Assembly: GCF_047663525.1 (NCBI RefSeq)
Contig: NC_092600.1
Location: 1-64,000, forward strand
Length of the DNA: 64,000 bases
Direction of reading: 5' to 3'
Source of the DNA: Anas platyrhynchos
Lineage: Eukaryota; Chordata; Aves; Anseriformes; Anatidae
This document shows, piece by piece, positions 1 to 64,000 of this stretch. A model generated the notes under the pieces. It saw only the letters and a program-made list of their open reading frames with translations. It made no database searches and had not been told where the DNA came from. A program made the position numbers and the translations under genes. The first letter of the stretch is position 1. Every line of letters starts with the position of its first letter.

Positions 1-687
1 ACCCTAACCCTAACCCTAACCCTAACCCTAACCCTAACCCTAACCCTAACCCTAACCCTAACCCTAACCCTAACCCTAACCCTAACCCTAACCCTAACCC
101 TAACCCTAACCCTAACCCTAACCCTAACCCTAACCCTAACCCTAACCCTAACCCTAACCCTAACCCTAACCCTAACCCTAACCCTAACCCTAACCCTAAC
201 CCTAACCCTAACCCTAACCCTAACCCTAACCCTAACCCTAACCCTAACCCTAACCCTAACCCTAACCCTAACCCTAACCCTAACCCTAACCCTAACCCTA
301 ACCCTAACCCTAACCCTAACCCTAACCCTAACCCTAACCCTAACCCTAACCCTAACCCTAACCCTAACCCTAACCCTAACCCTAACCCTAACCCTAACCC
401 TAACCCTAACCCTAACCCTAACCCTAACCCTAACCCTAACCCTAACCCTAACCCTAACCCTAACCCTAACCCTAACCCTAACCCTAACCCTAACCCTAAC
501 CCTAACCCTAACCCTAACCCTAACCCTAACCCTAACCCTAACCCTAACCCTAACCCTAACCCTAACCCTAACCCTAACCCTAACCCTAACCCTAACCCTA
601 ACCCTAACCCTAACCCTAACCCTAACCCTAACCCTAACCCTAACCCTAACCCTAACCCTAACCCTAACCCTAACCCTAACCCTAACC
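1..687. repeat. Telomere, perfect (CCCTAA)n
   Basis: About 114 uninterrupted copies of CCCTAA starting at base 1. The C-rich strand reads 5' to 3' into the chromosome, which is the orientation expected at a left chromosome end, so telomere-directed transcription (TERRA) would use the minus strand. The absence of variants until about 685 marks this as telomerase-maintained or recently exchanged sequence rather than an old interstitial tract. Confidence 0.97.
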
Positions 688-1146
688 CCTAACCCTAACC
701 CCTAACCCTAACCCCTAACCCTAACCCCTAACCCTAACCCCTAACCCTAACCCTAACCCTAACCCTAACCCTAACCCTAACCCTAACCCTAACCCTAACC
801 CTAACCCTAACCCTAACCCTAACCCTCTAACCCCCCAACCCTAACCCCCTAACCCTAACGGATCTAACCCTAACCCCCCAACCCTAATAGATCTAACCCT
901 AACCCTAACCCTAATCCTCTAACCCTAACCCCCAACCCTAAACCCCGACCCCCCAACCCTAACAGATCTAACCCTAACACTCTAACCCTAACCCCCCAAC
1001 CCCTAACCCCCCAAGTACCCAACCCCAACCCCCAAACCCCCTAACCCCCCAACCCCCTAACTCTCAACCCTAAACCCCCAACCCTAACCTCCGAACCCCA
1101 ACCCTAACCCCCTAACCCTAACGGATCTAACCCTAACCCTAACCCC
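688..1146. repeat. Variant and degenerate telomeric repeats, proximal telomere
   Basis: CCCTAA alternates with CCCCTAA (about 688-742), returns to CCCTAA (to about 824), then degrades into CCCCCAACCCTAA and CCCTAACGGATCTAACC variants. This is the usual proximal telomere zone where variant hexamers accumulate. No gene is seen. Confidence 0.9.
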
Positions 1147-1951
1147 ATGGACCCCCCTGGTGCGCCCCGCAAATGCGTCCCCCCGGCAACAGCACCCCGC
1201 AAATTGGTTCCCCCCTCATTTTGGTTCCCCCCGGTGCGCCCCACAAATGTGTCCCCCCGGAAACAAAACCCCGCACACTTGTTTCCCCCCTCCTTTTGGT
1301 TCCCCCCCCCCGGTGCGCCCCACAAATGTGTCCCCCCGGAAACAGCACCCCGCACACTTGGTTCCCCCCTCATTTTGGTTCCCCCCCCCTTCTACCCCCC
1401 CGTTGGGGTCCCCCCTAGCCCCATGGTCCCCCCCCCCGGTGCGCCCCGCAAATGCGTCCCCCCGGCAACCGCACCCCGCAAACTTGGTTCCCCCCCACCC
1501 TTGGGGTCCCCCCAAGCCCCATGGACCCCCGCCCCCTTGGTGCCCCCCCCCCAATTTGTCTCTCCCCCCGTCCTACCCGTGCCCGCAGCAGCCGCTCACA
1601 CTCTGCCAGCGCCTTCCGCACCCGATGCTGCATCTCGGCCAGGTGGAGGCAAGCGCTGGAGGGGGGGGAATAAATTGGGGGGGGTCAATTTGGGGGGGGT
1701 CTGGGGGCATTTTGGGGGTTGGGGGCGCATTTAGGGGGCGGAGGGGACTGGTTCTCACCTGTAGGACTCGGCGTCGAGCCCCCCCGGGGGCAGCTGCAGG
1801 GCCAGGATGCCTGCGGGGGTGCGGGGGGGGGCATGTCAGCACCCCCCAGACCGAAACCCCAAAACCGCTGCCGTTGACCCCAAAACCGCCGCCGTTGACC
1901 CCAAGGTGGCCGCTAGTGACGCCGGTAGGGCCACCGGGCGCCCCGCGGGCC
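1147..1951. repeat. GC-rich CpG island in subtelomeric repeat, copy 1
   Basis: A C-rich, CpG-bearing island between telomere-like stretches. Its left part holds four copies of a roughly 75-85 bp unit built on GGTGCGCCCC..CAAATG..TCCCCCCGG..AAC, starting near 1158, 1230, 1309 and 1437. Its right part holds two exon-like segments on the minus strand. The words flanking the island on both sides match (AAGTACCCAACCCCAACCCC near 1,013 and 1,953). Long open frames occur in all three plus frames, so they reflect repeat composition rather than coding. The minus strand has dense G-runs with quadruplex potential. Confidence 0.8.
1577..1810 (-). pseudogene. Two-exon fragment of an unidentified gene, copy 1
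   Basis: On the minus strand, exon A is 1810-1759 (52 nt), with acceptor CCCCGCAG and donor CAG|GTGAG. Exon B is 1655-1577 (79 nt), with acceptor CCTCCAG and donor CGG|GTAGG. The phases fit: exon A ends with two bases of a codon and exon B supplies the third, giving 43 uninterrupted codons. The predicted peptide begins ILALQLPPGG and ends ALAECERLLRAR; the second part is a charged, Leu-rich helix. The roughly 100-bp G-rich intron is typical of avian GC-rich microchromosome genes. I do not recognise the parent gene. Only two exons are present, so this is a captured fragment. Confidence 0.55.
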
Positions 1952-4236
1952 ACAAGTACCCAACCCCAACCCCCAAACCCCCTAACCCTAACCCCCCAAC
2001 CCTAACCCCCGACCCCCCAACCGATCTAACCCTAACCCTAACCCTCTAACCCTAACCCCCCAACCCTAACCCCCTAACCCTAACGGATCTAACCCTAACC
2101 CCCCAACCCTAACAGATCTAACCCTAATCCTCTAACCCTAACCCCCCATCCTAACCCCCCAAGTACCCAACCCCAACCCCCAAACACCCTAACCCTAACC
2201 CCCCAACCCCCTAACCCCCAACCCTAACCCCCTAACCCTAACGGATCTAACCCTAATCCTCTAACCCCCTAACCCTAACGGATCTAAGCCTAACCCTCTA
2301 ACCCTAACCCCCCCAACCCCCTAACCCCCCAACCCTAACGGATCTAACCCTAACCCTCTAACCCTAACGCCCAAACCCCCTAACCCTAACGGATCTAAGC
2401 CTAACCCTAACCCCCCAACCCTAACCCCCGACTACCCAACCATAACCCCCTAACCCTAATGGATCTAACCCTAACTCTAACCCCCCAACCCCCTAACCCC
2501 CCAACCCTAAACCCCCAACCCTAACGGATCTAACCCTAACCCCCCAACCCTAACGGATCTAACCCTAACCCTAATCCTCTAACCCTAACCCCCAAACCCC
2601 TAACCCCCCAAGTACCCAACCCCAACCCCCTAACCCTAACCCCCCAACACCCTAACCCCCGACCCCCCAACCCTAACCCCCTAACCCTAACGGATGTAAC
2701 CCTAACCCTCTAACCCCCTAAACCCCAACCCCCCAACCCTAACCCCCTAACCCTAACGGATCTAACCCTAACCCCCGACCCCCCAACCCTAACCCCCCAA
2801 ACCTAACGGATCTAACCCCAACTCTAACCCTAACCCCCTAACCCTCTAACCCCCCAACCCTAACCCCCTAACCCTAACGGATCTAACCCTAACCCCCCAA
2901 CCCTAACAGATCTAACCCTAATCCTCTAACCCTAACCCCCCATCCTAACCCCCAAGTACCCAACCCCAACCCCCAAACCCCCTAACCCTAACCCCCCAAC
3001 CCCCTAACCCCCAACCCTAAACCCCCAACCCTAACGGATCTAACCCTAACCCTCTAACCCTAACGCCCAAACCCCCTAACCCCCTAACCCTAACGGATCT
3101 AAGCCTAACCCTAACCCCCCAACCCTAACCCCCGACTCCCCAACCATAACCCCCTAACTCTAATCCCCCAAACCCCCAACCCTAACCCCCTAACCCTAAC
3201 GGATCTAAGCCTAACCCTAACCCCCCAACCCTAACCCCCGACTCCCCAACCATAACCCCCTAACCCTAATGGATCTAACCCTAACCCTAACCCCCCAACC
3301 CCCCAACCCTAACCCCCTAACCCTAACGGATCTAACCCTAACCCTCTAACCCTAACCCCCCAACCCCCTAACCCCCCAACCCTAACGAATCTAACCCTAA
3401 CCCCCCAACCCTAATAGATCTAACCCTAACCCTAATCCTCTAACCCTAACCCCCTAACCCCCCAAGTACCCAACCCCAACCCCCAAACCCCCTAACCCTA
3501 AGCCCCCAACCCCCCAACCCTAAACCCCCAACCCTAACGGATCTAACCCTAACCCTAACCCTCTAACCCTAACCCCCTAACCCTCTAACCCCCCAACCCT
3601 AACCCCCTAACCCTAACGGATCTAACCCTAACCCCCCAACCCTAATTGATCTAACCCTAACCCTAATCCTCTAACCCTAACCCCCCAAGCCCTAACCCCC
3701 AACCCTAACCCCGAACCCCAACCCTAACCCCCTAACCCTAACGGATCTAACCCTAACCCCCCAACCCTAACAGATCTAACCCTAATCCTCTAACCCTAAC
3801 CCCCCATCCTAACCCCCCCAACACCTAACCCCAACCCCCAAACCCCCTAACCCTAACCCCCCAACCCCCTAACCCCCAACCCTAACGGATCTAACCCTAA
3901 TCCTCTAACCCTAACGCCCAAACCCCCTAACCCCCTAACCCTAACGGATCTAAGCCTAACCCTAACCCTCTATCCATAACCCCCCCAACCCCCTAACCCC
4001 CCAACCCTAACGGATCTAACCCTAACCCCCCAACCCTAATAGATCTAACCCTAACCCTAATCCTCTAACCCTAACCCCCCAACCCCTAACCCCCCAAGTA
4101 CCCAACCCCAACCCCCAAACCCCCTAACCCTAACCCCCCAACCCCCTAACCCCCCAACCCTAAACCCCCAACCCTAACCCCCGAACCCCAACCCTAACCC
4201 CCTAACCCTAACGGATCTAACCCTAACCCTAACCCC

Positions 4237-5126
4237 ATGGACCCCCCTGGTGCGCCCCGCAAATGCGTCCCCCCGGCAACAGCACCCCGCAAACTTGGTT
4301 CCCCCCTCACTTTGGTTCCCCCCGGTGCGCCCCACAAATGTGTCCCCCCGGAAACAAAACCCCGCACACTTGGTTCCCGTGTCCTTTTGGTTCCCCCCCC
4401 CCCCGGTGCGCCCCACAAATGTGTCCCCCCGGAAACAAAACCCCGCACACTTGGTTCCCCCCTCCTTTTGGTTCCCCCCCCCCCCCCGGTGCGCCCCACA
4501 AATGTGTCCCCCCGGAAACAGCACCCCGCACACTTGGTTCCCCCCTCATTTTGGTTCCCCCCCCTTCCACCCCCCCGTTGGGGTCCCCCCTAGCCCCATG
4601 GTCCCCCCCCCCGGTGCGCCCCGCAAATGCTTCCCCCCGGCAATCGCACCCCGCAAACTTGGTTCCCCCCCACCCTTGGGGTCCCCCCAAGCCCCATGGA
4701 CCCCCGCCCCCTTGGTGCCCCCCCCCCAATTTGTCTCTCCCCCCGTCCTACCCGTGCCCGCAGCAGCCGCTCACACTCTGCCAGCGCCTTCCGCACCCGA
4801 TGCTGCATCTCGGCCAGGTGGAGGCAAGCGCTGGAGGGGGGGGAATAAATTGGGGGGGGTCAATTTGGGGGGGGTCTGGGGGCATTTTGGGGGTTGGGGG
4901 CGCATTTAGGGGGCGGAGGGGACTGGTTCTCACCTGTAGGACTCGGCGTCGAGCCCCCCCGGGGGCAGCTGCAGGGCCAGGATGCCTGCGGGGGTGCGGG
5001 GGGGGGCATGTCAGCACCCCCCAGACCGAAACCCCAAAACCGCTGCCGTTGACCCCAAAACCGCCGCCGTTGACCCCAAGGTGGCCGCTAGTGACGCCGG
5101 TAGGGCCACCGGGCGCCCCGCGGGCC
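4237..5126. repeat. GC-rich CpG island in subtelomeric repeat, copy 2
   Basis: Near-identical to the island at 1,147, but with five rather than four copies of the 75-85 bp GGTGCGCCCC unit (near 4248, 4323, 4405, 4487 and 4611). The right-hand exon-bearing part is unchanged apart from point differences. Confidence 0.8.
4752..4985 (-). pseudogene. Two-exon fragment of an unidentified gene, copy 2
   Basis: Same exon pair as at 1577-1810: exon A 4985-4934 and exon B 4830-4752 on the minus strand, with identical splice sites and an open 43-codon reading frame. The identity of the exons and intron shows that the island was duplicated as a unit. Confidence 0.55.
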
Positions 5127-6601
5127 ACAAGTACCCAACCCCAACCCCCAAACCCCCTAACCCTAACCCCCCAACCCTAACCCCCGACCCCCCAACCGAT
5201 CTAACCCTAACCCTAACCCTCTAACCCTAACCCCCCAACCCTAACCCCCTAACCCTATCGGATCTAACCCTAACCCCCCAACCCTAACAGATCTAACCCT
5301 AATCCTCTAACCCTAACCCCCCATCCTAACCCCCCAAGTACCCAACCCCAACCCCCAAACCCCCTAACCCTAACCCCCCAACCCCCTAACCCCCAACCCT
5401 AACCCCCTAACCCTAACGGATCTAACCCTAATCCTCTAACCCCCTAACCCTAACGGATCTAACCCTAACCCTCTAACCCTAACCCCCCCAACCCCCTAAC
5501 CCCCCAACCCTAACGGATCTAACCCTAACCCTCTAACCCTAACGCCCAAACCCCCTAACCCTAACGGATCTAAGCCTAACCCTAACCCCCCAACCCTAAC
5601 CCCCGACTCCCCAACCATAACCCCCTAACCCTAATGGATCTAACCCTAACCCTAACCCCCCAACCCCCCAACCCTAACCCCCTAACCCTAACGGATCTAA
5701 CCCTAACCCTCTAACCCTAACCCCCCAACCCCCTAACCCCCCAACCCTAACGGATCTAACCCTAACCCCCCAACCCTAATAGATCTAACCCTAACCCTAA
5801 TCCTCTAACCCTAACCCCCTAACCCCCCAAGTACCCAACCCCAACCCCCAAACCCCCTAACCCTAAGCCCCCAACCCCCCAACCCTAAACCCCCAACCCT
5901 AACGGATCTAACCCTAACCCTAACCCTCTAACCCTAACCCCCTAACCCTCTAACCCCCCAACCCTAACCCCCTAACCCTAACGGATCTAACCCTAACCCC
6001 CCAACCCTAATTGATCTAACCCTAACCCTAATCCTCTAACCCTAACCCCCCAAGCCCTAACCCCCAACCCTAACCCCGAACCCCAACCCTAACCCCCTAA
6101 CCCTAACGGATCTAACCCTAACCCCCCAACCCTAACAGATCTAACCCTAATCCTCTAACCCTAACCCCCCATCCTAACCCCCCCAACACCTAACCCCAAC
6201 CCCCAAACCCCCTAACCCTAACCCCCCAACCCCCTAACCCCCAACCCTAACGGATCTAACCCTAATCCTCTAACCCTAACGCCCAAACCCCCTAACCCCC
6301 TAACCCTAACGGATCTAAGCCTAACCCTAACCCTCTATCCATAACCCCCCCAACCCCCTAACCCCCCAACCCTAACGGATCTAACCCTAACCCCCCAACC
6401 CTAATAGATCTAACCCTAACCCTAATCCTCTAACCCTAACCCCCCAACCCCTAACCCCCCAAGTACCCAACCCCAACCCCCAAACCCCCTAACCCTAACC
6501 CCCCAACCCCCTAACCCCCCAACCCTAAACCCCCAACCCTAACCCCCGAACCCCAACCCTAACCCCCTAACCCTAACGGATCTAACCCTAACCCTAACCC
6601 C

Positions 6602-7476
6602 ATGGACCCCCCTGGTGCGCCCCGCAAATGCGTCCCCCCGGCAACAGCACCCCGCAAACTTGGTTCCCCCCTCATTTTGGTTCCCCCCGGTGCGCCCCAC
6701 AAATGTGTCCCCCCGGAAACAAAACCCCGCACACTTGGTTCCCGTGTCCTTTTGGTTCCCCCCCCCCCCCCGGTGCGCCCCACAAATGTGTCCCCCCGGA
6801 AACAAAACCCCGCACACTTGTTTCCCCCCTCCTTTTGGTTCCCCCCCCCCCCCCCGGTGCGCCCCACAAATGTGTCCCCCCGGAAACAGCACCCCGCACA
6901 CTTGGTTCCCCCCTCATTTTGGTTCCCCCCCCTTCCACCCCCCCGTTGGGGTCCCCCCTAGCCCCATGGTCCCCCCCCCCGGTGCGCCCCGCAAATGCTT
7001 CCCCCCGGCAATCGCACCCCGCAAACTTGGTTCCCCCCCACCCTTGGGGTCCCCCCAAGCCCCATGGACCCCCGCCCCCTTGGTGCCCCCCCCCCAATTT
7101 GTCTCTCCCCCCGTCCTACCCGTGCCCGCAGCAGCCGCTCACACTCTGCCAGCGCCTTCTGCACCCGATGCTGCATCTCGGCCAGGTGGAGGCAAGCGCT
7201 GGAGGGGGGGGAATAAATTGGGGGGGGTCAATTTGGGGGGGGTCTGGGGGCGCATTTAGGGGGCGGAGGGGACTGGTTCTCACCTGTAGGACTCGGCGTC
7301 GAGCCCCCCCGGGGGCAGCTGCAGGGCCAGGATGCCTGCGGGGGTGCGGGGGGGGGCATGTCAGCACCCCCCAGACCGAAACCCCAAAACCGCTGCCGTT
7401 GACCCCAAAACCGCCGCCGTTGACCCCAAGGTGGCCGCTAGTGACGCCGGTAGGGCCACCGGGCGCCCCGCGGGCC
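6602..7476. repeat. GC-rich CpG island in subtelomeric repeat, copy 3
   Basis: Third copy, with five GGTGCGCCCC units (near 6613, 6688, 6770, 6856 and 6980) as in copy 2. It lacks 18 bp in the G-rich intron between the exon-like segments. Shared variants with copy 2 (for example GCTTCC for GCGTCC in the last unit) make copies 2 and 3 the closest pair. Confidence 0.8.
7120..7335 (-). pseudogene. Two-exon fragment of an unidentified gene, copy 3
   Basis: Exon A is 7335-7284 and exon B 7198-7120 on the minus strand. Splice sites and frame are retained. One base change turns a CGG codon into CAG (Arg to Gln) in exon B, and the intron is 18 bp shorter than in copies 1 and 2. Confidence 0.55.
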
Positions 7477-8344
7477 ACAAGTACCCAACCCCAACCCCCA
7501 AACCCCCTAACCCTAACCCCCCAACCCTAACCCCCGACCCCCCAACCGATCTAACCCTAACCCTAACCCTCTAACCCTAACCCCCCAACCCTAACCCCCT
7601 AACCCTAACGGATCTAACCCTAACCCCCCAACCCTAACAGATCTAACCCTAATCCTCTAACCCTAACCCCCCATCCTAACCCCCCAAGTACCCAACCCCA
7701 ACCCCCAAACCCCCTAACCCTAACCCCCCAACCCCCTAACCCCCAACCCTAACCCCCTAACCCTAACGGATCTAACCCTAATCCTCTAACCCCCTAACCC
7801 TAACGGATCTAACCCTAACCCTAACCCTCTAACCCTAACCCCCCCAACCCCCTAACCCCCCAACCCTAACGGATCTAACCCTAACCCTCTAACCCTAACG
7901 CCCAAACCCCCTAACCCTAACGGATCTAAGCCTAACCCTAACCCCCCAACCCTAACCCCCGACTCCCCAACCATAACCCCCTAACCCTAATGGATCTAAC
8001 CCTAACTCTAACCCCCCAACCCCCTAACCCCCCAACCCTAAACCCCCAACCCTAACCCCCGACCCCCCAACCCTAACGGATCTAACCCTAACCCTAATCC
8101 TCTAACCCTAACCCCCAAACCCCTAACCCCCCAAGTACCCAACCCCAACCCCCTAACCCTAACCCCCCAACACCCTAACCCCCGACCCCCCAACCCTAAC
8201 CCCCTAACCCTAACGGATGTAACCCTAACCCTCTAACCCCCGACCCCCCAACCCTAACCCCCCAAACCTAACGGATCTAACCCCAACTCTAACCCTAACC
8301 CCCCTAACCCCTGACCCCCCAACCCCCCTTACCCCCAACCCCCA

Positions 8345-8935
8345 CCCGGCATGCTCTGGGCACCAAACATGGCCTCCTGGAAGCCCGGTGCCGGAAAACT
8401 ACGCCTACCAGCATTCCCCAGACAGCTGGCTTGACCCATCACAGGCCCAGTGTTCGAGAACTACATTTACCAGCACTCACTGGAACCCAAGCACTTACCG
8501 CCCTTTCAAAAAAGCCTCAAGCCCTAACACTAAAAAACTTCGAAACCCCTACAGGCCTAATCCAAACTGTTTACCACACTAAACCCCTGAAGTCCTATGC
8601 CTAAAAGCCCTTAGGGCACTTAGGACGCTCAAAACCCAAACCCAAAGCAATAGGATTCTCAAAGCCCTAAACAACAAAATTAGGACGCTTAAAGCCGTAA
8701 CCCCAAAATTAAGATGCTCAAAACACAAAGCCAACCCAAAACACTAGGATGCTCAAAACCCTCACTCAAAACATCAGGACGCTCAAAACTCTAACCCAAA
8801 AATTAAGATGCTTAACACCCAAAGCCCTAACACAAAACATTAGGACGCTCAACACCGTAACCCAAAAAATTAGGACGCTCGAAACTCTAACCCTGGAGAA
8901 CCTAACCTGAAAAAAAAAAAAAAAAAAAAGAAAAA
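8345..8935. repeat. Subtelomeric junction module, distal copy
   Basis: Sequence starting CATGCTCTGGGCACCAAACA continues through a GAACTACATTTACCAGCACT segment into AT-richer degenerate telomere-like text, with CGAAACCCCTACAGGCCTAA and repeats of TTAGGACGCTCAAAACCC. The same series, in the same order and orientation, occurs at 26,876-27,230. From about 8,600 it becomes a loose 30-37 bp minisatellite on (T)TAGGACGCTCAAAACCCTAACCC, ending in poly-A at 8,909. Confidence 0.75.
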
Positions 8936-9248
8936 AGGATCTTAACACACTAACCCTAAATAACTGACCAAAAATAAAACCCTAGGACCCTAACCCTAAA
9001 AAACATAGCAACACTCCATCCCAAAAAAAACTCTAAAACCCTAACACGCTAACCCTGAAACCCTTAAAACCCTGTTAAAACTCCAACCCAGTTATACACC
9101 AGTTGCCTCCCTTAAAGGATACAGAGTAGCTCTCTCAAATACGGCAGTCCTACTTCTCATGAACGCAGCCGGAGGTCGGTCTCATTCTGGTGCTCATGGT
9201 GGTGGAAGCAGGGGCAACGGTGGTACTGCTGGAGATACCACAGCCACC
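8936..9248. other. Short unique spacer, no gene seen
   Basis: Mixed degenerate CCCTAA-like words to about 9,090, then ordinary sequence with no reading frame or site I can support, up to the left edge of the LTR. Confidence 0.5.
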
Positions 9249-9947
9249 TGTGGTGGTTTTACCGTGCTGGGCAGCTAAACCCCACAACCGCTCTCTCACT
9301 CCCCCTCCTTTAGATGAGGAGGGGGAGAAGTAAAGCAAAGAACAACTCACGGGTTGAGATAAGGATAATTTAATTAAAGGGAAATAACTATAATAATTAA
9401 ATAAAGACTACCATGAACTAAACAATTTAACTAAGGGGAAATAAAAAGGGAAAGGGGAAAAGGGAGGAGAAAAGGGAAAATAAAAAGAAGGGACGAAAAC
9501 AAACAAACAAAATAAATGAAAGCTATATGGAAGTGTAGAGGAAATAAATTACTCTCTACTTCCCACAAATGAGCGATGATTGACCACGTCCTTGAAGCAA
9601 GGCCTCAACGCACGCAGCCGGTGTTCGAGAGGAGGACCGACGTCTTCTCAACGAGAGCCCACCCCTCCCCTCTTCTTCCTGTTTCCACCTTTTATTGCTG
9701 AGTGTGACATCGCATGGTATGGAATATCCCTTGGATTGGTTTAGGTCAGCTGCCCTAGTGATGTTTCTCTCCTCGCTTTTTGCCCATCCCCTAGGAGGGT
9801 TAGAGAAAGGCCCAGTACTGTGTCTACTGCTGAGCAGCAGTGGCACAACACTGGTGTGATAACACTGCTGTTCCAGCTACAAGTACAGAGTACGGCACTG
9901 TATGGGCTGCTGCCGGGAAAGTTAACGTTCCAGCCAGACCCAGTACA
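9249..9947 (-). mobile_element. Solo LTR of an avian ERVL-like retrovirus (distal)
   Basis: About 700 bp bounded by TG and CA, and flanked by near-identical short repeats (CCACC before, CCACT after) consistent with a 5-bp target-site duplication. It shares landmarks with the better preserved LTR at 42,502: a GGTTTTACC..GGCAGCTAA(A)CCCCACA start on the plus strand, the CACTCCCCCTCC segment, the ACTCACGGGTTGAGATAA segment and an AT-rich run, and the GTTAACGTTCCAGCCAGACC end. Sense is the minus strand, by analogy with the other LTR. No internal retroviral genes adjoin it. Confidence 0.7.
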
Positions 9948-10033
9948 CCACTGGAGGTGGATTGTTAGGATATGGAGATGGTAGGTTATCCAACGGCTCC
10001 CGTTTATTATCTTTTTATTTTTCCCGTTCTTCT

Positions 10034-10402
10034 TCAAAATTTCTTACCTGCTTTTAGTGTAAATATTAAGGCTGTAAAAGGACATGAAGTCCTCCTGATC
10101 CGTAATCCTGCATAATCACTTTCGTCCCGGCAAAAAGGTTCCTTCGAATTAACATGTGTATTTAAGGCCTGACAAATACAGTCTTCAAAGGATCTAAAAA
10201 CGGGCCGAAAGACATGCGGTCTTAAAGGCTCCTTTGGCCATTCTATCACACAATACTGGACCCTTTTTTATTTACTTTTTACATTTCTGGGGCCTCTCTC
10301 ATTCCAGTTTCTAACCGTTATTCCTAATGGACTTTCTGGTGGTATGTCTGCTAATTTGCTCCCTTTCTTCTGGTCCCTGGTCTTTGGTTTTGTCTCACCC
10401 AT
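10034..10402 (-). pseudogene. Decayed endogenous retrovirus gag (matrix-region) fragment
   Basis: On the minus strand an ATG at 10,402 opens a frame that continues to 10,034 with one internal TAA near 10,272. Composition and the Trp-Pro-containing segment after the stop resemble the N-terminal matrix part of gammaretrovirus-like avian ERV gag proteins. It is truncated at the 3' side and no pol or env follows, so it cannot encode a working protein. Assignment is by resemblance only; the family is not certain. Confidence 0.45.
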
Positions 10403-10950
10403 CTAGGAATGTTACTGTGGCAATTCCCACAGCCCTTGGTTACCTTAATAAGAGTGTCTTAAAGAGGATTTAAGATCTATCACCCACCCACAAATCCTAT
10501 AGGAATCCCTTCGGTCCTTCACCGGCCAAGTCCCTCGCGGGAGATTGGAACCGTGGTAAAGAAAACCTCCACAATCGCTTCGGAACTAAATTCCGTCTCA
10601 GTCACACTCTTACACACACAGGCAACCGGAACCCATCCAACAGAACAGTATAGGCTTTAAACACTTACGACTCTGTTGTCTTCATTCAGATCTTCACACG
10701 CAGAATTACAGGCAAAATATAGTGCTGCTGCCAGCAAGGGAGCTGAAAAAAAATCAAAACCTTAGCTTACCTTTATTCAGGTTCGAGACGCTATTAGTCC
10801 CGACCAGACTCAAACAGCAGCCACCAAATGCTGGGGCGCCTCTCCTAGATCAAATAAGAATTCAGGAACCAAAGCCCTCCCGGACAAGCACCCTGGTGTC
10901 ATATACGACTGGGTCCCAAATTGGATTGCAATTAAATTTTACAGTTTATT
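10403..10950. other. Probable retroviral leader remnant and unique sequence
   Basis: The stretch lies upstream, in the minus sense, of the gag-like fragment and probably includes degraded leader or LTR sequence, but I cannot place PBS or LTR edges. No intact gene is seen. Confidence 0.3.
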
Positions 10951-12623
10951 AAATGAATAGAGGTAAGCAAGCAGTTGCTTGCAAACAGATATACTGTGCC
11001 AGATGCCCTTCAGCAAGTGCCCAGAGGCAGACAGGATGTCTTCGCCAAAACAGTCCAGACAATGTATTAGTACACCCATGCACTGCCACGTTAGCTGTCA
11101 TCACTAACTGTCAGGCAGGACAGCTCCAGACCAAACACATACACACACAGGCACGCCACAAACGCTACAACCAAAACACACAACACTAGGCGCAAGAAAA
11201 AGTGAACCCCAGAGGGAAGACCTATGGACACAGCAAGTCAGAACAGGTGCTCTGCAGCAGACCCCAGGAGAGACTCAAATGTCACAACATGCAACTGGAA
11301 GCAACTGCCAGAACTAGGATGATGGAGGCCTAAAAAGCCTGCCTTCAAGACAAGAGACCAGAAGGATGGGGACTGAAACCCCCCTAAGAAGACGCTTAGG
11401 AAATCAATTCCCAAGCAAGAGCTCCTGATGCGACCCAGATGACTTCTGCAAGAGTGAGGATGAAAACAGATGCGATCTCAAACCGAGTAGATGCACAAGA
11501 CCTTAAACAGGCCTGCTCTTTAAGCAGCGACTTACAGACAAAAAGTGCTCAGATCAGAGTCACGATGACAAAACAAGCATTGAGGCCCTTCAGCACCGCT
11601 ACTAAGTCACCTGTCTGGTCAGTCCGGTCTAAAAAGCCAGGAGGATATCAAGACCCGAGAAGCACAGAACAGACAATGCAGAAGCAACAATACAGGACAG
11701 ACGAACAGAAGGAAACTGTCCTGCCTGGCGCACGCACTCATGCTACAAAATAATCCTGCCTCTTCTATTAGCCTGGTGACCCAGCCACAACCAGCCTGAA
11801 CGTGACCCAGCCTCAACCACCCTCACAGTGGCACCAAGTCTATTCAGCCAGCACGCTCCATGCTGCTCTGGCTCCCAGCTCCCATTAGCCACCCCACATA
11901 TGCAAATACCAGGTGCCCCCCAACTTAGCTCTCAGGTTGCTGCATGGTAAAGTCCCTCCGCCTCAAGAAATACACAGGCACTGATTGTCATCTTAGTCAA
12001 TTGCCAGGCTCATCATCAGCTGCAAAAACAGAAACAGCATTCACTAGGACGCCAGCCCCATTGCTCTCCTTCTCCACAATGCTGACTACTGCTGATGCAA
12101 CATACGATTGTGCTCACGTGTTCCTCTCCGAGTCCAAGCTCCAACAGTGCAGCCAGTATCATCCACACCACCTGGGAAAACAAAGGGATTAAATGATCGT
12201 TGCGTTCACAACAAGTCAGCCAATTGTGTTTTTTTGTTTGTTTGTTTTTTGTGTGTGTGTGTTTCCTGTTTTTGGTTGTTTTTTTTTTTTTTTTTAATCT
12301 GTTTTAGCTAAACAATATGCAGAGAGCAGACAAGAGAGCTGGGGTGTTTCTAGAAGCAACAATCCCCAGGCTTTTGCTGCAGCTTTTAACATTGGAAGGG
12401 CAACACAACCATTCAAGTAACTGGAACTTTTTCAAACGGAATTATGTCACACAGGTTCATCATCACTTGCAAAAACACAGAACCAGCATTCACTAGCACG
12501 CCAGCCCTGACACCCATCTCCTCCACAACACTTACTACTACTGATGCAACATGCTACTGTGAAATACCTCTGTGTTCCCAGCTCCTTTACCTCACCTGCT
12601 CAGTAGCTCCACATGAGAAATGG

Positions 12624-12662
12624 GCCCGGGTGGCACCGCGCCAAAATGGGCCCGGGCGGACT
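12624..12662. repeat. Two diverged units ancestral to the 26-bp satellite
   Basis: AAATGGGCCCGGGTGGCACC and AAATGGGCCCGGGCGGAC sit where the large 26-bp arrays begin in the other block copies. This unexpanded state suggests the satellite grew from a two-copy seed. Confidence 0.6.
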
Positions 12663-15600
12663 TATTCTGCAGAGAAGAAGAAGGTGAGCCTGCTCACTCT
12701 CTAGGCACTACTGCACTTACGCGGCCAAGGAACTGTGGCCCACGGTTTCCCAAAACCAATGTACCTGGCAACCCCTCATAAACATACTTGTAATATGTCA
12801 ATTCAAGGACATCAAGACTAGAAGGCTGCAAGGTCTAAACACTCGACAGACAGAAAACCCACAGGCAAAAGCTCCAGAAATATAACAACCTGTCCCTAAA
12901 CTTGAAACAGACTACCGCTTACATGCCCACTGCTGCCATTTTCAGATACACGCTCACACAGGGAGCCTCCATCATACATTTCTCCTAAACCCTGCTGCAT
13001 CACTTTGACAGCAAGGTTATTACTTTGATAAGATTTGACATAGATGCAAAGGCTCACAAAAAGCCCCGTAATTCTGCAAAAATCAGAAGGGACCCAGAAC
13101 CACAAAGCAAACACACAAAGTAACATCACCATACTATCAGTAAAACTGCCATAACAACTACTCACCTGAGGAAGAGCTGTGTGCTACACAGGCACCTACT
13201 ACTAGATTCCTTTACTATGACAGATCCTACCAGTTTTCACCTCAAAAACGTAGGAGTACCAGTTTCTACTTCAAAATGCATCAGTCCATACACTCTGACC
13301 CGCCTAAAGAACCCTGCAAGCAACTGAAGGAAAAACAAAGCACTTACCCAAAACTGCAGCCCAGGCAGAAGGAGCTCTCTGACGGCATACCTGCAACTCA
13401 GTTACCATTAGGTCCCACCTGGAACCTAAAGCCAATCATGTGGGAAAGTGCAGGGGGAAAGCACAAAAAAAGCAGAAAGAGGAGGAGCAGCAGCTGTGGT
13501 TTCTTTATTCATTTATATGGCTTAGCTCAACAGCATGCAGAGTGCAGACAGGAGAACTGGGGTGTTTCTAGAAGCAACAATCCCCATGCTTTCGCTGCAG
13601 CTTTGAATATTGAAAGGACAATACTACCACGCAAGTAAATGAAGCTTTTTAAGCTCAAATTAGCTCAAACTTTTATTTACACAGGAAGAAAACCCTAGGA
13701 GCAGAACAGATTACGCGCCAAAGAAGAATTCAATTCCATTCCACTCACAGGAAAAATCACTTACTTCAGTAGGCTATCTGAAAACCAAAAGGCTATGCTG
13801 ATGGCTCAAAACACACTACAGGACACTGGGGCCAGGCCCTCCGCTGCACCCACTTAAAACCCATCCCTACACTCACCAAGGTGCAACCCCAACCCAAACA
13901 CAGACGCAGCATTTCAGCTTCAACACAGTTTTCAGAACTGCTGGAAATCAAGCTTCATACTCAGCAAGGCGTGCTCAGGCTGCACAAGACAGGGCTTCGG
14001 GCACCTCTTTGCCTACCAAAAGACAGCCATCAGCACCTGCTTTGTTCCGATTCTAAAGACTAACATCACAGCCCACATTGCCTGGGACACCTGATAAACA
14101 GAAGAGAAAGCAGCCATACCGTTTTCAAGCCATCCCTGCACGTGTCGCTCCTTGATCATCTGCAACCTCTTCTCCAATCCTCAACCGCTTCTGTGGAGAG
14201 CCTGCCACGGCACCTGCAAAGCAAGATGGATACCCTTCGCACTCACCTCGTGCTACTTGGCAGTTCTGCTCCAATCCAGCTCACAACCAGCCTGCCCTTC
14301 TCGTGCTGCTCTTCAGAGTGCAGCTTGGCCCCTCTGAGCCTGTGTGAGACAAATGTGAAACAAAAAGAAAAGCGTAGGCTGAAGCAGCATCCAAAGCCAC
14401 AGCACAGCTGGGACAGTTACTCTCATCTGCTCCCTTACCTCGGCCCCCTCACCTGCCCTCAAGGCAGACGCTTCCATCTGCTCTCTTAGGCCAGCTACAA
14501 CACCCCTGAAATATAAACAGGATTTTTACTGTATTTTGTGTAGTTAACTAACTGCAGTGACAACTGCACCCCTAAAGTACCTGCTACATCTGTCCATCGC
14601 TCACCTTGCAAAAAGCAGCTCCGGTTAAGTCCCGTGTTGTACACTGTGTTTCACCTTAAACAAATGAAAACAGTCACAAGATAATCATTCAGCTGCCAGC
14701 ATTAGTACCCATCCCTCAACAACACAAAGGGACCCCACTTACAATATTATCGTTTCAAAACAGCAGCCCCCTTGCCTCAGCACCTCAGAAGTAGATCAAA
14801 CCAGTCACCGAGCGCTGAACAGTTCCAGAAGGAGCTCTTTCCGTGAAAGGTTCCTCCAAAGGTTTACACTCTACTGGGGACAGAATAGAAAATAAAAGAT
14901 TCAAAACCCCATATCTGTAAGCTTTCAAGATTCAACAGACCTCCTCAAGCACACCGTTCAAGCACTATGCAAACAGCTGCTCACAAGCAGATATACTCTC
15001 CCAAATCCACAGCGGCCAACCACCAGACATGACTGTGCCAGCTGCCCTTCAGTACGTGCCCAGAGGCAGACCGGATGTCTTCGCCAACACAGTCCATACA
15101 ATGTATTAGTACACCCATGCACTGCCACGTTACCTGTCATCACTAACTGCCAGGCAGGACAGCTCCAGACCAAACACGTACACGCACACAGGCACGCCAC
15201 AAACACTACAAACAAAACACACAACACAAGGCACAAGAAAAAGTGACCCCCAGGGGAAAGCCCTACAGCAACAGCAAGTCAGATACAGGCGCTCTGCACC
15301 AGACCCCAGGAGAGACTCAAATGTCACAACATGCAACTGGAAGCAACTGCCAGAACTAGGATGATGGAGGCCTAAAAAGCCTGCCTTCAAGACAAGAGAC
15401 CAGAAGGATGGGGACTGAAAACCCCCTAAGACGACGCTTAGGAAATCAATTCCCAAGCAAGAGCTCCTGATGCGGCCCAGATGACTTCTGCAAGAGTGAG
15501 GATGGAAACAGATGCGATCTCAAACCGAGTATGATGCACAATACCTGAAACAGGCCTGCTCTTTAAGCAGTGACTGCAAGACACGAAGCGCTCGGATCAG

Positions 15601-17444
15601 AGTCATGATGACAAAACAAGCATTGAGGCCCTTCAGCACAGCTACCAAGTCGCCTATCTGGTCAGTCCGGTCTAAAAAGCCAGGAGGATATCAAGACCCG
15701 AGAAGCACAGAACAGACGCTGCAGAAGCAAACAGGATAGACGAACAGAAGGAAACTGTCCAGCCTGGCGCACGCACTCACACTACAAAATAATCCTGCCT
15801 CTTCTATTAGCCTGGTGACCCAGCCACAAGCACCCTGAACGTGACCCAGCCTCAACCACCCCTCACAGTGGCACCAAGTCTATTCAGCCAGCTGGCTCCA
15901 TACTGCTCTGGCTCCCAGCTCCCATTAGCCACCCCACATATGCAAATACCAGGCGCCCCCCAACTTAGCTCTCAGGTTGCTGCATGGTAAATTTCCTCCG
16001 CCTCAAGAAATGCACAGGCACTGATTGTCATCTTAGTCAATTGAAGGCTCATCATCAGCTGCAAAAACAGAGTACCAGCATTCACTAGCACGCCAGCCAT
16101 GATGGCCACCTGCTCCACAATGCTGACTACTGCTGATGCAATATACGGTTCTGCTCACCTCTTCCTTTCCGAATCCAAGCTCCAACAGTGCAGCCAGTAT
16201 CATCCACACCACCTGGGAAAACAAAGGGATTAAATGATCGTTGCATTCAGAACAAATAACCCAATCGTGACTTCTTTTTGTTGTTGTTTGTGTGTGTGTT
16301 TCTTGTTTCTTTGTAGTTTTTTGGTTTTTTTTAAAACCTGCTTTAGCTCAACAGCATGCAGACAAGAGAACTGGGGTGTTTCTAGAAGGAACAATCCCCA
16401 TGCTTTTGCTGCAGCTTTTAATATTAAATGGACAATACGACCCAGCAATTAACTGGAACTTTCTTAACTGCAAATAGCTCAAACATTTTTTTAGTTTTTT
16501 ACGTAGAAAGAAAGATCTAGGAGCAGAAGACATCAAACGCCAAAACAATCAAACACCAAACAACCTTCCCTTCGGATAAGCGATGACCAGGCTGACAACA
16601 CTCACCTTCCCTCAGTGCTTCATGACATGAGGATTTCCCTTCACTGTCCACAACTGCACAAAGCACCTGCAAAGACAGGAGAAAAGCACACTCTGAGGCA
16701 CCTCACAGCCACAGCGTACCTGCTGCAATGCCTCTCTCTTCCCAGCTCCGGTACTTCAGCTGCTCACCAGCTCTAACTCAGATTCTTCACTCACAGCACC
16801 ACAGCAAGCTGCACCCGGGCCGCACAACACACACTACACAAGCTACATTGCCCAACACACACAAGCTGGTACATTCCCACCCAACAATCAGTCGCATCGC
16901 ACAGGAAGGATGCCGCACACTCCTAGAAACCAAACCTACCAGTCCTGAGCAGCTCCCCACATCCTCCTGCCAACCACGCTCAGCACACACACTACTCACC
17001 CCTCAAATAAAACAAGAAGTTAGAACATACGCACACACACAAAAAAAAAAAACAACCAAGCTCCACAAATGCCAAAAAGACATGCACACAGAGCAGCCCC
17101 GGCAGGGGTAATCACAGACTTACCCTTTGCAGATAAAAAAGGTGACTCTGATACAACTCTGCTCAGTCTCTTGGCAATGCTGCATCTACGCTGTCAAGCC
17201 ACAGGTACCATGCAATCAAGCTGGTTTTAGCCCTCTGGAGAGTTACACAAGTGGGTTTATACATCTAGAGATTAAAATATAGCTCAAAAACAGAAGAGTA
17301 TCCCACCATCCCAAAAAAACAGTGAGCCAGAAACCTCTATTAAACATCCCTCTATTAAGTGAATTCCAAGCACTTAAAAATTCTAGAAATCCATAGACTC
17401 CAGCCTGCCTAGAGAACCCTGCAACTGACTGAAGGAAACACAAA

Positions 17445-17545
17445 GCACTTACCCCAAGGAGCAGCCCAGGCAGAAGGAGCTCTCTGATAGAATGCCTGGG
17501 GCTCATATACCATTTGGCCCCGCCCAGCACCCAAACCCAATCACC
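17445..17545 (-). promoter_or_regulatory. Predicted TATA promoter and first-exon donor in subtelomeric block D
   Basis: Reading the minus strand: ATTGG (reverse CCAAT) at 17,541-17,537, GGGCGGGGCC at 17,525-17,516, TATATGAG at 17,509-17,502, then about 50 bp further a consensus splice donor GGGGTAAGTG with GT at 17,452-17,451. This is a compact core promoter followed by a short first exon. It points toward the telomere. No downstream coding exon can be assigned. Confidence 0.45.
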
Positions 17546-17967
17546 TGGAAAAAGGGAGGGGCAAAGCACAAGGAAGTAGAAAGAAAGCAGGAGCAGCAGC
17601 AGCAGCTGTTTTTTATATTTTTCTTTGGTTTTTTTTTTTTAAGATCTGCTTTACTGGAAAAACATGCAGAGAGCAGACAGGAGACCTGTGCTGTTTCTAG
17701 AAGCAACAATCCCCATGCTTTTGCTGCAGCTTTTAACATTGAAAGGACAACACGACCAGGCCAGTAACTGGAACTTTTTGAAATGGAATTACGTCAAACA
17801 GGTTCATCATCACTTGCAAAAACAGAGAACGAACATTCACTAGCATGCCAGCCCTGATACCCACCTCCTGCACAACGCTGACTACTACTGATGCAATATA
17901 CCATTGTGCAATACCTCTCTGTTCCCAGCTCCTTTACCTCACCTGCTCAGTAGCTCCACCTGAGAAA

Positions 17968-18822
17968 TGTGCCCGGGCGGCGCCGCGCTTAAATGTGCCC
18001 GGGCGGCGCCGCGCTTAAATGTGCCCGGGCGGCGCCGCGCTTAAATGTGCCCGGGCGGCGCCGCGCTTAAATGTGCCCGGGCGGCGCCGCGCTTAAATGT
18101 GCCCGGGCGGCGCCGCGCTTAAATGTGCCCGGGCGGCGCCGCGCTTAAATGTGCCCGGGCGGCGCCGCGCTTAAATGTGCCCGGGCGGCGCCGCGCTTAA
18201 ATGTGCCCGGGCGGCGCCGCGCTTAAATGTGCCCGGGCGGCGCCGCGCTTAAATGTGCCCGGGCGGCGCCGCGCTTAAATGTGCCCGGGCGGCGCCGCGC
18301 TTAAATGTGCCCGGGCGGCGCCGCGCTTAAATGTGCCCGGGCGGCGCCGCGCTTAAATGTGCCCGGGCGGCGCCGCGCTTAAATGTGCCCGGGCGGCGCC
18401 GCGCTTAAATGTGCCCGGGCGGCGCCGCGCTTAAATGTGCCCGGGCGGCGCCGCGCTTAAATGTGCCCGGGCGGCGCCGCGCTTAAATGTGCCCGGGCGG
18501 CGCCGCGCTTAAATGTGCCCGGGCGGCGCCGCGCTTAAATGTGCCCGGGCGGCGCCGCGCTTAAATGTGCCCGGGCGGCGCCGCGCTTAAATGTGCCCGG
18601 GCGGCGCCGCGCTTAAATGTGCCCGGGCGGCGCCGCGCTTAAATGTGCCCGGGCGGCGCCGCGCTTAAATGTGCCCGGGCGGCGCCGCGCTTAAATGTGC
18701 CCGGGCGGCGCCGCGCTTAAATGTGCCCGGGCGGCGCCGCGCTTAAATGTGCCCGGGCGGCGCCGCGCTTAAATGTGCCCGGGCGGCGCCGCGCTTAAAT
18801 GTGCCCGGGCGGCGCCGCGCTA
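17968..18822. repeat. 26-bp CpG satellite, 33 units
   Basis: Perfect tandem copies of a 26-bp unit containing GTGCCCGGGCGGCGCCGCGC followed by TTAAAT. Spacing between GGGCGG landmarks is exactly 26 bp from 17,975 to 18,807. Each unit holds five CpGs and the nested palindromes CCCGGG and GGCGCC, so the array has about 165 CpGs in 855 bp and strong hairpin potential. The near-absence of variants points to recent expansion. Confidence 0.95.
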
Positions 18823-18823
18823 A

Positions 18824-19475
18824 AAAACAGTGAGCCAGAAACCTCTATTAAACATCCCTCTATTAAGTGAATTCCAAGCACTTAAAAATTCTAGAAATCC
18901 ATAGACTCCAGCCTGCCTAGAGAACCCTGCAACTGACTGAAGGAAACACAAAGCACTTACCCCAAGGAGCAGCCCAGGCAGAAGGAGCTCTCTGATAGAA
19001 TGCCTGGGGCTCATATACCATTTGGCCCCGCCCAGCACCCAAACCCAATCACCTGGAAAAAGGGAGGGGCAAAGCACAAGGAAGTAGAAAGAAAGCAGGA
19101 GCAGCAGCAGCAGCTGTTTTTTATATTTTTCTTTGGTTTTTTTTTTTTAAGATCTGCTTTACTGGAAAAACATGCAGAGAGCAGACAGGAGACCTGTGCT
19201 GTTTCTAGAAGCAACAATCCCCATGCTTTTGCTGCAGCTTTTAACATTGAAAGGACAACACGACCAGGCCAGTAACTGGAACTTTTTGAAATGGAATTAC
19301 GTCAAACAGGTTCATCATCACTTGCAAAAACAGAGAACGAACATTCACTAGCATGCCAGCCCTGATACCCACCTCCTGCACAACGCTGACTACTACTGAT
19401 GCAATATACCATTGTGCAATACCTCTCTGTTCCCAGCTCCTTTACCTCACCTGCTCAGTAGCTCCACCTGAGAAA
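18824..19475. repeat. 1,508-bp tandem duplication, second copy
   Basis: Copy of 17,316-17,967, including the same CCAAT/GC-box/TATA/donor series on the minus strand (TATA-like element at 19,017-19,010). It is followed by its own short 26-bp array. Confidence 0.8.
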
Positions 19476-19690
19476 TGTGCCCGGGCGGCGCCGCGCTTAA
19501 ATGTGCCCGGGCGGCGCCGCGCTTAAATGTGCCCGGGCGGCGCCGCGCTTAAATGTGCCCGGGCGGCGCCGCGCTTAAATGTGCCCGGGCGGCGCCGCGC
19601 TTAAATGTGCCCGGGCGGCGCCGCGCTTAAATGTGCCCGGGCGGCGCCGCGCTTAAATGTGCCCGGGCGGCGCCGCGCTTAAATGTGCCC
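19476..19690. repeat. 26-bp CpG satellite, 8 units
   Basis: Same unit as at 17,968, with landmarks from 19,483 to 19,665 at 26-bp spacing. It then breaks off into AAATGTGCCCAAACAGAC and the sequence of the next block. Confidence 0.93.
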
Positions 19691-19711
19691 AAACAGACTT
19701 TATCTTCAGAG

Positions 19712-19837
19712 ATGAAGAAGGTGACCCTGCTCAGTCTCTTGGCAGTACTGCACTTATGCGGTCAAGAAATTGTAGCCCACAGTTTCCCAAAAACAACGTA
19801 CCTCACAACGCTTCATAAACATAACTCAAATAAGTGA
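19712..19837 (+). pseudogene. Signal-peptide-like short reading frame, family remnant
   Basis: After a pyrimidine-rich acceptor-like TTTATCTTCAG, an ATG opens 41 codons that start MKKVTLLSLLAVLHLCGQ and resemble a secretory leader (two Lys, a Leu-rich core, then small/polar residues). Homologous positions at about 12,672 and 20,958 have the same frame but a TAG replacing the Leu codon in the hydrophobic core. Copies near 17,126 and 25,660 lack or alter the leader. It could be the first coding exon of a lost secreted-protein family, or chance. No downstream exon is identified. Confidence 0.3.
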
Positions 19838-20904
19838 ATTCCATGCACATAAAGCAAGAAGGCTTGATGGTCTAAAGACTCAGACAGCAAGCACACAGGC
19901 AAAAGCTCCAGGAATATAACAAACCGCCCTTAAACCTGAAAAAGATCACCACTTATATGCCCACTGCTGCCATTTTCAGATACACGCTCACACAGGGAGC
20001 CTCCATCATACATTTCTCCTAAACCCTGCTCCATCACTTTGCCACAAAGGTTGTGATATTGATAATATTTGACATACAGGCAAAGAATCACAGAAAGCCC
20101 TGTAATTCTGCAAAAATCAGAAGGGACCCAGAACCACAAAGCAAAAACACAAAGTAACATCACCATACTATCTGTAGAACTGCCATAGTAACTACTCACC
20201 TGAGGAAGAGCTGCGTGCAATACAGGCACCTACTACTAGATTGCTTTACAATGACAGATCCTACCAATTGTCACCTCAAAAAGATCTGCGTACCAGTTTC
20301 TACTTGAAATCGCATCCATCCATAGACTCTGACCCACCTAAAGAACCCTCCAAACAACTGAAGGAAAAACAAAGCTCTTACCTAAAAGTGCAGCCCAGGC
20401 AGAAGGAGCTCTCTGATGGCATACCTTCAACTCAGTTACCATTAGGTCCCACCTGGAACCTGAAGCCAATCACCTGGGAAAGTGCAAGGGGGAAAGCACA
20501 AAAAAAAAGCAGAAAGAGGAAGAGCAGCAGCTGTGGTTTATTTGCTTATTTATATGGCTTAGCTCAACAGCATGCAGAGTGCAGACAGGAGAACTGGGGT
20601 GTTTCTAGAAACAAAAATCCCCATGCTTTTACTGCAGATTTGGATACTAAAAGGACAAAATGACCAAGCAAGTAGCTAAATTTTTTTTCCCATCTGGAAT
20701 TAGCTCGATCTTTTATTTACATAGAAAGAAAAGTCTAGGAGCAGAACTGATTACATGCCAAAAATAGAATTCAATTCAATTCCACTTGCAGAAAAAGTCA
20801 CTTAAGTATGATACCTGAAAGGAGGTAGCATACTTAAGGAGGAGGTACCTCTCTGTTCCCAGCTCCTTTACCTCACCTGCTCAGTAGCTCCACCTGAGAA
20901 ATAT

Positions 20905-20942
20905 GTGCCCGGGCGGCGCCGCGCCGAAATGGGCCCGAACAG
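20905..20942. repeat. Single diverged unit of the 26-bp satellite
   Basis: GTGCCCGGGCGGCGCCGCGC followed by CGAAATGGGCCCGAAC: the position equivalent to the arrays, but not expanded. Confidence 0.6.
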
Positions 20943-23900
20943 CCTTACTTTCTAGAGATGAAGGAGGTGAGCCTGCTCACTCTTTAGGCACTACTGCACT
21001 TATGTGGTCAAGGAACCCTACCCCACGGTTTCCCGAAAACAACGTACCTTTTCTTTTTCTTAATATCTTTTATTTACGTAGAAAGAAAAGTCGAGGAGCA
21101 GAACTGATTACACGCCAAAAAAAAAAAAAATCAATTCCTTTCCACTCACAGGAAAAATCACTTACTTCAGTAGGCTACCTGAGAACCAAAAGGCTATGTT
21201 GATGGGTCAAAACACACTACAGGACACTGGGCCACGGCCCTCCACTGCATCCACTTAAATACCATCCCTAGACTCACCAAGGTGCAACCCCAACACAGAA
21301 AAAACAGACGCAGCATTTCAGCTTCAACACAGTTTTGGGAACTGCTGTAAAGCATGCTTCATCCTCAGCGAGGAGTGCTCAGGCTACACAGGACAGGGCT
21401 TCGGGCACCTCTTTGCCTACCAAAGAAGACCACCATCAGCACCTGCTTTGTTCTGATTCTCAAGAACTAACATCACAGCCCACATTGCCTGGGACACCTG
21501 ATAAACAGAAGAGAAAGCAGCCATACCATTTTCCAGCCATCCCTGCACGTGTCGCTCCTTGATCATCTGCAACCTCTTCTCCAATCCTCAACCGCTTCTG
21601 TGGAGAGCCTGCCACGGCACCTGCAAAGCAAGACCCTTCGCACTCACCTCGTGCTACTTGGCAGTTCTGCTCCAATCCAGCTCACAACCAGCCTGCCCTT
21701 CTCATGCTGCTCTTCAGAGTGCAGCTTGGCCCCACTCAGCCTGTGCGAGACACCTGCAAAAGAAAACCATAGGCTGAAGCAGCATCCAAAGCCACAGCAC
21801 AGCTGGGACAGTTACTCTCAGCTGCTCCCTTACCTCGGCCCCCTCACCTGCCCTCAAGGACAATGCTTCCATCTGCTCTCTTAGGCCAGCTACAACACCC
21901 CTGAAATGTAAACAGGATTTTTACTGTACTTTGTGCAGTTAACTAACTGCAGTGACAACTGCACCCCTAAAGTACCTGCTACATCTGCTCATCGCTCACC
22001 TTGCTGAAAGCAGCTCTGGTCGTCAAGTCCCGTGTTGTACACTGTGTTTCAGCTTAAACAACTGAAAACAGACACAAGATAATCATTCACCTGCCAGCAT
22101 TAGCACCCATCCCTCCACAACACAACAGACCCCATTTACAACGTTATCGTTTCAAAACAGCAGCCCCCGTGCCTCAGCACCTCAGAAGTAGACCAAGCCA
22201 GTCACCGAGTTGCCTACCGAGTGATGAACAGTTCCAGAAGGAGCTCTTTCCTGTGACAGGTTCCTCCAAAGGCTTACGCTCTACTGGGGACAGGAAGGAA
22301 ATAAAAATAAACATTTCCAAACCCCATATCTGTAAGCTTTCAAGATTCAACAGACCTCCTCAAGCACACCGTTCAAGCACTATGCAAACAGCTGCTCACA
22401 AGCAGATATACTCTCCCAAATCCACAGCGGCCAACCACCAGACATGACTGTGCCAGCTGCCCTTCAGTACGTGCCCAGAGGCAGACTGGATGTCTTCACC
22501 AACACCCTCCAGACAATGTATTAGCACACCCATGCACTGCCACATTAGCTGTCATCACTAACTGCCAGGCAGGACAGCTCCAGACCAAACACACACACAG
22601 GCACGCCACAAACACTACAAACAAAACACACAACACTAGGCACAAGAAAAAGTGACCCCCAGGGGAAAGCCCTATGGCAACAGCAAGTCAGATACAGGCG
22701 CTCTGCACCAGACCCTAGGAGAGACTCAAATGTCACGACACGTGACTGGAAGCAACTGCCAGAACTGGGATGATGGAGGCCTAAAAAGCCTGCCTTCAAG
22801 ACAAGAGACCAGAAGGATGGGGACTGAAAACCCCCTAAGAAGACGCTTAGGAAATCAATTCCCAAGCAAGAGCTCCTGATGCGGCCCAGATGACTTCTGC
22901 AAGAGTGAGGATGGAAACAGACGTGATCTCACACCGAATATGATGCACATGACCTGAAACAGATCTGCATTTCAAGCAGTGACTGCAAGACAAGAAGTGC
23001 TCGGATCAGAGTCATGATGACAAAACAAGCATTGAGGCCCTTCAGCACTGCTACCAAGTCGCCTGTCTAGTCAGTCCAGTGTAAAAAGTTAGGAGGATAT
23101 CAAGACCCAAGGAGACTGTAACTCACAACACGCACTGGAGAAGCAACACTACAGGACAGACAAACTTAAGGAAACTGTCCTGCCTGGCACACGCATTCAA
23201 GCTACAAAATAATCCTGCCTCTTCTATTAGCCTGGTGACCCAGCCACAAGCACCCTGAACCTGATCCAGCCTGAACCACCCCTCACAGTGGCACCAAGTC
23301 TATTCAGCCAGCTGGCTCCATGCTGCTCTGGCTCCCAGCTCCCATTAGCCACCCCACATATGCAAATACCAGGTGCCCCCCAACTTCACTAGCACGCCGG
23401 CCATGATGCCCACCTTCTCCACAATGCTGACTACTGCTGATGCAACATACGGTTCTGCTCACCTCTTCCACTCCGAATCCAAGCTCCAACAGTGCAGCCA
23501 GTATCATCCACACCACCTGGGAAAACAAAGGGATTAAATGATCCTTGCGGTCACAAGTGACCCAATGGTGTTTTTTTTTTTGTTATTGTTTTTTTGTGTG
23601 TGTTTCCTGTTTGTTTTTGTTTTTGTTTTTTTCAAATCTGCTTTTGCTCAACAGCATTCAGATTGCAGACAACAATACTGTGGTATTTCTAGAAGCAACA
23701 ATCCCCATGCTTTTGCTGCAGCTTTTAACATTGAAAGGACAACACGACCCAGCAAGTAACTGGAACTTTTTCAAATGGAATTAGCACAAACTTTTATTTA
23801 CATTGAAAGAAAAATCTAGGAGCAGAACAGATTATATGCCAACAAAATTAATTCCATTCCATCCCCAGAAAAAAATCATATACTCTCATCCTGTCCTGTA

Positions 23901-25960
23901 CCTCAGCCGCTTGTCTGCCCCACATGGCAGATACTTCCATCTGTTCTCTTCACCCACTTATAGCACCTCTAAAAGGCAAACTGGAATTTTACTCTATTGG
24001 ATGTAGGAAAATACCTGCAGTGACAACCGCACCCCAAAAACAACAGCTACGTCTGCTCATCACGCACCAGAGTCACTGCAGAGGCAGCTGGTTGAGACAT
24101 CCTGCACTGCACACTTCATTTCAGCCTGAACAAAGGAGAAAGGAAGAATATAAACATTCAGCTGCCAGCAGTAGCACCCATTCTTCAACAACATAAGCAA
24201 CCCCAGCTTGACTTTTATCCTTTCAAAACAGCAGGCAACTTGCCTCTGTACCTGCAAATTAGGTCCAAGATTGAAAGGAGCGGCCAGCATCACCCACGCC
24301 ACCTGGGAACACAAAAGGACAAAACCACCACTGTGCTTGCAAGCACCCACCTGCCACACTGCTCCTCTATCCCAAACAGCCTCACCTCGGACCCTCACAG
24401 GGAAACACCTGAGCGTCTTCCCTTTGCTTCGGATAAGGGATGACCAGGCTGACAACACTCACCTTCCCTCAGAGCTTCGTGACATGAGGATTTCCCTTCC
24501 CTCTCCACAACTGCACAAAGCACCTGCAGAGACAAGAGAAACGCACACTCTGAGGCACCTCACAGCCACAGCGTACCTGCTGCAATACCTCTCTCTTCCC
24601 AGCTCCGGTACTTCAGCTGCTCACCAGCTCTGAGATTCTTCGCTCACAGCGCCACAGCAAACTCTGCCCAGGCCACACAACACACACTACACAAGCTACA
24701 ATGGCTAAGACACACGAGCTGGAATGTTCCGGCCGAACAATCAGTCGCATCGCACAGGAAGGCTACCGCACATTCCTAGAAACCAAACCTACCAGTCCTG
24801 AGCAGCTCCCCACATCCTCCTGCCAACCATGCTCAGCACACACATTATTTGCCCCTCAAAAAAAACAAAAACTTAGAACATACACACAAAAAAAAAAAAA
24901 AAAAACAACCAAGCTCCACAAATGCCAAAAAGACATGCACACACAGCAGACCCAGCAGGGGTAATCACAGACTTATTCTCTTGCAGAGGAAAGAGCAGAC
25001 TCTGATACAACCCTGCTCAGGCTCTTGGTAATGCTGCATCTACACTGCCACCTCGGACCCTTACAGGGAAACACCTGAGCATCTTCCCTTCAGATGAGAT
25101 ATGACCAGGCTAACAACACTCACCTTCCCTCACTGCTCTGCGACACGAGTATTTCCCTTTCCTGTCCACGACTGCACAAAGCACCTGAAAAAAAAAAAAA
25201 AAAAAAAAAAAAAGACAGAGAAGCGCACTCTGAGGCACCTCACAGCCACAGCGTACCTGCTGCAATACCTCTCTCTTCCCAGTTCTGTTACTTCAGCTGC
25301 TCACCAGATCTAACTCAGATTCTTTGCTCACAGCAGCACAGCAAACACTGCCCAGGCCACAGAACACACATGCTCAATTGCTTAAGACACACGAGCTGGA
25401 ACGTTCCAGCCCAACAATTAGTCACATCACACAGGAAGGATGCCGCATACTCCTTGAAACCAAACCTACCAGTCCAGAGCAGCTCCCCACCTCCTCATTC
25501 TAACCATACTCAGCACACACACTATTTGACCCTCAAAAAAAACAAACAAAAAAAACCATGCATACACACAAAGAAAAACAACTAAGCTCCATAAAATCCA
25601 AAGAGACATGCACACACAAGCCTCGGCAGGGGTAATCACAGACTTACCCTTTGCAGATGAAAGAGGTGACTCTGATACAACCCTGCTCAGTCTCTTGGTA
25701 ATGCTGCATCTACACTGTCAAGCCACATGTAGCATGCAGTCAAGCTGGTTTTAGCCCTCTGGTGAATTACACAAGTGGGTTTATACATCTGGAGATTAAA
25801 ATACAGATCAAAAACAGAAGAGTATCTCACCATCCAAAAAAAACAGTGAGCCAGCAGCCCCTACTAAACATCCCTCTACTAAGTGAATTCCAAGAAATCC
25901 AGAAATCTATAGACTCCAGCCTGCCTAAACAACCCTGCAACTGACTGAAGGAAAAAGAAA

Positions 25961-26060
25961 GTACTTACCCCAAGGAGCAGCCCAAGCAGAATGAGCTCTC
26001 TGATAGCATGCCTGGGGCTCATATAGCATTTAGCCCCGCCCAGCACCCAAACCCAATCAC
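25961..26060 (-). promoter_or_regulatory. Predicted TATA promoter and donor in block D, proximal copy
   Basis: Same architecture as at 17,445: ATTGG, GGGCGGGGC, then CTATATGAG (TATA at 26,025-26,018), then donor GGGGTAAGTAC near 25,970-25,961, all on the minus strand. Retention of all elements in a diverged copy is the main argument that the arrangement is not chance. A further copy at 27,520-27,610 has lost the TATA (TTATACGAG) and the donor GT (GGGTCAGTG). Confidence 0.4.
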
Positions 26061-26348
26061 CTGGGAAAGGGGAGGGGCAAAGCACATGAAAATAGGAAGA
26101 GAGCATAAAAAGCAGCTGTGTTTTTTTTTTCCCCTTTGTTTTTTAAAATCTGTTTTATCTCAAAAAAATTCAGAGAGCAGACAAGAGACCTGTGGTGTTT
26201 CTAGAAGCAAAAATCACCTTTTGCTTTTGCTGCAGCTTTTAATGTTGAACTGATAATGTCACCAAGCAAGTAACTGAAACTTCTTCAACTGGAATTAGTT
26301 TAAACACGCTCACCATCATCTGCAAACACAGAGAACCAGCATTCACTA

Positions 26349-26425
26349 GCCCTAACCCCAACCCTCACCCTAAACTTTAACCCTATCCCCAGCCCTAGTC
26401 CCTAACCCCAACCCTAGTTCCCAAG
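26349..26425. repeat. Interstitial degenerate telomere tract
   Basis: About 75 bp of CCCTAACCCCAACCCTCACC-type text in the same orientation as the terminal telomere, ending directly at the 62-bp array. It is short and decayed, as expected for a buried former chromosome-end sequence. Confidence 0.75.
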
Positions 26426-26915
26426 AACTGCATTTCCCGGTATGCTCCGGGCACTCAACATGGCCTCCCGGAAGTTCGGAGTCCCAGAACTACACTTCCC
26501 GGCATGCTCTGGGCACCCAACATGGCCTCCCGGAAGTTCGGAGTCCCAGAACTACATTTCCCGGTATGCTCCGGGCACCCAACATGGCCTCCCGGAAGTT
26601 CGGAGTCCCAGAACTACATTTCCCGGTATGCTCCGGGCACCCAACATGGCCTCCCGGAAGTTCGGAGTCCCAGGACTACATTTCCCGGTATGCTCCGGGC
26701 TCCCAACATGGCCTCCCGGAAGTTCGGAGTCCCAGAACTACATTTCCCGGCATGCTCCGGGCACCCAACATGGCCTCCCGGAAGTTCAGAGTCCCAGAAC
26801 TACATTTCCCGGCATGCTCTGAGCACCCAACATGGCATCCCGGAAGTTCAGAGTCCCAGAACTTCATTTCCCGGCATGCTCTGGGCACCCAACATGGCCT
26901 CCCTGAATCCTGGTG
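26424..26915. repeat. 62-bp minisatellite with ZNF143-, YY1- and ETS-like motifs, 8 units
   Basis: The ATGCTC landmark occurs at 26442, 26504, 26566, 26628, 26690, 26752, 26814 and 26876: exactly 62-bp period. Each unit carries ACTACATTTCCCGGCATGC (resembles the ZNF143/THAP11 element ACTACAATTCCCAGAATGC), CAACATGGC (YY1-like core) and CCCGGAAGTTC (ETS/GABPA-like). Units differ by a few substitutions (GCTCTG/GCTCCG, TTCGGA/TTCAGA). Open frames across the array come only from the period and are not genes. Confidence 0.9.
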
Positions 26916-27230
26916 CTGGAAAACTACACCTACCAGAATTCCCTGAACAGCCAGCACGGCCAATCAGAGGCCGAGTTTTCGAGAACTACATTTAACAGCA
27001 CTCACTGTAACCCTAGCCCTTACCACCCTTACGCAAAAAAGCCTCAAGCCCTAACCCTAAAAATCCTCGAAACCCCTACAGACCTAACCCAAACTATTTA
27101 CCACATTAAACCCCCGAAGACCTATGCCTAAAACCCCTAACCCACAAAATTAAGATGCTCAAATCCCAAACCTAAAAAAATAGGACGCTCAAATCCCAAA
27201 CCCCCTTCCGAAAAAGAAAATAAGAAAGAA
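26876..27230. repeat. Subtelomeric junction module, proximal copy
   Basis: Diverged copy of 8,345-8,700 in the same order: ATGCTCTGGGCACCCAACAT, GGAAAACTACACCTACCAGA, CGAGAACTACATTTAACAGC, CGAAACCCCTACAGACCTAA, then AATTAAGATGCTCAAATCCC telomere-like minisatellite. Here it immediately follows the 62-bp array, of which it begins as the last unit. Confidence 0.75.
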
Positions 27231-27910
27231 AAATCAAACAAAACAAAAACAACAAAAGGGGTAGACCTGGTGGCATCTGCCCTGTAACCCTGCAAATATC
27301 ATGAGGGACCTAGAACAACAAAGCAAACACACAAAATAACATTGACATCCTATCCATAAATGTGCTATAACAATTAATCATCTCCAAAGAGCTTCATGCA
27401 ATAAATGAACATACTACTCGATTGGTTTCCTCTAAAAGATCGTACAAGACTCTGACCCACTAAAAGAACCCTGCATGTAGCTAACAGAAGAATAAACAAA
27501 GCACTGACCCAAAGAGCAGCCCAGGCAGAAGGAGCTCTCTGATAGCATGCCTGGGGCTCGTATAACATTTGGCACCGCCCAGCACCCAAACACAATCACC
27601 TGGGAAAGATGAGGGGGCAAACCACAAGAAAGAGAGCAGGAGCAGCAGCAGCTGTGTTCTTTTATTTTTTTTTTTTCCCCTATCCCTAGTTTACAGCATG
27701 CGGAGTGCAGACAAACGAACTGCGGTGTTTCTAGAAGCAAAATTTACCGTATTTTTGCCTCAGCTTTGAACATAGAAAGGACAATACAACCAAGAAAGTA
27801 AATTAAATATTTTCAACGGGAATTAGCTCAAACCTTTCATTTACATATGGAGAAAAATCTAGGAGCGTAGGAAATTACACATCAAAAAAAAAAAAAAAAA
27901 GACGTAATAA
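27231..27910. repeat. Isolated diverged copy of subtelomeric block D
   Basis: The GCCCAGGCAGAAGGAGCTCT and GTTTCTAGAAGCAAAATTTA landmarks place this as an additional, more decayed copy of the block repeated at 17,316, 18,824 and 25,840. It ends in poly-A (27,882-27,900) next to the 80-bp array. Confidence 0.6.
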
Positions 27911-28630
27911 GCAACGCGCATGCGCGGCGCCCGGCCGCCAGCAGTACCTGATTGTGTCCAGCAGGTGGCGGCAAAGGGCGCCCGCGGGCTCCACCGCGCA
28001 TGCGCGGATCCCAGCTGCCTGCAGTACTCGTTCTCCACCAGGAGGTGGGGGCAGAGGGCGCCCGCGGGCGCCACCGCGCATGCGCGCATCCCAGCTGCCT
28101 GCAGTACCCGTTTGCCTCCAGAAGGTGGCGGGAGAGGGCACCCGCGGGCGCCACCGCGCATGCGCGGCCCCCGGGCGCCTGCAGTACCCGATTGCTTCCA
28201 GCAGGTGGCGGCAGAGGGCGCCCGGGGGCGCCACCGTGTATGCGCTGCGCCCTGCAGCCTGCAGTACTCGTTTATCACCAGCAGATGGAGGAAGAGGGCG
28301 CCTGCGGGTGCCAGCGCGCATGCGCGGCCCCCGGGCGCCTGCAGTACTCGATCTCCACCAGAAGGTGGCGGCAGAGGGCGCCCGCGGGCGCAACCGCGCA
28401 TGCGCGTAGCTCGGCAGACTACAGTATTCCTTCTCCACCAGCAGGTGGCGGCAGAGGGTGCCCGCTGGCGCCTTCGCGCATACGCGGAGCTCGGCTGCCT
28501 GCAGTACCCGATTGCCTCCAGAAGGTGGCGGCAGAGGGTGCCAGCGGTCGCCAGCGCGCATGCGCGCCGCCTGGCCGCCTGCAGAAGTCCTTTCCCACCA
28601 GCAGGTGGCGACCGAAGGCGCCAGCGGGAG
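27911..28630 (+). repeat. 80-bp minisatellite of bipartite CTCF motifs with NRF1 palindromes, 9 units
   Basis: The TGCGCG landmark falls at 27921, 28001, 28081, 28161, 28241, 28321, 28401, 28481 (as TACGCG) and 28561: exactly 80-bp period. Unit order: GCGCATGCGC (NRF1 palindrome), CCTGCAGTACC (CTCF upstream motif), 9-bp spacer, CCAGCAGGTGGCGGC (CTCF core, fitting CCASYAGRKGGCRSY), then AGAGGGCGCCCGCGGGCGCC. Perfect cores are at 27958, 28198 and 28438. One-mismatch cores are at 28358, 28518 and 28598; weaker ones at 28038, 28118 and 28278. All point the same way (+). NRF1 is degraded at 28241 and 28481. Long open frames here are a by-product of GC content. Confidence 0.93.
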
Positions 28631-30529
28631 GGCTTGTCGGGCGGATTACAGCTCGCCTACTGTGCCATTCAGAGCTTATGGCTGTATTTTTTCCAACGTA
28701 TTTGCTACCCACACCACGCACGGCAGCTTGTCTTACAAATAATTCTGTCAGTATTCTCTTTAACACGGGCATGAAGCATCCACTGCTCTTCTATGCAAGC
28801 AACCTTCCTTCTGTGCTCCATTTGGGATGCAGGACTACATGCACTGAGATTTGTTCCACTCATTTTTCATCTTTTCATTGTCACAGTCTGCAAGGACGTC
28901 TTGCTTTCTTCTCACAGACTGATGTGATGGATAGGGATGAATCGCCCTATGTATTCCAAGGTATTACTGTGGGTTTTTTTTAAGTATGTTCAGCTGTACA
29001 GATGAATACATTACCGCTAAGAAAAGAGTTCAGAAATGTTTATAACAAGTTCTTTCCATGTGTAACTTTTTCACTTCACATGGTAATAAAGATATGCTGC
29101 TTTTGGATTTAATTTCCTTCTTGAATCTCACTGGTGTAATTCCAATGGTAAAACCACCTCTTCCAGAAAGACAAGGCCACTGCTTCACAAGAGACGGAAA
29201 AGATGTCTCACAGGCTGGCTAGTACTACAAATATTAATAGGAACAGAAGTTCAGGCCATCAACTTAAATCTGTTTCCCTGTCTCTTCTGCTAGCTGGTCA
29301 AGTGGAATCCTCAAGATATTCGCAGTACTTTGTAAAGAGCTTGTTAACATGAGAACAACTTCAACCTGTCTTTTAAAAGAATGCTGTTAAAGGAGCAGGA
29401 GAACGTTTTTAAATGAGAACAACTGAAAATAAAATTATCTGAAGAGCCACTTACTATGGGCATATTACTGTTTAAAATGAAAAAAATAATTACGTGCAGG
29501 TGCTTCAGCCTTCGTTGCATTTTCTGTGATTCACAACATTACCTTCGAACAAAAGAGTAAGAGGAACGGAGGAGAGGATATTAACTTGGGTAACCATGGA
29601 TTTGGTAAGCTGGAACTTGGTGCCTTTAATACTTTCACCTTGGAGCAAAAATGTACACCCTGCACAGGCTGAGCTGACTGATGAGTACATGCTACTGGGA
29701 GGTAAGTACAAACACATTCTGCAGCTATTACCAGAAGTGGAATTTCAGGGTATGCAGACTGGTTTCACAAAAAATTAGCGGTCTGCTGGTAACAGGAAAT
29801 TCAATGCTGCCCGCTACAGACTCCTCAGGTTAGCACTTATTAAAAATTAATTAAAGGGTTTATTTTATATATATACACCTATGTTCCAAAAAATTTATAC
29901 AGTTAAAGTATCAAATTAGTGATCCAGTAACAATACTGTTCAAAAATAATCTCTTTTATATGAACATTAAAATGCACGTTTTTAAAAGCGTTTCCTTTTA
30001 GTGCTTCCAAAGCACAGCGTGTGCCAAGGCCACCTGAAGAATCTCCAACCTCCTCACAAGATGAAAGAGAACTGAAGTCATGGACCTGGGAAGCCTCAGG
30101 TGCACTTTCATAATGTCTGCAGACAAAACAGAAGAGAGTCTGAGATAAATTGTTTAGTGACCACCAGGTGGTAACAGTCACAGGGCTGTCTTTAGCTTTC
30201 ATTAACACAATAGCAGTTTCTTTACTCTCAATCTACACTGAATCTCAAGTTTAAAGGCATGGCTAGCAGTTCTCGGGAAGAAGACCCTTGTATCTGTGCT
30301 GGCAACATGTAATATTACCAATGCAGCTGTTTCTGGGAGGTTTTCTTTTTTTTTTTTTTTTTTGGGGGGGTGGGGGGGGGAACACATGGGATCTCTCCAC
30401 AATGCAGTGTGTGCATTTGACAGTGCCCCATTTTAGTAAATTCTCATCACCTGCAGGAGGGGCAACAATGGTTATTTTCTTCAGCCTGTTGAGCAAATAG
30501 CACCCTCCACAGGAAAATAGCCACACTTT
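28631..30529. other. Intergenic, no gene seen
   Basis: Ordinary AT-richer sequence following the array, with a T tract plus G run at 30,346-30,379. Short frames exist on both strands, but none has splice context or a composition I can support as coding. Confidence 0.5.
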
Positions 30530-30705
30530 TCATAGCACATCCTTAAGGTTACAGCCCAGCTTCTGCCGACAGAGGTTCGTAAAGTTAAAGCTCTGCTGTT
30601 TCTTCTCAGACTCCGCCAGGATGGTGAGGGCAACAGCTACATCCTCTTCCACTCTTCTGTGGCACAGCAAACTCATTCCTGGTCCGTGTTCCTCTGGCTG
30701 GTACA
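30530..30705 (-). other. Unassigned protein-like reading frame, possible C-terminal exon
   Basis: On the minus strand, immediately 3' of the INTS6-like stop codon, a separate frame runs to TGA at 30,532-30,530. It ends with residues reading HRRVEEDVAVALTILAESEK, then about 20 more polar residues. The composition looks protein-like, but I cannot name a family or identify a clean acceptor. It might be the last exon of another gene fragment, or chance. Confidence 0.25.
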
Positions 30706-30708
30706 CTA

Positions 30709-33700
30709 TTATCTACTGTTGACATGACTAACTCTGTTGGGTAGGCTGTTGAACTCTAGTTCCTCTAGTATTCTCTCTAAGTGTTGTATTAAGAGACATT
30801 TTTTAAAACTAGGGAAGAGAAGGGAAGTAATTCCATTTTTTCTTCCAAAAATAGCAGTTAAATAACTCTGTATTATTTTGCCACAACAAACAGTATTACC
30901 AGAGGCTTTCTGTTTCCAGCATGGAAGAGCTTCCCTCATTTCTGACATCAGAATGGCAAATTTAATTTGATACAGCCATCTCTCCCCAGTCCAGGCAAAT
31001 TCTGGGTCTTTCTTCCATAACCACCCGTATCTTTCTATTTCACATTTCAGCTCTAGGTAACGACCATTTACTTCAGAAATACAATGGCAGTTTGACAACT
31101 AAAACTGTAATAATTTAAGTATGTCAAAACAAAGTACTTGTTTTGGAAAAGATTGAGATTTACTATCATGAACAACGTTAGCATTTAACTCTGAATCGTT
31201 TATATCTATACAAACCTTGCTGCTTCCTTTATAGCAAATTCAATGAAATACTTCTGAATATCCATTGGTCCTTGTACCTCCTCAAGAAGAGAGAAGATTT
31301 TTTCATAATCTTAAAGAAAAGATCCAAACAGATATTAGAAACAGATCTTGCAAATGCATTTTCAATAAATCTTAACAGCCAAAGGAAAAATAACAAAGCC
31401 TAGAGTTTCCCATTTCTGCATACAATAATGCACGTAAGACAAGGAAAAAGCCAGCATACCAGTAATTTGAAGTGATACTGATTTGCTGGTATTCAAATGC
31501 AGCGCTGAAAAATTTCGTCCTCTTAAAAGAGCAATATCTAGAAACACCTGCCCTTGGAAAATGCAGTCTAGGTTTAATCAGCAGAGAAGCCTTGTATCTC
31601 CATGAACACACTGCCATGATTAGCAGTTAATAGAAACAAAGGGATCCCAAGCCATGTTTCAACCTAGAGCTGTCATTTTTGAAAGCAGAGGTATAAGATA
31701 ACTACTCTTTACAAGATGACTAATCTATGTGGAGCATGAGCACAATTAATATGATTGTCTTGTATAAAGTTTGAAAAATAAAAAAGTAGTGCAAAAGAAC
31801 AAGCTGGACACATTAGATGTGAAACAATGGTATTTTTTCCTTGGTTTCTGTATTTTCTTATCTGAACCAACTACGAAAACATGAATGGTGCTTCGACTAA
31901 GCCTGCTTAAGAGTGCTGCAGTAAGTATGGTGAGGATATAAAGTTGGACTGTGAATACATGTACTTACTTTCTTGTTCTTCCACTACTCATGCACAAGTA
32001 ATCAAAAATGATTCAAAATCAGAGGTTTTATTTTAAAAATAGATCCTCATTTCAAGAAGTCTTCTGTATCCCTAGCCTATTTTTAATACACTAATAAAGA
32101 ACTTACTTCTTCCAGGTTTGCGAACCTCTTTCATCACTCTAATTTTAATATCAGCATCGCTTCCCTCCAACATCGTAGGTGTTATTTTAAATGAATTTGG
32201 CACAGATTCAGAAGTAGACTCCATCACCAGTTTTTGGTCATCTCCAACCACACTGAAATTTAGAGGCCCTCGAACAAGTGCACTGGTACCAGGTTTACGA
32301 TCCAAGCCATCTTTGCATCATTTAAGCAATTGAACTCATCATGTAGAGAGTCTAAGTCACCACGTAACATTTCATCCTCTCCCATAACAGCTGGAACCGA
32401 AGAAGCTATTTGCACAGACAAGCCATCAATTTGCTTTTCCAGCAACTGAAAATTTTCTGCTTTCTTCTCTCCATTACCATCTTGGACAGTATTGTTACCA
32501 ATGTCTGAAAATTAAGAAGATGTATCTTAGTAGTGCGTAACTGCAGTAACAAAAACACAGAAGGAAATTATTCTGCATCCCTTCTTGTTTAAAGTACTGT
32601 GTAGAGAGTTACTCAGCACTGTCAGATCACTTCAGTAATTTTATTCACCCTTTGACGCAACCACAGGAATACCTCCTTTTGGACTGCTAGCATCTCATAT
32701 GACTGTCGTGAAGTTATTTTCTGTATTCCCATTTCAGTGTTTTGACTTCCAAGTAAACTAAAGTTTCCCCTCCTTCCCCCAGTTCCAGCAAATTTTTCTT
32801 TTGACTCTGCTGCAACAGGTGGGTAAATTTGTGAGAAATTTAAACTTTTTTTTTTTTTTTTTTTTTTTTTACACTTTTCTTCCCCACTTCTCCCTTCCCC
32901 ACGATAGAATACACAAATGAGAACTAAAAGCTGAAATGAAACCTTTGCTACCTCCAAACCGTCATGGTGAAAGGTTTCAGCACTTTTTAAAAACAGTTCA
33001 AAATTATTGCTCATTCAGGACTTCGTTAGCTATAGCAACAGCCTGTTTGTCTAAGCCGACCTAAGAAATTCAGTCCCAGTTAACTCTAAAACTTACGTGT
33101 CCTTTTGAATTAACATAGAAAGCACAGAGACTTTTTTTTTTGCACACATTTTTCCACTTATGACCACACAAACTCCTGTACTACAACTCCAACATACCTT
33201 TATTTGTTGGCATGCCTTTGAGGTTCAGATATGATGGAGATCCAGCAGCACAGGGTGGCCCTTTCCCACCAACGTGGTTTGTCACAACAGTGACTGTGGC
33301 TGTCTCAATAGCAGTGACATGCTATGCCTTCTCTTTAGTGATGCTGCAGTATTGGGCTCTCCAGGACGCTTGATCTTATTCTGAGGCCCAGCAACAAATT
33401 TATCTGCTTCATCTCTCATCATACCCTGGAAAGACTTTTTTTTTTTTTTTAAGTAAAAAATAATTGCTTCGTCAATTCACTACCAGAGTAATTGCCTCTG
33501 TGTTACAATTCAGTTACTTTTCAAATAATGATACAGCAGATAGCAAGACTTCTCCTACCTTCTCATCCTGTTTGAACAGATTGCCAAATATATGAAGCCT
33601 TTTTGGTTGATCTGGATCAATCTCCCGAAGGGGTGAAGGCATCATTTTCAACTACTCCTGATAATTTCCCATTTGAACAACAAGAACGCTGTGAAGGCAG

Positions 33701-34250
33701 TCTGCAGCAGAACAAGGTATCTAAATTTAGTCTACCTTAAAACCAAGGAAATACAAGCCTCACATGCTTCCATTTCAAGTGTTAGCATTTAAGAACTAGA
33801 AATCACTATTTCCTCCCTCTACAAAGGAAAAGCAAAAGGCAAATAAAGCCCCTCTTTCCTTTCACCATCACTATAAAAACATCTACTGTATCCTGTTGCA
33901 TAGGAAAGCTCACCCATGAAATATAGTTTTCAAATTCCAAGCATGCACAACATGTTTTGTGACAGAAGGCAGAAGTTTCATTCTTTTCCTTCAGAATCTA
34001 GTGAAGGACGACTAACCCAAAAAACGATGCAAAGTCTACTTCCTCTCCCACACCGAGGACAGAAACACTACTTAGGTGAATTAAATAGCTGTACCAGAAT
34101 GTTAATAAATAATTATTGCGATTTACCTTCATCCTGCTCCATGATATCCCTGTGTGTTTTCAGAAGATTGGTTCTCATTCTGGTTAGCTGATCTAGAAGA
34201 CTGCGACAAGGCATATCATATGCATTTCTGAATGCCCGTGGTTTCAAATC
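30709..34250 (-). pseudogene. INTS6-family (Integrator subunit 6) C-terminal gene copy, disrupted
   Basis: Six minus-strand exons with good splice sites match the C-terminal part of INTS6/INTS6L: 34250-34127 (DLKPRAFRNAYDMP..), 33701-33559 (..LREIDPDQPKRLHIFGN..), 33425-33198 (..DEADKFVAGPQNKIKRPGEP), 32504-32107 (..IRVMKEVRKPGR), 31309-31216 ([14 protein letters not shown]..) and 30808-30709 (FKKCLLIQHLERILEELE.., stop TAA). Disablements: in-frame TAG at 33,654-33,652 where the family has Tyr after QE; a one-base frame change inside the third exon, after SLLLRQPQ; a one-base loss inside the fourth (398 nt where phase needs 399). The N-terminal VWA-domain exons are absent as far as I can see to 38 kb. 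Introns show it is a genomic duplicate, not a processed copy. INTS6 itself is part of the Integrator snRNA-processing complex. Which paralogue was the parent is undecided. Confidence 0.85.
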
Positions 34251-37200
34251 CTAATTTTATAATAAAACAAGTAACTCTCAGTTAACCCACAAGTTCTCAT
34301 GCACAAAGAAATTGCTCTATGGGCTGTAATATTGTTAACTACTACAAGAAATATTCTGAAACACTTTCAGACATTCTGAACATATTCTGAAACAACTTTC
34401 TTTCCATCTCTCTGGAAAGAGCTTTCCTCCTATCTGTGACAAAGGAAAAAAAAAAAAAAGTTGTGATCGTGGGAGTCATTACACAAAGCCACACTCTGTG
34501 AATTCACTACTACAGTTAAGATTATTTTTAGTCAAAAATACCTCGGCAGCAATGCTATCACTGCAAACATAGCGTTGCCAAAAAAAAAAAAAATTCAACT
34601 CAAGATATAGGAGAGGGCGAGCTAAAAGCACAAATAACATGACCGATGGAGGCTGCAACAACCACCTGGTAGATGGTTGTCCATAGCCCTCGGATTTTAT
34701 GGTCGTCTTTCCTGACAAATTAATACTGGAAGAACAGAAAAGATACACCATGTGTCCACAAAAGCCTTCAGGGAGATTACTGAAAGGAAAACCAAACCAA
34801 AAAACTAGAAAGAAGCAAGTGGTGTATACGTCAGTTTTGTTAACAGAGCACCACTAATGTACTAGGAATTTCCACATTCTTCGCCCTCCTCTACCTTGAA
34901 AATGTCACCCAATTCTGTCAGTGTGTTCACCATTTGCATTTATTTATTTTAATTTTCACGTGGACATCCAAGGAAAACATTTTGAGTCCCTGTCATCAAG
35001 GGAGAAGAGGAGAGAAAACAAAAAAGAAAAAAAAAGAGAGAGATGAGGGGGGAAGCAGCACAGCCATTCCTTTCCTTGGTAACGTGAGCAGAAAGCTCAG
35101 GCGCTCAGCATCAACGTGCTTTGAAAGATAAAACACAGAAGAAACTGCACGTTATTTAGTCTCAGCTAAAGAGTCACATGTATTTGTACCGCTCATTTAT
35201 TCATCTGCCAGTGTATTTTGCTACAAACGCTACAGAACATTGAAACCACAAGGTTACTACTACCTTTTGTGACCGACACGATCTTCCTGGGCTGCAGGAA
35301 GTTTATGAGCACGCCTCGATTTCACCCGGAGGTTGCTGCGACTTACCTAGGCAGTCGGGACGGACGGGCTGCTCTTTCTCCTGGGAAACCTGTGACCGCA
35401 GCACGCCACCTGCATCTTCCCTCAGTTTACCCTGTGTGCCACCTTCACTCAGCAACCAACACCACAGGGGTCCTAGCGGCGGGGAGCTGCTTCTGCCCTG
35501 GTGAACCGCAGCACGAGGACATAGCCGGCTGTCAGAACGCAGGGAGAGGAAAACCTCCCAGGTGCAGTCCAACAATCAAGCAGGGTTTAAAATGGGCAGA
35601 AGGTTTTTGAATAGCTACTGCAAGGAGACTTTTTCAGACAGCAAGGAAATGCCGCTGAGCCACAAGGTGCCTGTTCTCAGCATCTCCACTCCTTTCCATT
35701 GGATTTCTATGTAGCCCCAAGGTGGTGATGGGTACATCCACTGGGGTGGCACAATGTAAGAGATAGTTAATAGACAAGGTACACCTGAGCTGCACAGATT
35801 GCATATTCTAGGCAACAAAAAAGGCATAGCTTGGCACCCAGTTTGGATCAACTTGCATATGAGTCTGCTGACACGTGAGTATATGCAACAAGCAGAAAAG
35901 TCATTTACTCCACAGACTCAGTTTCATTTATGTATATGCATACATATACATATGTGTATGTATCTTTCTCTCTCTCTACATATGTATATATAAACAAACG
36001 CTTGGAACTTTATAACCACTTGAGTAACAATCATTAGCTATGCCTATGCTTAAAGCCAGGAGTACGCTTCAGTGATTAAGTGAACACAGAGCCTTACCAG
36101 TGAAATGCTGAAAATGCCCCAAAACCACTGGGGGACTTATGCACGGCATACATCATTTTTGCACAAACGTGCATCTTAATACACAAAGAGGAGGGGCGAG
36201 GCAGACAAAGATTTTAGAGATATGTCAGGACCAGAACAGACACTGGGCAATCGCTCAGATGGGCAAAGCTCAGCTGAAACTCGTACAATCCACCGAGGTA
36301 AGGAGGCTACCTACTCGTCTGCTTAAAATAACCTCTACAAAGAACGCATTACAAAATCAAAAACAAAACCATCATCCAGCAAGGCAAACGTCTGGAGTAC
36401 AAAGGGCTAAAACTGACAGCTGAGGTTTGATTCTTTAGCAATGTCAAAGGTCTTCAGATCCTACCTGACTTCTCGTGGATGGTGGTGTTGCAGCACAGAA
36501 AGGAGGGGATCAGGAAGATTGAAACAGGACAAACGCGGTGCTGAGCTCCTAACGGAGCTGGTGGGATAGCACTGATGAGAGTGAGACAGGCTGTCAGCCT
36601 TCTGCACGAGCTGAAGAAGAGGAGCACAAATGTCACAAGAAGCTGTTTCTTCTCATACTCCATTTAATAAACACAATCCAGGGCATCTTCTCACGGAACA
36701 GATAAAGAGGTAGAGCTAGTGGCTCCAGGGACACTTCAGGATCTTATTTCTTCCTATAGTTAGCTGCTATCCATAAACCCGAACCAGCTAAAATAGAGTT
36801 ATATTAAAAATTCAGTATAATAGCATAAGTATGGGATTTAAAAAACAAAACAAAAACATACATGGAAAAGAGATTAAATTATCTCATTCATTTCCCAATT
36901 TCCCTGCAAACCCTATGCTCAGCTCCTCTTAACTCACTGACCTAACCAAACACAGGGCAGACGCATCAGTTCTTATTATTGTTGGTAAAAATACGACATT
37001 TTCACGCTTGCTGCCAAATATCACCTTTCCAGCACACTTTCCTGCAAGCTATGCTAAGTCCTCCAAATTTTTTAATATATGCTAGAAACTTCGCTGTTTT
37101 ATCTTAATGACTATCTCGGAGGGAGTCACCACCAAGCTGCTATCTTTGATTCTGCTGTCTTCACAAAAACAAATAAAACAGTACTTCAGCAACACCCTGT

Positions 37201-38044
37201 GACAAACTAGGTGACACGCGCATCGACTTCTTACACAAGGAAGGAAAGAATTCGCAGACAACATCCAGAAAGTATTACTTTGTTAGATGTCAAGAGCGGT
37301 GGGGCAGAATGACAATGCTATGCAAGACCATGCCTACACTCCCGGGATCATACACAGTTTGCTAGAATACAAAAATAAAAAAATAAATTCAGATTACTGT
37401 GTGGAACAAGTTCACTCGTTCCATTATTAGTGTGAATGACAACAATATTTTAGTAAGTGTTCTTTTAAACCCATAGAAATTTTCTTATTTATCTTGATTT
37501 GGCTTCATGAAAACTGAAACTTGCAGTGCAAAGATCATTTATAAAAGCTTTAGCAGCTGAGTTTTTTAGGCATGGGTTTGGCCACCTTTCTGGATAATAT
37601 TCGGCTCTCTCTGCCTTCCCCCAACAAGAAAAACAACCTTAAGACCACAAACTGGGACTTCTGGGAGGTGTGAGTCCACTTGTCACCTTACCAGAAACAC
37701 ACTGTTTCTTCACTATGCCACACTTTCTCCATGACTGCATAATAGAGTCTCACTGCTATTACTTATGTCTGTGAGTGTGACAGGCTTCCCCAGACTGGAT
37801 GAAACAAGCATTTCTCGTTGTGATGGACAACAAATCCAAGGATACCTCTCGTCGACTGTGGAGTCCTGCTAGCACTATCACCAGCTTTCACACAACCCCA
37901 CCTAGCTTTTGGGGTCCGCCCCATCTGTCCTTGACGGCGGGAAGTTCTTCCAGAAGCAGACAGACTGTTATTCGTGGAGCTGAGGCCCTGTAAGGCTTTG
38001 ATTTTTTTCTTCCCTCACTCCCCCTCTATTTCCAAGCTTAATCT
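34251..38044. other. Intergenic, no gene seen
   Basis: I looked for the upstream INTS6 exons here and found none. Contents are AT-rich unique sequence, A tracts (34,446 and 34,579) and a CATATA-type microsatellite near 35,935-35,990. Confidence 0.5.
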
Positions 38045-38700
38045 TACAGCCAGCAGCAACCTGCGCCTCCCGGCGCGCACAGCCCGGCCCCGGCCCCGGC
38101 CCGGGGAAAGCCCGGCCGCGCAGCTCGGAGCCCACGTGGCCGCCCGGCACCGCAGAACTACAGCTCCCAGCATGCCTCGGGACGGAGCAGTCCAGCCAAC
38201 CCAGAGGGGCGTCGGCCAACCGCACACAACCGCCGCCGCCTCCCGACGCTCCGCCCCCCTCTGCCGCAGCCCCCCGAAGCCCCGCTCAGTGCAGACCCCG
38301 CCGCACGGCCGTCCGATACGGTCCGATCCGGTCCGGTCCGGTCCGGCGCGGCGCCGCCCCCGCCCAGCACAAAAGCCATTTCCGCAGAAGCAGCCGACCG
38401 CGTGGCGCCTCGACCGCCCGCCGCCTCGCCCCGTCCCGTCCCGGGATGGCACCGACCACCAACTTCGCTGCGGCACCGCGCCTCGGCGTCCCAAGCCGAG
38501 CCCGGCCTGGCCCGACCACTTCCGCCCTCAATGAGGGCAAGCCCTGACGCCACTTCCGCCCTCGGTTCCCAGCCCCGTACAGAGCCGGCCCGGCGCGGCT
38601 CCCGCTGCGGAGAAGGGCGCCGCCATTTCGCCACGGACAGGGGTCCTGCGGCGCCGCCCGGCCCCACCTTCCGCGCATGCGCGGAAGCAGAGCCGCCTAA
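38045..38700. promoter_or_regulatory. CpG island promoter with ZNF143, YY1 and NRF1 motifs
   Basis: A 650-bp CpG-rich island in AT-rich surroundings. It contains ACTACAGCTCCCAGCATGC at 38,158-38,176 (close match to the ZNF143/THAP11 SBS element), GCCGCCAT at 38,619-38,626 (YY1 core on the minus strand), CGCGCATGCGCGG at 38,672-38,684 (NRF1), and several ACTTCCGCC ETS-like words. These are the marks of a housekeeping, possibly bidirectional, promoter. No intact gene begins on either side in this window. The decayed INTS6-like copy lies 3.8 kb away on the minus strand and may once have used it. Confidence 0.7.
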
Positions 38701-38769
38701 AAAAAAGGTAATAAAAAATAATGCCAGCTAAAAAAAAAAGTAATAATAAAAAAACGCCACTCAACAAGG

Positions 38770-39470
38770 GCCCATGATTTTTGTCTTTACTGATTTTGCA
38801 CTGCTCGTCCCATTTTCTTAGCTATCCTCCTTATTTTGGGACAGCGGAGCCTTCCCTTTATCTTCTTAACATACACCCTGCTGCTATGCTACTGCGAAAA
38901 ACACCTTCTGTTGCAAAAACACAACTCTGTTTTTCACAACTACTCTCCCCTCTTCTTTTCATACTCCTATTGTTTTTTCACCTTTTCGCATCTCCCATCC
39001 TTAAGTTTTTCCAACATTAGGGCACGCTATTTTTCTTTGGACATCTTGGGGCATGACAAATACACAATGCCATTATTATTATAACAACAAATACGTACTA
39101 CACAATTCCTGCATAGCGTACTTGTTTAGCCAAAGTATATATATTCCTACACATACACATTTCTGTAGCACAGCGTCACACATTCCTTGAATTCCCCGAT
39201 GGCTGTCTGGATGTAAAATATTAATATAAAACTAATATTTGCCTTTTCTGATCCACATTTCTTCCACCAGACTTCCTTCAGGTGCTGCAAAGACCTGTAT
39301 AAGACCAAGTGTTCTAAGAGGTACAAAACATTTTTTTTTCTCAGATGCACCCAGATGGTACACACAAACACGCAGATGGAGAATAAAAGCACTATTTGTC
39401 TTATCTAGCTTAATTGGAGAGGGATGTGCATCCCAGGCTCCAAGGTACAGTTAAGGTTATTTAGTATTGC
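38770..39470. other. Intergenic, no gene seen
   Basis: AT-rich sequence between the CpG island and a CR1 fragment; nothing supportable. Confidence 0.5.
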
Positions 39471-39479
39471 TTTGTGCCT

Positions 39480-39965
39480 TTCTCAAATATCAGAAGCTAG
39501 CTTGACTCCTAAAAAACTTCTTGAAGATAGAAGTGACATTTGCTTTCCTCCAGTGTCTGGGCACTTCTAGTCTCCTTGTCAAGAATGGCCTCACAATGCC
39601 ATCTCTCTCAGCACCTGTGGGTACATTCCATCAGGGCCCAAGTGACCAGTTTACTTAAGTATTCCTTGTTTGGATCTTCTTTCAAGAAAAAAAAGTCCTT
39701 GCTCTACATTGCCTCCTGGTCTCTGTCTGGAACCTGGGATTCCTCTCTTGTTGCCACTCTTGTTGGTAAAGATTAAGGCAAAGAAGGTGTTCAGTATTTC
39801 AGCCTTCTCCATTTTCTGTGTCACTTGGTCCCCCATCTCATTCAGCAGTGGGACCCACCTCCCCCCCCCCTTTTTTTTTTGTCTTCCTTTTGTAACCGAT
39901 GAACTTACAGAAGCCCTTCTTGTCTTTAACCTGGCCAAGCACATCCACCTTAGCTAGGAAATAAA
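39480..39965 (-). mobile_element. CR1 LINE, internal ORF2 fragment
   Basis: The minus-strand translation contains GPLLNE-like and EKAEILNTFFALIFTNKSG segments, characteristic of the CR1 ORF2 region at the start of the reverse transcriptase, with frameshifts and simple-sequence insertions. Neither end of the element is present. Confidence 0.7.
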
Positions 39966-42501
39966 ACAGCTTACTACCCATTGAAAATTTAGACAGGAAT
40001 TTTGAAGAAGGAAAAAACTCAAAATTAAAAATAGTAAATATACATACATATTAATCCAAGAGCCTTAGTCTCAGTTTCCTAAAGTAAAGCAGTAAAGTGA
40101 AGGAACCCTAACTGCGTAACTAGATATGACAGTATTCATGCTCAAGACTAGGGATACAGTTACAAGGTCACCTAAGAATTGTTAACATAGATATTTCCTA
40201 ATAAGAACATCCAAGTTGCTTTTGTTTCTAAACATAAGGTGGCAGCATAGGGACACTAGTATCTGAAGCCTATTAGCATCACCACAAAGAAAGCTGAACA
40301 CCTGTTAGACAACTGCTCTCTCTAAAGCTGAGAAATTATATCAAGAAATCTCTAAAGCTTGTACAAAAGAACTTTGAGCATAATTCTTTCATCTAATACC
40401 ACTTGACTAAGCCTATTTTCAAGAGCAACCATAAGCTACCATCTTCCTAGAGGAAAAACACAAAATCCCTGCCACTTCCTCTCCTGCCACAGCAAAATGG
40501 GAAAGAGATGTGGCGTTTACTTTCCAGTCATTGCAGATACCCAGACTTTCAAGTCCATGAAGTGATGGCACACATTAGTATAACTTTCCTTCTTCTCTGC
40601 TTAGAATCACAATACTCCCTGCTACAGGAGGCATAAAAAATATGACTTCTTCTGTCTAGCATTCCTTCTTCAGAAAATGAAGGATTTTCCCTGCTTCTGA
40701 GCATGTCTCCTTCAGACAGAAGGAGTTTCTAAAACCCAGCTTGCAATAACACTGTGTATTTCTAATGGAACCTATATACACTTACACTATGCCGAATTCT
40801 GCTTAAGCAAAAGAACATTATCAGGTAGATCCAGATGCATAACAGCAAAATAGTAAGATCTGTAGCTAGCTAAAAGAAGGAGACATTCAGTATTAAATAC
40901 TTTTTCTTATTTACTTTACTCATTCTGGGTAGAACTAGTTTTGTGATCAGCCCTCTTCTCTGTAGCATATTCTTTCTTAAGCACTATTTTATAAACCACC
41001 CACTTTCTCTAAGACTTATGGGAAAAACCTTAGCTATGTTGACAAACTTCCATTATCATAGCTTAATAATCTAAATGACTATGATGCAAGACAGACAGAT
41101 GCATGTGCAACAGCAAAATGATTTATTACGACTCTCAATATTATCCCCATCACCATTAGCTGGCAGAGGGATCCCCAATCTATTGTACCAAGAGCTGTTG
41201 GATTACAAACCCCAGGGGCACTAAACACAGACAGTGCAGGTTTCCCAGGAAAAAAGTCTGTGTCTTGAGGCCAAGGAACTCAGGAAGACTCTTCAGTGAC
41301 ACCTTCAGTGTCAACTTGAGCTGGCAACACCTGTGCTGTGAAAAAGGGAAAAGTCCGCAGACAAAAAAATGCAAGGCTCATGACAGGGAACAGTTCTGGG
41401 GCAGATCCTCCTCGGAAGGTAAAGGCTTTGTCACTGAGGATTACACCTGAGGATGAATGCTATCCTAAGGGAGATTTAGGCTCTAGTGATTTGCAACGTG
41501 TTTATCAGCAATGTGACTCCCTAGGATTATGACTTGCCAACCAAGTGCAGGAAATAGGAACCAAGGAAGAGTTGGGCAGACTTTCTAGAAGTGCAAGGAA
41601 AGATGCACAGGGTACATCTATGGTGATATGAAGGACACAGAGAAGAAAAAAAAAGTCTTTAGAAAGGAAGCTTGCACTTAAAAAAAAATGTCAGGGGTGA
41701 CTTAGTCTTCAATTTTTTATTTAGACCAAAGCTTCCATGACAGTTTTATTTTTTTTAATGTTCCCACTGCCACACAAAGGAACACTGAGGCAGAGTGACC
41801 ATGCATAGCTAGAAAAAATGGTACAAGGTAGAAGGATTGAAAATCACTAGAAACTACAGGCATCTTTAAAAATAGAAAGATCCTATACCATAGGGATACC
41901 CTTTATAATAGACCACATGCAATGAAACTGCTGATGTTTAATTTTTTATTTTTTTAAAAAAGACAAATTTAACCTAAAAATTGCAGAAAAAACAACAACC
42001 CCATGGTCTGGGGTAATGTGTACCACAAGGATAAAGATGTAAAGCCTTTACATTTTCCTAAGTAAAGCACAGAACTGCATTCAGAGCACAAGAACAGTTT
42101 AACAGACCCCTCCAAACAAACAAACAAACAACGCATCTACTACAGTGGGTCATAGCTCAAAAAAGAGTTAAACTTCCTTACCTTTACATAAAGACAAAGT
42201 AATGGTGCAGCTAAAAAAGTAAAAATTTTTTCTATTGACAGGAATACATTTAAAGATGTCACATCAGATATCGTGTTTTATCACCTGTTAGGAAGGGCTG
42301 AGAACAGATCAAAAATAAATATTTGGATTATGGTTTGAAGGAATGATATCTTTTCGGAAGCGGAAGTTATGCTGAAAAGCATGAAATGGAAGCAGATGCA
42401 GTCACAAACTGTCATAATAAAACACAATAAAGCAGTCCAGAAATACAGCCTGGGGAAAACAACTTGCAGACAGCAAAAGAACTGAAACTCCTTTTTCTCA
42501 G
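39966..42501. other. Intergenic, no gene seen
   Basis: AT-rich sequence with A and T tracts; no supported coding or RNA gene. Confidence 0.5.
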
Positions 42502-43065
42502 TGTTGTGGTTTAACCCGGCCGGCAGCTAAGCACCACACATCAGTTCACTCACCCTCCCCCCGCCATGTCTGGGATGGGGGAGAGAAACAGGAAAATGAA
42601 GCCTGTTGGTTGAGGTAACGACAGTTTATTAAGAAAGGAAAATAATAATAATAATTAATAATAATAATAGTACTACTAATAATGTCTACAAACAAGTGAT
42701 GCACAATGCAATTGCTCACCACCTGCTGACCGATGCCCAGCCTAACCCCAAGCAGCTGCCCCCCCGTCCCGGCTAGCCACCCCTGTATATTGTTCAGCAT
42801 GACCCCAGATGGGATGGAATACCCCTTTGGCCAGTTTGGGTCAGCTGTCCTGGGTCTGTTCCCTCCCAGCTCCTACTGCACCCCCAGCCTGCCTGCTGGC
42901 AGGACAGAGCGAGAAGCTGAGACGTCCTTGGCTTGGTGTAAGCGCTGCTCTGCAACAATTAAAACATCGGGGTGTTATCAGCACTCTTCTTGTCCTAAGC
43001 CAAAACATAGCACCCTACCAGCTGCTAGGAGGAAAATTAACTCTATACTAGCTGAAACCAGGACA
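42502..43065 (-). mobile_element. Solo LTR of an avian ERVL-like retrovirus (proximal)
   Basis: 564 bp with TG..CA ends, flanked by perfect 5-bp direct repeats CTCAG (42,497-42,501 and 43,066-43,070). The 5-bp duplication fits class III (ERVL-type) integration. Sense is minus: it begins TGTCCTGGTTTCAGCT and has a polyadenylation signal AATAAA at about 42,630 followed by the R/U5-like part ending GGTTAAACCACAACA. An (AAT)n run lies inside at 42,641-42,668. Internal genes were lost by LTR-LTR recombination. Confidence 0.88.
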
Positions 43066-43070
43066 CTCAG

Positions 43071-43839
43071 CCATATCAGGAACTGTGAGACTGTCAGAGA
43101 ATTTGTAAGAGCAGCTGATGTTTAAAACAAAAGAAGGGCACCAAAAAAGTTATTTTTGTACTCATTTTATTTCAGACAAACTTGGAAAAGTTCCTGTGCC
43201 AAAAAATTACCTTTAAAATATTCTGTAATACAACTCCCATATACCAAAGTTTCTGTAGGATAATTACAGAAGGGATTAAGTCAACAGAATAAATAACAAT
43301 AAATCACTAGACCATATGATAACCCCTCAAATGTGCAATTGAAAAAGCATAATAGCTGCGATGTTTTACCTCAGTACTACGGGACTGAAAGTTAACATAC
43401 ATGACAAATTTTTATACATGTTTCAGAAAGCATCAGTCCAACTTCTATTTCCAGGTATGCTAGTAGAAGCAATTCTGAAAGTCAAAATTAGCGTGTATGT
43501 GTGTGACAAATTTACATCTGACAAATGCTTTAGAATTATTTGGAAGAATCAATGGGCATGTGGACATGTGAAATTCACCTGATGTACTGTATCTGGATTT
43601 CCATAAACTGTTCTGTACAGACCTTGCCAAAGGCATGAGATGACAGGAACAGCTCTCCTCCAGAGAAGCAACTTACTAAAAAGCTGAAAGAACAGTAATA
43701 AATGTTCAGTTTCAGTTAGGCAAAAATCACCAACAGAGATCTCTGTCCAGCCTTGAGAAACAATATTTAATGAGTATTTGAAAAAGCCAGATGAATACTG
43801 AGATGGCAGATCTCTGACAATGCTTTTGTTCTGGGCAGT

Positions 43840-43875
<36 letters not shown>

Positions 43876-46800
43876 CTCCTATAGAGTACCTGCAAGAGAT
43901 AACAATGTTGTGGGAACAGACAAGGAAGCTGCAGATGATTTTCAGTGTACGTAATACAACAAACAAACAAGTCAGGGGTTGGGGGTGCAAATTTTTAATA
44001 TTATACATCATATGATGGTCTCCAAGAGAACTGTTATCACCCAAAAAGATCTTAACAATAAGTAAGTCTAAAAGGTCAGCTCACTGCTCAAAAGCCAGAC
44101 ACGACATTTAGAAATATTCAGCAAATAATGAAGAAAAATAGGAGAAAAAAAATATATACCACAATAAACCTACGTTCATCCTGCATCGCAGAATCACATA
44201 ATCAGAGTGGTTGAAGTTAGAAGGCATTTCTGGAGGTCATCTGGTACAAACCCCTGCTCAGGCAGGGAACATTTTGAATACAATGGACAGTGCAGGCCTC
44301 TACTCCTCAGAAACAATGGTACAGAAAACAATGGATGATATTAGGTACAAACCACCTACTGTACAAAACAGATTCTGCTTCTTCAACCACAGAGAGTGCA
44401 AAGAAGAGGAGACAGTTCTGTAGCTGTTGTGGAAATGGTATTATTCACCATCTTCTACAATAAAAGCCTTAATAGCCATCAAATTCAGTTACAAAATAGC
44501 AAGTTTAAACACACACACACACACCTCTCTTCACGCAGCACATGGATACACTAAAATTCACTTTCCCACCAAATATTGTGAACGTTATAATTTTGTCTAG
44601 CTTCACAAATCACATGGACAGAGGTAGATGTGCAAAGACATGGGTTCATGAAAGGTGTTACCCACAGGTCTCAACTGCTGGAAGAGTACTCCAAGACTAC
44701 ATCTTACAATGGACCAGAGACTGGATTCTTTTGATCAAGTACAACAGTCTTCTTAATAAATGGTACCAACATTTGCTTACTTCTTAACTACTGTATTTTA
44801 ATTCAGATGCATTTTTTAACATAATAAATAAATAATAAAAATACAAAATAAAAATCAGCATGTGTTCATTTTATGTCATGATCTCTGGCATGTTAAAACT
44901 ACAGTTGCAACTTCTCAGGTGGCCTGATTTTGTCCACAAAATGCCCTTCTCCTTAGGGCAAAATGCCAGATGTGCAGACAGTTTTTGCCTTTAAATTCAA
45001 TACCTCATTGCTGCTTTCTAGCCTTTTGAATACACATGGAGTCCCTTATAATCCTCAGGCTTATTTACACAAAAAGAATTTAAGAATCATGGCAATGACC
45101 TTTAATCACTAGAACCTTCAGATCAAAATGCTGGTGCTGTGCATTTTCTTAAGATTTGTCAGATTTCCACATATATATAAATATACTTTCATGTCCAGTT
45201 CTCCAGCTAATTAGGTAAGAAATCTCTCTCAATCTATTATGAGAACTACTGCTGACATTTTATTCTAGGAATTTTTTAGCAAGATTTACTCACTGAGCCT
45301 GTCTCTTTACTTCCTTATGCTCCAACATTCTTGAGGTATTCCAAGGACAAATGCAATCAGAACTGTTAGAAGTGCCAGAATTACACTAATTCACTGCAGA
45401 GCATTTGTCTCCCAGAATTTACTCACATTTCTTTCACTGACGCCTAGGTTTTAGTAAGGTACATTAACAGTATCTCGAGGGTTCCCTGAGGCTGCCATAA
45501 CTGCAATTACTATATACACCAAAGTGCCTATATACATATACAGGCACCAAACCTGAAAGCATAGTTCCACTTCATAAACTCAGCTCATAGAATGCCACAC
45601 ATTTGAACACACCAGAGAGCTCAGTGACTTAGTACAAAGCTGGGCACATAAGCTACCTGAGAGCTACCAATATCTGTTTTATCAAAGGAGTACAGCAATT
45701 GGGATAGACACATTTTTGATGTTAATTATGTAACATGTTTTGAAGAATCTCTATAACCATCCCTAATGGAATTTGTTGGATTGAAGAATTGCCCTTGTTA
45801 GATAACAAGTAATGTTCAGTCTGCTTAAGAGTTGTAACTGAGCCTACTTAAGAGTTGTAATTGCATCTTTACAGGAGTCTAAAGGCTTTCAACCTTTTCA
45901 AGATCAAATTAAACCTTTGTCTCCCTGCCCTGATTCTGATGTCTGAAAGCCTATTTGTGATGAGTAGTTTTCTTGCTACAGAGGAATCACAGTAGCCAGG
46001 CTACATGGCTAAATCAGGTCATAGAACTCAGGTCAAACTTACAGAGGACATTGGATAGCAGAACTTATAGCCACTGCCATTTTTAATCATAGTGTCATTG
46101 TGTATCATCATTTGTGTTCAGAGAGACAAAAAGTAGTAAGAAAAGATTACAAAAAAAAAAAAAAAAAAGCACAAATATAAGCCTATTTATTAATTAAAAA
46201 AAAAAAAAGTTCCAGAAGCATGCTTTATTAATTCTTTTTATAGTTAAGGAAATGAAATGTGAATGTTAAGAATAATACTGCCTAACCATCTGTCATTTTC
46301 ATTACAGCAGTGTCAAAGGACAAAATCAAAGCCCAAAGAACACTAGATACTAGGCACATACATTGTCTTCTGTTCTTTAACAGGAGTAAGTTTCTTTAGT
46401 CAAGATCATAAATCATTAGCCTGTAAGTCAAGCCTGTGCTTTCAAAAACGAAGACATTTTGATTATAGCAGAACAACTTAACTATTGAAAAAGTTCTTGT
46501 TCATTTGCTACAGCTCGTATATTATCATCCTAGAGCCTCAGAGTACTTTAAAACATGCAGCCTTCCCTCTAGGTGTAACCAGCACTATGGCTACATGCAG
46601 ATAACATACACATGTAAAAACATGCAACATATAGCTCAAGAATCACATATCTAAACCCTCTTCATAAGTATTTTTTACCTACACACATATAACTTTTGAG
46701 AATTCTGGTCTACTGGGCCACAAATAGAAAACTTTTGAAACAGATACTTATATCAAAAGTCAACCAACATAGCCTTACAGCCCTCAGTTACAGTTCTTCA

Positions 46801-47500
46801 TGAGCCAGCCTTGGACCACTTCACCTGTCTTTAGTCAAACTCAACAGTGGTGAAGGTGTGTTTGTGGGCAGCTCTCCTAAGGGTGCCTTCTGCAGCTCAG
46901 ATCACTTCAGTCCATGGATGTCAGGTTAGGGTCTAAAAAGTTATTTGTCTTGGGGGTTAAGATCTTTCTCAGATCCTCAGTGTTCCAGACATAGACCAGT
47001 GAAAGCTGCTGAGGAAAGAACGGCCCATGATCACATAGCTTTTCACTCCAAAATCTCTTCTTCGAGCTCTCTATTCTTCCTGCTAAGTCTCATCTGTTCT
47101 GTCAGCCAAGGCCCATGGTTAAGAGCAACTCACAGCTGCAACAGAAACAGCTTTAACAATCGTATTTCACCAACAGGGATTCTCTAGTAGCATTCCCAAG
47201 ACACAACAGGGCACGCAGCATATCACAGGAGGGAGTTGGGTTCTTTAAAATTGCCATAGCTGATTTTCTTCCCTTTATTTCTAAAAGGAAATGAATGGAT
47301 CAGTTTTTCTTCTATAAACATTCCAGGGCCGAGTAGTGTAATTAAAGAGCAAACCAACCATGCGGGCAAGGATTGCCTGCATTTCCCCAAGCACAGAGCG
47401 GCTTATGGAAAAGCTCTACAGACGAAAATCTTGGGCAAGCACGGGCACAGGACTCTTCCGTATTCCCCGGGTTAAACTGCATCCTACCTATTTCTGAGGC
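43071..47500. other. Intergenic with minor repeats, no gene seen
   Basis: Contains an (AAT)n microsatellite at 43,841-43,873, (CA)n near 44,511, a CR1 tail near 44,190 and A-rich tracts near 46,150 and 46,197. No supported gene. Confidence 0.5.
44188..44290 (-). mobile_element. CR1 LINE 3' tail fragment
   Basis: CAGAATCACATAATCAGAGT followed by GGTTGAAGTTAGAAGGCATT and GTCATCTGGTACAAACCCCT is a diverged version of the CR1 3' end as seen at 62,778 (CAGAATCACAGAATTTCTAG, GGTTGGAAGAGACCTCAAGA). Confidence 0.75.
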
Positions 47501-47539
47501 GGGCAGGCAGAGCGACTCACTCCCTATTAAAGAAACCGT

Positions 47540-48150
47540 AGCAGCAGCCGGCAGCGAGGAAAGGCAGAGGCCTGCCCTCCAAAGGTCGCAGGGAGCACAG
47601 CCGCAGCTCCTCCGGGCCGCGCCGCGAGCGGGCGTCCGCAGTGCGACCTGAGGGCCCCGGACCCGCCACAGGAGCCCGCGTGGAGCAGACGCTGCCCGGG
47701 CCCGCAGCCGCCAGGCGAGCAGCCCGCGGCAAGGGCCGGGCGGGGCGGGGCGGGGCACGGCCCGAGCGAGAGACCCGCCGCGGTGCCCCAGGGGCGGGGC
47801 GGGGCGGGGCGGGGCGGGGCCGTTCCGAGGCGGCCCGGCGGCCCCCGGAAGCTCCGCGGAGCGGCCCCAAGAGGGCGTGAGCAGGAAAAGCCTTTTTTGG
47901 GCCTCGGAAGCGCCTTAAAAGGCCCGGAGGAAACGCCAAATATGGTGGCCCGGTTCCGGCCGCCGCGAGAGTAGTGTTTCCGCTCGGCCTTGGCAGCCTC
48001 GCGGCCGCGTGACACGGCCCAACCCGCCGCCGGCGCGCTCCCGGCGCTGCGGCTCCGCCCCCCGGCCCGGCCCGGCCCGGCCCGGCCCCGGCGGCGGAGC
48101 AGCACAGCCGCGGAGGGGCCGCGCGGTGCCGTGCGGTGCCGTCCGAGGGC
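47540..48150. promoter_or_regulatory. CpG island with three CArG boxes, putative SRF-responsive promoter
   Basis: GC-rich island with tandem GGGGCGGGGC boxes (47,789-47,820) and three perfect CC(A/T)6GG sites at 47,891-47,900 (CCTTTTTTGG), 47,913-47,922 (CCTTAAAAGG) and 47,936-47,945 (CCAAATATGG), about 22 bp apart. ETS-type CGGAAG at 47,905 and GGTTCCGG near 47,950 would suit SRF/TCF complexes. It lies 3-4 kb beyond the 3' end of EGR1. No reading frame across it is convincing. It may drive a non-coding transcript or act as an EGR1 enhancer. Confidence 0.65.
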
Positions 48151-51099
48151 AGCTGGGCTGCTGCCAGCAGTGACGCACGTCCTTTCCTGTCGGTGGTGGT
48201 CAGATCCGAAGCCATGCTTTAAATCACAAACAGCTGAGGTTTAAATCAGCCGAATGGATTTTCTGCCATCAACTGGAAAAGCAAGAGGGCGTTTGTTGTC
48301 CCCAGGGTGCTTCATGCACAGCTCTGGGCCTTACCAGCGTCGGAGGGGGTGGGTTCCCCAGCCGCTGGCAACACCTGCCGTTTCCTGGTGTCCAACCTCC
48401 TTGAGACGCCCATCTAGCAGTGCTGTGGCCTCCTCGAAGGAAGCTTCTCCTGCTCCTAATTAGCAGACGCAGCACACTTCTTAAGAATCAGAAATACTGT
48501 CTTTTTCAGAACACCATAAATCAGTAAGACCTCACAGAAAACATACCGAAACTCTGAAATCTGCTTTCATTTTGGCGAATAAAGGCCTCAAAAAGAGCAG
48601 GAGCAAAAGCCCATGCATATTCTTCCCTTTATGTTATACATACAGATGGACAATGTAAAGCAAAAGATGCAGCAATTTAGACCAAATGCCAGAGCTTAAA
48701 TTATGAGCACTTTCTAAGCAGTTACACCGAAGGGTATCAGCATGAAAGACATCCTGGCTGGCGTATGTCAATTTTTTTTTTTTTAACAAAATACTGTGTT
48801 TTGTTGTTGTTGTTTTCTAAAACAGCGACGACATTGTACCAGGGAGCTTCCTGCAATTAGATGCAATTCAAACAAGTGACACCCCAATTAGACGGGAAGT
48901 GTCATCTGCCAGTTCACAGGCAGGATACAGTGCATGTTTACTGTTCCCGCAGGACACTGCTGGCTTGCACCACTTGACTGTACTGCTTTCCGAGTTAGGG
49001 TTAGCATGAGGCCAATAGTAACCTTACATACCCTCTTCAGTGCCTCTGAGCATCCCGTCCCTGTGACTGGACACTGCTAGATGGGGTTAGTGGCTGTGGT
49101 TAGTGTCCACATCTGTGGGAGGCCAGAATTCTTTCAGCTAAGGGATGCCTGCAGCACTCTCAAGAGAATGCCTAAGGCTGAGGGGGAAGGAGGGGACAAC
49201 ACAGCAGATCGGGGCAGATTTCTGGAGGTGTCGTCAAGTTGAAAGGATCTACCATCACAAAGTGGAGAAAGCATGGGTCAAGGGGGACTAAGATTTCTTT
49301 CAACTAGAGAGGAGACTTGCAGACCCCTCCTTCTCCTTTGCACCATGCCTTGGCACCTGCAAGCTATTCCTGCTTGTAGTGGTGTCCACCAGGATATCAT
49401 GGTCATGGTCTGCTGCTAGAGGGGTTCTTTTGGCTTTCATAACCTTGCAACACTGCCTGACTCAAGGCACTTTGCATAAAACACAGCAAAGAGCAAAAGA
49501 GCAGCTATCTTCTTTGCTGCCTTTTTAGGCTTGTTAATTACCATCAGTGCCCATTTCTGAATGAAGTGCTCTGGAGAACCTGAGTCACACTCAAGCTCAT
49601 CAGACACTGCTTGAGAGCCTGCCTGGTCAGTTTTTTAGCACAATCTTAATTCCAGCAGGCTAGATCAGGAGTTAACAAAACAGCAACACCAGAGCCAAGC
49701 TGTGCCCATGGATCAAAAGGGCTGACTTCAACTGTTTAGGAATTGGAGTTGGGAGAAAGTTTTGTATTGAAATTTATATAATGTTTTCTTCCTTCTTAGA
49801 AGCATCACATTCAAAAGCACTTCTTCACTGTCTCATCTCATATAAATGAGTTTCTCTAGCCTCTGACATGGGTTACATGCTCAGACAGTGTGAAGCCCCA
49901 CATTCTCCCCAGTCAGTCAGCCTAGGCAGCAGACTCTTGAAATGAAAAGAGCTAATGCTTTTCTCTGAAAAGGCACAGAAAACCACACAAACTGGAGGGC
50001 CAACTGCAAGGTCACTGCCAACTGCAGCTCCCAGCACTGCAGGCACAAACCAACACAGAGACAGAGCGGCACAGGCCCTTCCTCACAGCTTGTTCCAACC
50101 CGCTGAGGAGAGTCATACCTGAGAGAAGACGGACTGGGATATACCAACTATTCTGCTTTCAGGTACCTTCAAGAGCTGCTTCTATTTGCCAGGGGTGGTC
50201 TGTATCCCCCAAAAAGAAGAACTAGGTGAAGGTGCTTCAGAAGGTTGCCCTTCCTAATCAGTAGGCTGAATTTTGGCAAACAGTAGGGCATGAAATCTCC
50301 TACAGAGACTGCTTACCAGTTCACATTATGTTAGGTATGTTCATTAAGGCCTGTATTTGCATCGCAGCCAGCTCCTCATGACTATAAATATTAGTAGTTT
50401 GTAGAGAAACCACCAGGAAAGACTGGCACTGGAACCCTCTTTTGTACCTGAACTGCCACTCCTCACAACAGCAAACTCCTTTGAATTCACTACATAGAGA
50501 GTTCACACACACTCTAAAATGTATTTTAAACCACTAAGTAAGGAGGCCTGTAAATGCTAAAACATTTGTTCTAAAGGATATCCAGCAAGTGTATTTTACA
50601 TCCTATGTTGTTTAACTTATGTGAGGAACTTATAACAGTCCTCAGCTGTTCAGAGCTACCTCACATAGACATTTGGACTGATCTTATTTTACAATAGAGA
50701 AACTACTTTATTACCTTGCCTTTCCTCTCTTGGCACCCAGAAGGCTTTCTGACTACCTACGAGCACGTAGTTGAGATCTAAATTTTGAACCTCAGCTTCA
50801 GCACTGAGAAAATTGTTTTTCTTTCTAGGATTAGCTCACATGCTTCTGGAGAAGCCTGGAGACAGAAAAATATAGGAATCGTGATGACTTCAAAACAGCA
50901 GGTGATGCATCTAATACAGGGACATGTGCTACATCCATGCCATTGACAACTACTGGACTCAGAAATGATTGATCTCCCCTCTTTTCTTCAAACAGATAAT
51001 TCTCTAAGAGAAGAGAAGCAGCTGTCACTTCCCATCAACTCAAGCAGCTGGTTGCTGCAGCACACTCTTCCTGCGTAGCAGCTTAAAGGAAAATATGAA
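48151..51099. other. Intergenic, no gene seen
   Basis: Unique sequence between the CArG island and the 3' end of EGR1. A lone TTAGGGTTAG near 49,000 is incidental. No coding exon or repeat family is supported. Confidence 0.5.
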
Positions 51100-52103
51100 A
51101 GCTTCCATGATTTGATATTTATTTATTTATTTTTTCTGAAGGGTATTGTACACCAAATATCCCATTGGCAGGAAAGCGCATTCAATGTGTTTAGAAGCCA
51201 AACAGTCACTTTCATTTTAACAACCACAATTACAAAGTAAAAATAAAACACAAAATAATGAACCACATGTTCATAACATACAAAAATTGCTGCCTACTCA
51301 GTAGGTAACTACAACATTCCAACTCCTGAATATATATATATTTATAAATTTACATTCTTGTAACAAAAATAGACTTTGAGAGTTGTTGTTCCCCTCCCCC
51401 CCCCCCCCCTTACATTCTGTCTCCCAGGGCATTCTCGTCCTCCCCTCCCCACCTATTCCCTGCTCTCCCTTACATTCTTTGCGTAGCATCCCTTTCACTT
51501 TAAGGCAAGATGCAAAGCATCCATTCACACAAATGCATGACGTCAGCAAGGCTTCACAAAAAGGCACCAAGACTTGTAACTCTAAAAACAAAACTTCTGC
51601 CACATGTGAGTGTCTCATCAGGTGATTTTTACATAGCATCACTCTTACATGCTCAAATACAGTAAGTGCTGTTCCCAAAGAAGTTTTAAATTCATTACAG
51701 CATTGTCACTAAAATAGAGTCAACATTTACAAAATATGGCCCTGCAAACTCCAAATAATACAATATGGATATGCAAAGATTTTTCACATCAATAGTACCT
51801 AAAGGAAAGCAAAACCATGGCACATGTACAAGTTACATCAGCTATGTACTTAATCAAAGGTCCCTTCTTCATAATAAAATACTATTGTTTACGGGGAAAA
51901 TTATACTGAACTTATATCCACAGTCCATGCAAATTAAGTCATTCAACAGAGGTGGAAAACTTAAACAGCAGTTGTTTCAGGCAGCTGAAGTTTGAAGAAA
52001 TGGTAGATAGCCTTGCAACATATAGGGTTGGAGGAGTAATTGGAGACTCCATGTCTCATAGTACCAATGGAAGAGGTAAATGCTCCTGCTCCAGAAGGTG
52101 ATC
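51100..52103 (-). other. EGR1: EGR1 3' untranslated region
   Basis: From the EGR1 stop to overlapping AATAAA signals on the minus strand at about 51,133-51,117 is about 1 kb, similar to the usual EGR1 3' UTR length. The exact cleavage site is inferred from the signal. Confidence 0.6.
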
Positions 52104-53961
<1,858 letters not shown>

Positions 53962-54180
53962 GAGGGCGCCGGGCTCGGGCTCTGACGGGTGGCGCCGCCG
54001 CCGCGGGCCCGGCGGACGGGCCGGCTGCGGCGAGGCGGCCGTTGCCTGCTGCCTGCCCCGCGCCGCGGTCGCCCCGGCGCTGCCCGCTGGAAGCGCTCGA
54101 CTCCCCGCCCGCCCGCCCGGGGCTCCCCCCGGCTCTGCCCGCTGGAAGCGCCCGGCTCCCCGCCCGCCCCGGAGCCTCCC

Positions 54181-54190
54181 CTATATATCG
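54181..54190 (-). promoter_or_regulatory. EGR1: EGR1 TATA box
   Basis: The plus text CTATATATCG reads CGATATATAG on the minus strand, about 220 bp 5' of the ATG. A start site near 54,155 would give a 5' UTR of about 190 nt. Confidence 0.65.
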
Positions 54191-54220
54191 GGTCCCACCG
54201 GCCGCGGCCCGCCCCGGCCC

Positions 54221-54264
54221 TGACGTACATGGCCATATATGGAAAGCAGGAAGCCCTAATATGG
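54221..54264 (-). promoter_or_regulatory. EGR1: Proximal EGR1 serum response elements and CRE-like site
   Basis: Two perfect CArG boxes: CCATATATGG at 54,233-54,242 and CCTAATATGG at 54,255-54,264. A CRE-like TGACGTAC is at 54,221-54,228. This matches the known proximal SRE pair of EGR1 promoters, bound by SRF with ternary complex factors. Confidence 0.88.
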
Positions 54265-54465
54265 ACGCGGGCCGGAGGACCCCGCCTAGCGTCAGCGCCT
54301 GGCACCGGGGAAAGCCGGGCAGCGGGGGCCCCGCCCGCCCCGGCCTGGGAGCCCCGCGCCCGCCCCGACCCTGTCCCCCGCCGCGGGCAGCGCCGCCGCA
54401 GCGCCGCCGCAGCGTCTCCGGCCCAGGGGCGAGCGGTGCCCGGCCCCCGCCCGCCCCGGCCAGCC

Positions 54466-54560
54466 CGCCGGAAGCCTCCGCTGCACCTTCCATATTAGGA
54501 AACAGCCTTATAAGTCTCGGTTCCGGCGGAGGCATCCCGCTCCTTATTTGGCGATTCCGG
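54466..54560 (-). promoter_or_regulatory. EGR1: Distal EGR1 serum response element cluster
   Basis: CArG boxes CCATATTAGG at 54,490-54,499, imperfect CCTTATAAGT at 54,506-54,515 and CCTTATTTGG at 54,542-54,551. They are interleaved with ETS-type CCGGAAG at 54,468-54,474 and TTCCGG near 54,522 and 54,556. This corresponds to the distal SRE group through which ERK/Elk-1 signalling induces EGR1. Confidence 0.88.
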
Positions 54561-55870
54561 CCCCGGCTGCGGGAATCGGGGGGGCGGGCTCGGGGAGCCC
54601 GGACGCGGAGCCCAGGTTGCCGCCAGGACGCGCGCGCGCCCGCCCGCCCCCGTGCCGCGAGAGCGCGCGGCTTCGTCGCCGGGCGGGCGGGCGGCACCGA
54701 GACCGCGGGGAACACCCGGGTGGCTCCAGCCCCGCCGGCGGCGGCATCGCGGGCAGAACGCCCCCCCCTCCCGCTCGCCCTACCCGCCTCCCCCCCGTGC
54801 CCGCGGAGGGGCCGCGTGCCGGCAGCTCCGCAGCCGCGGATGCGGAGGAGTTTCCCGGGCGCTGGCAGCGCGCCCCGGGTGGGGGGCTGCCTGCTCCCGG
54901 AAAAGGGAATCTCTGGGACTCCGCAGCTCTGCCGGGAGAGTCTTGCTCCGCCCGCTCCCGCCGAGAGCGGCGGAGCTCTCCCCGCCGCACCAGACCGGGG
55001 CAGACCCAGGCGCTCCGCGCCGCCCGCACGCGACGGAGAGCGGGGCACTGCTAAAACCGGAGCCCTGGGCACCGCACGGCCGTAGCCCCCGCTGGCTCGG
55101 CTGCGATGGAAAGTGACACTGCTCGGGACGCTGCTCTCGCACCCTGAGGGTTGCCCCTTAGCGCGGCCGCAGCTCCTGCTTGCCCCGCGGGCTACTCTCA
55201 CACCGGCTCCGCGCGGGACCGCCGGCCACCTCCGGAGGGGCCGAGAGCTCCGTCTCCCCGCCCGAGGCGGCACATACAGCGCGGAAACACCGCAGACGAC
55301 GTCCCCGGGCGGCGGGGAGCCTCCCGCCCTATAAATAGGCGCTCCACACGGCCGCCACTCCGCCCCGCCCCGCCGCCAGCGCGCCGCGGCGCGGGGCTCC
55401 CCTGGCACTGGGCCAGGCGGCAGCGACGACGCAGTGCGGCCGCAGTGCGCGTGCGCGGCCGCCGCCGCCGCCGCCGCGCCGGGGGTTTCCCCGCAGTGCG
55501 CGGCCCCGTGCCGGCCGGCAGCGAGGCGTCCCCGCACGGCCCCTGCAGCCCCGCGCTCCGCCTGTGCCGGGTCCGGGATGCCGCCCGCGTGGCCGCCCCT
55601 GCCCGGCTGCGGCGGGGAGCTCTCCGGAGCGCCGCCTCGCTGCCGTCCGTGGCCCCGGTCTCTTGCCGCGGACGGCGCTCGCTTTGCCGCAGGGGCGGAG
55701 GGGAACAGCAGGTGCCGCGGTGCCCGTTCGCGGCGCGGACTCCCGGCCGGTCCCACTCGCGAGCGCTCGCTCGGGGCACGGCCCGCGTCCGGCGGGAGCG
55801 CGCAGCGCTGCCCGCAGCCTCCACCGGCGCTGCCTTGGGGCAGCTGCCCGCCCGGCGCGAAGGTCAGCCA

Positions 55871-56440
55871 CGCGCTTCGGGAGCCGGGCAGTCCGCCGTT
55901 GCCACGGGAAGGCGCTCGTATAACTCAGTGCTGGGCGCTGCTGTCTTCCTGATTTCTATTCAAGCTGCGAGCAACAGCAGGGCTCTGTCTGCCCATTTTC
56001 GTAGAAACTTCACACCTTCCTCATGTACTGTTTTAACCGAGTTGCTGTATTTTGGGTCGTGTCTTGTCAGTAACAGCGTGCAGTGCTTCCCGCACGGGTG
56101 CATTTCCACCCTCGAATCAGCTGCGGGTTGCAGTCACACAGTGCCTCCAGGAAAGATGTGGAAAGCTCCTTCTCATCTGCAGCCTCTGTTACTCAATGGT
56201 AGCTAATATGCGTTTGTTACTGACCCTCTAGGGAGAGAAATCACATTGTTTTTCAAATGTCAGTACACTAGGCCAAAAACATCTGATTCGTTGATTCTCT
56301 TTTTTTTGAATACATTCAAATATCTGCTGCAGGTTTTGATTACTCCTATACATAACGATTACAGCTGATCTCTGTTTTCTGCCAGCCTATTGCATTTTGA
56401 AGCCCTGTTAGGAAGGATCATTCTAATGCTATAGGCCTGC
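55871..56440. other. Intergenic upstream of EGR1, no gene seen
   Basis: GC content drops to background. No supported feature. Confidence 0.5.
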
Positions 56441-56444
56441 TATA

Positions 56445-57000
56445 GATTCAAAAAACCACTGAGGTTGGAAGGGACAGCTGTAGATCATCTAGTTCAACTA
56501 GTCCCCTCAAAACAGTTTCACTTTGAGCAGGCTGCCTCAGGATGTTGTCCAACTGGATTTTAAATATCTCCAAAGATGTAATCTCCATAACTTCTGGGCA
56601 ACCTGCTCAACTGTTCAGTCATCCTTATAGAGGAAAGAAAAGAAATTAAGAAATTAGACAGGGAGGAAGGGAGGGAGGAAGGAAGGAAGGAAACATTTAT
56701 CTTATGTTTAAAATGAATTTCTTTTGGTTTGCGCCCACTTCCTATTGTCACTAGATACTACTGAGAAGAGTCTGGATCCATCTTCTATACACCTTCTTGT
56801 AGGATATTTATGCACACTGATGACAGTCTCCCCTGAGCCTTCTCTCTTCCAGACTAAAATGCCCTAAGTCTCTCAGTTTCTCCTATATGACAGTCCTATA
56901 ATTGCTCCAGTTATATAACTGTTAAAGGCCCTTTGATGAACTTGCTCCACTATGTCCATATCTGTCTTGTTCTGGGGAAGAGACCTGCTTCAGAGCTGCA
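56445..57000 (-). mobile_element. Old CR1 LINE 3' fragment
   Basis: Begins near the CR1-like phrase GAGGTTGGAAGGGACAGCTG and ATCATCTAGTTCAACTAGTC, and continues with diverged RT C-terminal and 3' sequence (CCTGAGCCTTCTCTCTTCCA, TTGTTCTGGGGAAG). A GGAA-rich simple repeat interrupts it near 56,660-56,690. Heavily mutated. Confidence 0.7.
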
Positions 57001-58770
57001 GAGTGGTGTAACTAGCTTGAACTGCACATAAATTATAGTAATAAAGACCATTTTGCAAAGTCCCCTACCATTCTGGTGAGGCTTCTTGGCTTCACTGAAG
57101 TACCGGAAAAGCAGCCACATTTTGGCCAATTACTGGGATATAGATGTATGACCTCAAGTGTGCATACTGAGCTAGGAAATCACTTGTTGACTTTCACACA
57201 CTGGGACAGACAATATTTGCTTCTCCAAACACATGTTCTGTGTTCCATTTTCTTTTTCTCAGTAATAATAATAATAATTAAAAAAAAGCAGGTCTGTAGA
57301 AACTGTATTAAGAAAATTGGATATTTATAACTGAACAACAAGATTTAGTTCAGCCCAGTCAGCTACTCAATAGAATGAGGAATGTTGTGGTGAGACCGAT
57401 TAGAAGCTATGAATGAAAGCTGTTGTAGTAAGCAGAACCATTATCTATTATAATAAGATAATATCTGCACTTCTTTTTCCAGGTACCATAACTTGAATAA
57501 TTATAGTACTTCCAAATAATTTGTTACTACAAATCAGTATTTTAAACTTTTTTTTTTAAAAGCACTATTTTAATAAATTCTTAACAACTTGCTTAACAAT
57601 AGTAGAAGCACAAAACCGTATGATTTTATCACAGTCACAATTTTATTTGAGAATTTAATAATTTTGGTTGCAATTTTCTAATGAATAAACACATGCAATA
57701 CTCTGAGTATCCTTGAAAGTCAACCATCATTAAATGTGCTTGCTGTCTCTTGATGTATTTCCACAACAGACATGCTATTCCAGAGTGAGGAAGGAATGCA
57801 ACGGGGTGAGGAAAAGAGAAGAGGGAATGGGATATTAAGTGTCATGAATAAGCCATCCATCTCAACTCAACAGAATAGGCAGTCTCTGCTTCAAGTTTAT
57901 AGAACATCATAGAACAAGTTTACGGAACCTACACTAACATTTCTCTCTCTCTCTCTCTCTCCTTTTTTTTTTAATCTGATATTGTAATACTAGTGTTACT
58001 TTCTGTTTTCTGAATCATAGTTGTTTTTTGTTTTTTTTTTCAGATTAATTTCTTTTCTGCAATTGGACAGAAATTGTTGGTAATATACATATACAAATAC
58101 TCCTGTGGTAGTAGCATCAGTCAGTTTGACAGGTTACAAATCTCCACTTAATAACAAAATTTACTGAAAGGTTCAAGTTATTTCTACATACTTGTTCAAT
58201 CACTTGTCTTCTGTTCTGTTAATTTCAAACACAATGAGTAGTAGAACTTAAGCTTTTCTTCAAATACCATGGTTTGGTTTGACTCCTCAATGACTTGCTA
58301 ATATTGCAGAATACTCTTTCCTTCTTTCCCTCTTTTCTTTTTTTCCCTTGTCTTTCAAGGCCAGAAGAAACTGTATTTCAACTACTGTCTGGTTCCCGGT
58401 TACAGAATTTCACTCAAAAAACTGGCATATGTTAGGCTCAATATTCCATTTTAGCTGAAGTACATCACTCAGAAAATCACCTTTTTATCCAAAATCTGAA
58501 ATCTTGAAGAGATGGGAAATCTAGTGCTTTCTTTTTTTTACCTTATTTCAACAGCCATTTTTATCAATGCAATTCTAATTTAAGAATTCTAATAAGAATC
58601 AAAACAAAGTAACAAAAAAGAAATTGATTCTCTAATTTACATAGTCCATCTTTAGATATAATATTTAATTTTTTTCTGATCTTTCATTTTATGTCAGAAA
58701 GAACCTGTCAGAACTACTCTCTCTCTCTCTCTTTTTTTTTTTTTTTCCCCAATTAAAAGGTCTTGCATAT
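57001..58770. other. Intergenic, simple repeats only
   Basis: Contains (CT)n near 57,942-57,961 and 58,720-58,733, and T tracts. No gene is supported. Confidence 0.5.
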
Positions 58771-58776
58771 TGTAAT

Positions 58777-59160
58777 CTAGTTACAATAATCCACCCAAAG
58801 CAGGTTGTCCAGGACCATGTCCAGACAGATTCTGAGTACCTTCATGGAGGGAGCTGCCACAACCATGCTGGGCAATGTGTGCCAGTTCTCTGTCACCTGC
58901 ACTGTAAAGAAGTGCTTCCTGATGATGTTCAGGCAGACCTTTGTGTGTTTCCTTTTTGTGCCCACAGCATCTTGTCCTGTCACCGGGCACTACTGAAAAG
59001 AGCCTGGCTCCATCCTTACTGCAACCTCCAATCATGTGTTTACATACATTTATGAGATCCCCTGAGCCTTCTCTTGTCCAGGCTTAACAGTTCCGGCTCT
59101 CTCAGCCTGTATCATGATCGAGCAAAGATTATCAAGAGTGGCTTCACAATGACATCTACC
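58777..59160 (-). mobile_element. Old CR1 LINE fragment, part of the left inverted-repeat arm
   Basis: The minus-strand translation has frames resembling the CR1 RT C-terminus (a segment like LNIIRKHFFTVQVTENWHTL parallels [18 protein letters not shown] at 62.9-63.2 kb). It is more diverged than that copy. Confidence 0.65.
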
Positions 59161-59545
59161 AGCTCCAGCAGGTAAATTACTTATTTCCCCTTGGCACAAC
59201 AAGGCCCTTCATCTGCGCAACAGGACTCTTCACCTATAGGGTACGTTATCTTATGCCTTTAAAATAAAAACATATAACAAATTAAACCTTTGTTAATTTG
59301 ATACTTTTAATACTGGCAATATGAACCATGAGCCAGTGGTTTTGATAGTGCTGTGGTTCAGTGTTAGTACCTGATGTTGATTTAAGAGAAAGACCAAACA
59401 AACAGTGTCCTTCCTGTCTACAAGCACTACATCAAACAAAATGTCCATTGCAATATGATGCACAGCACCTGCATGACTGCACAGCAGTTCATATGATTAC
59501 ACAATTTATATCACAGCAGTACCTGTCCTTGAACACAGTTTTCCA
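59027..59545 (+). repeat. Large inverted repeat, left arm
   Basis: This stretch reads as the reverse complement of 61,950-62,304 joined to 63,855-64,000. Examples: CATGATCGAGCAAAGATTAT versus its complement at 63,890-63,909, and TAGGGTACGTTATCTTATGC versus the complement near 62,210-62,230. The outermost 130 bp look identical; inner parts have scattered differences and a short deletion near 61,984. The spacer is about 2.4 kb. Confidence 0.85.
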
Positions 59546-61949
59546 TTTTTTTAAGTACTGGCAATATAAGACCTCCTAACTGTGACAGCATCTGATATTT
59601 CTGCATATTTTTAATTTTTAATGCATAGATATATAATCTTTTTGGTGGATATAAAGTAGTTGATATGAATCTTGAGTTTCAGTTTGCTTACTTGCTTAGT
59701 AGAAGCTCATACAGACTTATTTTCAGCTGTTGTGTAACTTTCAGTATTTTATTTATTTATTTACATCAAAACCTCTTGTTATATTGTTGTGCTAGTAAAA
59801 ACATCACAGTCCTTTTAAAATGTTTCTATATAACTAGTTACTTCTAGGTCTTGCCTACTTGTGCTATGACTAAATGTAAAGTGGCAGCTGTTTCTGTTTG
59901 CACTGTCTATAACTGAGTTTGACTTCCAATGCCAAAAAATGTTAATAAACTTTCCTACATTTGAAATTTGCCTAGTGTTCTAACATACATTTTGTTTTAA
60001 TTAGATGCACTTTTCACTTTACCCACAAACATAGTTTTTTGTGTGGAATGCACATGCACTTTCGGCAAAATTCATTCATTTTCTTTCTTTAACAGATCTT
60101 ATTTTTCCTGAATATGACAACAGTGACCGTAATTTCTCAGGATCTTTCACTAGTTGTTCAAATACACATGCATTGATTTTCTTCATCCCAACCCTCTAAA
60201 TACATCATCCTGTTCCCTCTTCTGTTTCTCCCTGCACTGTTTTTAATAGTCCAGACTGTAAAACAAGTTTATATAGATATTCCCTTTAAAAAGTTTTATT
60301 ATTCTCTATTTTTTATTATTCTCTATTTATCATGTTGTATTATACTATATGCTTGAAGAGTTACAAACAGGAGGGAGAATTCCAGCTTTGTAAACAAATG
60401 CTGTAGAGTTGTTTCTCCCCTCCTATTCTCCAGAAGCAAGCGATCTGATTTAAAAATCTGCTATATTTTTATGTATTGCGCTGTAGGATCTTTTACAAAT
60501 ACTTTAATTTTATTTAACATTCTTTTTCTTTCTGTGCAGTTAATTTCACTACAAAGTCTATTGCTTTGAGATGGAGGCCCAGAGGGAAGGAATATAAATG
60601 TAATTTAAGATCTAAAAATACTTACATTTAAGCATCCTTTCTAGTCCTATGAATAGGGATATACAGATTTTATCAGCACTTTTTGAATACATGCCTTTGC
60701 TCTAAGGACTGGGGTGGACGTCCTTGTATTTGCTGCAAAATTCCTACCCTGTTCTGGCACGTGACTCTCCTTCGTTTTGTAAACAGGCCTGAAATTCATT
60801 ACACACATCCTTTGTAGTGGTATTATCTAACCGCAAGAGGGAACTCTACCCTGTGATTGTTTCAGGACCTGGGCGTGGTCTACCAGATTAGCTAAAGAAA
60901 GGGTTTTGTAAGAATTAGTTTACTTGCTTGTTTTATTTATTTATTTATCCATCCCTTGATCTCAGATATTATATATGAGCAAAAAGGTGACAGCACATTT
61001 TTTTTTTCTCAGAAATCTAAGAAGTCTGAGCGTTTTTCCTCCAAGCTTTGATGCTTTAATTTAAACAAATCCCTAAAAGTAGTTAATTTGGGATGCATGA
61101 CTTAATGGACTTCAAAAGCCTATAAAACCTGAATCGTCGCAAAAAAAGAGTTGCTACACACTACTTGAAGTAACCTCCCCCTCCCATCCCCAAGGATGTC
61201 TCTGCTCTGATAAATTCTCATCTCCAATTTCAATAATTTGACTGAGGTTGCTAAGAGATGATGCTTATCTTTGTTCACTGTTAACACTGATACAAATGGT
61301 ATTCGGTCTACCTATGGTATCAGGATGAGTAAGAGTATTACCCATATATAAATCTCTCCTCTATGATCTCTGCAGAATTATTACATGAAAAATATTACCA
61401 AAAGTAGAGTTAAGTAGATGAAGAAAGCCAAACCAGATAACAGTTGTGAACATAGTAAGATTCAACACAAATGAAGAAGACAGATGCCTCTAGAAGTTTA
61501 CATAAGAAACATAAAATTTATATGTGATTTTGAGCGGCAATATAAAAATTAACTGAATTGCAGATGGTCTATCTAGGGGGGCAGGAGGCATGAGCCATAT
61601 GCAAATGCTCGTTAAAGTGCTGAGTCCTAGAAACCGTGTTCAGGATACTACTGAATTGTAATTTTGTTCCTAATTTATCCTTCCTATATCTTAAGAATGC
61701 TAAATTCACATCTACCACTCAGAAAGGGCAATGTAGATAAATGAGCTAGATCCCAAAGTGTTCAGCCTATCAAAGGAAGTAGTACTACTTATTGCTGAAC
61801 TTGAATGACTGTGGATTAGTGTAGTTGACAGTAAAGACTATGTAACAACAAGGTAGCAAGAGTATGCAACATCTGATAAAAAACTATTCTGTCAAGCAAA
61901 CAAACAATCAAAGGAACAAAATGTTTTCTAATCTCATATCTGCAGAGTG
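59546..61949. other. Spacer of the inverted repeat, no gene seen
   Basis: AT-rich unique sequence without a supported gene. Confidence 0.5.
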
Positions 61950-64000
61950 GAAAGCTGTGTTCATGGACAGGTACTGCTGTGATATGAACATGGGGCTGTG
62001 CAGTCATGCAGGTGCTGTGCATCATATTGCAATGGACATTTTGTTTGATGTAGTGCTTGTAGACAGGAAGGACACTGTTTGTTTGGTCTTTCTCTTAAAT
62101 CAACATCAGGTACTAACACTGAACCACAGCACTATCAAAACCACTGGTTCATGGCCAGTATTAAAACTATCAAAGGATTATTTATTTATTTATTTATTTA
62201 TTTTAAAGGCATAAGATAACGTACCCTATAGGTGAAGGGTCCTGTTGTGCAGATGAAGGGCCTTGTTGTGCCAAGGGGAAACAAGTAATTTATCTGCTGG
62301 AGCTGGATTTCCATGTCTACCTTGGGATTATGACTGATTTTAGTTGGTATGAGCAAGCAGAAATCAGAAATATTCAGAAACATAACTGGAGTTTCAAAAA
62401 GCAGTAATAATTTCCTGGTAATAAAGAAAATAGCTTGTAAAATTTATGAGGAGGCAAAGTTTAAACACACACACACAAAAGAATGAAAATGAAAAGTTAT
62501 TTCAAAAATGTTTACCAGATAGAACAAAGAAATTAATAATACAAAAGGACTACTGTAGCTAAAAGCTCATACCACTTAAGAAATGATATGAAATCACTGT
62601 TAAGAATGATAATAAAAAGAGAAAAGAAATAGATTTTTGTTAACACATAGTGACATATTTGTCAGAAGAAAAAATACAGCTAAGTAAATAAATTCTGAGC
62701 CTGTAGGAGCAGATTATCAAGACAATTTTAAATGTACCAGTGTAAAAGATAGCCCGATCCTGGTATAGCTCTAACAGTATCACAGAATCACAGAATTTCT
62801 AGGTTGGAAGAGACCTCAAGATCATCAAGTCCAACCTCTGACCTAACACTAACCAGTTCTCCACTAAACCATATCGCTAAGTTCAACATCTAAACATGTT
62901 TTAAAGACCTCCAGGGATGGTGACTCCACCACTTCCCTGGGCAGCCTATTCCAATGCCTCACGACCCTTTCGGTAAAGAAGTTCTTCCTAAGATCCAACC
63001 TAAAACTCCCCTGGCGCAACATTAGCCCATTCCCCCTCGTCCTGTCACCAGGCACGTGGGAGAATAGACCAACCCCCACCTCACTACAGCCTCCTTTAAG
63101 GTATCTGTAGAGAGCGATAAGGCCGCCCCTGAGCCTCCTTTTCTCCAGGCTGAACAAGCCCAGGTCCCTCAGCCGCTCCTCGTAGGACTTGTTCTCCAGG
63201 CCCCTCACCAGCTTCGTCGCCCTTCTCTGGACCCGCTCAAGCACCTCGATGTCCTTCTTGTAGCGAGGGGCCCAAAACAAAAAACAGTAGCTGAAGTTAA
63301 TAAGTTATTAATACAATGAATATGTTTGCTGTAAATTTATAAAGAAGCATGTTGAAGTACTTGTTTCTCAGAGCATGATGCAGAACTTTCTAGGCTACTA
63401 GAAAGAAGGAAAGTTGATATGAAACAGGTATTATGAATACTTTTTTTGCTTAAAAAAAAAAAAAAAAAAGTCACAGGCACCTTGCAAGCAAGACTCTTAT
63501 AACAAATGGCTAATGCATCTGCTGCTATGACACATTTTAGAATATAAGAGAAATCCCAGCCAGGATATACAACAATGTCATTCAGTATTAGCAAAGGATG
63601 AGCAAGATGACCCAAATAGTACATCATAAAACCTCAGCAAGGTAATGCAAAAGACCATTTCATCTAGTAAAAAATGAAATGCTGGAAATACAATGAATAC
63701 CAGTCAGTAGGATTTAGTTGAAATTGAGTTTTGATAAACAATTTATTTTTTTTTTATAATGAGACTTCAAAGTACAGTTAACAATAATACAATATTAATG
63801 CAAGCAACGTGTACATACATAAGTCCATAGGCCCTGATGGGAGAGCTGAGGGAACTGGTAGATGTCATTGTGAAGCCACTCTTGATAATCTTTGCTCGAT
63901 CATGATACAGGCTGAGAGAGCCGGAACTGTTAAGCCTGGACAAGAGAAGGCTCAGGGGATCTCATAAATGTATGTAAACACATGATTGGAGGTTGCAGTA
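61950..64000 (-). repeat. Large inverted repeat, right arm, interrupted, runs off the window
   Basis: The arm is split by 1,550 bp (62,305-63,854) absent from the left arm; this insertion includes a young CR1. The last base of the window still matches the left arm (near 59,019-59,027), so the palindrome continues beyond 64,000. A (TTTA)n run is at 62,179-62,203. Confidence 0.8.
62775..63290 (-). mobile_element. CR1 LINE, young 5'-truncated copy
   Basis: The minus strand carries an open 138-codon frame of the CR1 reverse transcriptase C-terminus ([20 protein letters not shown].., ..[20 protein letters not shown]..). It is followed by the 3' UTR with GACTTGATGATCTTGAGGTC and the terminal TTCTGTGATTCTGTGATA repeat at about 62,778. 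The intact frame and close fit to CR1 consensus mark it as the youngest LINE here. It is 5' truncated. Confidence 0.93.

Follow-up and report, generated by a model that had tools for sequence, protein, structure and literature searches.

Tandem repeats with a unit of 80-81 bp, nearly every one of which contains an extended CTCF site, occur at chromosome ends of Anas platyrhynchos and share one polarity relative to the telomere. Polar tandem repeats of CTCF sites are known from other loci. The sequence, number, position, and polarity of these sites, along with the relative conservation of their motif columns, are firm observations. We infer from them, tentatively and at somewhat less than an even chance, that this subtelomeric satellite family acts as a polar CTCF/cohesin barrier and insulator at chromosome ends. 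The family was traced from a single array in the window, the whole 64,000-nucleotide stretch of DNA that was analyzed, which represents the left contig end of C14 (C14:1-64000) in a 1.26-Gb genome of 42 contigs.

The array of the window (Table 1) was detected by Tandem Repeats Finder as 8.9 copies with a period of 80 and 79% matches, in agreement with the original prediction of a nine-copy, 80-bp unit that combines a bipartite CTCF site with an NRF1 palindrome. On the + strand, the unit proceeds from an NRF1-like palindrome through a 14-bp linker to the upstream CTCF motif, a 9-bp spacer, the CTCF core, and a GC-rich tail. The core consensus, CCASYAGRKGGCRSY, is exact in three of the nine units (1, 4, and 7), carries one mismatch in three (6, 8, and 9), and carries two mismatches in the other three (2, 3, and 5). 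The palindrome GCGCATGCGC is intact in seven units and missing from units 5 and 8, and the per-unit count matches the three exact cores, three one-mismatch cores, and seven palindromes that had been claimed. The TGCAGTA upstream motif is exact in six of the nine units, and the spacing from TGCAGTACN to CCAG is 9 bp, so that the spacer had also been read correctly.

Table 1. Coordinates of the CTCF array, its individual sites, and neighboring repeats in the window.
Feature	Coordinates	Strand	Details
Telomeric (CCCTAA)n run, contig end	1..994	-	Tandem Repeats Finder; TTAGGG on - strand
62-bp tandem array, 7.9 copies, telomere side of CTCF array	26419..26907	+	Tandem Repeats Finder
80-bp tandem array, 8.9 units	27915..28628	+	NRF1 palindrome, CTCF upstream motif, 9-bp spacer, CTCF core
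CTCF 19-mer, unit 1	27955..27973	+	Matrix score 22.2
CTCF 19-mer, unit 2, weak	28035..28053	+	10.8 in phase; 12.5 three bases earlier, at 28032
CTCF 19-mer, unit 3	28115..28133	+	Matrix score 15.9
CTCF 19-mer, unit 4	28195..28213	+	Matrix score 20.4
CTCF 19-mer, unit 5	28275..28293	+	Matrix score 16.7; NRF1 palindrome altered
CTCF 19-mer, unit 6	28355..28373	+	Matrix score 19.1
CTCF 19-mer, unit 7	28435..28453	+	Matrix score 21.1
CTCF 19-mer, unit 8	28515..28533	+	Matrix score 18.0; NRF1 palindrome altered
CTCF 19-mer, unit 9	28595..28613	+	Matrix score 18.0
Lone CTCF-like site, 1.5 kb inward of array, same orientation	30158..30176	+	Matrix score 18.1

Sites were scored with a CTCF 19-mer matrix (MA0139.1 counts). 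Eight of the nine units reach a threshold of 15, and the eight hits all lie on the + strand of the array with none on the − strand, which upholds the uniform orientation that had been described; 500 dinucleotide shuffles of the array gave a mean of 0.028 hits at this threshold and a maximum of one. Beyond the array, the + strand match at 30158 is the sole site scoring above 14 in the 64-kb window. The prediction had further called for reverse-oriented partners deeper in the chromosome under the convergent-loop rule; no strong partner of this kind was found within the 64-kb window, where the − strand contains no CTCF site above 14 (best score, 12.4). Two units contain an additional CTCF-like core of lower score (10.7; 28205-28223 and 28365-28383), positioned 10 bp beyond the main core on its downstream side, and the columns that it occupies are also well conserved across 45 units of the 80-bp type.

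The left edge of the window was taken to be a chromosome end because its first 994 bases consist mostly of (CCCTAA)n. Between this edge and the CTCF array lies the 62-bp array, in which six places fit ACTACANNTCCCNGNATGC, presumably a ZNF143 (SBS)-like site, and seven contain CCGGAAG, which we take to be ETS-like; a similar array stands ahead of the CTCF array on C12 and on C15. The CTCF array had been placed between a subtelomere and the first genes, and this description proved partly right. Homology with C12 passes the array, piecewise, and reaches at least 31.4 kb, so that the subtelomeric block shared by C14 has not ended at 28.6 kb, and the idea that the array borders unique sequence was rejected for C14. 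On C15, homology halts at the array edge and is followed by what we presume to be a CR1-like 3' fragment. An ORF of the window at 62864-63304, likewise presumed to be CR1-like, gave no match to Pfam. The − strand carries an EGR1-like ORF (52104-53516) at a distance of about 52 kb from the chromosome end, which contains the Pfam EGR N-terminal domain and zinc fingers and matches human EGR1 structures. Its first exon is presumed to lie near 54 kb, as read from the ORF list, and had no Pfam match.

The wider distribution of the family was determined with an exact bipartite pattern, TGCAGTANYCNNTTNYCNCCAGVAGGTGGCGG, which spans the upstream motif, spacer, and core and has 4251 matches in the genome (1741 forward and 2510 reverse), compared with 0 forward and 0 reverse for its reversed-letter control. 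Places were listed for the first 100 of these matches, and two rarer patterns with complete lists were therefore used. The first of them yielded 9 forward and 43 reverse hits, and the second, specific to the NRF1-bearing type, yielded 27 forward and 66 reverse; of the 145 hits in these complete lists, 134 lie at contig ends with concordant polarity and 11 lie in an internal tract of C14. Carriers were located on 16 of the 42 contigs by a non-exhaustive search. All left-end carriers (C1, C5, C9, C12, C13, C14, C16, and C35) have the sites on the + strand and all right-end carriers (C4, C6, C8, C10, C11, C15, C21, and C27) have them on the − strand, i.e., the motif is directed away from the telomere at 16 of 16 located terminal places. 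The window array lies about 27 kb from the telomere, the other located places lie 48-371 kb from a contig end, and the complete pattern list places the NRF1-bearing 80-bp type at 12 ends. Viral contigs were considered as a further source of the bipartite pattern and rejected, with 0 matches.

Tandem arrays were read at eight of the 16 ends (C1, C9, C11, C12, C14, C15, C21, and C35), while C4, C5, C6, C8, C10, C13, C16, and C27 are represented by pattern hits and by reads of 100-2600 bases. On C13, three sites follow one another at 80-81 bp, with both subfamilies of the repeat side by side. A 2.5-kb sample around one hit on C10 contained a single CTCF site, and NRF1-type pattern hits on this contig recur every ~4.7 kb; there the site is apparently carried by a longer repeat rather than by an array. 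It follows from this lone site that an array is not present at every located end. In the interior of C14, at about 9.44-9.546 Mb, a − strand tract of the 81-bp type is accompanied by TTAGGG repeats in right-end orientation and is followed by a GCCAAGCCGTGCC-type satellite. This tract may represent a fusion, a pericentromeric block, or an assembly misjoin.

The family comprises two subfamilies. Units of 80 bp with the NRF1 palindrome make up short arrays (8.9 units on C14, 8.9 on C12, 9.0 on C15, and 17.8 on C9), and units of 81 bp without it make up long tracts. In C1:1-200000, 774 + sites score above 14 compared with 1 − site, and the + sites span 98 kb (50.4-148.4 kb), with neighboring sites spaced exactly 81 bp apart in 667 of 773 cases and TGCAGTA correctly placed in 759 of the 774 sites. 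There are 0 occurrences of GCGCATGCGC in C1:1-200000, and the 81-bp consensus reads CGGGCATGAGC at the place of the palindrome. The view of NRF1 as a component of the unit can thus be retained for the 80-bp type, given its presence in seven of nine window units and the sparing of its columns across 45 units, but does not hold for this interval of C1.

Several properties of the 81-bp type are those expected of a passenger satellite, i.e., a repeat begun from a CTCF site and spread by unequal exchange between ends, with no role there, whether or not the motif is bound, and with its polarity simply inherited, which we consider rather unlikely as an account of the family. The 81-bp type is homogenized, its 679 complete units including 102 distinct ones with 98.4% identity to the consensus; units were picked by a motif anchor for these unit and block counts, and identity in the anchor columns is there by construction. 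In the C1 tract, 77 blocks with a median of 6 units alternate with telomere-like and C-rich repeats that have a median length of ~0.7 kb. Where CTCF blocks were read letter by letter (the C1 tract and C13), they break off within the core and pass straight into CCTAACCC telomere repeats, which suggests that the addition or joining of a telomere at this point may have preceded amplification. Modules of the 81-bp type, the C1:50-150 kb tract among others, also contain an exon-like fragment with splice-site-like borders, for which Pfam gave no match and one 22-mer of which has 43 copies in C1:1-200000. Beyond this composition of the amplified modules, a passenger origin is favored by the variation of array content between chromosome ends and by the neighboring 62-bp satellite, the core of which has 745 exact genome matches (357 forward and 388 reverse); among the 100 of these 745 places listed, a like polarity pattern is seen, the satellite being on the + strand close to the left end of C1 and on the − strand both on C2 and close to the right end of C4. 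Uniform polarity alone is no proof of a barrier, because it would also survive the exchange of DNA from one chromosome end to another. What speaks against a passenger is that motif columns are spared while the rest of the unit diverges, an effect that is seen among units of the 80-bp type and, less strongly, from one subfamily to the other.

Between the 80-bp and 81-bp consensus sequences, 10 of 81 columns differ and none of these is among the 27 chosen motif columns (p = 0.026), a set without the upstream motif's ninth base, which is variable; over all 34 columns that extend from the upstream motif through the core, the contrast is 2/34 versus 8/47 (p = 0.18). Within the 80-bp type, a constraint test confined to the window array gave p = 0.011 for CTCF, 0.008 for NRF1, and 0.14 for TGCAGTA. 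Because this single-array test was too weak alone, units of three other ends were added, resulting in a set of 45 units from 4 of the 12 NRF1-type ends, 39 of which score at least 14 for CTCF. Mean column identity in this set is 0.949 for NRF1, 0.921 for the upstream motif, and 0.938 for the core, compared with 0.844 elsewhere. The mean CTCF score is higher than in data permuted by column (p = 0.001) or within sites (p = 0.0008), and among non-CpG columns, those of the core are more conserved than the others (p = 0.0036). All six columns that are free of deviation fall within the 24 columns of the core and upstream motif (~4.5e-4, hypergeometric, post hoc). Substitutions show only a slight preference for tolerated alternative bases (-0.91 versus -1.15). 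In a sham scan of 160 matrix placements, the true place ranks 4 (rho 0.62), the three better ones all lying over the NRF1 block, and the correlation between matrix and conservation was consequently rejected as stand-alone proof.

Comparison of C14, C12, and C15 revealed a 5-7% difference in the flanks, excluding the right flank of C15, which has 3 aligned columns only. The corresponding figures for the array are 25-27% in columns outside the motifs, 13-17% in the 19 CTCF columns, 12-19% in the upstream motif, and 9-12% in NRF1. The array, including its motifs, has therefore diverged more than its flanks, and its motif columns have changed less than its other columns. With flanks and non-motif columns so far apart, the idea that the nine-unit arrays of these three contigs are frozen one-to-one orthologs was rejected.

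The arrays would bear on the question of how cohesin loop extrusion is kept off telomeres. If the subtelomeric arrays serve as a polar barrier, CTCF would be bound with long residence, zinc fingers 3-7 contacting the core and 9-11 the upstream motif, and the arrays would halt cohesin that extrudes from the chromosome interior toward the telomere. Arrest on the interior side is expected because the N-terminal side of CTCF lies downstream of the core, as implied by PMC12885311, and downstream of the core is the chromosome interior at the 16 located ends. The array would also insulate subtelomeric chromatin from inner genes, e.g., the EGR1-like gene, and the NRF1 sites of the 80-bp type may help short arrays to stay open. 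A unit of 80-81 bp would probably leave no room for a nucleosome between two occupied neighbors.

Studies of the extended motif provide a basis for parts of this mechanism. The arrangement TGCAGTACC-8 bp-CCAGCAG served as a CTCF site in vitro, with a spacer of 8 bp compared with 9 bp in the window array (PMC11194110). Two spacings that differ by one base were described for the extended motif, which was found in 2.6-5% of sequences per dataset and linked to CTCF residence time (PMC11472169). The upstream motif is present in about 13% of CTCF sites and tied to insulator activity; in a Sox2 screen from the same work, tandem copies were needed and orientation mattered less, which counts against a barrier (PMC12885311). 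A satellite that carries this minority motif in nearly every unit is unusual. Methylation was reported to matter at position 2 of the 15-bp core and not at position 12 (PMC6600276). As the cores of the window array have a CpG at position 12 only, and none at position 2, methylation would be expected to affect NRF1 more strongly than CTCF.

A more specialized form of the barrier is a dedicated polar cohesin buffer, in which thousands of high-residence sites would stop extrusion before the telomere and would, in addition, constitute a nucleus-wide sink for CTCF. This form is doubtful, and its standing was lowered because arrays were read at half of the 16 ends and C10 carries a lone site. Whichever form applies, ends of differing copy number coexist in one genome, with about 9 units on C14, C12, and C15, about 18 on C9, and 774 sites on C1, and this dose series could make dose and direction readable without engineering. 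The family would also bring the literature on CTCF macrosatellites together with that on CTCF/TERRA control at subtelomeres, and do so outside mammals. Such arrays would tend to be missed in ordinary CTCF maps, since short reads multimap there.

The units of DXZ4 are of kilobase scale. Along with FIRRE and ICCE, DXZ4/Dxz4 belongs to the mammalian, X-linked loci with tandem CTCF sites of common polarity, and for Dxz4, polar CTCF repeats were inferred to block cohesin that arrives from one direction, while inversion of the array swaps the direction of contacts (PMC6985041). The family described here resembles these loci in having a site in nearly every unit (eight of nine in the window, 39 of 45 units of the 80-bp type, and 774 sites on C1) and a common polarity (8 + and 0 − in the window, 774 + and 1 − on C1, and 16 of 16 ends). 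It is distinct from DXZ4 proper, a kb-scale, X-linked macrosatellite, in that the unit is 80-81 bp and is found on 16 contigs, at 16 chromosome ends and outside any context of X inactivation.

The same arrays could instead be promoters of TERRA, with NRF1, CTCF, and ZNF143/ETS-like elements forming a CpG-island promoter for telomere-ward transcription, like the human 61-29-37 repeats. As an explanation of the family we regard this as improbable; the NRF1-bearing arrays may play a TERRA role, helped by the ZNF143/ETS-like 62-bp array next to them. Human TERRA promoters consist of tandem CpG-rich repeats with NRF1 and CTCF (PMC6600276, PMC5727389), both proteins being positive regulators of human TERRA (PMC6600276), and the arrays share with them the position at chromosome ends, the CpG-rich tandem repeats, and the joint occurrence of NRF1 and CTCF. 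The window array is CpG rich (observed/expected ratio of 0.91 versus 0.35 at 28.7-38 kb) and has the 62-bp array with ETS and ZNF143-like sites on its telomere side, although CpG-rich repeats with NRF1 are a property of the 80-bp type only, and NRF1 palindromes are missing from C1:1-200000. In the human repeats, NRF1 sites reside in a separate 29-bp repeat (PMC6600276, PMC5727389), whereas here NRF1 is either in one unit with CTCF or absent. The human 17p family, as worded in PMC5727389, has two CTCF motifs <5 kb from telomere repeats and oriented toward the end. By comparison, the present family has thousands of sites 28-371 kb inside that point away from the telomere, a polarity opposite to that of the 17p pair if PMC5727389 uses the same direction convention. 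About 27 kb of subtelomere separates the window array from the telomere, and none of the located places is within a few kb of the telomere tract, although the 81-bp blocks of C1 abut interstitial telomere repeats. The suggestion of an avian counterpart to human subtelomeric CTCF/TERRA elements is accordingly apt for the shared ingredients and not for distance, orientation, number, or a constant presence of NRF1.

A germline or meiotic element, with CTCF/CTCFL-like binding or pairing of chromosome ends in meiosis in place of somatic folding, is very improbable. In its favor are the subtelomeric position on many chromosomes, the targeting of genomic repeats by CTCFL (PMC5007689), and the restriction of TERRA by meiotic cohesin at spermatocyte telomeres (PMC10172765); against it are a sequence with no pointer to meiosis and a report of almost no CTCF-linked insulation in chicken lampbrush (oocyte) chromosomes (PMC13076225).

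Other repeats share features with the family. The avian satellite PO41 is also tandem and subtelomeric, with a period of 41 bp compared with 80-81 here, and CTCF is mentioned 0 times in the accessible text of that paper (PMC4301066). A GC-rich tandem repeat at human 1q23.3 binds CTCF and is implicated as a boundary, and differs in having a 7.3-kb, tRNA-bearing unit at one locus rather than 80-81 bp at many ends (PMC4041453). Among open-licence titles and the beginnings of abstracts, no description of a CTCF-bearing avian subtelomeric satellite was found, and the accessible text of the chicken complete-genome paper contains 0 occurrences of CTCF (PMC9974502).

Two further repeats were observed in the subtelomeric part of the window. 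A 26-bp GC-rich satellite is present at 17965-18825 (33 copies) and 19473-19690 (8.4 copies) with 99-100% matches, its first block having a CpG observed/expected ratio of 1.45; copies of this satellite sit within an exact 869-bp duplication, and on C27 a similar 26-bp unit adjoins a CTCF unit. Three blocks of 79-84-bp C-rich repeats (CCCGGTGCGCCCCACAAATGTGTCC...; 1152-1389, 4242-4564, and 6683-6932) lie between degenerate telomere tracts, and similar C-rich repeats are found between the CTCF blocks of C1 and C12.
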